Assembly (NCBI GenBank): GCA_001600415.1
Contig: BCJX01000007.1
Location: forward strand, 310,999 to 374,998
Length of the DNA stretch: 64,000 bases
Reading direction: 5' to 3'
Origin: Pascua guehoae
Lineage: Eukaryota > Basidiomycota > Tremellomycetes > Trichosporonales > Trichosporonaceae
The translations under genes and the position numbers were made by a program. Positions 1-64,000 of the stretch are shown piece after piece (within the stretch, counting starts at the first letter, position 1; every line of letters begins with the position of its first letter). The notes below the pieces were generated by a model. The model was not told the origin of the DNA. It ran no database searches and saw only the letters and a program-made list of their open reading frames with translations.

Positions 1-24
1 GGGGGGGGGGGGGGGGGGGGGGGG
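1..24. repeat. Poly-G run at window edge
   Basis: The window opens with 24 consecutive G. It is not a TTAGGG-type telomeric repeat. It could be a real homopolymer or a sequencing or assembly artefact at a contig end. A second long G-run lies at 21619-21639. Confidence 0.8.
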
Positions 25-799
25 TTTGGGGAATGTTGACAACAAACTACGGCTGTCGTCGATGCCTGTTCAGAGGGTGATGGGGGGAATGCCGTTTGTG
101 AGAGAAGAATAGAAAGAAAGAAGAAGAAAGCGAAGAGGCGAATAAAAGGAAAGAGACGGGAGCAGCATGCAGTGCATGCAGCGATGAATCTGGAAGCGCC
201 ATGGTGCGAGGGAAGGTCACAGTCGTTGTAAAGCAGGAAGGAAGGAAGGAAGGTGGTTGAAAAGGAAGGTGTCGAGTGCATGCTTGGACAGCTGTCATAA
301 CAATGTCGGGTGAGAGTCACGTGATGGGGCGGGGGGTGGGGCGGGGTGGTGTTGGTGGAGGCCGGCTCAGGCAGTGGCGCACTGGCGCACTGGGTGTGTT
401 GGTCCGGTGCACCCTAGTGCCAGCCAGCCAGCGGCCAGCGGCCAGCGGGGCAGGCCCCAGCCATATCATCCATATAAGGAGCACCCATGCACCAGCACCA
501 CCCCCAACCGCCACCACCCACCAAACCACCCCTCCCTTGCCCCAGCCACAGCCGTCACACGCCACCCACCACCGTCCCACCCCACACCGCAACCCACATT
601 ACCCCACACCCACACCCACATCAATCCCATGCATCCGCCATGCATCCGCCTATGCATCCACCATGTCTGAATGCACCAGCATGCATAGGAATGCACCACC
701 ATGCATGGAATCCCGCCCCCAGCCCAGAAATCACCCAGAATCAAGCAAAATGCGAAATGCGGATCCGAGGAACCGGTCCTGGGGATTGAACCGAAAGCC
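25..799. other. Intergenic, low complexity, no gene seen
   Basis: CA/CC-rich low-complexity DNA. Around 625-715 there are repeated ATGCATCC/CCACCATGC words. Open frames here are proline/threonine/histidine-rich on both strands and have no recognisable domain, so I do not call a gene. Confidence 0.5.
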
Positions 800-838
800 G
801 CTAAATGTTAGTCACGGGTTCGAGCCCCGTAATGGGCT
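800..838 (+). pseudogene. tRNA 3'-half-like relic (T-arm plus acceptor strand)
   Basis: ACGGG (814-818), loop TTCGAGC (819-825) and CCCGT (826-830) form a perfect 5-bp T-stem with a consensus B-box. AATGGGC follows as a possible 3' acceptor strand (831-837). No A-box or complementary GCCCATT is found within about 200 bp upstream, so this is at most a tRNA fragment. The preceding bases recall tRNA-Lys, but the identity is not secure. Confidence 0.35.
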
Positions 839-1437
839 TCCTCTTTTGCTCCCAGAGCTGCTCGTTCAGCCAAGGAGGCATAGGAGTCCTGCAACTGTGA
901 GCCAGCTTTGTCATCTTGCGTTGCGCCTCTCTACCGGCCTTTTGAACCTGGGGGACCTCCCCTGTCAGATTAATATGGCTTCAAACAACCTGAGGCGACG
1001 CAGGTACGCAGCGTGCCACGCCAGTTATTATTATCGAGGCTGCCATTCACGACGATGTCTTTGGTGGATCACTCGATCCTGGAGGTGGGTCAATGATTAG
1101 ATTACAAAACGAGCGGGGGCAATTATTCCGTGCCTGATCGTTCTGATAAGCAGGCGCCACAGTGGCCCGGGAGCAATTGTCCCAAAAATAGCCCCACACT
1201 GTCGGTACAGCTCGCTTCCGGTCGGTCTGCACAGTCGCTAGAGCACCGCCTCCCTCCCCCCGTGCCTAGGTTGGACTTTGCAAGCTTGCTGTAGCGGCCT
1301 ATTTCGACCATGAGCGGTGCGCTACAGGGGTCGGAATGCGGTCATGCTGTGCACTGGGTTCCGAGCGGAACAGAGCTCTGGGACTAACGATAGAAAGCGA
1401 CCAAAACAACATGTCAGCGATGACTCGTTGAGAAAAG

Positions 1438-1443
1438 TATAAG
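1438..1443 (+). promoter_or_regulatory. TATA-like element upstream of the gene at 1553
   Basis: TATAAG lies about 110 bp before the ATG at 1553. A CA/CT-rich leader follows, ending in CACAATG. Its role as a promoter is inferred from position only. Confidence 0.4.
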
Positions 1444-1552
1444 TGGCAAGTATTCACACGATAGCCAGCTCGCACCAAGCCATAGCTCCCCACTCCAACA
1501 CCCCAGTCGCACAACTCACACATCTCTCTCACCTCGACCAGCTTTGAACACA

Positions 1553-2882
1553 ATGAAGGCCACCGCTCTCCCCTCCGAGACCACTAGCACCCCACCGACG
1601 TACCCGGCAGACGCCCCGCCCGCGTACGAGACCATTACTGCGGCACACATGACGACGGCCACGGCCCCAACCGCGCGGGCCGCAGAAGCGACCGCGTCGG
1701 CGTACGCGACTGAGAAGCCTGCGCGTCGGGCGTCCGTGTCGTCTCTGTCGTCGTTTTCTTCTGACTCGTCGGATTCGTCAGACTCGGAGGTGAGTGAGCC
1801 CTGGGTACTACAACCCCGACTGTTCTTGACAGACACTGACGAGTAAGGACGAGCGGTCGCAGAGCAAGGCGGACCGCAAGACGCAGCGACGCGCAGAAAA
1901 GGACGAGCGGTACGCCCAGCGCTGCGCAGACAAGGACGCACGGTACGCGCAGCGCCGTGCGGACAAGGACGCCCACCGCGCAGCACGCAGCGCACGCAAG
2001 GAGCAGCGGCAGGCAGACAAGGCAGAGCGGCGTGCCCGCAAGGCCCTGTACCGCGCGAGCAAGCACGAAGCGCGCGCTGCCCGCGTATCCATCCCCAGCC
2101 CCGGCTTTGCATCCCGCGACGCGCTCTCGCCAGCCTCCCCGGGCTACCCCGTCACGCCGCCCACGCCGCCCGCGACGTCGGGGTCGGCGTTCATCGCCCT
2201 CGCAGACCGCCATGTGCAGAAGGCGATCCGGCACGCGCAGCGGCACCATGACAAGGCGATGCGCCATGCCGAGCGCCAGCACGATATCGCCATGAGGCAC
2301 TCGGAGCACGCAAACTACCTCGCACACCGGCTGGGCAATGCGCCCTCGGAGGCTGTCCGGCGCGTCCTCGCCCCCGCACCCCGGTCGGACTACGCACACG
2401 CGGGGTACACTCAGCCCGCCCCATACGGCTACAGTGCGCCCCCAGCCCCGCACGGCTTCTCAGCACCGCCCGCCCCATACGGCACCCACATGCCGCCCGC
2501 GCCCTACGCCGAGCCCCAGCCCCAGATGGCCCGCTTCGGCCCCATCCCCCTCCCATTCGCCCATACCGACGCGTACGGGACGACACGCGTCGGCCCGGTC
2601 CCCCTGCCTTTCATCTCGAACCCACAACCGGCCGGCCAGCCTGCTCCCCACTCGCAGGGGCCACTCGGCCTCGTCGTGTCTCTCGCCAAGGTGGCGCGCA
2701 AGTCGTACGTCCAGCGCGAGCACCGCCGTATGGACGCAAAGATGGGCCAGATGAGCATGGGCGAGGCGCGTGGTGTGTCCCCTGACGAGCGGGAGGAGGC
2801 ACAGGAAGCACGTGAGAGTAGCTTTGAGAGGAGCAGTGAGAAGAGCCCCCGCAAGAGTGTCTACACGGACGAGAAGCGTTAG
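1553..2882 (+). CDS. Hypothetical charged, low-complexity protein with a PPAY motif
   Basis: Two exons: 1553-1789 and 1833-2882. The 43-nt intron has GTGAGT and TTGACAG ends and joins the frames exactly, giving about 428 aa. The N-terminus has PPTY and PPAYE, similar to PPxY ligands of WW domains, and then a Ser/Asp-rich stretch (SSDSSDSSDSE). The middle (about residues 80-150) is a run of Arg/Lys/Ala/Gln helix with imperfect repeats of the KDERYAQRxADKDA type. A second basic His-rich patch follows (RHAQRHHDKAMRHAERQHD). The C-terminal third is Pro/Ala/Tyr-rich with APYG-like repeats and ends in a charged Ser-rich tail. There is no signal peptide or TM segment. I do not recognise a family. 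PPxY motifs suggest a possible adaptor or ubiquitin-ligase substrate role, but that is inference. Confidence 0.7.
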
Positions 2883-3272
2883 ACAGGAGTTGTAGCTCGT
2901 AAATAAACTTCTCGTAGATGTTGTCAGAATAGATTGTCATGTTACTTGTGTCTCGTCACCGCGAGCAACCAAAGTCGATTGCAACTTGTTCGCTTGAGCG
3001 GTCAACAGCTGTTCCAGGGCTGCAGAGCGGGTAGGATGTCGCAGAGCTCCCTTCGTACGAAGCTTTATAGCTCAAGACGCATGGAACTTAGGCAACGCAG
3101 GGAACCACTGGGCGAATTTGCTCCAAAAACATGCCTGGAAAAGAGTCGTCTTGCTACGCCTGCCACACCTCCCGCACGACCCACAACCCCCCCACCGCCC
3201 CCCCAACCCAACCCCTCTCCAGACCATCCTGACTCTCCAGAGCGTCCCCATCATCACGTCGCAGTCCAAAAA

Positions 3273-3399
3273 GGTCACGACGGGGCTCGAACCCGCGATC
3301 TCTTGATTACTAGGCCTCGGAGACCGGGACGGGGACCCGGACTCGATGAGGAGGCGTGATTGGTCGTAGTCAAGCGCCGTACCATTTGGCCACGCGACC
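3273..3399 (-). tRNA. tRNA-Arg (anticodon ACG) with 56-nt intron
   Basis: Read on the minus strand, acceptor GGTCGCG (3399-3393) pairs with CGTGACC (3279-3273) with one G.U. The D-stem is GCC/GGC, the anticodon stem is CTTGA/TCAAG, and the loop is C-T-A-C-G-A-A with anticodon ACG. The T-stem is GCGGG/CCCGT with loop TTCGAGC. A 56-nt intron (3308-3363) sits after base 37, the canonical tRNA intron position. Spliced length is 71 nt. Five T follow directly (3272-3268), serving as a Pol III terminator. The intron is GC-rich and longer than many nuclear tRNA introns. Confidence 0.93.
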
Positions 3400-5690
3400 T
3401 TGGTGTTTGATGGCCTGGAGTGGTGGAGTGGGGGCCCGGGGACTCCCAATGGTGGGTGGGGGTTTACCAAAACATGGGGGGGGTGCTCGTTCAGCTTCTG
3501 AATGGTAAACAGGGGATGATATTAAGGATGGGATGGGAGTGCACAGAGTCAATTTCGGACAGTACAGTGGTCACGACCATGACGGGGATGAGTGATTGAC
3601 CTCCTGGGCACCACGCATGGCATGACTCCCTCTTGGTAAAGATTCCTCGACGTGTGGGGTGCCATGAGACTGTAACTGTATGATCAGCTCAACGCACGTC
3701 TAACACGCTTCAAGAGCAGCAGCCAACCTCGGACAACAACAAACCCTGGCGTCCCTGTTCCGAGTGACCTCGGCATGTCATAGCTGTCCCGATCATCTGA
3801 ACCGTGCACGAGGAAACTCGCATGCCATGGAACGTCTGATGGTGCATTCGGCACACTCTATGGGACGAGCCACAACGAGCAGGGCCGTATGCGCTCACAC
3901 ACCACGCACCCCCACACCACTATGCAGGCACTTCCAATTGCCATTTCGGCTGGTGTTGCTCACAGGACGCGTCCAACTCGCGAGCCTCAAATGTGGATGA
4001 GCGAGAGCTGTGTCTCGGAACCCGAGGCGACTTTCGATCTTCGTGCTTGGCACCTCTTGCGATGGCGGCCGCGCACAATGAGTGTCGGGCGACTGGTTCA
4101 CGGCTGTAGGTGGCGCTCAGTCCCGAGTAAGTGTCCGTTGACCTGAGCCTGGGTGGAGACGAGGGCAGCCGAGATGTTGGTGCGATCACGGTGGGGCCAC
4201 GCGACCTGCTCCCAGACGATGCTTGACGATTGACGAGGTAGACGAGGTAGACTGGGCCTCTTGCCTCCGTAGCGGTGGATCCCAACACGATGGAAGGGAC
4301 CGCGGCGAGAGGAGACGTTACAAGGGGGCCGAGTGCATGTCGGTGTCTGCGTTGGTTGCTGAGCTTGGTATCAAGCGGTGTCGGCGTCTTCCAAGTGTTT
4401 GGCCAGACGCGACTGCCGTGAGCACATTGACCGCCATCGACTGTACCACTGTCCAATTATACAGTCGAGCTATTACGCGCGCGTGTTGCCCAGGAACAAG
4501 GCATCGTCAAAGCCCGCAGGACCGTCTCCGCTTGTTTCAGGCAAGACGCGCGCCGACGCGTTCTGTGGCTGCACGGCTAATTGATCGAAAACTCGTGCGA
4601 GGCGCATGGCGTCGTTGGCCCTGTCGCTTGTGGAATTGTGGACCAAGCTGAGATACGCCAGTTTGATCGGGCATGCGTGCACCAGCGACAGACCACGATG
4701 TTTTGGGCTGCCCTTGACAGCTCAGATGATGGAGCTTTATAGCTCCACTTGCGCCACTTGCCCCAATGGCCGAGAAGAGTGGCAGCGTGCCGTCTCCGAG
4801 AATGAGACTCTGCATGTGACCATGGCGGTGGTGACAAACGTGACAAGACGTGGGAAGCAAGGTCCGGCATGGAAGTGCGGAAGTGCAAGGCCACAGGATT
4901 CCATTTCCGCACCCACATCGTGTGAGTTGGACAGAAGGCGACAGGAAGGTTTGTGATCCGTGAGCGGCCACAGGGACGCTGAGGAATGCAGCTCTCCACC
5001 TTTTGCACGTTCTGCATGCTCTGCAGCGCGAGACAGCATCACGCGCCCATAACAAGCGCGTTTTGCCAGATTCTGCACTTGAGTTGTTCCTGGTGCGAAG
5101 ATATCCGCAATCAGCGTGCCTGGAATTCCACGGCCTGAGACATGCAGTTTAGCTTTTGCAAAGTGGCGCCATGGCGCCAGGGACGACGAGGCATGCAACA
5201 GTGTCCAGTACGTCCGTCTTGTTGCTCTACGTCCGTCTTGTTGCTGCTGCTGCCGAGATACTCACCGGGGCACGAGTCTCATCCCTTTGGGCGCCCCCCG
5301 GTCAACTTGTGTTCCACAGGCTTTGCGCTGCATTAGTCATACGCCAAGGGAACAAAGGTTGACGCGATATGCTGCATTCCTCGGCCAGAAGTCTACAACG
5401 TTATCGAGTAAAAGACAAGAGAGTTAGTTGTCTGTTGAGTGGAGCAGGTACAGTAGGTGTATATATGCTCTGAGACAGCAGTCAAGCTCTTGTTTCTGAA
5501 GAACAGAGTCCCTGAAGTGGGTGGTTGTTTACATTCATTCCTCATTCCTTGGCATGCAGAGTCTAATCGTTTGTCACCCACCTTGCCTTCCTTCCTTCCT
5601 TTGCCGTCGAGCAAACACCCACTCACCCTCGCACCCAATGCAACCCCCGCCCCTTCCCCGTCCTCCCCAACACACCCAACCGTGGAGAGA
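3400..5690. other. Intergenic stretch, no gene supported
   Basis: Only short overlapping frames on both strands (for example 3920-4456 minus and 4537-5055 minus) are present. They show no domain, no codon-bias advantage and no convincing splice chain. A short direct duplication of CGTCCGTCTTGTTGCT lies near 5212-5245. I see no tRNA, transposon end or conserved motif here. Confidence 0.5.
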
Positions 5691-5696
5691 TATAAG
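5691..5696 (+). promoter_or_regulatory. TATA box-like element of the NADase gene
   Basis: TATAAG lies 86 bp before the ATG at 5777, with a pyrimidine-rich leader between them (CTTCAACTTCTCTTCTTCG). Position and leader composition suggest a core promoter. Confidence 0.45.
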
Positions 5697-5776
5697 ACCG
5701 GACTAGCTCACCCCCATTCCCTCCCGTCTTCAACTTCTCTTCTTCGTCAAGAGTTTCCACCTTCCACCGCTTCATC

Positions 5777-6647
5777 ATGCTCGTCGCCTCGTGTCTTCTC
5801 TCGACCCTCGTCTGGCTCTCGGTCGCCGTATCGGCCAGCCCCATCGACGTGTCTCTCGGCCGCGGTGGACACAAAAAGTGCGACTGCACGGGCACGGCCG
5901 ACGGTGGCAGGGAGGGCCGGCGCTACATCTGCCGTGACAAGCGTCTTGGCCCCACTGTTCTCCCCAGGAAGCTCCCTCTTGCTGGTTTCATGACCAACTA
6001 TGACCGGTAAGGCTCATTGTCCCTCAGTGTATGTTATGGAACTGACGATGTCCCACAGTCTGGGCGATGCGACTGGGCCCGGCGACTTCCTCTCCAAGTG
6101 GACCGACGACGCCGGCAACTGGGTCTACCCCCCGTTCAACGGCTTCCAGCTCGACGTGAACGGCAACCCCATCAACGGCAGCATGGTGCTCGAGGTATGT
6201 TGCCACAAACACTGGGAGAGACGCTCAGACCGCCAGGTGGGCACCTTTGTCGATCGCTTCGGTTCCGAGTACGGTGAGTAAGGGCTTTTGCTTGGCATCC
6301 TGCCTCCTGGCGACAATCTGTGCACGCTCCCTCAATAAACACCTGACCCACACCCAGGCTCGTTCATCTCGGCCGCGTCGGCTCCATACTCGCAACGCGC
6401 CCTGCCCCCTTCCAACCTCGACACGAACCCTGACGCGCCCGACTTTCCATTCAACTACCACGTCTACGAGGTCAAGAAGCCCCTCACCGTCGTCGGCGGC
6501 CCGATTGCTCCCTGGTTTGGCCAGCCGGGCCTCGGCGCTCAGTTTTACACTGGCGACGTCGGAAACGTCATGACCCTCGTTGAGCAGGGTTACCTCGAGC
6601 GCGAGGACCCCGAGGTCCTCATCTCGCGTGAGCAGGGTTGCGCCTAA
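5777..6647 (+). CDS. Secreted TNT-domain NAD glycohydrolase-like protein
   Basis: Four exons: 5777-6006, 6059-6194, 6237-6273 and 6358-6647. Introns are 52, 42 and 84 nt, all GT..AG, and the phases join (phase 2, 0, 1). The product is 230 aa. Residues 1-20 are a clear signal peptide ending SVAVSASP. A short Cys-containing segment follows, and then a TNT-type fold (the family of the tuberculosis necrotizing toxin and of fungal surface NADases, PF14021). Family marks seen are DRFGSEYG, an Arg/Leu-Pro segment, NYHVYEV, and the [13 protein letters not shown] block near the C-terminus. Fungal relatives hydrolyse NAD to nicotinamide and ADP-ribose outside the cell. Whether this one is active is inferred from motifs only. 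No GPI signal is evident, so it is probably soluble or wall-associated. No immunity-like gene is recognisable next to it. Confidence 0.82.
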
Positions 6648-7141
6648 GTGCCAGCGCTAGAAAGGAGGCTTGTAACACCCCGGACTATGTCGTGTTAGGG
6701 AGGCAGTGTTAATAATGCAAAATGTGGACAGCAGTCGATGCGTCGTATACTGGGCACGGCGCAAGACATGTGGACTGGGTGCGCGGACAATGACGCAATA
6801 GCCACGCGACCACAGTCCGCATCGACTGCAGGTGGTACGGCAGCGTCCCTGCTGTGCCTCACACACGAGGCCAACGCGTTCGCATGACAGAGAGCGTACC
6901 AGGTCAAAAGCTGAATCAGGATTGGCCGAGCATCTGAGCGATGGCGGCCAAGATATCAGGGCCGGTGAGCTGGGAGGGCAGCCAGACGCCATGAGGGCAC
7001 ACCGACACCATAAACCAGAACGACAACAAGACGAAGGCATACAAGGACGCGAAGCCGGTTCTGGAATGAGTCATTACCGAAAACATGCAAGCTGTCGCGC
7101 ACTGTTAATGGCACAACATGGTGATGTACAACATGAAGAAT

Positions 7142-8601
7142 CTAGACCCTATCTCTTCTCAACAACCTCCCAATCACTCTTCGCGACCTGCTAACCTCCA
7201 TGGGGTGTATCGAGCCATCAGTAGTATAATCTGCTGGTATCAATCGGGGGTGCAGAAAGGACATGCCAGTCTCAATGTCCACCTCGCGCGTCAGCGCTTC
7301 CTGCGGCGCGCTCCTCGCCAGTCCCGTCGGCGGGGTCCGGGAGAGGACAGTCGGTCGTGTCAGCATAGGGCGTTCCTGCGGTGGTTGCCTCATGGCCGTG
7401 TCCATCCTTGGTGGCTGGGTCGGGCGTGTCGCTGCCGTAGCCATTGTCGGGTCCGTCACCGTCGGGACTGCCGATGGATGGTGGTTTTGGGTTTGGGGTG
7501 TTGCCTGCCCCCGGTACATCTTGTCCATCACCGCCGTTGCCAGCTCGAGTTGTTGTCGCACCTCGGGATCCTTGGCTGGGTCCACCATTGTCGCGTCGCT
7601 GCCGTTTCGCGTAATGGTCACTCTCACCACTTGCCGGAGGTGATTGACCACGAGGACCACTTTGCTCGCCAGCCTGCGGTGTTGGGACAGCTGCTCGGAA
7701 GGGAGCGCACTGACCTCGGCGTTGGGTTCCGGAGTATCATCGGTGCGCTTGCGCTTGATCGGTGTCGAAGGCGAGGATGCCGAGGGACCAGAGTCGTCGT
7801 CGTCGTCCTCCTCATCGCTGGAATCTTTGAGAGCATCGTGGCCTGGAAACGTGCCGGGAGGCCCAAGCCAAAACGGAAATGTCGTCTCCACGATATTCTT
7901 GGGGGGAAAGCGAACGTTGCCATGTCGGTCCTTGCCGTTGGGGTGGTAGGCTCGATAGCTCTCAGCTTTTGCTCTAGGGTGCGACTTGTACTCCTCAGGG
8001 TAGCGCCATGCGTGTACGCCCGATTCGTAGCCCCAGGTGAAGGCTGATAGGCTCCATTCCTTCACCTCGTCCAAGGTAGGATACGCCGATTCTGGCAGTG
8101 GGCGTGACGCGAGATTCTTTTGCTGTCGAGCCTCGTCCAGTACCTCCTGAGCCTGCTGTCAGACCAATACTGCACTGACAAGGGCCTACCTCATGGTATG
8201 ATTCCGTCACCGCGTTCGCCATTGTGTCCAGCCAGTCCTGAAACGTCGCCAGTGGGCCGCCCTTTGGGGTTCTGCGCCACAGCTCGTACCTGTACCGGTG
8301 TCAACAACTGCCCAGCCCGAGAAGACGGTAGTACGGTTTGGGTCATGATGTTCGATAATGGAAACGCAACTCACAACGCGTGCGCCTTATCAAACACTGC
8401 TAGCTTGAAGCAAACTGGGTCGATCGCTCCCCAGTCCCGTTCACCAACAACTTCGCTCCAATGTTGACTCGCGAGGCGACCAGCCCAGATGACCGGTTCC
8501 CACCCGTCTTCGTGCGGGATTGGGACGAGTGAATAGTCGGACCTGTACCATTCGACGCGAGGAAAGCCCTCGATGGGGGGAGCAAAGTTGTCGTCGGACA
8601 T
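7142..8601 (-). CDS. Unrecognised acidic protein
   Basis: Three exons on the minus strand: 8601-8375, 8289-8190 and 8155-7142. Introns are 85 and 34 nt. The first join (..AHA|LYELWRR..) and the second (..SYHE|QAQEVL..) are in frame, giving about 446 aa. The N-terminal half is rich in Trp, Tyr and aromatic pairs (VEWYRSDYSLVP, WEPVIWAGR), as in a folded domain. Around the middle is a DSSDEEDDDDDSG acidic tract followed by a basic PIKRKR, a possible nuclear localisation signal. The C-terminal third is Pro/Thr/Arg-rich and probably disordered. No family is recognised. The acidic tract plus basic patch suggests a nuclear protein, as inference. The 34-nt intron is at the short limit and should be confirmed. 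Confidence 0.65.
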
Positions 8602-9407
8602 GGTGAGGAGAACAGATGGTGAATGTGAGTGCCGAGTGTGTCGAATTGGGCATTTATAGCGTCCACCGCCGTCGCGAGATGTGCCTTACATAACACCCGT
8701 CACCGCTTGTCATCCATGCCGGCACCAGGATAAACACGTTCCAGAAACAGACCACTCCAACCCTAATTGCACTGCATAGATTGAGCCACTCACCTAACAT
8801 CGTCGGCTCTCTGTAACATGGTGGTGCTGCATTCTTGACAAGGCGGTGAGGGCGGTACCCCCCCTATCGTTTTGAGTATGGAAGGCAGTGCCATCTTACG
8901 GTAGAACTGTGCAGCTCTGTGCTCAAATTACCTCAAAACGCCGGGCTGTCGACTTGTACGCCGCCTGTAGCACACAGCTGAAACACACCAACTGCGGCGG
9001 TGCCGGGGTATGTCATGTCAGCTTGGCCATTCAGAGAATACCCCACGTCGGCATCCACTGCACGAGTCAGTCCAAAAGGTCAAGGACAGCGATCATGTAC
9101 GAAGCAGATCCTGACATTCCCCTCTCCGGCGCTCCCCGAGCCCGCCCACGAGAAACTCAGGACCAACCACATCTCCGCCTCGCCGTACCCCACCGCACCG
9201 CAGCCCCCCTCGGACAGGGCGGGGCGGGTTTATTTGACAGTCTTGATGGCCACGAGGCTTTGATGACCCCAAGTCCGTGTTTGGGTTAAGTTGTCTTTCG
9301 ATGAGAAGAATGGTCTCAGGTTTGTAGCATCAGTAGCCGTTTGGAACATCAGTAACGTGTTGTAGCCTTAGTAACTGCAGCACCAAGGATTGTACCGGAG
9401 CAGCATT

Positions 9408-9450
<43 letters not shown>

Positions 9451-10103
9451 ACAGAGCGTCGTCGTTACGTCGGACTGAGGCGTACCATAAATTGTCTCCC
9501 TTGTGAAGCAACCTTTTGCGCCACAGACCATGGAGGGAAACACACTGCTATGCTGAAACGCAGATCCCCAGGTTGATAGTGTGTTTTTCAACGTGACCTA
9601 AAACTTACACAGATCAGAGAGGCGATCTCACCTCCCCGCGAGGGTTTTAATCGATCAAGAGGCACGTCCTTCCTCGTGCATACCACCAACCTATCTGCAA
9701 CCCCTTGGTTTTCTTCCCTGCGCCTCTCTCCTGACCCCGGGCTATTTACACCAAACCCCTCCCGAGCACACTGTAGACCCAGCCCACAACCCCACTAGCA
9801 GCTCCGCCTGGCCGCCAACGTCGTGTGTTCCTCGGTTCATCGCCCTCTTCCGCCCCCAAAGTGTATCTCGCACGACCACAACCTCAACCGTTGAAGCGCA
9901 CATGTGACTCGTAATTATCAAATGGTACGTCCTACAGAATCGTCTCCTCTCCTCTCTCCTGTCACCAGTCGTCAGGTACCTTGCGTACTCCGTCTTGAAC
10001 TCCAGTATATATATCACGACTCAAACGGGGGTGCCATTGCCTGCTGTCCGCATGGATCTTCAACTGCTCTGCGTCGTCTCCCTCCCTCTTGCGTTTCTCC
10101 ATC
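8602..10103. other. Intergenic stretch with a 40-T run, no gene supported
   Basis: Apart from the homopolymer at 9409-9448 I see only short frames without homology cues. The segment separates two minus-strand genes, so it should hold the promoter of the 7142-8601 gene and the 3' end of the F-box-like gene that stops at 10104. Confidence 0.5.
9409..9448. repeat. 40-nt poly-T homopolymer
   Basis: Forty uninterrupted T. On the minus strand this reads as poly-A and could be the tail of an old retrotransposed copy, but no reverse transcriptase or processed-gene sequence is visible to its right. Length is likely to be unstable or mis-sequenced. Confidence 0.8.
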
Positions 10104-11231
10104 TCACGAGGGGAAAGGGAACCCCTCGCCGCGTTCGAGCGCCAACATTGCGGGGGTCACGCGCTGCGCGTACTCGTTGACCGTGACAAACTCCAACCGC
10201 TCCACCCTGGTGTTGCGAAAGGACAGCAAGTGACGGAGCTGCTGCTCACGCGCGTCGGGGTCGAGATGGGTGATCCGCGTCTTCTCCTTGTCGGAGGTAA
10301 ACGTCCAGGGAGAAATAGTCTCGAGTCCCACCACGGTTACGGATGTCGTACCCGTAAACACAACGAGCACTTGAAGTATGCCATACACATTGTCCGCACC
10401 GAAGCCCCGCACAACCGGCAGTGCCGTGCACGTCCTCCGCGTACGTCGTGCTCTCGTGTCGAGGGAGGGCTCGTCGTCGACATTGACAAAGTGGACGACG
10501 ACGGGTGAAGTCGTCTGAAGGTCCGTCCAAGCTATGAAAGCCGGGGGCCGAACACAGCTGAAGCGTACCGCCATCACGAGCTTTTCGGGCTCCACAAACT
10601 GCGCAGGTGACAGGCTCCACCCCCCAATCGGATTGTTGGGTGGGACGAACTGCTTCTTCTGTCCATTGTATGCACTGTACCGGGCCACGTTGTTGACGAT
10701 GAAGACGAACACCTTGGCTTTGACCGGTGCGATCTCAAGGGTGCGCACAATGGTCGGGGAAACGAGGTCCTTGAGCTTGTCCATGACGTCGGCCTTGTGC
10801 GTCCTCAGTTTGAGGTCCACCACGCCAAGGCCATCGAGCCACTCGGCGCCGCCGCCCAACTGATTTAAGAGCATCAGCGAACATACCTTGCGCTACGTCA
10901 TGTACTTGTCGTGGCTCACCTCGGGGACACGAGTGGCCCTCGGCTTGTGGAAGGGCGCAAACGCCAACTCGTCGTTGCTGGTGGTCGTGACAACAAAGTG
11001 GGTGCCCACATACAGCTCGTCGTGGTACTTGCGACAGGTGAGCGCCAGCTTGGCGAGGGCTGCGAGGTCGGCCGCGGCGACGATGGCATCCATGATATGC
11101 GGGAAGGACAGGTGATCAATGACGATACGAGGGGACGGGGTCGGGGCTGGCGCTGACGGGGGGACTGTACGGCGCCCCCATTGCCGCTTGCTGAATGTGG
11201 GTGGGTTGTTGGTGGCCTTGCGTTTCGGCAT
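10104..11231 (-). CDS. F-box-like family protein, paralogue A
   Basis: Exons 11231-10920 and 10859-10104 on the minus strand, about 355 aa, with a 60-nt GTGAGC..AATCAG intron (10919-10860). It starts MPKRK, like its paralogues at 33489 (MLKRK) and 35236 (MSKRK). Residues about 45-90 hold the family signature IDHLSFPHIMDAI followed by LALTCRKYHDELY, which resembles an F-box. The C-terminal part keeps VVGLETISPW, FVTVNEYA and LALERGEGF. F-box proteins recruit substrates to SCF ubiquitin ligases through Skp1. That role is an inference, since the F-box is divergent. Unusually, the stretch called intron aligns with translated sequence in the paralogue at 33489 and carries an in-frame TAG, so the gene could be either spliced or nonsense-mutated. 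Confidence 0.7.
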
Positions 11232-12060
11232 GGTTGGGGTTTGGGTTGGGTCGGCGTCGAGAGGAACGAAAGCAGTTGAAGACTGGACAGGAAACAAGGT
11301 CGGGGTGGGAACAGCGAGTAAGTGGGTGAGTGAGTGTTGTCTGAACGAGGGATGGCAAAGGGAGTTAGTCTTGTGAGCAGGAGCAGGGGTCAACGTGCAT
11401 TGGGGCGCAATTAGTAGCTTCTCGACAATGTCATGAGTGGGCACGATAGCAAAGGATAGCCCGACAGACAGGTATGACGCGACGGCACACATGTCTCACC
11501 ACACCCACACTCGTCCTCGCCAGTCCGTAGCCATTCGGACACGGAGGGTGCCGTGAGGCAGACCTTCGCCTCACATGATACCTCTACTGCCGACCGTCTG
11601 TTGCCTCTGCTGACTGCTCGAGTAGAAGCAATGCGCGTCTGTGGGCCATGGACGGGATGTGTATGGGAAAGCGGCTGTGGACCATGTGAGACACGGCGTC
11701 CGCCACCTGTCCAAGTCAAGTGGGCATCTGAGAACACACTGCACAGCCAGATGTCGTTGTGCTCCATCCCGCACATCCACCAACGACGCCATCGCACCAC
11801 GCTGGTGCGAGAATGCATGGCGAGCGTGGTTCCTGTCCTCGCGACGGAATCCTCGGTTACTGCTCATCCTCAACACATTCGCGCCGCCGGACGTGCGCCT
11901 TCAGGTCCGTCCTCGCCCTCGCACTTGTCCCCCCTCTGCTCCGTCTTTCTCTCTCGCCATCTGTCGCCCACACACCCGCATCGGCCTCAGCCAAACGACA
12001 CCGACACCGCGCACTATGCCAACTTTTGCATCGCCATAATAGGTCGGTTTGTTTGGGCGC
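11232..12060. other. Intergenic, promoter side of paralogue A
   Basis: It lies between the start of the minus-strand gene at 11231 and the 3' end of the COX7a gene at 12061. The first 250 bp on the paralogue side are CT/AC-rich, as expected of a 5' leader. No other gene or RNA is supported. Confidence 0.5.
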
Positions 12061-12550
12061 TTAGGCCTTCTCGGCCTCGAGCTTGGCGTAGTAGGCGTCG
12101 CGACGCTTCACTGGAGATGTTAGTAGGTGTACGCGATACGATGCGACCGGTTCCGATCGGCAACGCGCGGATTCGCCATTGGATTCAGAAACGTACTGCT
12201 GGGGACAGCGGTGCCGTACCTGCAAACGTCAGCCAAGCTCTCTCCCTCTCTTGTGTGCTCCTCCACCCGCGTGGGATGCACCATCTCTACACTTCTGCGC
12301 GGTGCACCACACCGTGCTCTGCTACTCACCAGAACCAGTATCCGCCGACGGTACCGAGACCGAGCCTGTAGGGTCAGCAGACATTCCGCGGTGCACGGCA
12401 AGTGTGATGCGTACGCAGCACCGATGTCGATGAAGAGGCGCTTGCGGAGCTGCGAATGTCAGGATTTCTGTGGCCAGTTTCGGTGCGCGATCGCCGCACG
12501 CGCACCCGCGGGTGCGCGGGGGAACGTACCATGCCAGTGACGGGGGCCAT
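12061..12550 (-). CDS. COX9: Cytochrome c oxidase subunit VIIa (Cox9-like)
   Basis: Five exons on the minus strand: 12550-12530, 12449-12415, 12365-12330, 12219-12197 and 12110-12061. Introns are 80, 49, 110 and 86 nt, all GT..AG, and every phase closes. The product is only 54 aa. It begins MAPVTGM, then basic LRKRLFIDI, a single TM helix (about residues 16-33, glycine-rich and then GGYWFWYG), and a charged tail with KRRDAYYAKLEAEKA. This matches the layout of fungal Cox9/subunit VIIa, an inner-membrane nuclear-encoded subunit of respiratory complex IV. Exon lengths of 21-50 nt mean automated gene finders could miss it. It is divergent with the ETFB gene, about 720 bp apart. Confidence 0.88.
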
Positions 12551-13269
12551 GGTGATCGAGTGCTGTGTGGTGGTGGTGATGAAGAGGGGAGTGGTGAATG
12601 AGGAGGAGCCGACGACGAGGCGGACGAAGAGCTGAGTCCTGGTTGGTGCACCCTCCAACCACTGGCGGGCTGCCCATCCTCCCATCGGAGCCACACGGAG
12701 AGTCGACCAGCCGATTTGAAGGTACTGCGGGCCTAATCCCGTATTTAGGTGAATATGAGTGTATCATGCCTGTTCTGATGATGGTACGCCTAAATTATAA
12801 TGACGTGCGTTAAAATTATCTGTTTGTGATACCGATGGAACAGGCATGGTTACGTAAAATATTCAGCGGCCGATCTATTGCCGTCGTCGCCCGGCAACTG
12901 GGGACCGGATGGAGGCGAGGGCGCTTGGTGGGGCCATAGTGGGGAGAGGGGAGCAAGGGGGGGAACACTTTTGGCGAGATGCCGCTAGGCCGAGGTGGCT
13001 GCCTGCCTGCCCACACGCGAGATTAGCGCACCCAGGACAACCCACCGAAAGGCGCGCCGCCTGGCCGCCTGCCCGCCCATAGCTGCCCATCCGTCGCCTG
13101 GCCCGGAACCCGGAACTCGGCTTTCCACGAGGAACGGATCCCACCACCCGACCCACCCACCCAACAGCACCCAACGTACCCAACCCTTTTGAAAGAACGA
13201 CGTCTCAATCTCCACGACATCTTTCGCCTCTCTCAACCCACCGCATCGCTCCTCATCGCTTCATCGACC
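12551..13269. other. Divergent promoter region between COX7a and ETFB
   Basis: About 720 bp between two start codons facing outward. Both genes serve mitochondrial electron transfer, so shared regulation is possible, but I see no specific binding site I can name. Near 13120-13260 the DNA is CA/CCC-rich, typical of the ETFB leader. Confidence 0.45.
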
Positions 13270-14748
13270 ATGCTCCCCACCCGCCCCGCCCTCGTCCACA
13301 TCCTCGTCCCCGTCAAGCGGGCCATTGACTTTGCCGTGTAAGTCGCTACCTCCCGACTCGTTGCTCGCAGCTCTCGGCCCAAACGACATGGTCCGAAAGT
13401 TCGAGACGGCACCCTGCTATTCACCCACTCCACCCCACGCGCGCGCAGTTGCTAACATGCTCGTAGCAAGATCAGGATAGCCTCGGACGGCAAGGGTGTG
13501 GACACGACCGTCAAGCACTCGATGGTGAGCTAACACGCATCGGCGGTGCTGACTGGCAGAACCCCTTCGACGAGATTGGTGAGTTGCACCGTAGCCGAGC
13601 TCGGCCCGAGGTGTTCGAGATGTCGAGGTGTCGAGCGTTTGCTGTCGCACCGGTTGAGTTGGGGAGACAATGGATGGTGATGAGGACGCCAGAGACGGGC
13701 TTGAGGCATGGAGGCACGTTGGGCGCGATCATGTTGTCACCGCCGATCCCAATGTCGGTGACAGCAGTGTTGTGCTTCACCATGGATCACCCACGGTGCC
13801 AGCCTCATAGCTCCGAGGAGTGCTGGAGGCCTGATGAAGACGTATTGTAAAAGGGCGACGTCTAACACGCAGCCGTCGAGGAGGCCGTCCGCATGCGCGA
13901 GAAGGACAAGAAGCTCGTCGAGTCGATTACGGCCATCACTGTCGGCCCCGCCAAGTCGGTCGACACGCTCCGCACGGCGCTTGCGATGGGCGCTGACGCG
14001 GCTATCCACGTCAAGGTGCCCGACAACGCGGTGGTTGAGCCCCTCGCGGTTGCCCAGGCCATCAAGAAGGTCATGGAGCGCGACGGCAAGACCGACCTTG
14101 TCATTCTCGGCAAGCAGGCCATCGACGACGACCTCGGCGCCACCGGCGGCATGCTCGCCGGTCTCACCGGCTGGGGACAGGCCTCGTTTGCCTCCAAGCT
14201 CGACATCAGCGCCGACGGCAAGGCCGAGGTTACGCGCGAGATTGACGGCGGTCTCGAGAAGATTGAGACCAAGCTCCCCCTCATTGTCACCACTGACCTC
14301 CGTCTCAACGGTGAGTAGATGGATGTGGTGTGCACCGTGCCACGCGTGCACACCTGTATGATTGCCGGTTATCTGATACTGACGCGACCAGAGCCCCGCT
14401 ACGCTTCGCTTGTGAGCTTCCCAGCCTCCCCACTCTTCCCCAGACAAGCCAGCTAACATTCCAGCCCAACATCATGAAGGCGAAGAAGAAGAAGATCGAG
14501 ACCCTCACCCCCGAGAGCCTCGGCATCGACATTGTACGTTTGATTGCACTCGTTCAATGCCAAGAGGAACATTGTACTGACACCCCAGACCCCTCGCCTC
14601 GAGACCATCTCCGTCTCGGCCCCCGCCGAGCGCCAGGGTGGCGGCAAGGTGCGTTCATTGACATGTCATCGCACGGCTGTGGCTGACGTAGCAGGTCGAG
14701 TCGGTCAGCGAGCTTGTTGCCAAGCTCAAGGAGGCCGGTGCCATCTAA
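13270..14748 (+). CDS. ETFB: Electron transfer flavoprotein beta subunit
   Basis: Eight exons: 13270-13337, 13467-13524, 13560-13578, 13873-14310, 14392-14411, 14465-14533, 14589-14648 and 14695-14748. All introns are GT..AG and the phases close to 261 aa, the usual family length. Recognised blocks are HILVPVKRAIDF at the N-terminus, NPFDEIAVEEAVRMRE, ITVGPAKSVDTLRTALAMGAD, LVILGKQAIDDD, a Gly-rich ATGGMLAGLTGWGQASF, and the AKKKKIETL basic loop. With the alpha subunit it carries FAD and AMP in the mitochondrial matrix, taking electrons from acyl-CoA and amino-acid dehydrogenases to ETF-ubiquinone oxidoreductase. The third intron (294 nt) is much longer than the others, and exons 3 and 5 are only 19 and 20 nt. 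Confidence 0.95.
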
Positions 14749-15788
14749 GGCACTGGACACTAGATTGCTGGGCGTCACCGGCCAGTATTCTGGCTAGGGC
14801 GTGCAGTCCAGTAAGGGGCAAAAGATGCATGAATGCAGGCAGATCATGCACACACCGGACAGGGGCCGAGTGTGTGACGGGTCGAGATAGGGGCAGAGGC
14901 AGCCGTAGAGGCAGAGCGCAGACACAAGCACAACGTCGTTTGAAGCTTGCTATAGAGGTCTGCTGTGCACGAGTGCCAGTATCGGCTAAGTCGAGTCCGA
15001 GGGAGCACTGATGAGTGGGTCGTGGGTCGGTGTGGCACGGCCGCACCTGGCGACGTGCCGAGCTAGCTTGTTCGTTCGGCCGGCTGACTGGCGTGTCTGA
15101 GCGACTGCGACAGCTTCCGAAATGACTGGCCAGGTAGCAGTAGTGGGTCATATGCGGGGTTAGTTCCGTGTCTTGCAATGGATTGGCTGGTGATCAAGCG
15201 TGGACCACGACTTCTGGCCTTCTGGCCTTGGCATAGTCCAGAGACTAGAGTTCCATGGTTCCAGCTGCCTAGCTATGCCTGCCAACCGACAGCGGGCCCT
15301 TTTTGCCTTCTGAAGCCAGGCTCAGGTCGTGCTGGGGAGCTGGGGTGGGCGCGTGGCGCGTGGGTGGACCGGCCGGTCTGGTGCCGTCTGCTCGAGGTGC
15401 TGGGTGGCACTTGAGCTCCCTGACACCCCAAGTGCCACAGCTGGTCGTGATTGGATCAGCCCCATGGGCATGTGGAATCATTATCAAAGACGTTATTTTT
15501 CATCAATTCATCCCAAAATCTGAACCCAACATTTCGAGTTACGAGAAACACAGGGGACCAGAGAGACGACGAGCGGCCGGCTGGTACCGCCTGGATGGGC
15601 TCAGGTGCGCAGGTGCCACACACAATGCCGCTCGGTCCGCCGACACCCACTTGGCGTCACTCGTGGGCGACACCCCCCCCCTCCCCAGGCCTCCGTCCGC
15701 CCCTCCCTCCACTGCGACTCAAGTCGGACTGCTCGACGTCTTTTTGCTCCTGGCATCGTCCATTCCACAGGACGGTCACCACTAGACA
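14749..15788. other. Intergenic, no gene seen
   Basis: Between ETFB and ADE12, both on the plus strand. It holds the ETFB 3' end and the ADE12 promoter. The last 120 bp are C-rich and T-rich. Frames on both strands here are short and without domains. Confidence 0.5.
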
Positions 15789-17600
15789 ATGTCTCCAGGT
15801 GAGTACACTCTGACAAACGACACACACACCCAAGCATGCTTGCTGACTGTCAGCTCCTCAAGGGGTATCCGTTGTGTACGTATACAGTAGTCTGCAGGGC
15901 GTGTTTGCTGCGGTTTGGCGGTTCCAAGGCTGGCAAAACCCCAAGCAACTAGAGAGACCAACAACCAAGCACACAAGCACGCCCCACTCAATACTCCAAG
16001 ACCGTCCTCGAGACTGACTCTTCACAGGCTCGGAGCCCAATGGGGCGACGAGGGTAAGGGCAAGCTTGTCGATATCCTCGCTGCCGAAGCCGACATTTGC
16101 GCTCGTTGCGCCGGCGGTAACAATGCCGGCCACACCATTGTCGTCAAGAACGACAAGGGCGAGAAGACTACCTATGCCTTCAACCTCCTCCCCTCTGGTG
16201 AGCAACAGTTGACCGGCGTGCACGCGCGTCCACCGCCAAGTCGACACTGACACAACACAGGCCTGATCAACCCCAAGGTCGAGGCGTTCATCGGCTCGGG
16301 TGTGGTCGTCCACATCCCGTCGCTGTTCAACGAGCTCGACACGCTCGAGCGCAAGGGTGAGTCACCCGGAGCTCCGCAATGTGCAAAGCACTGTGGCTCT
16401 GTAGTATTGTGATCGGCAAAACGGGAGGCGCACCGTACCATATCCGAAATGCCGGGTGCCGATGGTGTGCTTGGGTACTGGAGGAGTCACTTTGCTTGTG
16501 TCTCCGAAAGTGGAGGTGGATGGGGCCCTCGGCCTAATACGGCCTGCTGTTTTGAGTCGATCACCCGCCCGCTCTGGGCCTTGGCAGAGCACTGACCCTA
16601 CGTAGGCCTCTCGGTCGCGCCGCGCCTCAAGATCTCGGACCGCGCGCACCTCGTGCTCGGCTTCCACCAGATTGTCGACGGGCTCAAGGAGGTCGAGCTC
16701 GGCGGCAGCTCTATTGGCACCACCCGCAAGGGTATCGGACCCGCGTACTCGTCCAAGGCGTCGCGCTCGGGTCTCCGCGTGCACCACCTGTACGACCCGA
16801 GCTTCCCTGCCCAGTTCCGCAAGCTGGTCGAGGGCCGCTTCAAGCGCTACGGCCACTTTGAGTTTGACACTGAGGGCGAGATTGAGATGCTCCAGGCGTT
16901 TGCCGAGCGTCTCCGCCCCCACATTGTCGACGGCCCGACGTACCTGCACAATGCGATTGCGCAGGGCAAGCGCGTCCTCGTCGAGGGTGCCAACGCGCTC
17001 ATGCTCGACATTGACTACGGAACGTACCCCTTCGTGACGTCGTCGTCGACCGGCATCGGCGGTGTGTGCACCGGTCTCGGTGTCCCGCCGTTTGCCATCA
17101 AGCGCGCCGTCGGTGTCGTCAAGGCCTACACCACCCGTGTGGGCGGCGGACCCTTCCCGACCGAGCAGCTCAACTCGATCGGTGAGACCCTCCAGGAAGT
17201 CGGCGCAGAGTACGGCACCGTCACTGGCCGCCGCAGGCGCTGTGGCTGGCTCGACCTCGTCGTCGCAAAGTACTCGACCCTCATCAACGGCTACACGTCG
17301 CTCAACCTCACAAAGCTCGACGTCCTCGACGACTTTGAGGAGATTAAGATTGCCACGGCCTACAAGCTTGACGGCAAGGTCATTGACGGCTTCCCCGCCG
17401 ACCTCGACCGCCTCGCCCAGGTCGAGGTCGTCTACGAGACCCTCCCCGGCTGGAAGGCCGACATTACAAAGATCAACTCGTTTGACGCCCTCCCCGAAAA
17501 CTGCAAGAAGTACGTCAAGTTTATCGAAGACTTCCTCGGTGTCAAGGTCCAGTACATTGGTACCGGCCCCGCTCGCGAGAGCACCATCACGGTCTTCTAG
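15789..17600 (+). CDS. ADE12: Adenylosuccinate synthetase
   Basis: Five exons: 15789-15798, 15854-15875, 16028-16197, 16261-16356 and 16606-17600. Phases close to 430 aa, the normal length. The first two exons are 10 and 22 nt and encode MSPAPQGVSV. Diagnostic blocks are [15 protein letters not shown] (GTP/IMP site with catalytic Asp), [49 protein letters not shown] and [12 protein letters not shown]. The enzyme joins IMP and aspartate using GTP, the first committed step from IMP to AMP, in the cytosol. The intron between exons 4 and 5 is 249 nt; the others are 55-152 nt. The long open frame on the opposite strand (16362-17633) is a shadow of codon bias. Confidence 0.97.
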
Positions 17601-18714
17601 ATGGATGTTTGATGCATCGTTGAAGTGGAGCAAATCTAGTCATGGTGGTCACGCTTGGGTGTTGCATGAGCATGGTCGGAGGGCGCATGGTTGGAAACGC
17701 TGGAAATGTGAACACGACCCACAGTCTGAGAAAAGCTGCCAATCAACGATGGTGCACAGGTATGTCCGCCCCAGCACAACCAACATGACGTACAGTAGGC
17801 TGCTTCCCCCATCGTGTCCGCGTTACCTAGTCTTCTCCCTTCTCGAATGTCGAACCGGTTGCGCTTGCTGCAGACAACAATCGTTGATTCTTGGAAACAA
17901 GCCACCATCCGACGACCAGTGCCCGTCGTAGCCTGCGGTGAATATTCGGGGTACAAAGCATCACCGGATCACCGGGCGATTGGCGTAGTGAAACAGACAA
18001 AGAGCCAGAAGAGAATAGACGGGAGTCTATCGGACTTGACAATGTGTGCGCTTCGGCTCCAAATGGCCGACGATGCACGAAAAGCACACCACAACGAAGA
18101 TCGTGTGTTTTTCGATGGACTGAGAAACGCACTATCCCATAAGCACGCCGCCTCTCTGGCGAATGGTCTGTTTTGCGCACCGGTGAAAAACGAACTGCTG
18201 GGCATGGATCCTTGGTTTCAGGCGCACAGTGCGTATTCTTATCCTGCCACAAGAGAACACTTTGCAGCAACACTTGCGATATCAGCACTACTCTGTGGTA
18301 CGAAGGGTGAGATGGCGACAACAGTGACTTCCATTCCACTGCGTCCTTGGTTCCGAGCTCTCAAGTCCACTCTCCGCCCAGCCCGGCAACGCAATGAAAG
18401 AGAAGCAATGCATGAATCTTCTGGATGAATGAAAGGCATTAATACGACCGCCTGGACCGAAGGCCGACGCGCTTCACGCGCGTGAACCGATGGCCGACGC
18501 TATGGTCGCTACACGGCCCATCGGGTACAAAGGTGGAGATGCGCCACTTGACATTACGCCAGCCTTCTCGGTAAGCCGCCCACCTTTGTCGCCTTGTGGA
18601 TTAACACAACTCCCAACTTGGAGCTTCCTGGTCACTCTTGCCACCGATATCACCCAAACTACAACTGCTACTCTCTCCTACACCTCTCTTCCCCTCAGCC
18701 AACCGAAGTCAACC
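17601..18714. other. Intergenic, no gene seen
   Basis: About 1.1 kb between ADE12 and F-box-like paralogue B. AT-richer than its surroundings. Frames on both strands (for example 17814-18428 plus) have no domain and unbiased codons. The CTCTCTCCTACACC-type leader of paralogue B begins near 18640. Confidence 0.5.
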
Positions 18715-19875
18715 ATGCCGAGACCCAGCGTCACCGAGCAACAGCTCGCTCGAGGCACGCACGGGCCACATCCTGGTGACACGGATACGGTGGCAGCCTC
18801 GGACCCATCGCCAGCCTCGACCCCGCTAGCCCCGCTGTCAACCTCGACGCCGTCGTCCCCTGCCCGTGTCCTCGACCACCGCGCCTTCCCCCACATCATG
18901 GATGCCATCATCGCCGCGTGTGACCTGCCCACGTTGTCTAATGTGGCGCTCACATGTCGCCAATACATCAGGGCGCTCGACCCACTGGGCTCACACTGCG
19001 TCTTCACACGGCAGGGTGACGACCTCGCCGTTGCTCCCTTCCGTGATCCGAGCGCAGTGCGTGTCCCCACCGCATTTCCCCGCGACTCCCAATGCCTCCC
19101 GCAGAACAAGGGAGGCGGTGACAGTGAGGCGTTGCGCAGGGTTCGCTTGGTAGACATTCACCTCGACCAGGTGTCAGAAGACGAGGGGGAAGAGCTCCGT
19201 TTGCTCGTGAGACCGACCGTCGTCCGGACTCGCTGCTTTATCCCCCTCGAAGCCAAAGTGTACATCCACATCATAAACAATGTTGCGTCGTACAACCACA
19301 CTCTAAACGACTTTATGTACAACACCTCGGCCAAGTTGATTTACGATACCCAAGGCGGGGAGTGGGATGACGACTTCAGACATGGGTGCTGGTATACAGG
19401 CGACTTAGCCGTCTTCAAGCCTGCCGACAAGATCGTCCTGGTCGTAAACTACAGCCCACGCGTGGCGCCCCGGTGGCCCGACTTTGTGACCACGTTCTCT
19501 GCACCCATGGTTCTCCATTTTGTCGAGATGGACGACACGGCGCTCGGCCATACCGAACGCACGCAGTCCGGTTTCACTGCCGATGAGGCACATAATGTGG
19601 TCTCCGCCATTCTCTGGGATCACTCGGGTCCCATCACGGTCGTCGGAATGGAGACCATCACCCCATGGGAGTTTAACAAGTACTGGCTCAAGGACAAAAT
19701 TGCCCATCTCGACCCAAACGCCCGCGAGGAGCATATCCGTTGCTTGCTGTCTAATAACGACCACTGCGACATCTCGCTTCTTCGGTTCCTCACGGTTGAA
19801 GAGTACGCCCGAGAGGTGTCACCGGCCATGTTTGCCCTCGAGCGCGGCGAGGGATTCTGTATTCCACCTTTGTAA
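18715..19875 (+). CDS. F-box-like family protein, paralogue B
   Basis: Single exon, 386 aa. I take the ATG at 18715 because it follows a CT-rich leader and a CAACC context; the open frame extends upstream to 18490 without another plausible start. The N-terminal 50 residues are Ser/Thr/Pro-rich. The signature LDHRAFPHIMDAIIAACDL then LTCRQYIRAL is followed by the family core: VAPFRDP, VRVP, VYIHIINNVASY, DKIVLVVNYSP, VLHFVEMDD, VVGMETITPW, IAHLDPNAREEHIRCLL, FLTVEEYA and FALERGEGF. It lacks the basic M-x-K-R-K start of the other copies. A substrate-adaptor role in ubiquitination is inferred from the F-box-like N-terminus only. Confidence 0.8.
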   Translation: MPRPSVTEQQLARGTHGPHPGDTDTVAASDPSPASTPLAPLSTSTPSSPARVLDHRAFPHIMDAIIAACDLPTLSNVALTCRQYIRALDPLGSHCVFTRQGDDLAVAPFRDPSAVRVPTAFPRDSQCLPQNKGGGDSEALRRVRLVDIHLDQVSEDEGEELRLLVRPTVVRTRCFIPLEAKVYIHIINNVASYNHTLNDFMYNTSAKLIYDTQGGEWDDDFRHGCWYTGDLAVFKPADKIVLVVNYSPRVAPRWPDFVTTFSAPMVLHFVEMDDTALGHTERTQSGFTADEAHNVVSAILWDHSGPITVVGMETITPWEFNKYWLKDKIAHLDPNAREEHIRCLLSNNDHCDISLLRFLTVEEYAREVSPAMFALERGEGFCIPPL

Positions 19876-20920
19876 GGAGGGAGGCAAGGAGATGGTGGTT
19901 GCTAGGGGTAGTGAGACGATGGCGACATGGCAGACGGGGGTCCTTCTTCGCACCACAAGGATGTACAGCCGAGGTCATGGCAAGGGAGGCACTTGGAAAT
20001 GTACAAATGGGGGTGCGGGGGAGCAAAGAGCAAGAGGAAGTACTGTAGAAAGCACTACTGAAAGTGATCTCCTGGTCCACCGTGGTCGAGGTGCAAGCTT
20101 GCAGACGTGAACGTGGTGGGAGACTTGTCCTGCGCTAACATGCATCGGGGTGTACTCACTTGGGCCATGGTCATCACCTCCGTAGTCCTCATGAGCATGT
20201 GAGCAGCATACATCGGCTGCACAGCCAGTTCACCAACGCCTGACCGTAGCAGACCACCGGCACTGCCACAATAATCAACCCATCCTTCAGCCTTGATGGG
20301 GCCAGAGAAGCGTGTGTATCCTCGTGATCGGGGTGGTTGGGTGTGGAAGTGTACCGTATTCCCGACGTATCATGAACTGGTAAGCTCATTACCTCCATGG
20401 GAGTTGTGCATCGCAGTGGCTACTAGTTGGCATGGCTGACGCAAACAAATGCATGTCGAGTTATGGCTTTGAATGTGGCGTTGTGGGCCCCCGCAATTCC
20501 AAAATGAGCGCCGCGGCCGCGCGGCTGGAAGATCGAGGATGGCTTTCTGTGCTCAGGCTTCTCAACCGCTGACAACATGCACAAGAAAGATAACAAGAGC
20601 AATGGCGGAAAGCATTCAGCCAGTCTGGGACTATTCCATGCTATCTCGCTGCACATCGAACGGGCGCGTTGGACGTGCCACTGCGCAGTCAGTCATGCCG
20701 AAAAAGAGCTGTGCGCCTCGGCGGCCGGATCGCTTCCCGTCGCCACCCAAAACGGCCACCGGCCCACCGGCCATCGTGGCAGGCAGGATGCGTCATTCTC
20801 ACCCATCCCATCCCTAGCAACCAAACTTATTCCTTTGCAACAACTTTTGAGCCCACACATACACACTCTCTTTTCTTCCTTCTTCTTTCTCCCTCACTCT
20901 CCCCCCGCACCCCCACTACG
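19876..20920. other. Intergenic, no gene seen
   Basis: About 1 kb between paralogue B and the SH3 gene. The last 100 bp before 20921 are a CT/CA-rich leader (CTTCTTTCTCCCTCACTC). No tRNA, MITE or domain-bearing frame is seen. Confidence 0.5.
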
Positions 20921-22768
20921 ATGGCCGCGCAGCAACAGCCCGCCCAGGCATTCGCCTCGCACCTGATCTCGCAGACGCTCTCGTCTGTCGCGCTCCTCGA
21001 ATCGCTCAACCTCGTGAGCGCCGCGGACGCCGCGGCGATCCGCGCCCGCCTCCCGGATCCCTACAAGGTCTTCCCACAGCTCGCGATGGGCAACGCTGCT
21101 GGCAGCAACGATCTGGCAGGCGGCATGGCCAACCTGAGCGTCGGGAACCGTGACACGCACACGAACATGCAGCCCGCAGCACCGGCACCGGCATACGGCC
21201 AGCCCGCGGCGCCCGCATACGGCCAGACCGCAGCACCCGCATATGGCCAGTCTGAAGCGCCAGCATACGGCCAGTCCGCGCCCCAGTCGTACTCCCCCGT
21301 CAACTCCGCCCCTGCCGCACCCCCTGCTGCGCCCGCACCACAAAACACGGGCAACGCACAGGCAAAGGCCATCTGGGACTACAATGGCACCGAGGCAGAC
21401 GACCTCCGCTTCCACGCCGGCGACATTATCATCATTGACGAAGAGGTCAACCCCCAGTGGTACCGCGGACGCGTCCTTCCCCAGGGCCAGGGCGCGCCCC
21501 CGCCCATGGAGAAGGGCGGACTGTTCCCCAGCAACTATGTGGAGAAGCTGTGAGTGACGAGGGTTTGGCGCAGATGCAAGAGTGTGAGGCGACAACCTGG
21601 GAGAGGGGAGGTGGGGGCGGGGGGGGGGGGGGGGGGGGGCAGGGGCGAGGGGGGGCGAGGGGGGGCGCGAGGGGCACAGCGGGAAGGGTAAGGAGGCAGA
21701 CCGGGATCCAAGGCATGACGGGGGACGAGAGGGATAGGCGGGCGCACAGTGATGGAGCCCACGCGGATAACACGGGGTGACGACCGTATCGAGGAAGTCA
21801 TCTCCGTCTCCAGACTGGACTCGGAAACGATCAAGTCGCTGCCCCTGGCTCGGCGGTAGACTGCACACCACTCCTGTTGTTACCGTTGCTCCTACGTCTT
21901 GCTCCTATCAGGACCATCGAAGTCGCGGCGGGGTGGAGACGCACTGTGCCGGTAGCAGTGGGGGGCACTGCTGTTCAGTGTTCTATCCCATTGCTTCCCT
22001 CGCCTGCGCCCCACACAATGAGGACTGTTGAATCGGATAGCCTGAGCCCGCAGAACAGAAACCGCACCCGGGAGTGACCTGCTGAGGGGCACGAGTATCG
22101 CAGGCGTGATTCAGACAAGCGTAGCTTCCTCCAACGCCCTTCCGCTATGTCACTTTCTTGTTCTCCATCTCCTTCCTCCACCAATGCTCGCCCCGACCGC
22201 TAACTCCAGGCCCGACCACCGCTCCATCATGCCATACCAGGCTCCGGGCGCCCCGCAGCCGTACCAGGCCCCGCAGGCATACCAGGCCCCGCAGCCATAC
22301 GTGGCTCCACCCGCGCAGCCCAGCACTGTCATTGTCCAGCAGGATGGGGGAGAACAGAAGCACGGCAAGTTTGGCAAGATGGGTGGCAAGGTGAGTCGAT
22401 GATCCGGGTTGTGTCGTGTGTGGGCAGGAGAGCTGCCACAGTAAGCAAGTGTTATGCGCTGGGCCTGCTCTGTGGTGTCCACATTGGGCGACGGCCGCAC
22501 GATACTGGCTGGACGGCTTGTGTTGTCCCTCAGCAATGGTTTCCCATACATTTGCTATCCAAGATTTCGATCACGACCTCGTTCGAATGCTGACAACCCA
22601 GCTCGGCAACGCCGCCGTCCAGGGCGCTGGCTTTGGCTTTGGCGCGTCCATCGCGACCAACCTCGTACGTCCCCATTACCGATCTGCACTGCAGTGTTCC
22701 CATAGCAAGGGGCTGCATCTGCATCAGGCTAGGTTTACTCACATCCCCAGGTCAACGCGGTGCTGTAA
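20921..22768 (+). CDS. SH3-domain protein of the Lsb1/Pin3 type with C-terminal glycine-zipper tail
   Basis: Four exons: 20921-21549, 22210-22390, 22602-22664 and 22751-22768, giving 296 aa. The first intron is 660 nt, with donor GTGAGT and acceptor CTAACTCCAG. Its first bases create a TGA, so unspliced RNA encodes a 210-aa protein ending at the SH3 domain (21553). Residues about 8-50 (SHLISQTLSSVALLESLN..) match the helical N-terminus of yeast Lsb1/Pin3. Next is a Gln/Ala/Tyr region with five APAYGQ-like repeats, an SH3 domain (about 147-210, IWDYNG, DLRFHAGDIII, WYRGR, LFPSNYVEKL), a PYQAPQ-repeat linker and a glycine-zipper-like end (NAAVQGAGFGFGASIATNLV). Relatives bind Las17/WASP and modulate actin patches and prion induction. 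Reading it as one gene rests on frame closure; two adjacent genes is the alternative. Confidence 0.75.
21619..21639. repeat. 21-nt G-run within a G-rich intron segment
   Basis: G-run plus flanking GGGGCGAGGGGGGG blocks (21611-21680) inside the first intron of the SH3 gene. The sense strand could form G-quadruplexes. Homopolymer length is uncertain. Confidence 0.7.
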
Positions 22769-23216
22769 GCGTACGATTATACACGCGAGAGAGTACGTTT
22801 TGACCCACAAATGTCTACGAGTTCTCACTGACCCTTAGTACGGACTGTTCCCGGCGCTTGTTTGTAGCCCCGCCTAGACTGATGATTATGCACGCTCCCT
22901 GACTCCTTAGCCGACGCGCTCATTGCGGGAGTCACAGGCAGGTCGACCTCGGCCGCAGCGGACTTGCTTTCTGGTCTTTACCCGCCCCACGCGTTTCCCC
23001 CCTCGTGCTGGGAAGGATGCGCCGGGTTATTGCTTCCCCCGCCTCGAGGCCCACTGTACCACTGTATCACGGTTCCGCTGTGCAGATGACTACAACCGCT
23101 ACTCTTGCCTCGTCCTTCCCCGACCTTTGTCCACATCCCTGTATATTACAAGACGATCCTCACGTCCATTTGATGTGTCGTGCCCCGTTATTAGCGTGCC
23201 ATGCCTGGTGGGAGAC

Positions 23217-23359
23217 TACAGCCTCCGTGAAAAAGATCCGTCAAGTGGCGCAGGGCGAGACAGAACTGCTCGTTGGCCTCGCTGCTCAGCAGCAGTATGA
23301 ACAGTCGCATACCGCGGCATCCCTGCGCCTTTTGATGGACCTTTTTGACGGAGGCTGTA
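23217..23359. mobile_element. Mariner-like MITE (139 bp, TA target duplication)
   Basis: The element runs 23219-23357, flanked by TA on both sides. Terminal inverted repeats read CAGCCTCCGTGAAAAAGATCC at the left and, reversed, CAGCCTCCGTCAAAAAGGTCC at the right: 19 of 21 match. CAG..CTG termini at TA sites are typical of Tc1/mariner-type and Stowaway-like MITEs. The inner right arm contains GGCGCAGGGATGCCG, also present in the MITE at 37910-38040. No coding capacity. Confidence 0.8.
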
Positions 23360-23546
23360 CGCAGGTACAGGCTGCCACTACCGCCACCACCACACTGCCT
23401 GTGCCTTAGAACAGCATTGTTGCATTTCCGATTGCGGACCCAAACCCCTCCACCATTCGGTCCTCGATCATTACGTCTTCTCCCGCTTCAACACAGTTCA
23501 TTCACTTCAACACAGTTCATTCATTCACCTCACTACTCTACCCTCA

Positions 23547-25260
23547 ATGTCTACTACCAAGCGTGAGATTGATTCATGGCCGTTTACGCCCGAAATCCAT
23601 TCGGCTTGTGGCGAAGAGCCAGGTATCCTTGTGGATTCGGCGAGGGACGAGGCCGCATTCGAGGCCATGACAGAGAGGGACATCCAAATCACTGTACGTG
23701 CTCTTGACATGTGTCTGCTGGCCCGAGGGTTGACTCCAGCGCGTGCGATACAATACGGACGTTGTTGAAATCGACAAGTGCAGAGGAGAAGACTGGCTGC
23801 CATTCGTACAGGATGATCGGGAGCGCGTCAATGGCATCCCGGCCACGCAGCAATGGAGTACGCTCGTCTCCCCTATGCCCCGGTCGACACTGACCTGTCT
23901 CAGTCCACATTACGCTCCCTGGCGTGGACTGGACACTCTTCAAGACGCTTGCGCAAGAGTACAGGTGCGTTCATGGCCTTTGGATACCACTGCTGACGCA
24001 TAGCTTGCACCCTCTCATTGTCGAGAGGCTCATAGAGTCCTTTGTTGTGAACAACGACCATTTCAAGTTGTATGGGAGTCAATTTTACTTTACGGTTTCC
24101 CTAGTAACTCGGCAACGCGTAGAACGATCGCTTCCATCAACCTCACGGCAACAAACCGAGCTTTACGACGATAATTATACCACATGGCGGCAGGGGGTAG
24201 TCTACCACGACCCCCCGCTCGCTATCGTTGGGGTTGCCACCCACGACGGTGTGTGCAGCACTGTACGTGAACTAGGACTGATGAACAGGTACGCTCGTGA
24301 CAATGGCTGTAGGGGACGTGTGTGAAGAATGGCTCTTGTTGCCTCTCCGCACGCGGATTGAGATTCCGAACAGTATTCTCCGTCGCTCTGGTGTCGATAC
24401 GCTCGTCGTCGCCCTTGCGGATCTTGGTGAGCACTCGCCTTTACTGCAGTACAACGCTGACGTCAGAGGTCGACTATCTTCGGGGTGGGATTGCTTCACA
24501 TTGCCTCTGCGCCGAACAAACAAGCCCGATGCTGTTCAGCAATGTAGGATCCGACCTTGACCTATGTTGCGTAAACCCCCGCTCACACGCAGCCCGAAGC
24601 AATCGCGGTGTGGGCAGAGTTTCAATGCTTCCTGGCACTTCGGCGTGAACACTGCGATTGGCTACTTGACATGTGCAATGCTATTCGCGACGAAGACCAC
24701 AACACGCGGGAAACAGATGTCGCACGTGGCATGTTCATGTTCCCCAGTTGGAATGCCGGTCCGCACGCGCACACTGGTTTTTTTTCGGATACTGCCAAGG
24801 CGTACTGTGATCATGTCCTGGACAACCTGACTGTGAGTCGGTTGAAGCGCCGTACCCTTGAGAATGTTAGCTCACAGGAGCAGAAGGTTCGGAGGAACCT
24901 CAATCGTGCAGAGGCCGTCTTTAAGATCAAGTACCAGTTGGCCTTGGTGCGTCCCTGAACCAGAGTTGCACTGATAGACAGTCGTCTGTGTTTTTCGAAC
25001 GTCCTCGCAAGCCGGATGATAAAGGTTCCTCCAAGGATCAAGTCGACACCACCAGCACAAGCAATTTCCGTGATGGGCTCCATCCCGAAACCGGCAAAGT
25101 GAGCCTTGACACAAAGGACAAGGGCAAGGAGAAAGAGGCCGAAGGCGGTGGATGGGTCAGCGATAGCGTGAACGAGCAACGGCCTCCTCCGTACGATGGC
25201 GAGGTAAACAACACCGGGTCTGATTGCCCCAACGCCCAGGGATCGATGTCGGGTTGGTGA
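23547..25260 (+). CDS. Unrecognised multi-exon protein
   Basis: Nine exons: 23547-23693, 23740-23857, 23904-23964, 24004-24248, 24313-24426, 24467-24543, 24593-24832, 24878-24946 and 24982-25260. Introns are 35-64 nt and all phases close, giving 449 aa. The body is rich in Trp, Cys and hydrophobics (GEDWLPFVQDD, GVDWTLFKTLAQEY, ERLIESFVVNNDHFKLYG, WAEFQCFLALRREHCDWLL), as in a globular domain. The last 90 residues are Lys/Glu/Gly-rich and disordered, with a PPPYDGE motif. There is no signal peptide or TM helix. I recognise no family. The 45-nt intron at 24833-24877 is a multiple of three without a stop, so retention would give 464 aa. Codons are less biased than in the core genes, which suggests low expression or an accessory gene. 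Confidence 0.7.
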
Positions 25261-25763
25261 CTATAATTAGGTCTGATGTGTGGCTAGAGAGCCGGAGACT
25301 GAAGGTTTGTAAAGGGACCCAGTATCCCCAACACACGTGTGTCCTTGTATGCATTGTATCCTTTGACTGCTATCGTTGCTGGGACGCCGACTGATCGATT
25401 TGCGCAGCGGACAGTTGGGCGATGCGGATGGTCATGGAAAGTATCACCTGTTGTGTCTCTTCCATTCTCTCAGCTCTGCTTGGCCAAGCTCCGTGCCATG
25501 CATGCGATATTACAGTGGCCATCTTGAATGCGTTCCCATTGTCATTTTGCAACGGCCGATAAGTCTCGAGTCCGGATTTCTTCGATATGAAACGACTCAC
25601 CAATTGTCACCGTCATCCTCTGGCTGTTTGGCACCGCCTCGGTCCATCTGGCTCCTGGCCAACTGCATTGCACGACTGTATTGCCCTCCTACACACCATG
25701 CGCTGGACATTGAGCAATAGTGCTATCACTCGCAAGGCGGTGGAAGCAGCCTCCCCGTCAACA

Positions 25764-25895
25764 GAGCCTACCTCGTTGACAGCAATCGACCACCTCGCCT
25801 TCCCCCACATCATGGACGTGACCATTGCGTCAGACTCTCTTCCTATCCGACCCTTTGCATTGGTACCCTTCACACATGTCCAGTATTCTCGTTCC
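25764..25895 (+). pseudogene. Relic of an F-box-like family gene
   Basis: An open stretch encodes TAIDHLAFPHIMDVTIAS, almost identical to the family signature, and then jumps directly to RPFALVPFTHVQYSR, matching the later APF..VPNVQRVP block. About 35-40 residues between them (the LTCRKYYD segment) are missing, and no family sequence follows. This is a deleted, dead copy. The region to 26409 also has minus-strand coding-like pieces without recognisable identity. Confidence 0.65.
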
Positions 25896-26409
25896 CCACC
25901 CCGGTATAGCCATTGTCCCCCGTCGCTCCTCCTCGCGCTCGTCCAACACACGCGTCGCGGCCGCCTCGTTGCCCTGGACAAGACACGCCGTCCAGTGGGA
26001 TAACCCCGCCATAGTGATCTGGCCCACCAGTCGCGTCCTCAATAGCCCAAGTGAGATGATAGTCGATGTGGCTGGTCTTTTGGTGCGGACCGGGTAGTCG
26101 CGGCCAGCGACGCCATCCATGAGCTGTCGAGCGACCACCATTCCGCTGTCCTCGAGTTTCTTAACATTGTATGCCGCCGCCCACGACCTCGTCTACACCG
26201 TCCGCCACGACTACCCTGCCGTTCACGCGGAACACGTACACGACACCGCGGTTGTCGTTGGGGTCGTTGGACAGTGTATTGTTGGGGACGGCGAGCATGT
26301 CGATGGCTGGGTCATGTCCTCGTCCATTCCAAGCAGTCTGCCAATGGCGGATACTGTACCAGTGTACACGCAGCCGCGGCGACAACACTCTGCCCTGCTC
26401 AAAAGCATC

Positions 26410-26448
26410 GGCGAGATGGCCTAGCATTCTGAGGCGCTGGGTTTCAGC
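26410..26448 (+). pseudogene. 5' half of an interrupted class II tRNA gene
   Basis: Acceptor GGCGAGA (26410-26416), TG, D-stem GCC/GGC (26419-26421 and 26433-26435) and the start of an anticodon arm GCGCTGGG. The acceptor strand is complementary, with one G.U, to TCTCGTC at 30275-30281 on the far side of the LINE. The D-loop (TAGCATTCTGA) lacks the usual GG, so the copy has decayed or is unusual. The GGCGCTGG word is typical of Leu-type tRNAs. Confidence 0.55.
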
Positions 26449-29400
26449 GGCGGCTATGTAGGTGCTCTACTAGGACATCTAACTAGTGCGTCTAGGCCAC
26501 GACGGGCCTGTCGAGGACGCGACACATGAGGAGCTTGCAGGATATGCGGTTGAGGGCAAGGCCGAGCTTGTGGCGGTCCGCTAGGCAGCGCCATTCTCGG
26601 ACTGCGCCCTCGGCCTCGGCGTGCATGACGCCGCCGGCCGAGAGGACGAAGGGGATGAAGCGCACCATGGGGAGGTCCCCGGGCTGCTTTTTGCGCTTGG
26701 CGGCTGCTGCGCGCTCAAGGATGCACTCGGTGGCGGCTGCGACCCCTGTGGCATCGTCGCCGACTTCGCTCGCAAACCTCCACACGGCCTTGTCGGCATC
26801 GCTGGTGGTCAGGGAGGTCACGGAGACATCTACTTTGAACGGCGTAGGCGGCAGGGCCCCACCGGCAGCGGGCACAACCCGTAGGTCGTTGCGGAGCTCG
26901 GCAGTACCTTCCTGGCTGCCGATGCGTGGCTCTACATGCATCTCGCCCGCGATGCCATCTAGTAGGCGCTTGAGGGCATATTTGACGCTCTCAGTGCGCG
27001 GGTGCGCGCTGCGCACATCCCGTCGTGCATGCAGGTGTCGGCGTGGCCATAGCGGATCGCCCTGGTCGGGCAGGCCCCACATGCAGCAGCAGCTTCTGGG
27101 CCTGCGAGCGCGCGTGTATAGAGGGCAAGGGACACGCCCTCATTGGGGATGGCGAGCATGCACTCCGTTGGGATAGTGGAGAGCCATCGGCGGCCCAGGA
27201 GAGATGCGCTCTCGAGCAGCGTTGCTCAGCGCAGCGTGTCGAGTTGGTCCCATAGCCGCTTGCGGCGCTCGGCGAGCAGGGGTGCGTGGCGGGCCCGCTG
27301 CGGCAGTGGCCGCGCACCGCGCGCTTCTTCGTCCATGAGGGTCCATCTCGCCATCTCACGTGCCGCTTCATATGTGAGGGCAGCGCGCTCGACGTGCGAT
27401 AAGAGTCCGAGACCGCCGAGCCAGGGAGTGCTCGTATATCGGCGTCGACAGTCTCGTCCACTTTGAGGACATCGGCGAGGTGGTTAGGTGGGGGGTCGCG
27501 CACAACGGCCAGGGCATGTGCGAGGTCACTGTCGCGCTCTCCCCAGGCGTCCTCCAGCCCACTAGGGTCAAGGGTGCGCAGCAGGTGGGCTGTATTGTGC
27601 TGTAGGCAAGTCCGCAGGAGGAGGAGGGCCTCCTGTGTGCCTAGGCTCGCGCCAAGGCGATCAAGTGCGGGCCACTCGGCCTCAATCGCGCTCTCGAGGA
27701 AGGCGCGTCGGACTTCAGCTGGGCCGCCGACAACAGCGCCAAGGGCCTCGATACCATGTGCGTGGACCTCGTCGAGCGTCATGACCTTGCATTTGTGGGG
27801 ATTGAGGGTAAGGGGGTTGTGGCGCATCTCGAGGAAGGTGGCGACCTCATTGAGTGCGTCCNGGGGCCCAATGATGTGGATATCATCTAGGTANGCGACT
27901 AGGTCNAACTCTGGGCCNAGNGNATCCCTCAGGTCACCGAGGAGGGTCGCAATGGCAAGGGAGAAGAGCGCGGGGCCGAGGGGGTCACCCTGTCGCACTC
28001 CCTGTGTCGAGGAGAGAGTGACGACGCCGCCGACGCTGCCCCGCACCAGGAGGTCGGAGGGGTCATTGTACGCCCAGCGCACAAACTGGTACAGCTGCGG
28101 CACGTGCTCGCGGACACCCTGCGCGACAAGGCAGCAGTCTAGCGCATTGAACGCATTCTTGAAGTTGAGCTGCGTGAGGACGCGCTCGGCCTCGGCGGGT
28201 GGTGCGTCAAGGTGGCCCCGCAGCCACTCTAGGGCAGGCTCGACCCCGCCAGGCATGCCAACACCATGTTGCCATGGGTGCAGCGCATTTGGGCCGAGGG
28301 GGAGGGCACGGAGCGCCATCTTGGCAAGAAGCCTGTAGACTAGTGAGCCTACGGCGATGGGACGCACGCTGCCACCGGCCTTGGCTAGCGGTGTGAGCGT
28401 GGCCGCGCATAGGAGGTCGCGGCATGGAGCGGCGCCAGCTGAGGCTGCGCCAAAGACCGTGACAAGGGCTCTGCACACCTCGTCGGCCTCGGCGGCGACC
28501 TTGAGGAGGGGTACGGTCCACCCGTCCACCCCTGCAGCTGTGCCGGCGTCAAAGGTGGCGAGGGCAGTGAGGACCAGGTCGGCGTCAGGCAGGGATTGTG
28601 GCGGCCGCGCCGGTGCAGCCATGAATGGCTTCATCGGCCCTTGCGGGTGCAGGGCCTCGAGAGCATCGATCGCCGCCTGCCCGTGGGCAAGCGCAGTCGG
28701 CGTGAGGGCGCGCGCAGCAGCGCCTAGCCGTCCCGCGCGCACAAGGTGCTGCGCGCGCAAGAGGGGGGCCGCCATGTGCTGTGGGCTGCTGCTGCCAGCG
28801 GCCCGTGTAGGTGGTGGGGGGGTTGGGAGGTGAGGGTACGTGTCAAGGTGGGCACGTATGGCGGCAGTGTCGCCATTGGTGGCAAGGCCGAGGTTGGGGA
28901 GGAGTAGGAGCGCTCGGAGGTTGCGCTCTGACTTGTCGGCGAGATATGCCGAGGCCGTCCGCCTAGCGGCACGCTTGAAGGCTCGCCGGATGGCGGTAGA
29001 GCTCGGCAAGCGGTGGCGCAGAGGGTAGGCGAGCAGCGCGGCCCCAGAGATGCCATCTGAGGCGAGCACAGAGGAGGTGGGCTCAGCAGTCAGCGCCGAG
29101 GGCAGCGCTTGCGAGGTGGAGGGTGAGGCCAGCGGCTGTGGGGTGCCAGCGCACGATGGCGGCGAGGCCGTGGATGAGGGCACGTGCGACACCGAGAGCT
29201 GTGGAGCCGACAGTGTCGCGCGTAGGGGTGTCCGCGGCGTCGAGGGCCTGCGCAATGGCCCGGAGGACCTCGGCGCGGCCGGCGAGGCCGAGGCTGGGGG
29301 TGCTGGGGGCATGGGGAGGGTCCGCGCGGCGCTCGGGCCCACGGGGGACATGCGGGGGGCTTGCACGCTGCCATTGGGTAGGCTCGGTGTGCGCCTGAGA

Positions 29401-30247
29401 GTGCGTATGGCCGGGGGTGCGCTCCCGCTGCTCACGCATGCGGCGGCCGCCTCGGCGGCCGTGGCGACGGCTGCTGCGCCGTCTGGGCGGCGATTGCGGG
29501 CGGGGAGGGAGGGGGTGACGCGGAAGGCTGGGGGCGGCGGCAGTGGCTGGCCGCTGCAGAGCGAGAAGGTCAGCCAGGCCTCAGCGGGGAAGGCTGTCGG
29601 CGACGGCGTGCGGAGGGCGGTGGGGGAGGGGTGCAGTGGTGCGCTCGCCGCGCGAGGTGTGCCGCCCGATAGGTGGGCGGCAGGCAACAACGTCGGCCCA
29701 GGAGCAGTGCGGGGAGAGGGTGAGGGTGATAGTGTTGCCACCAGTGGCGACGCGGTCGCCGGTGGCCTCGGCGGAGGTGGTGGGGGGCGCATCGGCAGCC
29801 TCGGCGGGTGCAGGGGAGGGCGCACGGCTCTGCAGAGGTGTGCTGGGGTTGCGAGTGCGCTCTACTGCGTGTGCAGTGCTTGTCGGCGTCGTCGACTCGG
29901 AGAGGTCGCAGATGGCCCGAGCACTAAAGATGATGTCACCGTCGATGTCGACGGTCTCGACTGTGGAGGGGGGCCTGGACGCCGTTCTTTCGACCAGCGC
30001 TTGCGGGGGGTGGGGGGAGGGCGCTGCTCGCTGCGCGTCGGCGTCGGCGTCGTCGTCGGTAGTGTGCGGGGTGTCAAAGTTCTGGAGGGTCTGTGCGTTT
30101 TTAAGTGAGGTGGTGCAAATCTTCTTCAGCGCCGATCTTGTCGATGGAGCCATCTTCCGGCGTGGTTGTCGGCTCTGGCAGTAGCTCTCGGCATGGGCTT
30201 CTCGGCGGTGGCGTCGGCGTTGCGCTAGCTGCTCGGTGTTGGCCGCA
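26449..30247 (-). mobile_element. Decayed LINE (non-LTR retrotransposon) with RT and restriction-like endonuclease
   Basis: The element reads on the minus strand. A first frame starts at 30153 (to 29581, Pro/Ser/Thr-rich). A second frame, 29825-26991, carries a reverse transcriptase with TAAGVDGWTVPLL, RPIAVGSLVYRLLAK, LNFKNAFNALD, QGVRQGDPLGPALF and the catalytic YLDD (about 27893-27882). Downstream the coding sequence shifts frame at least three times (near 27430, 27228 and 27000). Pieces resume as WLGGLGLLSHVERAAL, a Cys/His cluster (about 27085-27025), and ESVKYALKRLLDG then RNDLRVV...VDVSVTS (26893-26812), ending at 26492. The last block resembles the core of the restriction-like endonuclease of R2/CRE-type LINEs. 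Six undetermined bases (27862-27923) fall in the RT palm. The frameshifts and Ns mean this copy is not functional as sequenced. Confidence 0.85.
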
Positions 30248-30282
30248 GTCTTCGGACGTGGGTTCGAATCCCACTCTCGTCA
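30248..30282 (+). pseudogene. 3' half of the interrupted class II tRNA gene
   Basis: Variable arm GTC-TTCG-GAC (30248-30257), T-stem GTGGG/CCCAC with loop TTCGAAT (30258-30274), acceptor TCTCGTC (30275-30281) and discriminator A. A T5 Pol III terminator lies at 30313-30317. The long variable arm marks a Leu/Ser-type tRNA. No 5' half is present within 150 bp upstream; the matching half lies 3.8 kb away at 26410, on the other side of the LINE. Confidence 0.7.
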
Positions 30283-30549
30283 ACAGGGGATTAGGTTCCT
30301 CATATGCCTAGCTTTTTGGAATCTAGACAGTCCGACGAGCCCTGGAGGGCTCTGACCGTGCAAGAGCGACAGATGAGCGAGTGTGAATGCCGTTTGTTTG
30401 AGTAACACGATCGTGATCACGATACCCTGGTCAAAGTGGGGGACATTGACGATTTCGACGGGGCAAACAAAACATATCAACTACAAGATGACACAGAATA
30501 TGCGTACGAGACGCGCAGATAATGATGGTGTGGGACAATTTCGTCAACC
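30283..30549. other. Intergenic, 3' flank of the carboxypeptidase gene
   Basis: No gene is visible. It contains the Pol III terminator of the broken tRNA and should contain the 3' UTR of the minus-strand gene ending at 30550. Confidence 0.5.
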
Positions 30550-32615
30550 TCACGCGACATCCTTCCAGCCCTGGCTGTTCTGGATAAGCTTGTAGAAGAA
30601 CCGGATCATGGACAGGTGTGCGTCGATGTGGATGCGCTCGTCGACCGTGTGGTAGTTGAGCATCTGGGTCATGGACGCGGGCGCAAAGCGGTAAATGTTG
30701 GGCGTCAGGTCCCAGTAGACTAATGGGTGTGAGCTTTACAACTCGTGCTCGTTCACTCACACTGGGTGTCTGTGAAGGCCGTCATGGCCGAGGGCACGAC
30801 GATTGCACCGGGGAACACGTGCCGGATCGTGCCGCCGACCAGGTCGAATGCGGCGCCCACGTCCGGGGTCAGCGGGGCGGGCTCGAGGACAATGCCATCC
30901 GTCTCGAGGCGGATGACGTTGTCGCGCACATGTGCGTGCGAGCCCTGCACATCAAAGGTCATGTTCATGGCGGCGGCGATGGGCGCAATCGCAGCCACGA
31001 GGCGGTCCATGACGACCTGGGACGTCTCGAAGAATCCAGTGCGGTAGTTGGCGAGCGCCGTCGTGTACTTGAACAAGTCAGCGTATCCTCCTCGAAAAGA
31101 ACAGAATGTGGCACTTACCTCGGGCAATGCGTTGTACTTGTTTCCGCCCTCGACAAGAGTGATAGCCTGCGTTGTGCGGAGGAACAGCTCGGCACTCCCG
31201 TCCTTGGCCAGCTCGTCGGTCAAGGCAGGCCAGCACTCGGGACAGCGGACTTTGGCCTTGAGCTCGTCGTCCATGCTGCCGTGGGTGGCTGCGCATTCCA
31301 GGTATCCCAGCAGTGTATTGTCCGCCTCGAGCTTGAGCGGGCCCGGCGACTTTTCCATCTCGACAAAGATCTGGCCCATGATGCCAATGCCCGTGTGCAC
31401 AGGCGGCCGCGAGCTGTGTCCGCCAGGAGCCATGATGGTCAGCCGAGCATTGAAGCAGCCCTTCTCGGCCAGCCCGACACGGGCAAACAGCTGTCCGTAG
31501 TCCTTGTCCACACCTGTGAACCCTTCGTCAAAGACGAGCGCTGCGCCATTCGGCCCGTAGCGCTCGAGGAGGACCTGGCCCAGGTGGCCGGCGCCGCGCG
31601 GACCGCGGATCTCCTCGTCAAACCCCTGAGGTTAGCGCAATAATCCAGTCGACGTTGACGCACAAACGAGTAGATGATCGTCCTGAAATCAGCTGTTGCT
31701 CTACAAACTAACAACTCACCGTTCGGGGGTGAACACCTCGTTGAGAAGCTTTTCCGTCGACGACATGAGCGCAATCAGTGTCGACTTCATGTCGGTTGTA
31801 CCGCGCCCCCACACCCAGCCGTTCTTGTCCATGTGGGCATCAAACGGAGGATGCGTCCAGAACTTGAGTGTTGGCTCGTTAACAGGCACGACTGTCTGTT
31901 AGCCCCCGTCCAGTGCGACAAACCAACCATCCTGGTGCGACATAAGAATCTGATTTCGTCAGCTCCCATTCTCCCCAACGACGCTGGCGACGTACAATAG
32001 GCTTGAGGGCCGGATCAGTGCCTTGCCAGGTAAACAGGAGACCATGCGTGTTGACGCGCTCAAACTTCATCGTCTTGTGGCTGGGAATGAGTATCTGCGT
32101 CTACGTCGTCACAGGCAGTACGTACAATACTGGAAAGGTCGTGCGGAGATACTCTTCAAACTCGTAGAAGACGTCAAATACGGGGTCCGAAGCGTTCATG
32201 GGCATGTCGTCAAACGTCTCGGTACGCTACTGTGAGCGTCCAGCCTAGGAAGGTAGAACTTACAACGCGAATAGCGCCCGCGAGACGTTCATAAGCCAGC
32301 TGCTTGTCCGCCGCGCTCTTGGCCGGAATCTGGGGTCAACTACGCTTCTGCGTTCTACGGCACACCTCTACAACTCACCCATTCTCCACCAACGTTGCGC
32401 ACGTCGGGCTGTACTGGGCACCGGACAGGAGAGACCTGTGTGTGCGTGCTGTGGTGCGAGTGCTTACACTCGTGCTCCTGGAAAGGCGGCCGCCGTGTTG
32501 CTGCAATGGGAGACTGGGGGCCTTCGAAGGGCTGGAAGTAGGCGATGTACAAGCTGACCCCGAGAATGACGGCTCCGACGAGCAGAGACTGCACTCGCGG
32601 CATCCCTGTGGACAT
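30550..32615 (-). CDS. CPS1: Gly-X carboxypeptidase, vacuolar M20 metallopeptidase
   Basis: Ten exons on the minus strand: 32615-32379, 32329-32264, 32226-32126, 32080-31996, 31949-31928, 31891-31720, 31682-31664, 31625-31119, 31067-30761 and 30719-30550. All nine introns are 36-51 nt with GT..AG, and phases close to 561 aa. Residues about 9-27 form a signal anchor, as in yeast Cps1. Metal-site blocks are SHQDVV (His168), GRGTTDMK (Asp204) and SFGFDEE (Glu238/239), followed by the dimerisation/substrate loop APGGHSSRPP and NALPEYTTALANYR. It should cleave C-terminal residues from peptides with penultimate Gly in the vacuole lumen. Exons of 19 and 22 nt are present. In the first exon a 34-nt GTGTAAGC..CACAG segment could be an optional intron that would shift frame, so the N-terminal 60-80 residues are less certain. 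Confidence 0.92.
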
Positions 32616-33488
32616 TGTGGATGATTAGAAAGAGCGAGAGGGGGAGACAAAGTAAACGAGAACTCTCGTGATGCCAGTTACCTCGACTCGAACCCCATCG
32701 TCATTACAGGTGGAGGTCACATTGGAGACCGAGTTTGCCGTCGGCTCGATCAACTCGCCGAGGGCGCCGAGGCCGTCATTTACCGGAGAAGACCGAACGT
32801 CTGGCCATGCCGCCGATCGTAAAAGTGGCATTCTGGCATCCGAGCTAACCATCTGGCGACCGTCATCTTTCTCGAAACTTTGGGTGACACTTTGCTCTGT
32901 TCTTTGCAGATTCCAGGTGTAAACCACGAGGCACACCTTCCTGTAAGAAAAGAGCACTTGAATGCATGCATAGAATGAGCTGTATGGCAAAGTCTGTTAA
33001 AAGTGGAGGTTTAGGCCACATGGTGACCATGTGGCCTAAACCTCCACCCACCACCCGGCCAGTGCACTCTGTATTTTGCTTCTGCCGGCGCGCCGGCTTG
33101 CGTCGCAAAAACGGCCGCCTGCACGCCAAAGGACGTCCCTAGTCAGACACAAAGCCCGGTGTGTGTGTTGACATCAGTTTTCTGTCGCAGACTGTGTGCT
33201 CATCTCCTGCCATCATTGACAGTGCCGTCGCTGCCCCATTGTGCCCCTGTTCACGAGACGGCAGTCTCTGGGAAGTTGGATCACTCGGTCACACCACTCA
33301 ACGCTCCCATCACAACCATTTGTTGCCATTACTTCGCGCCTTTCCTGTTACTCTTCTCCCCTCGAGCCATCCACTCGTCTTTTAACCACTCGTCCGACTC
33401 TCCCCAACCTACACAACTCACCTCCAACCTCTCCACTCCGCTCAAAGCACTCCAGAGCGCAAACCACTCTACTCCTTAGGAACCAACC
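32616..33488. other. Divergent promoter region (CPS1 / F-box-like paralogue C) with palindrome
   Basis: About 870 bp between outward-facing starts. Besides the palindrome at 33003-33047, the last 150 bp before 33489 are a CT/CA-rich leader. No gene is seen. Confidence 0.5.
33003..33047. repeat. Perfect 45-bp palindrome (22-bp arms, 1-bp centre)
   Basis: Left arm GTGGAGGTTTAGGCCACATGGT (first 20: GTGGAGGTTTAGGCCACATG), centre G at 33025, right arm its exact reverse complement ending at 33047. It lies about 440 bp before the ATG at 33489 and about 390 bp before the CPS1 start. It could be a cruciform, a tight RNA hairpin, or an excision footprint. It has no flanking TA or direct repeat that I can see. 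Confidence 0.95.
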
Positions 33489-34622
33489 ATGCTGAAGCGC
33501 AAGGCCGCCCATGAGGCATCCACCCGTAATACGCGGCACCGACTCGCCCGTCGGGCCGCCACACCGTCGACCGTTATCGACCACCTCGCGTTCCCGCACA
33601 TCATGGAGACCATCATTGCCGCCCTCGATTACACCACCCTTGGGAGTCTGGGGCGCACTTGCCGCAAGTACTATGACCAATTCTACCTCGGTCCCCACTG
33701 TATCGTGACCGCCAAAGGCACCGAACTGGCGGTTGCACCGTTCCACGATCCCGGTGCGACGCGCGTCCCAGCGGCTTTCCGTGACGACTTTCAATACTTG
33801 ACCCGGCGCAAGGTCGACCAGGACACCTGGCTTGGTCGGCTTGGCGTGGTGGACCTGAAATTTGACAACGTCCCTTATTCATTTCTACCAAACGTATCAG
33901 ACGAGAACAAAGCGAAGCTCGCGGGGCTGCTCAAGCCGATTGTCGTGCGCATGAAGACATTCCTCCCTGTGAACGCCAAGGTGGCCATCTACATCTGCAA
34001 TTATGCACCCAAATACGACCACGGCATGGAAAGATGGGCCACGGTCGACTGGCACAATGGGACGTGCATTCGCAGTTCGCAGCCCGACCGTTCGGGTACT
34101 CCGCTTTCGAACCCCCCGGACAAGATCGTTCTGGCCGTGCAGTACAGCCCTATTCGGGGTGCACTATTCCCTGGTCGGGATCCGTTATTCGGTACCCTTT
34201 TCGTCATCGCCTGCAATGAGCCGATCGTCGTGCACTTTGTTAAGCTCAACGAGCCCCCTCTCAACCCCATGACACCAGAGGCACCAGTGGGGGACCGGTT
34301 TGGCGCAGACCATGCGTTCGGCGTTATTCAAAGCGTTGCCTTCTTTCTGAGTAGCTCGAGGAAGATTACAGTGGTTGGACTAGAAACTATCAGCCCCTGG
34401 CAATTCGAGTTTCTCAAGGCGGAAACGGCCCATCTCGAGCTATCCCGTGAACAACAGATTTGTCACCTGTTGGCAAACGACCCGAATTTGTGGAGGTGGC
34501 ATCAGCACAACCGTTCATCAGACAACCTGAATATCCGATTCCTCACCGTTGAAGAGTACGCGAAAGAGGTATCGCCCGTCATGCTGGCCCTCGAACGCGG
34601 AGAGGGATTCACTTTTACGTGA
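33489..34622 (+). CDS. F-box-like family protein, paralogue C
   Basis: Single exon, 377 aa, starting MLKRKAAHEAS after a CAACC context. Residues about 32-75 hold IDHLAFPHIMETIIAALDY then GRTCRKYYDQFYLGPH, the F-box-like signature. The remainder carries the family core: VAPFHDPGATRVP, LGVVDLKF, AKVAIYICNYAPKYDH, PPDKIVLAVQYSP, VVHFVKLNEP, VVGLETISPW, ICHLLAND, FLTVEEYA and LALERGEGFTF. It is closest to paralogue A: the segment YLTRRKV here corresponds to YMT-stop-RKV in A. It forms a tandem pair with paralogue D 600 bp downstream. SCF-adaptor function is inferred. Confidence 0.82.
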   Translation: MLKRKAAHEASTRNTRHRLARRAATPSTVIDHLAFPHIMETIIAALDYTTLGSLGRTCRKYYDQFYLGPHCIVTAKGTELAVAPFHDPGATRVPAAFRDDFQYLTRRKVDQDTWLGRLGVVDLKFDNVPYSFLPNVSDENKAKLAGLLKPIVVRMKTFLPVNAKVAIYICNYAPKYDHGMERWATVDWHNGTCIRSSQPDRSGTPLSNPPDKIVLAVQYSPIRGALFPGRDPLFGTLFVIACNEPIVVHFVKLNEPPLNPMTPEAPVGDRFGADHAFGVIQSVAFFLSSSRKITVVGLETISPWQFEFLKAETAHLELSREQQICHLLANDPNLWRWHQHNRSSDNLNIRFLTVEEYAKEVSPVMLALERGEGFTFT

Positions 34623-35235
34623 CAGGGTGGAGAGAGATGAGTGCAGGAGAGGCGCAGAATATGGGCAGACAAGGAGGTAGCCATCACTCGAACCGGGGTG
34701 ACAACACGTATACCGATGATCGGGCACGCAGGGCATGTGACAGGGAAGCGAAGAGGAGTTTGTAGTATACAGTTGATGTGATTGAGATGGAGGTGCAAGG
34801 CGTAGTGCTGGGTCGCTCTCGTCGTTGTCTCATTGCTCATTGCGACGGGCGCCTGACGCAGGAGTGGGACTTGAACCGTACTGGACCCTTACGTGGTTGA
34901 GATTTGTTGGTCGGCCAAAATGCACTACAACAGTTGAAAGTGTGCTCACCTTGTGATGTTGGGTATTTCAGAGTGCCACGGAGATCTCTCGCCGATCACG
35001 CACCCTCCTTCCCTCCCCAGCCCCTTTCCTTCCTTCGCCCGGCTCCCATTTTGCAACTGACCTTCCTCGCTTTCCCCCACATATATCTTTCTCAACTCTT
35101 TCAACGTCTCCATCTCTCTTCCACTCTCTCACCTTCCTTCCTCACTTTTGCCACCTCCAGCTTCCTTCCGTTACTCTTCTCCACTCCTCCTGCTTCACCA
35201 TCTCCGTTCTACTCAATTCCCCACGGGCGCCAACC
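34623..35235. other. Intergenic between tandem paralogues C and D
   Basis: The first 200 bp should be the 3' UTR of C. A CACATATATC element at 35080-35089 and a long CT-rich leader precede the ATG of D. A minus-strand B-box-like GGTTCAAGTCC near 34875-34865 has no T-stem pairing and is not called a tRNA. Confidence 0.5.
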
Positions 35236-36375
35236 ATGTCGAAGCGCAAGACTACCGACGACCCGCCCTCTCCGGACGCCAGGGCACCGCCTCCCCCACC
35301 TGCACCCACCACTTCGGCCTCTCTCACCACTTCCGATTCTTCCTCGGTGATCGTCATCGACCACATCGCCTTCCCCCACATCATGGAGGCCATCATTGCC
35401 GCCGCGGATCTCACTGTCCTTTACAACCTCGCACTTACGTGCCGCAAGTATTACGACAAGCTCTATATCGGCCCCCACGGCGTCATTACCAAGCAGGACG
35501 ACCGGCTCGCCTTTGCACCCTTTCTCGTGCCGAACGTGCAACGTGTTCCGATGGGGTTTCGCCACAGCCGCTGCAAGAAACTGGGCGCGCTGCGGGTTGT
35601 GGACCTGGAAGTGGACGACCTTGGCACGCTGTCGTACATTGAGGTCGTCAATTTTGAGACGTTCATCCATCCGACAGTCTTGCGCGTTCCCCAGTCCTTG
35701 CCGTTCAATGCCAATGCCCCGGTGGTCGTCTACATGCTGAATTACGTTCCAAAGGACGATAACGTCGAAAGCCGGAAATTGCACATGACGATCTGTGCCT
35801 CGAATGCTGGCGATGACTGCGACCCGAATGATGGCGACTCGGATGATGGCGACTCGAATGACCGCGACTCGAATGACCGCTCTCAAACCTCCGGCCGTGC
35901 TCACAAGATCGTTGTGGGAGTACACTACAGCCCCAGTCAGCCGGCCGCATACCGCTCTCTCGTCTTCGGCCCCAAATCCCCTACCGTGCTGCATTTTGTC
36001 AATACTGGCGAAGGCTCCCTCAACCACACGGTACCTACGGTGACGGGATTCAGCGCCGACAACGCCCTCGCAGTTATTTCCGACATCGTTTTCAACAGTC
36101 CAGAGACCCTCACCGTGGTCGGGCTCGAGACGGTTACCCCCTGGAAGTTTGTGGACGGCTCGCTCAAAACGAAGATTGCTCATCTCGACCCGGACGCCCG
36201 CGAGCAGCACATCCGCCATGTTCTATCATCCCACCAGTTCTTCCAGTCTCGCAAGCAGCGTCAGTTCAGGCAATCCCCCGATAGGTGGCGTTTCCTCACC
36301 GTCGACGAGTATGCTCAAGACGTGTCGCCGACGATGCTTGCGCTCGAGCGCGGCGAAGGATTCACTTTTATGTGA
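35236..36375 (+). CDS. F-box-like family protein, paralogue D
   Basis: Single exon, 379 aa, starting MSKRKTTDDPP. After a Pro-rich linker comes IDHIAFPHIMEAIIAAADL then LALTCRKYYDKLYIGPH. The family core follows: FAPFLVPNVQRVP, LRVVDLEVDDL, VVVYMLNYVPKDD, KIVVGVHYSP, VLHFVNTGEG, VVGLETVTPW, IAHLDPDAREQHIRHVL, FLTVDEYA and LALERGEGFTFM. A 15-bp minisatellite inserts a DGDSxD-type acidic repeat where the other copies have a variable loop. It is a tandem neighbour of C with the same orientation, consistent with local duplication. Function as a ubiquitin-ligase adaptor is inferred. Confidence 0.82.
   Translation: MSKRKTTDDPPSPDARAPPPPPAPTTSASLTTSDSSSVIVIDHIAFPHIMEAIIAAADLTVLYNLALTCRKYYDKLYIGPHGVITKQDDRLAFAPFLVPNVQRVPMGFRHSRCKKLGALRVVDLEVDDLGTLSYIEVVNFETFIHPTVLRVPQSLPFNANAPVVVYMLNYVPKDDNVESRKLHMTICASNAGDDCDPNDGDSDDGDSNDRDSNDRSQTSGRAHKIVVGVHYSPSQPAAYRSLVFGPKSPTVLHFVNTGEGSLNHTVPTVTGFSADNALAVISDIVFNSPETLTVVGLETVTPWKFVDGSLKTKIAHLDPDAREQHIRHVLSSHQFFQSRKQRQFRQSPDRWRFLTVDEYAQDVSPTMLALERGEGFTFM
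35824..35880 (+). repeat. 15-bp coding minisatellite in paralogue D
   Basis: About 3.8 copies of a GATGATGGCGACTCG-like unit (variant AATGACCGCGACTCG), all in frame, encoding repeats of D/N-D-G/R-D-S. It is absent from paralogues A, B and C. Confidence 0.85.
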
Positions 36376-37780
36376 CGAGATGGAGCGAGAGAGGCCCGGA
36401 GAGGAGAGGGAGAGACGCACCGAAGGTCACCAGGCGAGTCGGACGGCACATAAACCGAGGTTCTTCAAGCGACCGAGCTGTACCCCGGATACACTGAGAA
36501 CGAACGGCAAGGTAGCAAGATACACGATGCACAAGTTCAAGGAGAAGAAGCGAGACACGATATCATTGAGGGTGTGTGAGCAAGGTTACATACATGACTG
36601 TGATGGTAGGGGGAGGATCTCGCGTGGGACTGGCGTACTTTCTGGCCAGTGTCAGGGGGGAATGGGGTGGGAGGGAGCACCTTCTATCCAGCCTCTCAAG
36701 TGCATTAATAGAACAGCATTTGTCCGTTCGGTGAGTTCAAGGCTTACCATTGCTCACCACTATTGTCTGCAACATCGCAGCAATCACTGACGGTATTGAT
36801 AAGGAGTGAAATACGCAGCACGCCGCACGGTGGCCATGCGAGTACCACCAGTCGTTGTCCTACACTCGAGCAACTCCCAGCTTCCTGTTCGAGAAATTGA
36901 CCACCCTCCCAGTTACACAGTCTTGGAATCTGGTCCCAACGGAAGACAGGTCAGGACAGCTGTCTCGCGTGTGCCACTGCATGACGCTCAGGCCAGGGTC
37001 TTTCCACCTGAAGGCACAGGAACGGGTCCTCCGGATACAGGGGGGCCAGTGTGAGGTTGTGACGCCAGTTGAAAGAGGTTTCGACAAAGGGGTGGGTGCA
37101 TTGCTGCAGGCGACGAGAGCTCATACCAGCGCTCACGCGTCATGTGCATCATGTGGTTCAGCAAAGACAAGGTTTGTTCGGGATCGGCGGGTCGGGATCG
37201 ACGGATTGTCATGCCCCTATTTAGTCCTTCGAGCACCTCACGGGAAACACTGTCTGGCGATTTTTGCAGCAGTTAAAAGCCAGCAGAGAAGAACGATCAG
37301 CCTGAAAGACGAGCCTCGGTAAGTAAGTGTAAAGGTCGAGCCCCGCAACTGCGTGTTAAGGTTGGGTGGTGCAGTATTCCAGCAATCAGTGGGTGGCGTG
37401 TCGTTTGTTGACAGCTGGTGCCCCGCTTCCAGTACGGCCACGTCGTCGTCGTTGCGCAAGCCGCGGGAAGGGGTGGTCGCGCGCGACGACGTTTCCATGA
37501 TGGCGAAGAGGGTTTGACTCCGCCCGCCAGCAAGCACATCCCTCGGGGAACTTAAACATGTCGTTTGGAAGCAAGAGGGTGCCTTGGTTTTGTCTTGACG
37601 ACTGGACGGTCGGGATGGGCGTGACGGAGGATGCCACCCTCCCATACCTTTGGTGCCGTGCGGGCCTCACTGCTCGCATCTCACTCCGCCTTGCATGGCC
37701 GGGCCAGGGTCCCCCTTTGGACGTATGTGCCTGGTGCTAAGTTGGGACAGGCACTCGCAACTGGGTTTTCTGGTGCAAGC
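36376..37780. other. Intergenic, no gene supported
   Basis: Frames such as 36855-37322 (plus) and 36988-37236 (minus) have no domain and overlap each other. No RNA gene was found. Confidence 0.45.
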
Positions 37781-37909
37781 TACAGAGGGTGTCAAAATGG
37801 AGCGAGAAAGGCACGCGGATGTTGAGCTGCTGCCAGACGTGCAGACATTTCAAAGTGTCCGTGAATCTCACCCTGCGCCACTTCTCGTTCCTTTTTTGCA
37901 CCTTCTGTA
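37781..37909. mobile_element. Mariner-like MITE, 125 bp
   Basis: The element runs 37783-37907 between TA dinucleotides. Left end CAGAGGGTGTCAAAATGGAG; right end, reversed, CAGAAGGTGCAAAAAAGGAA; both continue CGAGAA. The right arm, reversed, also contains GTGGCGCAGGGTGAGA, shared with the MITE at 23219. The right-hand TA (37908-37909) is also the left TA of the next element. Confidence 0.8.
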
Positions 37910-38042
37910 CAGAGGGTGTCAACAAGGACCGTGAGGGTGCAGGGTGATATTTGTCTGACGCTGCTGAATACTCATCTCAGAGCAGCGTGCCACGGCATCC
38001 CTGCGCCCCTCACGGCCCTTTCGACTTTCGACACCCTCTGTA
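37908..38042. mobile_element. Mariner-like MITE, 131 bp, abutting the previous one
   Basis: The element runs 37910-38040 between TA dinucleotides. Left end CAGAGGGTGTCAACAAGG; right end, reversed, CAGAGGGTGTCGAAAGTC; both continue to a CCGTGAGGG block. The right arm, reversed, contains GGCGCAGGGATGCCG as in the MITE at 23219. No coding capacity. Confidence 0.82.
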
Positions 38043-39935
38043 CATCCATTGTGGCATCGCAACGGTGTCATTCCCGGGAATGTTACTGGTTCTGCGTGTG
38101 GGTTTGCCAAACCCACATCACAGACGCGCACGGATAGACCGTTGAAACGCGGTTATGGCGCCGAGGTTGGAGTGTTAGCCGCGATGGCCGGTCAGATTGG
38201 TGGGATGTGACTGGCAGGCTGGCGGTGACATGCAAACTTGGGGACTGTGGCGTCAGGGGCCATTTGGGCACGCTTCGGACATGTGGATGGGCGCAGTGTG
38301 GGGTCAAAGGCGGGGTCGAGCCGGTCGAGGCAGCAGGGTGTCTCAGCCTGGATGTGGCTGAGAAGGCCTAGGGTTAAAGAAATCGCGACACGGAAGATCA
38401 CAAACCTGTCGAGGAGGGAACGTGCAATGGGACGAGAGTAAGTGTGCCTTGGGAAAGTGCTTTGGGTAAGAAGTAGATGCTAGACATTGTCAGGGATTGC
38501 CATGGTATTCCTGGGTGTATCGCTGTCGGATGTTGTTACGGCAAATGGTCACCCCATCACCCCCTTTGCCCTGCCAGTAAGGGCGAGAGAGTAAGAACGA
38601 ACCACTGCCACGAGAAGCAATTGTGGGAACAGCCAGTATGCCAAGCGGATATCCGTGCCGCACTCAACAACACGCCCCCTGAGAGCCGAGGCACAAACGT
38701 GTGAGGGCGACGAAGGTTTACATACATCGTGAGTGTGTGCTGACTGGCTGGGTTGCGGTTGGTGGTAGGGAATCGCAAAGATCGACACTGTGTGGGCAGG
38801 GAGGACAGTCGGCCTCTTTTCGGTTACGTGAGTATGCCGTGTTCCGTGGCCTGGTCCCCCTCCCTGAACATTGGATGATGAGCGTTCTGCAGGCACACAC
38901 AGGTCCCAGGTCCTACAGGCCACAGGGCAAGGTGAGACAAGGACCGTTGTGGCGGCAGAAGACCGCCCGATGAGTGGCTGATAGGCTGTCGTCCGACTGC
39001 AGCGAGACATGTTATATGGTCCCTGCCAGCCGGTCGGCAGCCAACCGGGGCCCGTAACTGAATTCGTTGCGCAGTGGCGTGCCTGCGAGCAAAAAGAGGC
39101 GTAAAAAAAGGACACCGGTCGAAAGAGAGCGATGTCCACCATCGCATCGATCCAGGAGGGCAAATGGGCGTCTAGGGAAAAGCCACGCCGGCCACAAACG
39201 TGAGACGTCCTGTCAGCGTCTCGTCGTCGTCGTTACCTGAAGCAAATCCTTGGATGCCTCGGAGACTTTGACGCGCAGCTTAATGTCAACTCGGTTTCTA
39301 TGGACCCTGTTGTCAGCTTTCGGTCGTCCCTTGCGGCGTTGCGGCGTCCTCCAAGCTACGCACCACACTGGTTGCTCACTCGGCCCCGGCGGGTGGGTTG
39401 GTCACCTGCATCACTCATGCCTTCCTTGCCATGTCACGTCTTAGACCAGCGCAGACACGACGCGTAAAGCGCGCATCGACCGAGTGATGCTTGGCAAGCC
39501 AGGTGTGGGTGCGTGCACAGAACACGCCGCCTTCTAGCGTCACTAGCCTTGGAGGTTGGTCGTCAGTGACAGTCTTGATCTCACTCGTCTTGTTCTTTTC
39601 TTGTCGCGCATCGATAATCGATAACCCAGGCGAGGCTTCTTAGGTGACCACCATTCCCCCAGGGCCACCCATAGCACCCGTCCTCAGTTTGTCTGCCTCA
39701 CCTTTGCTCCGATTGTCCGTCTCCACTAGATCACTAGACTAGCCGCATCACTAGCGCGCCTTCATTTTTGCCAGCCAGCTGCGTCTACCCACCTCGCAGC
39801 TCGACGCTCGACGCTCGACCCGCGACGCATCCAATTACCCCCGTCGTTCCGTCGTCCTCATCCTGGCCATTTGCCCGTCTCCTCAACAGCTGACATCGAC
39901 GTCGTACTCTGCCTCGTAAAAAAAAGCCCCGCCAC
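38043..39935. other. Mostly unassigned; possible small spliced gene near 39.1-39.6 kb
   Basis: 38.0-39.0 kb shows nothing I can support. Between 39080 and 39600 several coding-like segments exist. On the minus strand one reads VHRNRVDIKLRVKVSEASKD (about 39307-39238) and another KTVTDDQPPRLVTLEGGVF (about 39560-39500). On the plus strand there is MSTIASIQEGKW (39131) and ILGCLGDFDAQLN. No splice chain joins them without a stop, so no gene is called. From about 39700 the DNA is the leader of the transcription factor gene. Confidence 0.35.
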
Positions 39936-42900
39936 ATGCCTCTCGACCAGGCAGGGCTCCACGGCCACAATGGCCTCAATGGCCCGAACGGCCACCACCA
40001 CGATGGCCAGTTTGTCCATCAAGGTTTCACCGACAACGTACTCCACCACCCGCCGCCTCCGACCATCACCGTACCGGGTTTGCCCCCACCTCCATCGGTG
40101 AGTCATACTGCCTGCCAGCGAAGCGAACCCGTGAACCCGTGTGCAGACACATACCGCGGCCGCGGCAGAGGCGTCGAACATTGCATCTACCGTGGCAATG
40201 ATCATGATTGGTGATGACGACGAGTACCAACATTGTCATGGGCAGCAGTCGTCATGTCCATGCATTGCGACCCAATTGTGCTGTTGGTTTGGGTGCCCGG
40301 CCTTGCTTCATTGCCGCAATGCCGTCGTGGCGCTGCCGTACGTTGGGCATTTGGGTGAGGCGGGGCGTTGGTCGGTGGGTGGATTTTTCCCTTGTGCCTT
40401 TTGGGTAACCTTGATTGCCACCCCCAATGCCACCCACCCACACCTACCCACGCCGCCACCGCCGCCGCCTCTGCCTCCTCACCCTCATTCCCCCTCTCTC
40501 TGCCTCTGTGCCAGGTTTCCATTCAGCCATTCCGTACATCCGCTCTCTTCCTCCCTCGGGTCCTCTGGACCGCTGGCCGCTGGTCCTCTGACCATTTACC
40601 CATCCCACACCACACCACCCCTCCTCTTGTCATTTCGTCGCTCTCTCTCTCTCTCTGTCTCTCTCCGCATCTCTCCCATCTCCATTGCATTTTCGAACCC
40701 ACCTTCTTTTTCCCCTGGCGTCGCACATCCTACCATTACAAACGGACGGTGCTCGTGGTCCGCCCACCGCGCTCGGCCTGCCTCTCTCCCTGTTGTCTGC
40801 GGCCCGCACCGCCGCTGCCAATTGTCTCCAAGCTCCGCTCCTGCGGCGACCCAGATCAGGTCCAGAACTCTACTCGTCGTCGCGCTCCCAGCACTGTAGC
40901 AACCCCCCACCCCACCGAGAGCGTCGTCGCTGCAGTCTTTTCTTCATCATCATCACCACCACTACCACTACTACTACTACCACTGGCACCGACACGCTCC
41001 ACTGCATCAACCTCGAAACTCACTCTCGCAGCCACTCCAACCCACGGACAACTTGTACCGCTTCACCAGCCCACAACCGACCACCACCCACATCCAAGGA
41101 CACGAGCCTCCACTGCACCCATTCGGGCCCCCAGGCGCCCATCTCTTGTCGCCCAGCGTCCCAACCCACAGTCCCCACTCCGCATCAACGGTCCAACCGT
41201 TTCCTTACCCCCCGACTCACACTCCGACAACTACCCCAGCCCCATCGTTGCACCCCGCTCCGCCGCCCCTCACCCGCCACTCCAGCGACACCGCACTGTC
41301 CACCGCAGGCATCATGCCCGCCCCGTCCGGCATGTACCCGCCCCGCATTATTGCGCACAACCAGCGAACGGCGAGCTCGTCCAACATATCCAACGTCTCG
41401 GACGTCTCGTCGACATCCGCAGACGGCTGGGCTCAGCCACAGCAAATGTACCAGCAGCAGATTCGGGGCGGTCAACTACAGCAGCCTCCTCGAAGACCGA
41501 GCGATGCGGAAGAGGTCGAGGCCGGTCTCGCACTCGCGGGCCTGGGGCTCGTCGTCGACTCGGACGTCAAGCCCACGCTCCAGCAGCAACAACAGCAGCA
41601 GCAACCACAGGCGTCATCCTCGCAGCAGCAGCACAAGCCGCTGCAGCCTCGGCCGCCTCAGCGAGAGAGCGATGGCCCTACCAAACGTGCCAAGAAGGAC
41701 GACGGCAAGGCGACCAAGGACATGCGAAAAAGCTGCTCTGAATGCCGTCGCCTCAAGGCCAAGTGTGACCGTGTGTTCCCCTGCTCCAACTGCCGACGGC
41801 GCGGGTGCGCGCTCGTGTGCCCCGATGGCGACCTAAGCTGCATGCAGGGCAAGCGACTCGTTCTCGCCTCCACCGAGCAGTTGCACGACCGCATCGCGCA
41901 GCTCGAGGCGGCCCTCTTCCAGGCGCATGGCAAGACCGACACCGGGACGCATCCGCTCCTGGCGCCAAAGTATCTCGATGGCGGCTTTGCGAGCGTAGAC
42001 GATACGCCGCCTCTGGGCAACGGCGGTATACGGGATCTGTCGCCCAAGACGAATGAGCTCAGGGAGGAAATCGCCGGCCGGCGGAGCTCTTCGGGAACAA
42101 GCTTCACCATTGCGACGCCAAACATTTCCACCCTGTCGACGTCCCAGCGCATGGCGGTCGAGACGCTACTCTTGTCTGAGGATGCGGTGCAGACACGCGA
42201 AAACGAGTGGGTGAGCGACAACTCGACCCCCGCACTGCTCTTGAACCGCACGACGCCCGACCATGCCGACGACAAGCACGTCATTGCCGCGCGGTTGCGA
42301 AAGATTCTCGCCGTCTTGCCTCCAAGACAAGAGACACGAAGGAGAGCCACGCAGTTTTGGCAGCAGTGCACTTGGTACCAGAGCCTGTTGCGTCAGGACG
42401 AGTTTGACCGCATCTACGAACCGGCAGTGTACGAGCCGACCCCGGACAACCCCCTCTCGCCACACAAGCTCGCCGTCGTGTTTATGCTACTAGTGCTCGA
42501 TTCGTTTTTCGACTTGCAACGAGACACTGAGGACCCCAAGGTCGCCGACTACTGGGATGCCGCGCAGCGCTGTCTCGACTCGCGCTTTGGATGGGCCGCA
42601 AGCGTGCCCGCCGTCCAGGCGCATGGACTGGCCGCGCTCTTTGTTGGATTTGGCTGGAAGGGCGCGCGTGCGTCCAATTTCTACTGGCTACGACAGATGA
42701 CGACGACCATCCAGCAGCTGGGCATGCACAAGGAGCCCCACCCGTCGGTTCCCCCACAAGAGGCAGACATCCGACGCCGTGTCTTTTGGGAGTCGTTTGT
42801 CATCGACTGCCTCATTTCCATCAACCACGGGCAAAGGACCGCCATCCCGCTCGAAAACATTGAGACCCGGTATCCCGCCTCCCCATTACCCATGGACAGT

Positions 42901-44690
42901 GCTCGGTACGAGTACATGCGTCGCGTCATGTACAGTGTAATCGACATTGGTCTGCGCCCCGACGCGAATCCCGCCGTTCCAGAGCAAATCTATGCCGTCG
43001 AGGAGGAGATGGTCAAGTTTGAGTGAGTTGGGCCAAGTGTTTACAGGCTTCGTAACTCACACCCCTCAGCGTCAACAATATCCCAGCCGTGCACTGCCCG
43101 GCCATGACGGGGACGCCCATGCCCGAACCTCTCGAGGACCTGACCACGATTGATGTCATGCCCATTGCCAAGACGGCTGCCAGTATGGTCATGTACAAGA
43201 GTTCTTGTGAGTGATGCTCGTGGCATGTGTCTCGATCCAGTGACTGACCCCATTCTAGTGTTCCTCTACCGGCCAGCCTTGCGGCGCCTCATTGGGCGTC
43301 TCCGAACCAACAAGGATTCCGGGTTTACTGCGTTTGACAATCACATTGTGACTTCATCGTTTGAGACATGCCGTTGCATCGACGCGTCGGCAAAGTACAT
43401 TACCCGCATGGTAAGTCACCTTGTGTGCGACTTGTTTCACTGCTGACTCAGCAGCAACCGCGAGTTGCCGGTCGGACTTGGACCACATGGGTCCAGCTCT
43501 TTTCGTCGGCTGTCACAATTGCAGCGATTGCCATCTGGTGTGGACCCAATATGGACGACTCTTTTATCAACCAGGCATTCTTTGAGCTCAACGAGATCCA
43601 GCTCATCATCAACGAGAGTGGCTCGGCGCGTGCAAAGGGTGTCCACAACCTCGTGCCTGTTCTCCAGACCATGCTTGCCAACCGCTTCCCCCAAGTTGTC
43701 GGAGGGGACCCGTCACGTGCCCAGATCAACGCCGAGGCCCACGACATGCTCTATGCGCTTCTCGGAGGTGCAGTCGACGCCCACGGCCCCGTCAACCTCG
43801 CCCTCGAGGCAGACCCGATGGCGCCCCATACCAACCTTCCGTTCCAGTCTCTGCAGCCGCAGCAACAGCAGCAACCGCAGGGCAAGCATAGGCCGCAGCG
43901 GCTGCAACGTTACCAGCCCCAGCCCCCTGCGCATCAGCAGCAACAGCATCAGGCGCAACAACAGCATCAGGGGCAGCATCAGCAGCCGCCGCAACCACAG
44001 CGGCTCAACAGTATGCATGCGACATCGATCGGCAGCTCGTCCGCCCACCAGTCACCCATCAACACGTCGCCACCGTCTTTGCTGGCTACCGAGTGGAGCT
44101 CGACCGCGAGCCATAGCTCGTCCCCAGCGGTGCAACAACGCGGGTCCTACGACATTGGCATGCCGCAGGATCAGCAGCAACAGCAGTACAATGTCAGTGG
44201 CGTGACGGTCAACGTCAACAACGCGAGCCCAAACACCGCGGTCTCAAACATGTCAAACGACCCCAACGTGGGCTATTCGACAATGAACAACCTCAGCGGC
44301 ATGGACAACAACCAGGGGGTTCCGAACCCCGCGCTCATGGTGCCAGGATTCATGAACCTCGGAATGGACAATGGCGGCAGCGGCGCGATCACGCCAAACG
44401 CGCCCACGTACTCGCTTCAGCCGTTCCCGATCGAGCCGCTCCAGCCACAGGTTGCCGCCAACATGCTCCCGAGCGAGGAGGACCTCATGTCGAGCAGCGA
44501 GCTGTGGGACCGCCTCCAGACATTCTACGAGCCCATTGTGTGGTGGGGGTTGGGAGACCGCTTCGACAACGGCTTCCGCGCGCCCGACGGCGACGTGACT
44601 GTCCCGTGTGTCATGCCCGAGCCCCCCTTCCCGGGCGGCTTGATGGGCGTGCAGGGCGTGCAGCATGCGCAGAACCAGCAGCAGTGGTGA
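39936..44690 (+). CDS. Zn2Cys6 fungal transcription factor
   Basis: Five exons: 39936-40097, 41032-43022, 43070-43206, 43259-43410 and 43452-44690, giving about 1226 aa. The first intron is 934 nt; the rest are 41-52 nt. The last acceptor is a CAGCAG pair, so one Gln may be optional. The N-terminus is His/Gly/Pro-rich, followed by a long Pro/Ser/Gln linker with a Gln tract. Residues about 288-316 carry the binuclear zinc cluster: CSECRRLKAKCDR then CSNCRRRGCALVC. A short coiled coil follows (LHDRIAQLEAALFQ). Residues about 490-720 match the fungal-specific middle homology domain (RRRVFWESFVIDCLISINHG). The C-terminus is Gln/Asn/Ser-rich, a likely activation domain. Such proteins bind CGG-type promoter sites; the target pathway cannot be read from sequence. 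The exon 1 assignment is the weakest part. Confidence 0.85.
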
Positions 44691-45068
44691 GGGCCCAGGA
44701 AGGGGGTTGAGGGAGGGGGGAGAGTGTCGTGGGAGGCACACACGAAGTGGTATTCTTGTAGGCGGATCAAAACAACAAAATAGCATCGCTGGCGGGCCGT
44801 TGCGTATACAGTAGAATCAGTTGTAGGCGTAGATAACTGTACGAATAGATTTCGATGCCATCCTGGCGTCTAGAGCGTCTAGACATGGTCGAGAACAAGC
44901 CCAATGGGAGCAGATAGGTGTGCGAGAAGAAAGTGCCACAGAAGCTGGTCTGGGTGCCACAAGCCACCCTGGATGACGATGACGGCACGCCTCCACTTTG
45001 GCCTCTGGCCAAAATTCTGACATTTTGCCACCAACAACTCCTTTCCACTCTCCCACATCCCACTTTCC
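44691..45068. other. Intergenic between transcription factor and 45069 gene
   Basis: 3' end of the transcription factor gene and promoter of the next. No other feature is seen. Confidence 0.5.
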
Positions 45069-47807
45069 ATGCGCGCCCTCGCCCTCGACGTCCGTCTCGC
45101 GGGGCCCTCGCGCTGGCCCACATATATCTTTTTGCTCCGCCCGCGCGTACTCGCAACACGCACCGGGACGCAGGTGCGGGGCAAGCGCACGCGCGCTGCC
45201 CCGACAGCAGTGGACAAACCAAACGCCGACGTGAGGTTGCTGCAGGCGTTGAAGCTAGCGAGGGCCGAGGTGCCGTCGACCCCGGCGGCGGAAACGTCGC
45301 CGTTGATACCTGGATCTCTCGACCAGGATCAGCCGAGCTTGGACCGCACCGACGACAGGGCCGCCGACGACGCGGAAACCCACAACACAACCCGCGACCA
45401 CGACCATGAACGCGACCTTGATGCGGAGCGCGAGCATACCTCGACACGGAATCCTGGCCTCCCCCGCCCGAGCATCACGGCATTTAGCGGCCGGCGGCGC
45501 CAGCGCATCACCCGCGCGGCGGAGACGGGGTATGCTGTTCCCTCGCTGCGTGTTGGGGACGCCGTGGCGGCGCTGGAGAGCGGAGATACAACGAGGGCGT
45601 TGAGGGTGGCGCATCGGCTGCTTGATGCGATGGCGTGGGAGGAGGGAGGGGGCGGGCGAGAGTTGTGGGACGGGTTGGTGGGAGCGGTGGAGGAAGGCTT
45701 GGAAACGGGGGAGGGGGTGGGGTTGGTGGACACGACCAAGCAGCCGTCCTCGGATACAGCTGGACGGGGAGCGACGACGGCCACTGAGGACGTGCACGAG
45801 GGTGATCGGGGGGTCGGCGATGTCGATGGTCCTGGACGCTTGGACGTCAACGGCGATGGGAGAAATCGAAGTTTCGAGGCTGGGCTTGGCGACACGACTA
45901 CCCCCGACGACAAGGCCGCCCCCAACGACACCGCCAGCGAGGCAGCCAGCGCGACCGACCTACCACCCAGCGCCCACGCCTATGCGGCCCTCTACACCGC
46001 GTTCCTCACCCACCCATACGGCAGCGCGCCCTCGTGCTCTCTCCTCGCTCGCCAGCTCCGCACCGGCGTGCCGTTTACACCCGCCGCGGCCGTCCTGGTG
46101 CTGCGGCACATGGGCCCGCACGGCGCGTTCCGCGCCACGCGGCTGCCGAGTATTATCCCCCTCCTCCCCTCGTCATACACCGGGGAGCTCTTTGCGCTCG
46201 TCCTCCGCCAGATGGTGAGGGAGACGCACGCCGCACCGGGCGAGGTCCGCGACCTCATTGTCGCCGGGCTCGCGGCCCAGGGCGAGCCGTCCACAGACGA
46301 CAGGTGGGACTGGCACCTCTGGTCCCCGCTCATCGCGTCGTACGCCCACAGCGGCGACTTTCGCGGCGGCCTCCGGGAGCTTGGCAAATTTCGCGCCCTC
46401 GTCGTCAAGGCCAGAGACGAGGCGGAGAGGGAGGGGAAGGCGTGGCCAGACGAAAGGCGCGGGGCCGTCGAGAGAGTGTACACTGCCGTTGTGAGGTTGT
46501 GGACCATGTCGAGGTTTGGGAGTGCCCGGAATAGGACGAGTCGGATCGCGTCGCGCGTGCCGGGAAAGCTGGCTGAGGATTTCGCGGGGCTGCTGGCGCC
46601 TGTTCATGGGAAGCAGGGAGCGGATGGTGCGGAGAGTAACGGAGCCGACACGCAAGCTGCCGCCAGCGACGCCAGAGACGCTCTTGGTGCAGTAGGCGAT
46701 GCAACGGACGCCCCCCCTACGAGTTCCAGCACCACAGCAGCGACTCACCCGCCCTGCGATGCCACTACCAAGCCCTTGCCCGCCAACACTGCGACAACTC
46801 AGTCGGTCGCACCCGACTACGCGCTCCTGCCCACAGCCTTTCTCCAAGCATGGCTCAACGCGGAACGCGTGGCTGGCAACATTGACACTGCCTCCCACGT
46901 CTGGTCGCACCTCTCTGGCGTGTCACTCACGGCCACACTCCTGGGTGTACCCCCCAAACGGAAGGTAGAGGTGGAATCCTACCTGGCCCTATTCAAGCTC
47001 CTCAAGCTCCTGCCACCGCCGCCATCCTTCCGCCCTCTGCTCAACTCGCTCCCGGCTCTCCCGGCGATCGCCGAGGGACTCCTATCCCTCATCACGGCGC
47101 AAAAGGTCCCCGACCTCCCACTCGTCCTCGCTCTCCTTCCCTTTGCGCCCGACTCGCGTACCGTCGACCTCGCGGGAACAGCTGTGATTCGCGCCGCCCG
47201 CGCGGGTGTCGTCCTCCCGCGCCCGTGGCCAAAATTCCCCCCCACAGACGACGGCCGCATCACCATTAGCGTCCAGGAGTGGCGGTGGCTGAATAATGTC
47301 ATGGCCATGGCGGATCTGCGCCAACGCCACCGCTCCGACGACGCCGCCGACGCCGCCGACTTTGAAGCACACACCGACGCAGACGCGCCCGACTCCCGCG
47401 CTTTGCACGCCGCCACCGACTCGGGCCTCACCACCCTCATCTCCACCAATACCATCCCCCACCTCCCGCTCGCGCGCCCCATGGCCGAACTGGCCGAGAC
47501 GGTCGTCTCGCGCAAGGATTCCCCTACCCGCACGTCATTTGCATTCACCCCCGAGACGTCCCCCGAGCGCTGGATGGTCGAGACGCACCGCGTCGTCTCG
47601 ACGGGCACGACGGCCGACCGCGCCCTCGCGGCCATCCCCGCCCTCAGCGCCGCGCTCCGCGCCGCCATTGTCGCAGACGCAAGGCACAAGGGCGTCCGCG
47701 GGCCCGACGACGTGATCCTCGCGCGGTGGATGCGGTATGCCGTCGCAACGCTGCCGGCGCGGTGGCGGGAGATGCTCGAGGGCGAGTATGGTGGGGAGTA
47801 CGAGTGA
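45069..47807 (+). CDS. Large helical-repeat protein, probably mitochondrial (PPR/TPR-like)
   Basis: Single exon, 912 aa, with the ATG at 45069 after a short CCAC-rich leader. The first 45 residues are Arg/Ala/Leu-rich with almost no acidic residues (MRALALDVRLAGPSRWPTYI..), like a mitochondrial presequence. A disordered Asp/Glu/Thr-rich region follows (about 70-300). The rest is a series of amphipathic helix pairs, for example AYAALYTAFLTHP, LIASYAHSGDFRGGLRELGKF, LLPTAFLQAWLNAERVAGNI and YLALFKLLKLLPPPPSF. This resembles degenerate pentatricopeptide or TPR repeats seen in organelle RNA-processing factors. No specific family is recognised. The frame ends GAGTGAGG, which could also be read as a splice donor, but no convincing downstream exon was found. 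Confidence 0.7.
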   Translation: MRALALDVRLAGPSRWPTYIFLLRPRVLATRTGTQVRGKRTRAAPTAVDKPNADVRLLQALKLARAEVPSTPAAETSPLIPGSLDQDQPSLDRTDDRAADDAETHNTTRDHDHERDLDAEREHTSTRNPGLPRPSITAFSGRRRQRITRAAETGYAVPSLRVGDAVAALESGDTTRALRVAHRLLDAMAWEEGGGGRELWDGLVGAVEEGLETGEGVGLVDTTKQPSSDTAGRGATTATEDVHEGDRGVGDVDGPGRLDVNGDGRNRSFEAGLGDTTTPDDKAAPNDTASEAASATDLPPSAHAYAALYTAFLTHPYGSAPSCSLLARQLRTGVPFTPAAAVLVLRHMGPHGAFRATRLPSIIPLLPSSYTGELFALVLRQMVRETHAAPGEVRDLIVAGLAAQGEPSTDDRWDWHLWSPLIASYAHSGDFRGGLRELGKFRALVVKARDEAEREGKAWPDERRGAVERVYTAVVRLWTMSRFGSARNRTSRIASRVPGKLAEDFAGLLAPVHGKQGADGAESNGADTQAAASDARDALGAVGDATDAPPTSSSTTAATHPPCDATTKPLPANTATTQSVAPDYALLPTAFLQAWLNAERVAGNIDTASHVWSHLSGVSLTATLLGVPPKRKVEVESYLALFKLLKLLPPPPSFRPLLNSLPALPAIAEGLLSLITAQKVPDLPLVLALLPFAPDSRTVDLAGTAVIRAARAGVVLPRPWPKFPPTDDGRITISVQEWRWLNNVMAMADLRQRHRSDDAADAADFEAHTDADAPDSRALHAATDSGLTTLISTNTIPHLPLARPMAELAETVVSRKDSPTRTSFAFTPETSPERWMVETHRVVSTGTTADRALAAIPALSAALRAAIVADARHKGVRGPDDVILARWMRYAVATLPARWREMLEGEYGGEYE

Positions 47808-48320
47808 GGTGTGGCGTCCCAGCGACTGCGGGGACTCGGAACCTGCCCGGGTGGTCTCGAAAGGATGAGCAGACTGACCTCAATCGCACTTGTGCCGACC
47901 CGAGATTGCACTCCAGACGGATGGGGATGACCATGTTGCCCCGTGGCAACGCACTTGTACACCGCTCATTGCATTGCACAACTCATGTATCTATTCACAA
48001 CGTAACAACATGATGTCGGTTCGCGAGCGCTGCGCGATCCAGTGCCGATCCGACCTGGCGTGTACAAACGTTCGCGCATTACTGTAATACCAAAAACCCA
48101 GAGCTCACTAAACCTTCTCGTGTTTTGACTTTTCTTCCCTCATGAGCTTGTCGTCGGCATCCCTGCTGTTGTCTCGTCTTTTCTTCGTTTCTTCTCTTGT
48201 TCGTTTCTTTCCTTCCCTGATTTTCTCTTCGCTTTGTTCTTGTTGTCCCCCCTCTTCCCTTGAATCTCCTCCTTCTCGTCTTCCCGTTCCCAGATCGTCC
48301 CGATGCGTCGATCTGCTCAG
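47808..48320. other. Convergent intergenic region
   Basis: 3' flanks of the plus-strand gene at 45069-47807 and the minus-strand gene ending at 48321. The T/C-rich tract 48125-48290 has open frames only because of its composition. Confidence 0.5.
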
Positions 48321-49009
48321 CTACTTATGCGCGAGGCGGGAATAGTGAAGCGAGAGGCCCAGCACGATGACAACGATGACGACGAGAACGAAACCCATGA
48401 AGGCCCAGCCGCAGCGGCGGGCGTAGCGGGCCTCGGCCTGGGGTCAGCTTGTGGCTTGGGAGGCGAGGATGGTAGGTGGGTGGGAGTGCCGGGGAGGGTG
48501 GTTTGGGAGGATTGAGAGGGAGGAGGAACGGGAAGGGAGAGGAAGGACACAGGACAAAGGATGAGGAGAAAAAAAGTGCCGGACCGTGGGGGGTGGGAAG
48601 GTGGTGAAGGAAGAGACTTACGGCGCGCACGAGGTCGACGGCCTCGCGGATGTGTTGTGCTTTGTTGGGGTCGGCGTCGGGGATCGGGATGGGGGTCTGG
48701 TTACTGCGTGTTAGCGGTCAGGAGCGGGAGAGGTAGGGTAGGTAGGCGAAGGGGAGGGGGATGGGCGGGTGGGGGTAGAGTAGTGAAGCAGGGTCCAGGG
48801 GGCAGTGGGGGCGTTGGGAGAGGAGGAAGGGGGGGAAGGCGGACAATAGAGGGTCCCCGCCGGCACAATAGATGATGGATCTTTTGTGAGGTGTGATGGG
48901 GAGGGAGACGAGGCGAGAGTGGCGGTGCCACTCGGGTCACATCACACCGACGTCCTCACAACACACACCGCCTATATCAGGTCTGGATCGTCCCCCACAC
49001 AATCCTCCT

Positions 49010-49068
<59 letters not shown>

Positions 49069-49880
49069 TCACAGAGGCCATCACGCCTCACCCCACCGCT
49101 AACCCGAAACATGGACGTCCACCAAACTCAAACTCACAGGAAACAGCCCACAAACCAGCAGGGCGGGCAGACCCAGCCCCACACCCACATGACCTGGTGT
49201 CGCGTAAGGGGCACGGCCGTGGTGGTGTACACCGGGAGCTCGGCCATGATGGGCGTGCGGTTAGTCCCCTGCATGGCGTAGATTGCATTTGCCGCGTTGT
49301 TGGCGTTGTTGGCGTTGTTGGCGTTGTTGTCGTTGTTGTTGCCGTTGCCGTTGTCGCGGTTACGGCGGTTGTTGGTGATGCGGCCAACGAGGGCCGTGAC
49401 GGACGCAGCCGGGTTGACGTTCTCGACCGACATGTTGCTCACCCAGCGCGCAAACGCCACAAACACATTCTCGGGCATGGCGTGCACGCGCACCTGGACG
49501 CCGCGCGGCGGGGGGATGGGGGTCGCCATGGTGGTGTCGGAGAATGTCGTCTCGAAGGACACGTCGCTAAATGCCGACAGGCCCGAGACGACCGACGCGG
49601 GGCGCGCACGGGGGGCGCTCATGAGACGCTCAAAGTAGTTGTCTGACGAGACCGACGTGTCGTACAGGATCGGGTAGGGGTCGCGCGGGACGCGCGTGGT
49701 GGGGCGGGTACGGAGGGGGGCGAGCGTGCGCGGCGTGCCGCGCGTGGGGACGGGGGCGAACGGGTCGTCGTTGGCGTATGGGTCGTCGAATGAGTAGGGC
49801 GGCAGGGAGCCGTGGGAGGGCGGGCGCGCGTAGGCCGGGGTGGTGGTGTACATTTCGTACAGCGTGGGTGAGGGCGGCAT
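48321..49880 (-). CDS. Two-transmembrane hypothetical protein with Asn-rich tract
   Basis: Three exons on the minus strand: 49880-49138, 48703-48622 and 48437-48321, giving 313 aa. The first intron (434 nt) begins GTGAGT, whose TGA ends the unspliced frame at 49134. Splicing joins ..FVGCF-L-NQTPIPIPDAD.. in phase 2, and the last two exons join in phase 0. The N-terminal 130 residues are Pro/Ser/Thr/Tyr-rich and cytosol-like. Next come a folded-looking segment (MPENVFVAFARWVSNMSVEN), an Asn tract of NNANNANN type, TM1 (about 229-248, VMWVWGWVCPPCWFVG), a 35-residue loop with RAAEARYARRC, and TM2 (about 284-305, GWAFMGFVLVVIVVIVLG). I recognise no family. A 248-aa truncated product is possible if the intron is retained. 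The intron holds the CA repeat. Confidence 0.68.
49011..49062. repeat. (CA)n microsatellite, about 26 units
   Basis: Uninterrupted alternating CA over about 52 bp, inside the first intron of the minus-strand two-TM gene, so GT repeats in the transcript. It can adopt Z-DNA and be bound by GU-repeat-binding splicing factors; any effect is inference. Confidence 0.95.
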
Positions 49881-50230
49881 CGTGAGTCGGTGGGTAGCGA
49901 AGTAGTTGTTGTCGAGGATGGTGGGTAGTAGGGGGTAACTCTGAGTTGTAGGGTGGGAGGGGAGAGGAGAGGGAGTGCTTGGTGGTCAAGCGCAAGTTGT
50001 CGGTCCAAGGTGGATGGATGGTTGATACTTCAACTCGAGAGGAGGGCGATTTTTGGCTGGTTTATATACCCTGCCTGTACGGGACATGTGCGGTCGCTAA
50101 AGTGCCTTCAAGCGCTTGTCAAGGCTAATCATGTTTATATTGACGGTGATGGGCGAGATGTGTGTGTGTGTGTTTGGGGTGGTGTGTGTGTGTTTGTTTG
50201 GGGTGGTGTGTGCGTGTTTGTTTGGGGTGG

Positions 50231-50264
<34 letters not shown>

Positions 50265-51186
50265 AAATGTAAGGAGTGTGGGTGTTTATAAAATGTAAGG
50301 AGGGTGCGGGTGCGTAGCGGGATGTGGTGGAGTGAAGCATGAGGTTAACGGTGTGGGGTGTGAGGTGCACAACGGACAACTGGGGCGTGTGCCGGGCAAC
50401 GGGTGTGTGTGTCGGGGTGTACGGTATTGTGTGGTGGTGCACGCCGAGGTCAGCGGTGCAGGACGGTGTGTGGATGGGGTTGTGTGGTTGTGATGAGTCG
50501 CTCGCGTTTGCCACTTTCACAACTGTCACTTGTCCCCCATGTGCCACTGCCCATGTCACATTAGGCCATTGCCCTCTCGGCTGCCTCAGAATCACGCGTG
50601 ATTACCAAGGGAGGGAATAGGCGAGCTGACATGTTGGAATCACGGACAGGGTACTTCGCTGTCAAGGGGGGGCGTCACCACTCGCACCAGCTTTCAACTG
50701 TGGCGTGCCCACGTTCCGAATGGACTGTATTGTCTGCCAGTTTGACATTGTCTGGAGAATTACCGTGCTCTTGATCGCCACCTGCCGGAGTGGCTACCGC
50801 GGCTTTCAGCCTGCGGCCGCCAAGTAGAAGTATGCACCTTGGGTCTTTGATAGCTGGGCTTGATATGGTGACCGGGAATAGGGGTTGGTGGTCGTCCCAG
50901 AACCACACAATGCCGACGGCGTTTCAGGTGGGGCGACTGTGATGGGATACATCATCAGCCACCAAGTAGAGGTACAGACAATGCATGTACATAACATCAG
51001 AGTACAGAACAAAAGCTAGCCACGATGTCTATGTGCTAAAAGTGCCATACAACGGAGTGCGCACACTCCGTGGAATCATGCCCGTTCATGCTCGGCCGCC
51101 TTCCGCGGTGCCCACAATTGCAGGCTGGGGCAAAGCGCCTCGCGCGGCGGCGATTCGCCCACGTCCCTCATTCTTCGTCCTGCGTC
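49881..51186. other. Intergenic, promoter of the two-TM gene and TG-rich repeats
   Basis: It contains a short TATATA-like element (50064-50069, in TTTATATACC) about 185 bp upstream of the start at 49880 on the minus strand, and the TG minisatellite at 50160-50264. GAATCACGCGTGATTAC near 50589 contains a 14-bp palindrome. No gene or RNA is seen in 50300-51186. Confidence 0.5.
50160..50264. repeat. TG-rich minisatellite with about 24-bp units
   Basis: Three imperfect copies of a TGTTTGTTTGGGGTGGTGTG-type unit (50171-50238), continuing into a pure TG run (50239-50264). Confidence 0.85.
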
Positions 51187-53218
51187 CTACGTGATGATGG
51201 CGAGGTACACTTCGCCAATGCCCTGGGCGCGGAGCATGAGGTCGCCGTGGTCGCCGTCCTCGACAAAGTGTATAACGACGTTGATTTCGTCGGGGTGCGA
51301 TGATAGAGCCTTGTTGAGCCATTCTGTCGTCAGCGGGCTCTTGGGTTTGGCAAGTGTTGACGAAGGGTTGGGAAGCTAGACGTGGAAGGCAGGGGAGTTG
51401 ATAGATAACGAATAGGTGACCACCCGACACGGTGGTTCTGGCGCCCATCATAAACGGGACTGTGACCGTGATGCACTCATCGAGGCCGGACTCGTTGTTG
51501 AGAACAAATCACCGTCTCACACATCTGTTCTCTTAATCACTGGGGCTCTCTGGCCCGGCCTGTCTGTTCTCGCGGCCGTCTTATCTCCAACAGTTGTTCA
51601 ATGGCCCTGTCCTATAACCTTGCCGGCGGTGTCAAGCTGTTAAGACCACATCCAGGAACAAACATTCGGACGTCACCCACACACACACACACCGCGGCCC
51701 AGCCTCACTCACCCTGACCGTTCTTTGGCACCATGCCATCCTGCCCGCCCCACCACACATTGATCTCCAACTTGTCGACGTCCTTGGCCCCCTGGTCATC
51801 GTCGCCGTCGTCCACGCACTGTGCCTGTCGTAACGACTGGGCGATGGCATCTAGCTCGGTCACAAACCACGCCGGGCCGGAGTTTATTCCACCGCGGTTC
51901 AAACACAACAGGTGCTCCTGGCCGATGCCGCGAAAGTCTTCAGCGTAGAGATAGTCTGTGGTGAGGTATTTTGCCGATGGAGCCCACAGCCGTCGACGCT
52001 CGCCCTCGCCCTCGGTCTCGGTCTCGGCCGCAGAGTCGACATCGGCCTCGGTATCGGGCACGGGAATGCTAGAGGCCGACGCTGTCTCTGGGAGTATTGA
52101 GGTGTCCTGTGGTTGTGGAGAGCTAGAGGCAGAGTTTTGTCGCGTCCCTGCGGCCGACGAGGCGGACGACCTCGAGGACAGGACCTCAAACCACGACTTG
52201 ACCGCGTTGACAGCTGCGCCGACGGCCTTGGTCGTCGCGCCGTAGGCCTCCTCGGCGCTCTTGACTGCTGGAATGATGTATGGCATCGTGAGCTCCTGCG
52301 TCGTAATGAGGCCATCGGGGATCCAATCGAGCAGCTGCCGGTACGCGAGAGGGTCCGTCGCTGGGAGGGGCGGGGACCAAGGGGAGACGAGGTAGAGTTG
52401 GGGTGGGGGTGCGAGCCCGGTCACAAAGATGGATGGATGCGAGGATAGTAGGCGGAGCGCGTAGCTGAAGGCGTTAGTGGCCATCTACGCGAGGGTGGGG
52501 TTAGAAGGCGATCGGAAAATCAGGGGCGGGGCCTGCCAGAGCCAGATCACCCAGCACAAAGTACGCACTACACACCAGCACTTGTTGTGACGAGGTGCGC
52601 CACCTTTACGTCGAGATGTTCGAGGACTGACTCGATGTGCACTTGTCGTCAGTCGCGGTAGATCTCGGGTTCTGGCAGGGGGTTGCGGCGTGTACGCACT
52701 GCAGCTTGTTTCTATGCGCTCAGCTAGTGGGACCATGGGGACGGCGCCGATGCCTGGGCGGTCGACGACAATGAGCCTGATGGCGTACCCGGCCGCGAGG
52801 GGGTCTGTTGATGGGTGTGAGTAGGCGAACGGCCAACGTGGTTGTGAGAGAGATGCATGGTGGTAAAGGAGGTGGTGAGAATAGCGACCGAACGTGAACA
52901 AGGGTTTTGCAGAGAGTGGGGCAATAACAACAAGCCAACAACCCGTGTCGGCGCACGCCCCCTCCACCGCCCATGCCATGGTGATCACTTACCCTGCGGC
53001 GCCGCAAACCACCGTGTGCACCCCGACGGAGGGACAAAGAGCACCGGCACGCCATTCGGGTCGCCAATGTCGGAATACGACACGGGCATGCCAGTCCGTG
53101 GGCAGCGGGGCAGCTTGCGGTTGAACTTGAAGAGCGCGAGGTAGCCATGTGGATCGGTCGTCGGCGTCGGCTCTGGGGGTTCGGGACGCTGGCGGGGTGG
53201 GCTGGGGCTCCTGTCCAT
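51187..53218 (-). CDS. Alpha/beta hydrolase-fold protein
   Basis: Five exons on the minus strand: 53218-52993, 52804-52700, 52641-52574, 52484-51713 and 51323-51187, giving 435 aa. Introns are 188, 58, 89 and 389 nt; phases close. The fold's marks are in order: GMPVSYSDIGDP and VLFVPPSGCTRWF (strand and oxyanion region), IRLIVVDRPGIG, the nucleophile elbow VTTSAG with Ser131, INVWWGGQDGMVP with the acid Asp382, and VEDGDHDDLM with His416. A Ser/Glu-rich insert (about 230-310) sits in the cap region. The elbow is T-T-S-A-G rather than G-x-S-x-G. The substrate cannot be predicted; relatives are annotated as esterase/lipase-like. The last exon lies across a long intron and is easily missed: without it the frame ends GQGE-stop. 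It is divergent with the SPP1 gene; starts are 281 bp apart. Confidence 0.85.
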
Positions 53219-53498
53219 GTCGTGGTGGTTGGAACTGTGCGTGGTGTCTGTGGCGTCTGTGGTGGGCGGGGTATGCAATGTGGTGGTGGGATGAGCAAAG
53301 GCAAGAAGAGTGATTGTGCGTGGTGGGACATGACGACGACGACGACGACGACATGGTCGCTGGCGCCGTAGCCGGCCTGCCCAGGATGACATGATGCGCC
53401 TCCACACCCGAACGGCAATGTTGACTTTTCTCAACCCACCAACCCCGCTTCATTTTCCTCAACCACCACACAACACCTGGCCCACGCTGCATACGGTC

Positions 53499-55685
53499 AT
53501 GGACGGCCAAGCAGCTGCACGACAAGCACACGGCGCATCAGGGGGCAGTCCAGGAGCCGGCGTCGGCGAGGCGCGTCCGGGCAGCCGAGAGCGAGCCGAC
53601 AGCGTCGACGCGTGCGGTAGCACTGGTGCTGCTCCTTTTGGGTCTCACGACCAACCACACGTCGTCAAGCACGCGCGAGACGAGGACAGTGCGCGGAGTG
53701 CAAGGAGCGACGGCACAAGTGGCGACGAAGACGACCAACAAGGACGCGAAGCAAAGCGTGCAAAGCTGGAGCACAATGTCGCCCCGCCGGTGACATCCCC
53801 TGCGCTCCCACCAGCCGATGGCAGTGAACGAGGTGAGGGAGCAGGAGCACATGCGCATCCCACGGGCCTGTCTGTGCCCCCTCCCGGCACCACCAAGCCG
53901 GCAACATTGGGCAAGCCACAGTCTGCCTCCCCTGCGCCTCTGCACGTGGACATTGGAGACGACCCAAGCCGAACAACAGATGCAGACAGACACGACCACC
54001 AGCACCAGCAGCACAACCACGGCTCCCGCGTCGAGAGAGGGGCCTCGCAGTACACGCACTCGAATCCCGCGACCCCGGCCACAGCGACGCCCGCCACGCC
54101 GGCGACCCCGGCAGGGAGCGGCGCACCGAGCCCAGATCCAGAAAAGGACGCACAGCTGCAAAAGATCCTGCTTGCAAAGGAGCGCAAGCGGGAACGTGAC
54201 AGGGAGCGCCGGGCACGTATAAAGGCCGAAAAGGAGCGCGAAAAAGAGCGCGAAAAGGAGCGCGAGCGCGAGAGGGAGGAGAAGGAAAAGGAGAAGGCTG
54301 AAGAGAGCCTGAAGGATACAAACAAGGTCAACAAGGACAAGAAGAGGCGACCAAAGGTACGTCGGGATGCATACCATGGGCCTCCTGACTGCTGCTGACA
54401 CGTGCTCCAGAGCGAACCACACACGCCTGCGGGGGGCTCTGACGCCGAGGACTACTGCATCTGCCACGGCGCGAGGGATGAGGACGAGGGCACCATGGTC
54501 GGGTGTGAGATGTGAGTGCCGGCAGGACCGGACGGGTGGAGTCTCCGTGTACAACTGAGTGCCGACGTGCTCTGGGGATGCTTCTGCCATGCTGAACGCA
54601 TACACGCACACACAAGAAGCGTCGCCTGTTACGATCATGCCATGGCGAGCACTGTGATCTACATGTCGACCTGCCAATCATTCACTTGCCCATTTACCGT
54701 TACTAACACCTCCAGCTGTGACGGGTGGTTTCATACTGGCTGTGTCGGCATCGACGAAGCCCGCGTCGACCTCTTAGACATTTACATCTGCACGGCGTGC
54801 GAGTCCCGCACTTCGCAGCGTACTCGGTACAAGCTGCTGTGCAAGCGCGAAGGGTGTGGGCGTGCACCACGAGCGGCGTCAAAGTGAGTTTGGGCAACGC
54901 GTACGGGTGTGCAATGTTCTGATCGTGCAGGTTCTGCTCGTCGCGGTGTGCTTTCCTGCATGCACAGGGTGTGCTATCGGGGCTTGACAAGACTACAGTC
55001 CCCGAGATTACGACCGCCCTCACGGGCTACCCCTCTCCTGCACCAACAGTGACAGTGGAACGCCCCGACGGCAAACCCTCAGAGGGCTCCGACAGCGACG
55101 ACTCTGCCACGGCGGCCGTGCTCGCATCGATTCGTGTACAGGCCCAGAGCGTTGTGTCTGCCCTCGAACTGGTCGAGAAACGCCAATCACTGCTCTCCCA
55201 AGTCCTCGCACGATGGGAGGCCATGGCGCCAGTGGCGAACCCGACCCCGGCGCCGGCGCCGAAGCGGAAGAAGAAGGGGACGCGCGAGTCCACGGTTGTC
55301 GACGAACGCCCGTGTGGGTGGGACGCGCGGTTGATTTGGGACGATGCAGAGGTGCAGGCCTGGGACGGCGAGCTGGACGGTGGGGAGCAGTGCATGGCTG
55401 GCCGGCGGTGTGACCGGCACGCAGGCTGGCAGAAGACCGTCCCTGTCGCCTTGGAGGTAGAGGTAGCCCAGCTTGTGAGTGCTGCCTTGAAGAGGGGCTT
55501 GGCTAACATGTTAGATGAGGAGAAAAGAGGAGTTAGCTGTGTATGCCGACCGGATCGAGCGGGTGCGCGATGCGGACGCAGCAGGCAGGCGAGCGAGGTG
55601 AGTACAGCCGGGCGTTCCGGGTTGAAGAGCGCGGCTAACGCGATGTAACAGGGAGGAAGCACATCAACACATGCAGCGAGTGTAA
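53499..55685 (+). CDS. SPP1: COMPASS (Set1C) PHD-finger subunit, Spp1/CFP1-like
   Basis: Six exons: 53499-54356, 54411-54511, 54716-54883, 54931-55474, 55515-55597 and 55652-55685, giving 595 aa. I take the ATG at 53499 because an upstream in-frame ATG (53391) lies in the short divergent promoter. The N-terminal 285 residues are disordered and end in a Lys/Arg/Glu single-alpha-helix-like run. Residues about 300-350 are a PHD finger (YCICHG, MVGCEICDGWFHTGCVG, YICTACES), which binds methylated H3K4. A Cys cluster follows (LLCKREGCGRAPR, KFCSSRCAF), as in the C-terminal zinc region of Spp1/CFP1, and then a helical tail with DARLIWDDAEV and MRRKEELAVYADRIERV. It should tether Set1 methyltransferase to H3K4me3. 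The last two exons are short and replace an unspliced read-through end at 55648. Confidence 0.85.
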
Positions 55686-55950
55686 TGTGGGGTCCACGTT
55701 AGTCATCAGACTATGTTTGGGAACGGGTAGAGTCGACGAGAGTGCATGGGGAACGTCTGTAATGTTCTATAGGTGTCGATGTAGACGATGACTAAAGCAG
55801 TTCTGGGCTGGGTGGACGACCTCCACTTGAATTTTCCGCCCTGTGACAAATCTTTGGCCCACTCACGCCCACGCCGTCATTTTTGTCAACACTCTCTTTC
55901 TTCATCTCAGTTTTGTTGCCATTTGTAACATTAGCACAAGCATCGACACA
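55686..55950. other. Short intergenic region before AAMP/SQT1
   Basis: 265 bp holding the SPP1 3' end and the AAMP promoter. A ctcactc..ATTTTTGTCAACAC leader lies before 55951. Nothing else is seen. Confidence 0.5.
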
Positions 55951-57642
55951 ATGTCCGCACACAACACGCACACGGAGGAGGAGGACGTCGCACTCGGCGA
56001 GGAGGATGTCGTCGAGGTGGTCGAGGACGACGGACCTGGCCACGAGCCGATGGACGACGACGACGACGACATGGACGGCTACGATGGCGAGATTATCATT
56101 GGCGGCCCGGGCCCCGACGACGAGGACATGGAGGCCGTCGACCAGATCGAGGACAACAGCTGGGGAGCCAACTGTGCGTACTGAGCCGTCGACACCACCA
56201 GCGGCCCCGACCATGCACTTTTTACGTTGCTGACACCGACAGCCGTCCACAACGCGCAGCAGTCCATCTTTGCGCTGGCGCTCCACCCGTCGTTCCCCAA
56301 CCCACCCCTGGCCATCTCGGGCGGCGAGGACGACCTGGCGTTTATCTTTGCGCCCCTCCCCGAGTCGAGCGGCGCGGCGATCAACGCCGACACATACACC
56401 CCCGTGACGCTCGGCGGACACACCGACTCGGTCGTCGCCGCCGAGTGGAGCCACGACGGCGAGATGGTAGCCACGGGCGGCATGGACGGCAAGGTCCGTG
56501 TGTGGAAGCGCGCCAGCGAGGACTGGGCAAAGTTTGAGCTCGTCACCGAGCTCGATGCCGGCAGCGAGGTGCAGTGGGTCCACTGGCACCCGCGTGGGCC
56601 TGTGCTCGCCGCCGGTTGCGAGGACTCGAGCGTGTGGCTCTGGCAGTGTGAGTTGTGGTTTGGCAGAGTTGGTGTTGGCTGGGGAGAGGCCGAGGGGAGT
56701 GTTGGAACCCACAGCACGAGGCGTTCAGGCCCTCGCATATGCTCTGAGCCTATTGCTCTGGAGTGTATGACGGGTCGCACGGCCAGCTGAAGAGCTCGCG
56801 TTCGAGCTGGACGGAGGGTAACCCCGGCCAGTACATCCACAGCACCGAACGAGACCGACTCTAGTTTTCGGCTCCATGTATGCCCCACTCGCTGACAACC
56901 AGTGCCGTCGGGTAACACCATGACGGTCCTCTCGGGCCACACCATGCCCGTGTCGGCCGGTGCGTTCCCGCCGCCGCTCGGACGCCAGATTCTCACTGCG
57001 TCGCTCGACTCGACCCTGATCCTGTGGAACCCATCGACGTCGGTGCCCATGTTCAAGACGTCGGTCTTTTGCCCGCCAAACGCGCCCGAGATGGACCCGT
57101 CCGAGCACGGCATCACGGCGCTGGCAGTGAGCCCGAACGGCGCACTCGCGGCCGTCGGCTCGGCGGGCGGCAAGGTCCGTATCGTGTCGCTCCCCAAGGG
57201 CGACGTCGTGGGCACCTTTGAGGGACACGGCGAGGGCGAGAGTATCGAGGCCCTTGCATTTGTCGACCTCCTCGGCGGCGCCGGTGGCGGCAAGGGTGTC
57301 GTTCTCGTTTCTGGAGCGACGGACGGAAAGGGCTTTGTGTGGGACATTGCCACGGGACGCGTGCGTGCCGAGCTCAAGCACGACGAGCCCATTACCTCGC
57401 TCGCGACCCACCCGGCCCCCGCAGTCCACCTCGTCACCTCTGGCTCGGCAGACCGCACACTCAAGACATGGGACGTGCGCACGGGAACGCTTGTCGCCGA
57501 GCACAAGGGCCACACGGGTGTTGTCAACGGTGCCGCCGTTGCACCCGCACCCGGCTCCGAGGCCTCGCCCAACGGGCTCCAGCAGGCACAGGTCCTGGTG
57601 AGCGCTGGCGATGAGGGTGTCAGCCTCGTCTGGCGTCTGTGA
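55951..57642 (+). CDS. SQT1: WD40 protein of the AAMP/Sqt1 family
   Basis: Three exons: 55951-56173, 56243-56647 and 56903-57642, giving 455 aa. Introns are 69 and 255 nt, both phase 1. The N-terminal 75 residues are strongly acidic (EEEDVALGEEDVVEVVEDD, MDDDDDDMDGYDGEIIIGG), as in AAMP. WD repeats follow, with recognisable ends: DLAFIF, DGKVRVW, DSSVWLW, DSTLILWNP, GKVRIV, DGKGFVWD, DRTLKTWDV and GVSLVWRL. HTDSVVAAEWSHDGEMVATGGMDG is typical of the family. Yeast Sqt1 is the chaperone that captures nascent ribosomal protein uL16 (Rpl10) for 60S assembly; AAMP is its counterpart in animals. Assignment is by architecture plus these blocks. Confidence 0.88.
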
Positions 57643-58211
57643 GCGGCCATAAGAGCAGACGCGGGGATGGAGACTCTAGAGCAGCGGGATGCATAGAACG
57701 TATAGTACTCATAGAGTCGGGGCCGGCCGGCGGGGCTGCTTTGGCAAGCACCTCTTGCTGGGTCAAGTCCGAATTTGGCTTGTGCCCAGAGGCCGCACTG
57801 CAGTAGGCAGCACAGCACATTGTCAAGCACAGTGGACGATGCATCATGCATGTCCGACCCTCTATATCAATGGCACGAGTACAGCGTCCATGACATGCAT
57901 GCATGCATGCATGCATGATGGTCACCACCTGCCAATAGCCAGCTGCCTAGCTGCCTACTGCGCACTTTCGGAGCAACCCCCGGTCCCATCCCTCAGCTCC
58001 GAGCCCCACAACAAACGTCGTCACCTCCACCCCACGCCCCAACTTTACAACCACACCCCGCACGTTACACCCCATATCGTCCCATTCACCTTCTATCCAC
58101 CCCCTTACACATACCCTCGTATCCACACCACATCGCACCGTCGCTACTCTCTCCTAACACCGGGAGCACCGCTCCTCCCCAAAACTGCCGCCACCCACCC
58201 CCCCGCGCGCC
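57643..58211. other. Intergenic with ATGC repeat; promoter of SPO7-like gene
   Basis: Apart from the ATGC tract, 57990-58200 is a CA/CCC-rich leader. No gene is seen. Confidence 0.5.
57894..57917. repeat. (ATGC)n self-complementary tract, 24 bp
   Basis: CATGCATG repeated as six ATGC units; every unit is palindromic, so the tract can fold on itself. GCATGC-type words also occur at 57839-57852. Confidence 0.9.
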
Positions 58212-60061
58212 ATGACCGCGCCGTCGGGCGGCCCCAGCGCCAACGCGGCAAAGGAGCCGCGCCGACCAGCACCCACCGCACCCTTCCACCCGCCGTCCGA
58301 CACGACGACGTACCGCGACCTCCTCCTCTTCGAGGAGCGCCTCAAGCTCAATGCCGAGATGCTCCGGCGGCGCAGGCGGCGGTATAGTAGTGAGTTTGCC
58401 GTGGGGCCGCCGGGGGCACAATAGCCGGTGGGCCGAACTGTGGTCGTGCGCCCCGCCCAGGTGTGCTCTGTCGCCGCTCCGTGGTAAACAAGCAATGGCC
58501 GATGGGCGGATGGGCTGTTGTGAGGACCAGAGGGGACAATGGAGCCAGGTTGAGTTGAGACCCCGGCGTGCGGTCGTGTGCACCTCCGCTTCCAGCCCCG
58601 CACGCCTCGTTACCCCAACCTCCCCCCGGCCTCGTCACACGACTCGGCGTCGCTCACATCAGTCTTCCTGTGGTCCTTCCTTGCGGCCTTTGTCTTCATG
58701 GCATACCATCTCGTAGTCCTGCCGCCTGATGTGAGTTGCGCACCCGAGACTGACGCGAGGCGGTGCCCAACCACCATGTCCCGCCATCCTAGAGCCGAGC
58801 TCTGTTGTGGCCCACGCTGCTGTGGTCTGGACCAGAGCGTGTTCGGCAGCTTCTGCGCGCTTTTCGCTATGGGCAGCGGCAACCTCGCAGAACCTCGCAG
58901 CTCGAGCAACATGCAGATCTGTCATCCCCCATTCCGGCCCCCTCTCGTCGTCCCTCAGCCATCGGCGCAGTACGCCGCTCACACCCAGAACATTGTCCTC
59001 CTTCGCGCGCTCCAGGCGGCCGTAGCCGTCTCCTTCATCACGCTCGCGCTCTTCTTTGCGAGTGGCATGTATGAGGAGAAGATTCGCTATGCTCACAGGT
59101 GCGTAGCTGTCATGGGCGTGGGGGGGTGTTCTCTGTGTTCTTCTGTGGTCTGTGGCTGCGCAGCACCGACGGCTGCAGATGGCTGGAACTGCCCGGTGGC
59201 CATGGAAAACGCGCTCGCCTGAGCGGCAAGCTCCACTTCCCACTCAGTTGGCCGAACTTCGGGATCTGAACACGCCTGGAGTGGGAGGGGATCTGAACTA
59301 GAACGCTTGGAAGAGAGGTGGGAGGTAGGGAAGCCATCGACGATGCGCCAAACAGCTCCACACAATCGTCTCCGCCGCTAACAACCAGCTACATCAACCA
59401 CTCGAACAAGTCACTCCGCCCTCTAAACATGTACCTGAACGTCCGGCGCGCGCCCAACTCGTGGCTCTCGTTCCTGCCGTTGCCAAAGGCGCTCCGCCCG
59501 GCGCCGGCACCGCTCAAGGCGCAACCGGGGGGAATGGCCGGCAAGGGCCGTCCAGCAGGGGCGGCCGCGCAGGGCCGACGCGTCTCCAACTCGTCGCAGA
59601 CGGTCATGGCCCAGATCCCGCCCGCGACCAACCCGCGCGGCGAGCTCATCTTCTCGTCCCGCGTCGAACCCCACTTTGAAGAAGGGTACAAGCGCTACCG
59701 TGCGGCCTTTGAGAGGCGGCGCGAAGAGCGCGCGCGAGAAGAGGCAAAGGCCCGTGGACCATGGTGGATCCGGTGGGCACGCAAGGCGCCTCCCCCGCCC
59801 ACCCAGCGCGGTGGCGCTGCTAGTCCCGCACCCGCGGGGTCGCCACCGGGGAGCAGGAGAAGCACCCCCGAGCCGGCGCAAGGGAGCCGCACCCCCCAGC
59901 GGGGACCCAGCCCCCAGCGCCGCGGGACAAGGGGCGTGTCCCCGCCCCCTTCACGCGAGCGGTCGCCCGCGCGCGAGGGGAACAGGGAGAGGGCGGAGAG
60001 CTACTCGTTTGTGTATACCGGCCCCGGAGAGGCCGTGAGCGCAAAGGCGGCGAGGAAGTAG
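58212..60061 (+). CDS. SPO7: Spo7-like regulatory subunit of the Nem1-Spo7 phosphatase
   Basis: Four exons: 58212-58389, 58663-58730, 58971-59098 and 59389-60061, giving 348 aa. Introns are long for this window (273, 240 and 290 nt). The conserved helix YRDLLLFEERLKLNAEMLRRRRRRYS leads into TM1 (about 59-79, IFLWSFLAAFVFMAYHLVVL), then TM2 (about 95-115, AVAVSFITLALFFASGMY), EEKIRYAHR and the family block NKSLRPLNMYLNVRR. The C-terminal 210 residues are Pro/Arg/Ser-rich; a GELIFSSRVEPHFEEGYKRYR segment is probably structured. Spo7 binds Nem1 on the ER and nuclear envelope and activates the Pah1/lipin phosphatase, steering phosphatidate to triacylglycerol. Exon choice follows frame closure; other acceptors in introns 1 and 2 exist. 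Confidence 0.85.
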
Positions 60062-60802
60062 ATACTTCGTAGAGGACGGCTTTTGCACCTTGCGCACCCG
60101 ACCATCTTCTGACCGCCGGAGCTGGGGCGTGGTGGCCGAGGTGATCAGCTAATTTAACTGGTGCTCTTTGGAGAATCTCTACAACACTGTTGTCCAGATG
60201 TTTACTGTTGAAGCTGTCGCGTCATTCTCTGTCAAGCGTGAGTCTCGACATCAGAACGCAGTCTTGGCAGAGTGCTGGCGACTCGATTAGCCTGTCCAGA
60301 TGGTCGCCACCAAAGCGGTCACTATTAACATTGACCTCGTCACCCATGTCTCCAGTCAGGACTAGCCCCCCTCACTGTGCGACGGAAGCTACGTGTGCAG
60401 TGTCATTTCAGAACCGTCCAGTGGCATTGTGCCCAACTTGGTGCCAATTCCACTGTACTGTAGCACTTATTGTCTCCTGTGCTGCTAACCAGCAGGTAGG
60501 CGATAATCACGTAGCGACGGTGAGGGATGCAGCACATAATGGTGGAATGCTCGAAGAGGAGCAAAGAGATACGATAGTTGCTCGATATGATGCGTACACG
60601 TGTTCATCCTCGTGTCCAGCAGGCCAGCATGCTGCTATGGTGATCTGCATGTGGTCCCGCTTTCCCTCGACGCCCTCCATGCATACACCACTTTGTGTTC
60701 GAGAGCCTTATGCTTTGTCATTCTCTCACTCTCTCATCCTTCTCCTCCATCACTCCTTTTTCACCCTTTGCACACTTGTCCTCACTCGCACCACCCACCA
60801 CC
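60062..60802. other. Intergenic, no gene seen
   Basis: About 740 bp, less GC-rich than its surroundings. The 100 bp before 60803 are T/C-rich (CTCTCATCCTTCTCCTCC), a typical leader. Frames here have no domain. Confidence 0.5.
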
Positions 60803-61630
60803 ATGCCGGTCATTGACGTCTCGGCCTACCCTCACATTGTCGAGGCCATCCTCTCGGAACCCGTCGCCTGGCGCGCCGCGCGCTGCCTCAACCGCTATTG
60901 GCGTGACACCATAGATGAGGCCATGGATGTGGTCACTGTGAGCGAGATTGATCACTTCCTCTCTACGACTCTCACTGCGCGCCTTCCGAAACTTCGACTC
61001 GATCTCCAATCAGACAAAACTCCCGCGAGCCGTCATGGTCGTCTCCCTCCTATCCGTCGCCTCAACGTATGCGCATTGCTCCCGGGGGAGTGCCGCACCG
61101 TCTTGTTCAACATGCTCGGCAAAGTTCACACGACTTATGTGTGGCAAGATTCCTTCCATTGGACCCACCCATGCCAGACGTTTATTGCCTACCTCCCACT
61201 GCAGCTCCATGTTCCCAGAGGCGTGCGTAAGCTTGTCATACTGGACGACTGCTTCAATGCGGCCCATCGCGTCCACTATGACGCCCTCCACGACACGCTC
61301 CCTCTTTCAGTGTCCCAGGTCACCGTATCCTTCCACTACCACCGGTTCCTCTTCCACCAGTCCACACCCAACATCAACAAAAATATCTTTATGCCACTCG
61401 CCGAAGTTCTCGTCCGTGGCTGCGTCCTCAACATCGTTGACCTCCTCGTTCCCGGCCAGGCGCACAAAGAGCACCCGTTCACCACCGAGGTTCGAACGCA
61501 AGTCGCAATCAAGCTCCTCAATCCGCCCTTCCCTGCTCCGCTCGTGACTGAACCGATCGACGAAGTGATGGGCCGGCTCAGGTTTTACGACTTCGATATC
61601 TACCGTCAGCTCAACCCTGGCGAGCTTTAG
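60803..61630 (+). CDS. Divergent F-box-like family protein, paralogue E
   Basis: Single exon, 275 aa, shorter than the other family members. It begins almost directly with the signature: VIDVSAYPHIVEAIL, then RAARCLNRYWRDTID. These match A-F-P-H-I-M-x-A-I and the LTCRKYYD position of paralogues A-D. The later family blocks (VVGLETISPW, LALERGEGF) are not present; instead there is RRLNVCALLPGE, VRKLVILDDCFNAAHRVHYD and a C-terminal EVMGRLRFYDFDIYRQLNPGE. It may be a separate subfamily of the same expansion. An SCF-adaptor role is inferred from the N-terminus only. Confidence 0.72.
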   Translation: MPVIDVSAYPHIVEAILSEPVAWRAARCLNRYWRDTIDEAMDVVTVSEIDHFLSTTLTARLPKLRLDLQSDKTPASRHGRLPPIRRLNVCALLPGECRTVLFNMLGKVHTTYVWQDSFHWTHPCQTFIAYLPLQLHVPRGVRKLVILDDCFNAAHRVHYDALHDTLPLSVSQVTVSFHYHRFLFHQSTPNINKNIFMPLAEVLVRGCVLNIVDLLVPGQAHKEHPFTTEVRTQVAIKLLNPPFPAPLVTEPIDEVMGRLRFYDFDIYRQLNPGEL

Positions 61631-62262
61631 TCCAACCACCATTGTGCGCTGTAAGTACCGTGTTTAGTCACACCGCTGATCCCTTGTTGGCAACAGAGAA
61701 TAGTCTCCAGGGGATGTAGAAAGGATTGTGTACATATCGCAGTGCCACAAATGCCCACCCCGTCCGTATCGATGGGATGCTCGGCTACAACGCCAACCTC
61801 GCCACCACCCTCGCGACTCGCCACTGCACAGAGTCGAGACCAGGCGCCGCGGTGTCGATATCCATACCTCCACTCGAGCCCAATACGCAGCAACAAATGA
61901 GACGCCAGCGGGCACCCATGCTGTTCACAGGGCCATTCGGTTGCGCTGCAGGGCACGCAACGCCGAAAGGTCAAATGCCGTCTGGAAAGGTCAGATTGCC
62001 CAACAAAAGGTCAAATGAGGCGTGTCGGACATGGCCGCAATCCCGGAGCCCCGACGCACCTCGCTTAAATTCCCCTCCAGAGCCACTCACTACGTACTGC
62101 CCCTCCACCCTTTGACTCCACTCGTCGTCGTCGTCATTTGACCTTTTCTCACTGCAACACTGGATCTTGCTATAACGGACGACGCCACGCCCGTATCTGA
62201 CCTTTTCCACCTCTAGTATTTGGCTTTTGACCCCCACCTTTCGCTTGACATTCCTGCACACT
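61631..62262. other. Intergenic, promoter side of the SSADH gene
   Basis: No gene or RNA is seen. The CGTCGTCGTCGTCATTTGAC stretch near 62125 and a CT-rich leader precede the start at 62263. GGTCAAATG/GGTCAGATTG words repeat at 61967-62018. Confidence 0.5.
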
Positions 62263-64000
62263 ATGCGCTCGGTCGTCGTTCGTCCTGCCGTTAAAGGCGC
62301 GCGTGTGCGGACGCTTGTCGCCCCCACTCGCACTACTGCTCTTCGCTCTTTCCACCTCACTGCCACCCGCACCACCACCAGTACACCCACTCAGCCTCTC
62401 GCCACTCCCCGGGTACTACTGTCGCGCACGATGAGCAACTGGCCTACTAAGATTAGCGCCGAGAACCCTGTGAGTGTGGTTGGTTGAAGAGTCGAGTTGC
62501 TGGACACGCTCGGGGGGAGCGCGGGGTGGGTTGGGTGTTGACTGAGTGCCGTGTGTCAGGGACGGAGACACTGGGATATGGTGACTTGCGGGTTCGTTGG
62601 GTGGCCCTCACATGGGGAGCTTGTGTGGTGGTTGTGACGAGTGCCGCGGTGAAATTGTTGCCCCCGCCGCCCTCCTGTTCCTGCTGGGTAGCGTTGGACT
62701 ACTGGCGGTCCTACGAACCTTCAACCCCCTGTTCATTGATCCCCCGGCCCCCCACTCCCCTCATCTCACCCCTCCTCCTGCCTCCCCTGCCCCCACACCT
62801 CCTGGACCCCCGCTCTGCCTGCGGCTATACGCTGTCCGATCCCCATGCTGACCCCCAGCTCGGTCTCGACGACCCATCGCTCTTCATTCAGAAGGGCATC
62901 ATCGACGGCCAGTTTGTCGACTCGTCTGACGGCTCGACGTTTGACGTCTTTGACCCATGGTCTGGCAAGAAAATCGGCTCTGTCCCCGACATGACGGTCG
63001 AGGACACACGGCGGGCCATCGACGTTGCGGCCGAGACGTTCAAGACGTGGAAGAAGACGTCGATCCTCGAGCGGCAGCAGATCATGTACAAGCTGTTCAA
63101 GCTGTTCAACGACAATGCCAACGACATTGCGCGCCTGATTGTGTGGGAGAACGGCAAGGCGTGGTCGGACGCAATCGGCGAAGTGACCTACTCTGCGTCG
63201 TATGTCAACTGGTTTGCAGGCGAAGCGACGCGCATGTACGGCGAGGTCGTGCCGAGCGCAATTGCGGGCCAGCGCAACGTGGTCATCAAGCAGCCCGTGG
63301 GCGTGTGCTCGCTCCTCGTGCCGTGGAACTTTCCCGCGGGGATGGTGACCCGCAAGGTGGCACCCGCGCTCATTACGGGATGCACGGCTGTGGTCAAGGT
63401 CCCGTCCGAGACGCCGTTTACAAACCTGGCCGTCATGGAGCTCATGAAGCGCGCTGGCGTACCCGACGGCGTCGTGAATGTGATTACGACGGAAAAGCAC
63501 CTCGAGGCCGTCGGCAAGGAGCTCACGACCAACCCTACCGTCCGCAAGGTGTCGTTTACGGGCTCGACGCGTGTCGGCAAGCTCCTCGCCGAGCAGGCCG
63601 CGGGAACGGTCAAGAAACTCTCGCTCGAGCTCGGCGGCAACGCGCCGTTTATCGTCTTTGAAGACGCCGACATTCCCACCGCCGTCGCGGGCGCGATTGC
63701 GTCCAAGTTCCGCGGCTCGGGCCAGACGTGCGTGTGCGCCAACCGCCTCTACATCCACGAAGACGTCTACGACGAGTTTGCGCGCCAGCTCGCCGACAAG
63801 GTGCGCGCATTCAAGGTCGGGTCCGGGTTCGACGAGGGCGTCACGCACGGCCCGTTGATCCACGAGCGCGCAGCGGAAAAGGTCAAAGCACACATTGACG
63901 ACGCGGTCAGCCGCGGCGCCAAGGTCCTCGTCGGCGGAGAGATCAAGGGCACGGCCGTCCAGCCGACTGTCCTCGTCGACGTGCCCCAGGACTGCATTGT
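62263..64000 (+). CDS. UGA2: Succinate-semialdehyde dehydrogenase (partial, runs off window)
   Basis: Exon 1 is 62263-62469; a 389-nt intron follows, and exon 2 runs from 62859 past the window end, so about 449 residues are visible and the C-terminus is missing. Residues 1-56 are Arg/Thr/Ser/Val-rich without acids, a good mitochondrial presequence. An internal Met57 (MSNWPTK) could start a cytosolic form. Aldehyde dehydrogenase marks: SLLVPWNFPAGMVTRKVAPA, FTGSTRVGK (NAD(P) site), the general base in LELGGNAPF (about residue 326), and the nucleophile in GQTCVCANRLY (about 359), where the C-V-C pair is typical of SSADH. It oxidises succinate semialdehyde to succinate, the last step of GABA use. 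Methylmalonate-type and other ALDHs are less likely because of the GQTCVCANR motif. Confidence 0.9.

Follow-up and report, generated by a model that had tools for sequence, protein, structure and literature searches.

Among the described systems closest to the locus analysed here, the LINEs of the CRE group have targets that include spliced-leader genes, and NeSL-1_TV has its host in Trichomonas. Passages of Kojima and Jurka (2015) describe three families, relatives of the NeSL clade, that are each specific for one kind of tRNA gene: NeSL-1_TV for tRNA-Pro, LIN15_SM for tRNA-Arg, and LIN25_SM for tRNA-Glu (PMC4640811). LINEs that target other tRNA genes are a kind already known. For the restriction-like endonuclease (RLE) of the CRE group, the relevant passages of one account give a zinc knuckle spaced C[X1-3]C[X7-8]H[X3-4]C, followed by R/KPD and then D/E, with RAD in MoTeR1 (PMC12857005). 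In R2, according to the portion of the literature consulted, copying of the RNA is primed by the strand that was nicked; the reaction can start without 3' homology, which partly rescues it where it is weakened (PMC10499050). A different class of element, the Dada-tL DNA transposons, sits inside tRNA-Leu genes with a defined target site duplication, as stated in excerpts of PMC3706591. Among the titles and opening lines of abstracts that searches of an open-licence library listed, no fungal tRNA-targeting RLE LINE was found; nor, when passages were added to these, did we meet a tRNA-Leu target, an insertion site at the intron position, or a target tail borne by the element.

The window (the whole stretch of 64,000 nucleotides that was analysed) harbors an element that is very probably a site-specific non-LTR retrotransposon with a C-terminal RLE, whose target is a multicopy, intron-bearing tRNA-Leu(AAG)-type gene. 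Three copies occur in the genome at one site, the intron position, and in one orientation; they share both their 5' and their 3' junction, and the element carries a 26-nt tail that rebuilds exon 1 as far as the anticodon. The case is limited, since there are only three copies and none is visibly intact.

The element and the gene that it interrupts

Read in its own sense, the element begins with a 5' UTR (about 90 nt), followed by ORF1, by an ORF2 that overlaps it and holds the reverse transcriptase (RT) and a C-terminal endonuclease, and by a 70-nt 3' UTR; the stop codon of the ORF2/endonuclease frame lies at 26492-26494 (Table 1). No target site duplication was seen at the element ends. The RVT_1 match (E 4.7e-15), together with profile matches, identifies an RT of the non-LTR type, and the profile matches R2 chains over RT and RLE at 1.3e-44 and L1 ORF2 at 2.4e-15. 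An endonuclease-like 3' coding part had been suspected from the window alone, whose copy does not keep the zinc knuckle in frame; alignment, motif, and fold of the copy on contig C3 confirm an RLE at the ORF2 C-terminus, with a CCHC knuckle followed by a PD-(D/E)xK-type endonuclease. The knuckle of the C3 copy reads CX2CX8HX3C, which fits the spacing of the CRE group, and RND stands where R/KPD is expected, as it does in 23 of the 37 homologs listed (a motif-filtered set). Within the 3' UTR-region sequence, an internal AGATGTCCTAG resembles the junction AGATGGCCTAG at 10/11 positions by eye. The element's 3' end had no Rfam match, and the 3' UTR fold was not better than those of shuffled sequences (z -1.18). 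A 5'-end ribozyme was considered and rejected: no Rfam ribozyme is present in 29950-30340, where a weak match to the tmRNA model overlaps the tRNA half.

Table 1. Coordinates, in the window, of the element and of the tRNA-Leu gene around it
Feature	Position	Strand	Remark
Target 5' part, tRNA-Leu gene	26410..26421	+	acceptor 5' strand, positions 8-9, start of D-stem; in 51/51 intact genes
LINE, 3821 bp	26422..30242	-	antisense to tRNA gene; bounds from three copies vs intact genes
tRNA-like tail, last 26 nt of element	26422..26447	+	in tRNA register: D-loop, D-stem, anticodon stem and loop
3' UTR, 70 nt	26422..26491	-	within 79-nt stretch identical across three copies
RLE core frame (RND...VDVSVT)	26492..27139	-	zinc knuckle out of frame in C7, in frame in C3
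ORF2 frame holding RT	26991..29861	-	final part in wrong frame after small gaps vs C3
RT domain RVT_1	27750..28382	-	Pfam PF00078, E 4.7e-15; genome place G000:C7:338748-339380
ORF1	29083..30153	-	356 aa in C3; frame open in C15 too; C7 has one in-frame stop; overlaps ORF2 frame
Target 3' part, tRNA-Leu gene	30243..30282	+	C38/anticodon-stem 3' strand, variable arm, T-arm, acceptor 3' strand, discriminator
tRNA-Leu 3' trailer, conserved	30283..30319	+	host, not element; hairpin and T5 stop signal

The interrupted gene is a class II tRNA gene, with its first 12 bases (GGCGAGATGGCC, 26410-26421) to the left of the element and the part from C38 to the discriminator to the right (CCGCAG at 30243-30248, TCTCGTC at 30275-30281, and the discriminator A at 30282). 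The initial annotation, made from the letters of the window, had placed a LINE inside such a gene, and this proves real: both tRNA parts are located, far above chance, and the motif positions bear out the pairing of the acceptor strands over 7 bp with one G.U. At the interrupted locus as it stands, no tRNA was called by ARAGORN or, at gathering threshold, by Rfam; in a loose-threshold search the right half matches the Rfam tmRNA model below its cut-off. Elsewhere in the window, 3272-3399 on the minus strand holds a tRNA gene that contains a long intron-like insert, recovered by Rfam (tRNA, 48.9 bits) and missed by ARAGORN.

A family of intact tRNA-Leu genes and three element copies

In the 33.6 Mb genome, the 37-mer taken from the 3' half of the tRNA occurs at 54 loci with at most one mismatch and at 11 more with three mismatches. 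The 54 loci comprise three that are filled by the element and 51 that have the 5' half in place, with one base different in L095. In the anticodon region, 47 of the intact loci (L095 included) have AAG, three CAG, and one TAG. All 34 intact paralogs that were tested with ARAGORN are called tRNA, 33 of them as Leu and one as "SeC" (TCA). Introns are variable and follow position 37, and the element occupies the place where the intron would be. The distance between the left and right target pieces is 34-41 bp in 50 of the 51 intact genes and 61 bp in the other. These 51 paralogous empty sites show that the target is a tRNA gene, as the initial annotation had proposed. Two loci, L067 and L087, are tRNA-Leu-type genes with GCTGTTTTCAGG as the anticodon region; ARAGORN calls L087 tRNA-SeC (TCA), and the single "SeC" among the 34 tested paralogs is presumably L067. 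Both are likely Leu-CAG genes, the alternative being a tRNA that reads UGA.

The 37-nt trailer, with its hairpin and T-run, is common to the tRNA-Leu(AAG) and (CAG) genes (L047-L076 and L082-L101, as in the window). The five pairs of the hairpin (GRGGA...TCCTC) form in 55, 56, 56, 55, and 54 of 57 unique trailers, which derive from the 51 intact genes, the three filled loci, and three of the 11 loci of the related CAG family. At one pair, G-C has become C-G in 4 of the 57, and L096 and L098 have fewer than four of the five pairs. By eye, none of the ARAGORN tRNA genes at 30 other loci shares a common trailer. A conserved 37-nt trailer in 51 copies raised the possibility that the target is a SINE; this was rejected as the main reading, as the 34 tested genes and 17 further ones (L082-L098) are all called tRNA and have variable introns, although this leaves the spread of the trailer unexplained.

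Searching the genome (33.6 Mb, 28 contigs) with element DNA and protein recovered three copies: the one in the window (C7), a full-length copy on C3 that is 93% identical to it, and one on C15 in two parts, 93% and 87% identical, which lie 8 kb apart and lack about 0.8 kb of the element between them. The C15 copy (L012:2042-3541, L011:1-1500) is split by about 8 kb of other mobile DNA, with another RT at C15:967403 and, by eye, a chromodomain/integrase-like frame. Two further LINE-like loci, L080 (C9:499800-505800) and L081 (C11:1001000-1007000), are unrelated; by eye, the former has an RNase H-like and the latter an APE-like stretch. The left-junction 30-mer, searched in the 33.6 Mb at up to three mismatches, has three matches, all without mismatch, and its reversed control has none. 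Because it matches these three copies only, no additional 5'-truncated copy that retains the 3' end was found in the 33.6 Mb. Both junctions are identical in all three copies, each antisense to a tRNA-Leu-type gene, and the chance that three of three random insertions would fall within 54 x 90 bp is approximately 3e-12. The proposal that this is a tRNA-gene-targeting LINE is thereby supported: the genome-wide survey of copies and flanks found no copy at an unrelated site, and the three occupy one position in one type of tRNA gene.

A first alternative supposes a single chance insertion into a variant tRNA-Leu gene, by an enzyme without target preference, which segmental duplication or gene conversion then spread. 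The identity of the tRNA halves and the left tail across copies would agree with such a history, as would the homology that tRNA-Leu genes share and that is able to recombine. However, the likeness between C3 and C7 ends at 26408, two bases before the tRNA, with nothing in common outward, which leaves about 14 bp of homology on the left. The upstream 400 bases of C3 and C7 have no match at E 1e-3 to other copies or to the 29 unique intact loci (of 51) tested. C7 and C15 are less surely separate than C3, because their flanks are weakly similar upstream, alignable over about 45 bases before the tRNA, and 73% similar downstream (146 columns). Other tRNA-Leu loci have that upstream stretch too, and the final pre-tRNA bases of C7 align weakly to the intact gene adjoining C15. 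Among the matches listed, the C15 upstream flank resembles five intact loci, L054, L066, and the neighboring L047 over 80-188 bases and L050 and L055 over 33-39 bases by the tRNA. Downstream, again among the matches listed, the C7-C15 value is no better than that of either flank to an empty locus: 78% for C7 against L074 (114 columns) and 75% for C15 against L049 (410 columns). We take the likeness of the C7 and C15 flanks to be paralogy of tRNA loci. Judged from the flanking sequences, there appear to have been at least two separate insertions and probably three, C3 being clearly separate and C7 and C15 probably so.

Substitution patterns bear on the same question. In the RT frame, dN/dS is 0.165 between C7 and C15 and 0.174 between C3 and C15 (other frames 1.77-2.40), a mark of past selection, and such low values of C7 and C3 against C15 also oppose spread by duplication or conversion. 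The C7-C3 value is less clear (0.54, with off-frames at 0.84 and 1.04), and dS for this pair differs between RT (0.09) and RLE (0.22), a heterogeneity that would suit conversion; exchange between these copies, or errors, are therefore possible. For the RLE frame dN/dS is 0.19-0.35, a range given without an off-frame control, and ORF1 gives a weaker signal, with 0.29, 0.36, and 1.01 ahead of the ORF2 overlap and 0.76-0.78 inside it. Base-level detail of the RT near the YLDD motif is unsure because C7 and C3 carry N there (window 27840-27930; L010): the same five columns in both, one more in C7, and none in C15. The shared columns are probably repeat bases that the assembly left ambiguous. Taken together, duplication or conversion of one chance insertion is an unlikely account of the three copies, and we retain repeated insertion by a site-specific enzyme. 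In the assembly, the C3 copy carries a single in-frame stop, located between RT and endonuclease; C7 shows a stop in ORF1 and, compared with C3, small gaps that shift the frame; C15 is interrupted and contains stops. All three thus look inactive at present, through stop, frameshifts, and nested insertion.

A second alternative retains the targeting and changes its agent, so that bound pol III factors rather than DNA sequence guide the element, as in Dictyostelium TRE5-A. tRNA genes are pol III genes, and TRE5-A and Tf1 are guided by host DNA-binding proteins according to the sections consulted of PMC3706591. The same sections have such elements landing near their targets and not at fixed positions within them, however, whereas here both junctions are exact to the base in all three copies and every target is of one tRNA type. 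Guidance of this sort seems very improbable.

An element-borne tail and a possible route of insertion

The D-loop at the window locus lacks GG, which had been ascribed to damage of the target. That reading fails: the variant occurs in the three element copies only, and the 51 intact genes have an ordinary D-loop. The sequence concerned, TAGCATTCTGAGGCGCTGGGTTTCAG, directly follows GGCGAGATGGCC in all three copies and is absent from every intact gene; it belongs to 79 nt at the element's 3' end that are identical in the three, and that with the adjoining target bases form 93 columns, the longest invariant block (the next is 55). Because it occurs in all three copies and in no intact gene, and lies inside the invariant 79 nt, the odd D-loop was brought by the element as its own 3' tail. 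Its presence in copies with different flanks indicates that it arrived with the cDNA.

In the expected register the tail agrees with the tRNA at 17 of its first 22 positions and 18 of 26 overall, the last four nucleotides aligning only after a shift; against the CAG variant the figures are 16/22 and 17/26. When the flanks are joined with the tail included, ARAGORN calls a tRNA (anticodon TCA) in 3/3 cases, and in 0/3 without it, so that the joined-flank check sustains the tRNA reading and the anticodon-stem remnants, once thought not to pair, pair well enough for the call. A chance likeness in a tail that is not tRNA-derived, with insertion merely deleting some 35-40 bp, could point to the shifted last four nucleotides and the 18/26 overall but is scarcely credible against 17/22 in the sole expected register, reached by 0/200000 shuffles, with 13 as the best of 7546 other 22-mers of the element, and the three tRNA calls. 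Since the tail is element-borne, in register, and joins flanks that read as tRNA, the insert therefore replaces the D-loop-to-intron part of the target by the element's own worn copy of it.

By analogy with R2, insertion would proceed by target-primed reverse transcription (TPRT). The endonuclease would nick the tRNA-sense strand inside, or at the edge of, gene bases 1-12; the nicked 3' end would then prime reverse transcription of the element RNA from its tRNA-like tail; a second-strand cut would fall immediately ahead of C38, with loss of the D-loop-to-intron stretch of the target that lies between the cuts. The tail, putatively a captured and worn piece of the target, would substitute for this segment. 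The exact nick sites fall among bases common to all these tRNA-Leu genes and hence cannot be placed within them.

The persistence of the tail in the longest invariant stretch suggests that it may be part of the RNA signal recognised by the RT, or may pair with the opened tRNA-sense strand. We tentatively raise the possibility of a LINE that rebuilds its target: its RNA would end in a maintained mimic of the tRNA segment that its nicks remove, insertion would restore exon 1 through the anticodon and leave the element at the intron place, with the mimic serving to recognise the target or to anneal strands in TPRT. The tail may instead be a mere relic, because R2 starts without 3' homology, as stated in the relevant part of PMC10499050. 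Splicing of the whole insert as one very large tRNA intron is unlikely, because RNA polymerase III should stop at the T5 runs that lie inside the element on the tRNA-sense strand, at 26688 and 30098.

Comparison with known site-specific elements

In the RT tree the element belongs to a 60-row clade (99/99) that excludes the three R2 chains, although the R2 rows cover partial stretches and the deep root is weakly placed. The initial annotation had likened the element to the R2/CRE/NeSL type of LINE; the RLE type stands, and a grouping with R2 does not, the RT lying apart from the R2 chains. The element shares with R2 its RT-plus-RLE architecture, the endonuclease fold, and presumably TPRT, but R2 targets 28S rDNA, whereas this element lies in tRNA-Leu-type genes in all three cases and antisense to them. 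The same 99/99 clade includes Diplonema proteins that annotators named SLACS; these stand in the tree in place of the original CRE, SLACS, Cnl1, and MoTeR sequences. Named fungal relatives come from Kwoniella and Aureobasidium; the closest homologs include P0001, at 43% identity, and the Kwoniella proteins P0041, P0042, and P0051. No relatives with DNA context were found in the viral contigs scanned. A scan of homologous proteins for a few antisense-tRNA peptides gave two matches, P0026 and P0034, both chance-like.

The CRE group (SLACS, CRE1/2, CZAR) and the fungal Cnl1, MoTeR, and FoTeR resemble the element in having a C-terminal RLE with a CCHC knuckle; according to passages of PMC12857005 they are site-specific or telomere-associated, whereas this element sits in tRNA-Leu genes and has RND for R/KPD. 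Dada-tL is, as its source describes it in part, unlike the element in being a DNA transposon with a DDE transposase and a target site duplication, and without an RT. Parallels in target choice are NeSL-1_TV, LIN15_SM, and LIN25_SM, which by their description are related to NeSL, one of the RLE clades, and, like the element, are specific to one tRNA gene type (excerpts of PMC4640811). By the same excerpts they differ in host (planaria for the LIN families) and in tRNA, the position here being that of the tRNA-Leu(AAG) intron.

With its captured target tail, the element makes it testable how the RNA, at its 3' end, fits the target DNA in TPRT, and site-specific enzymes of this kind hold interest as insertion tools for multicopy genes. 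Set beside these known systems, the element, whose RT falls outside R2, extends the few targets that RLE LINEs are known to hit exactly by tRNA-Leu genes, at the position of their intron.
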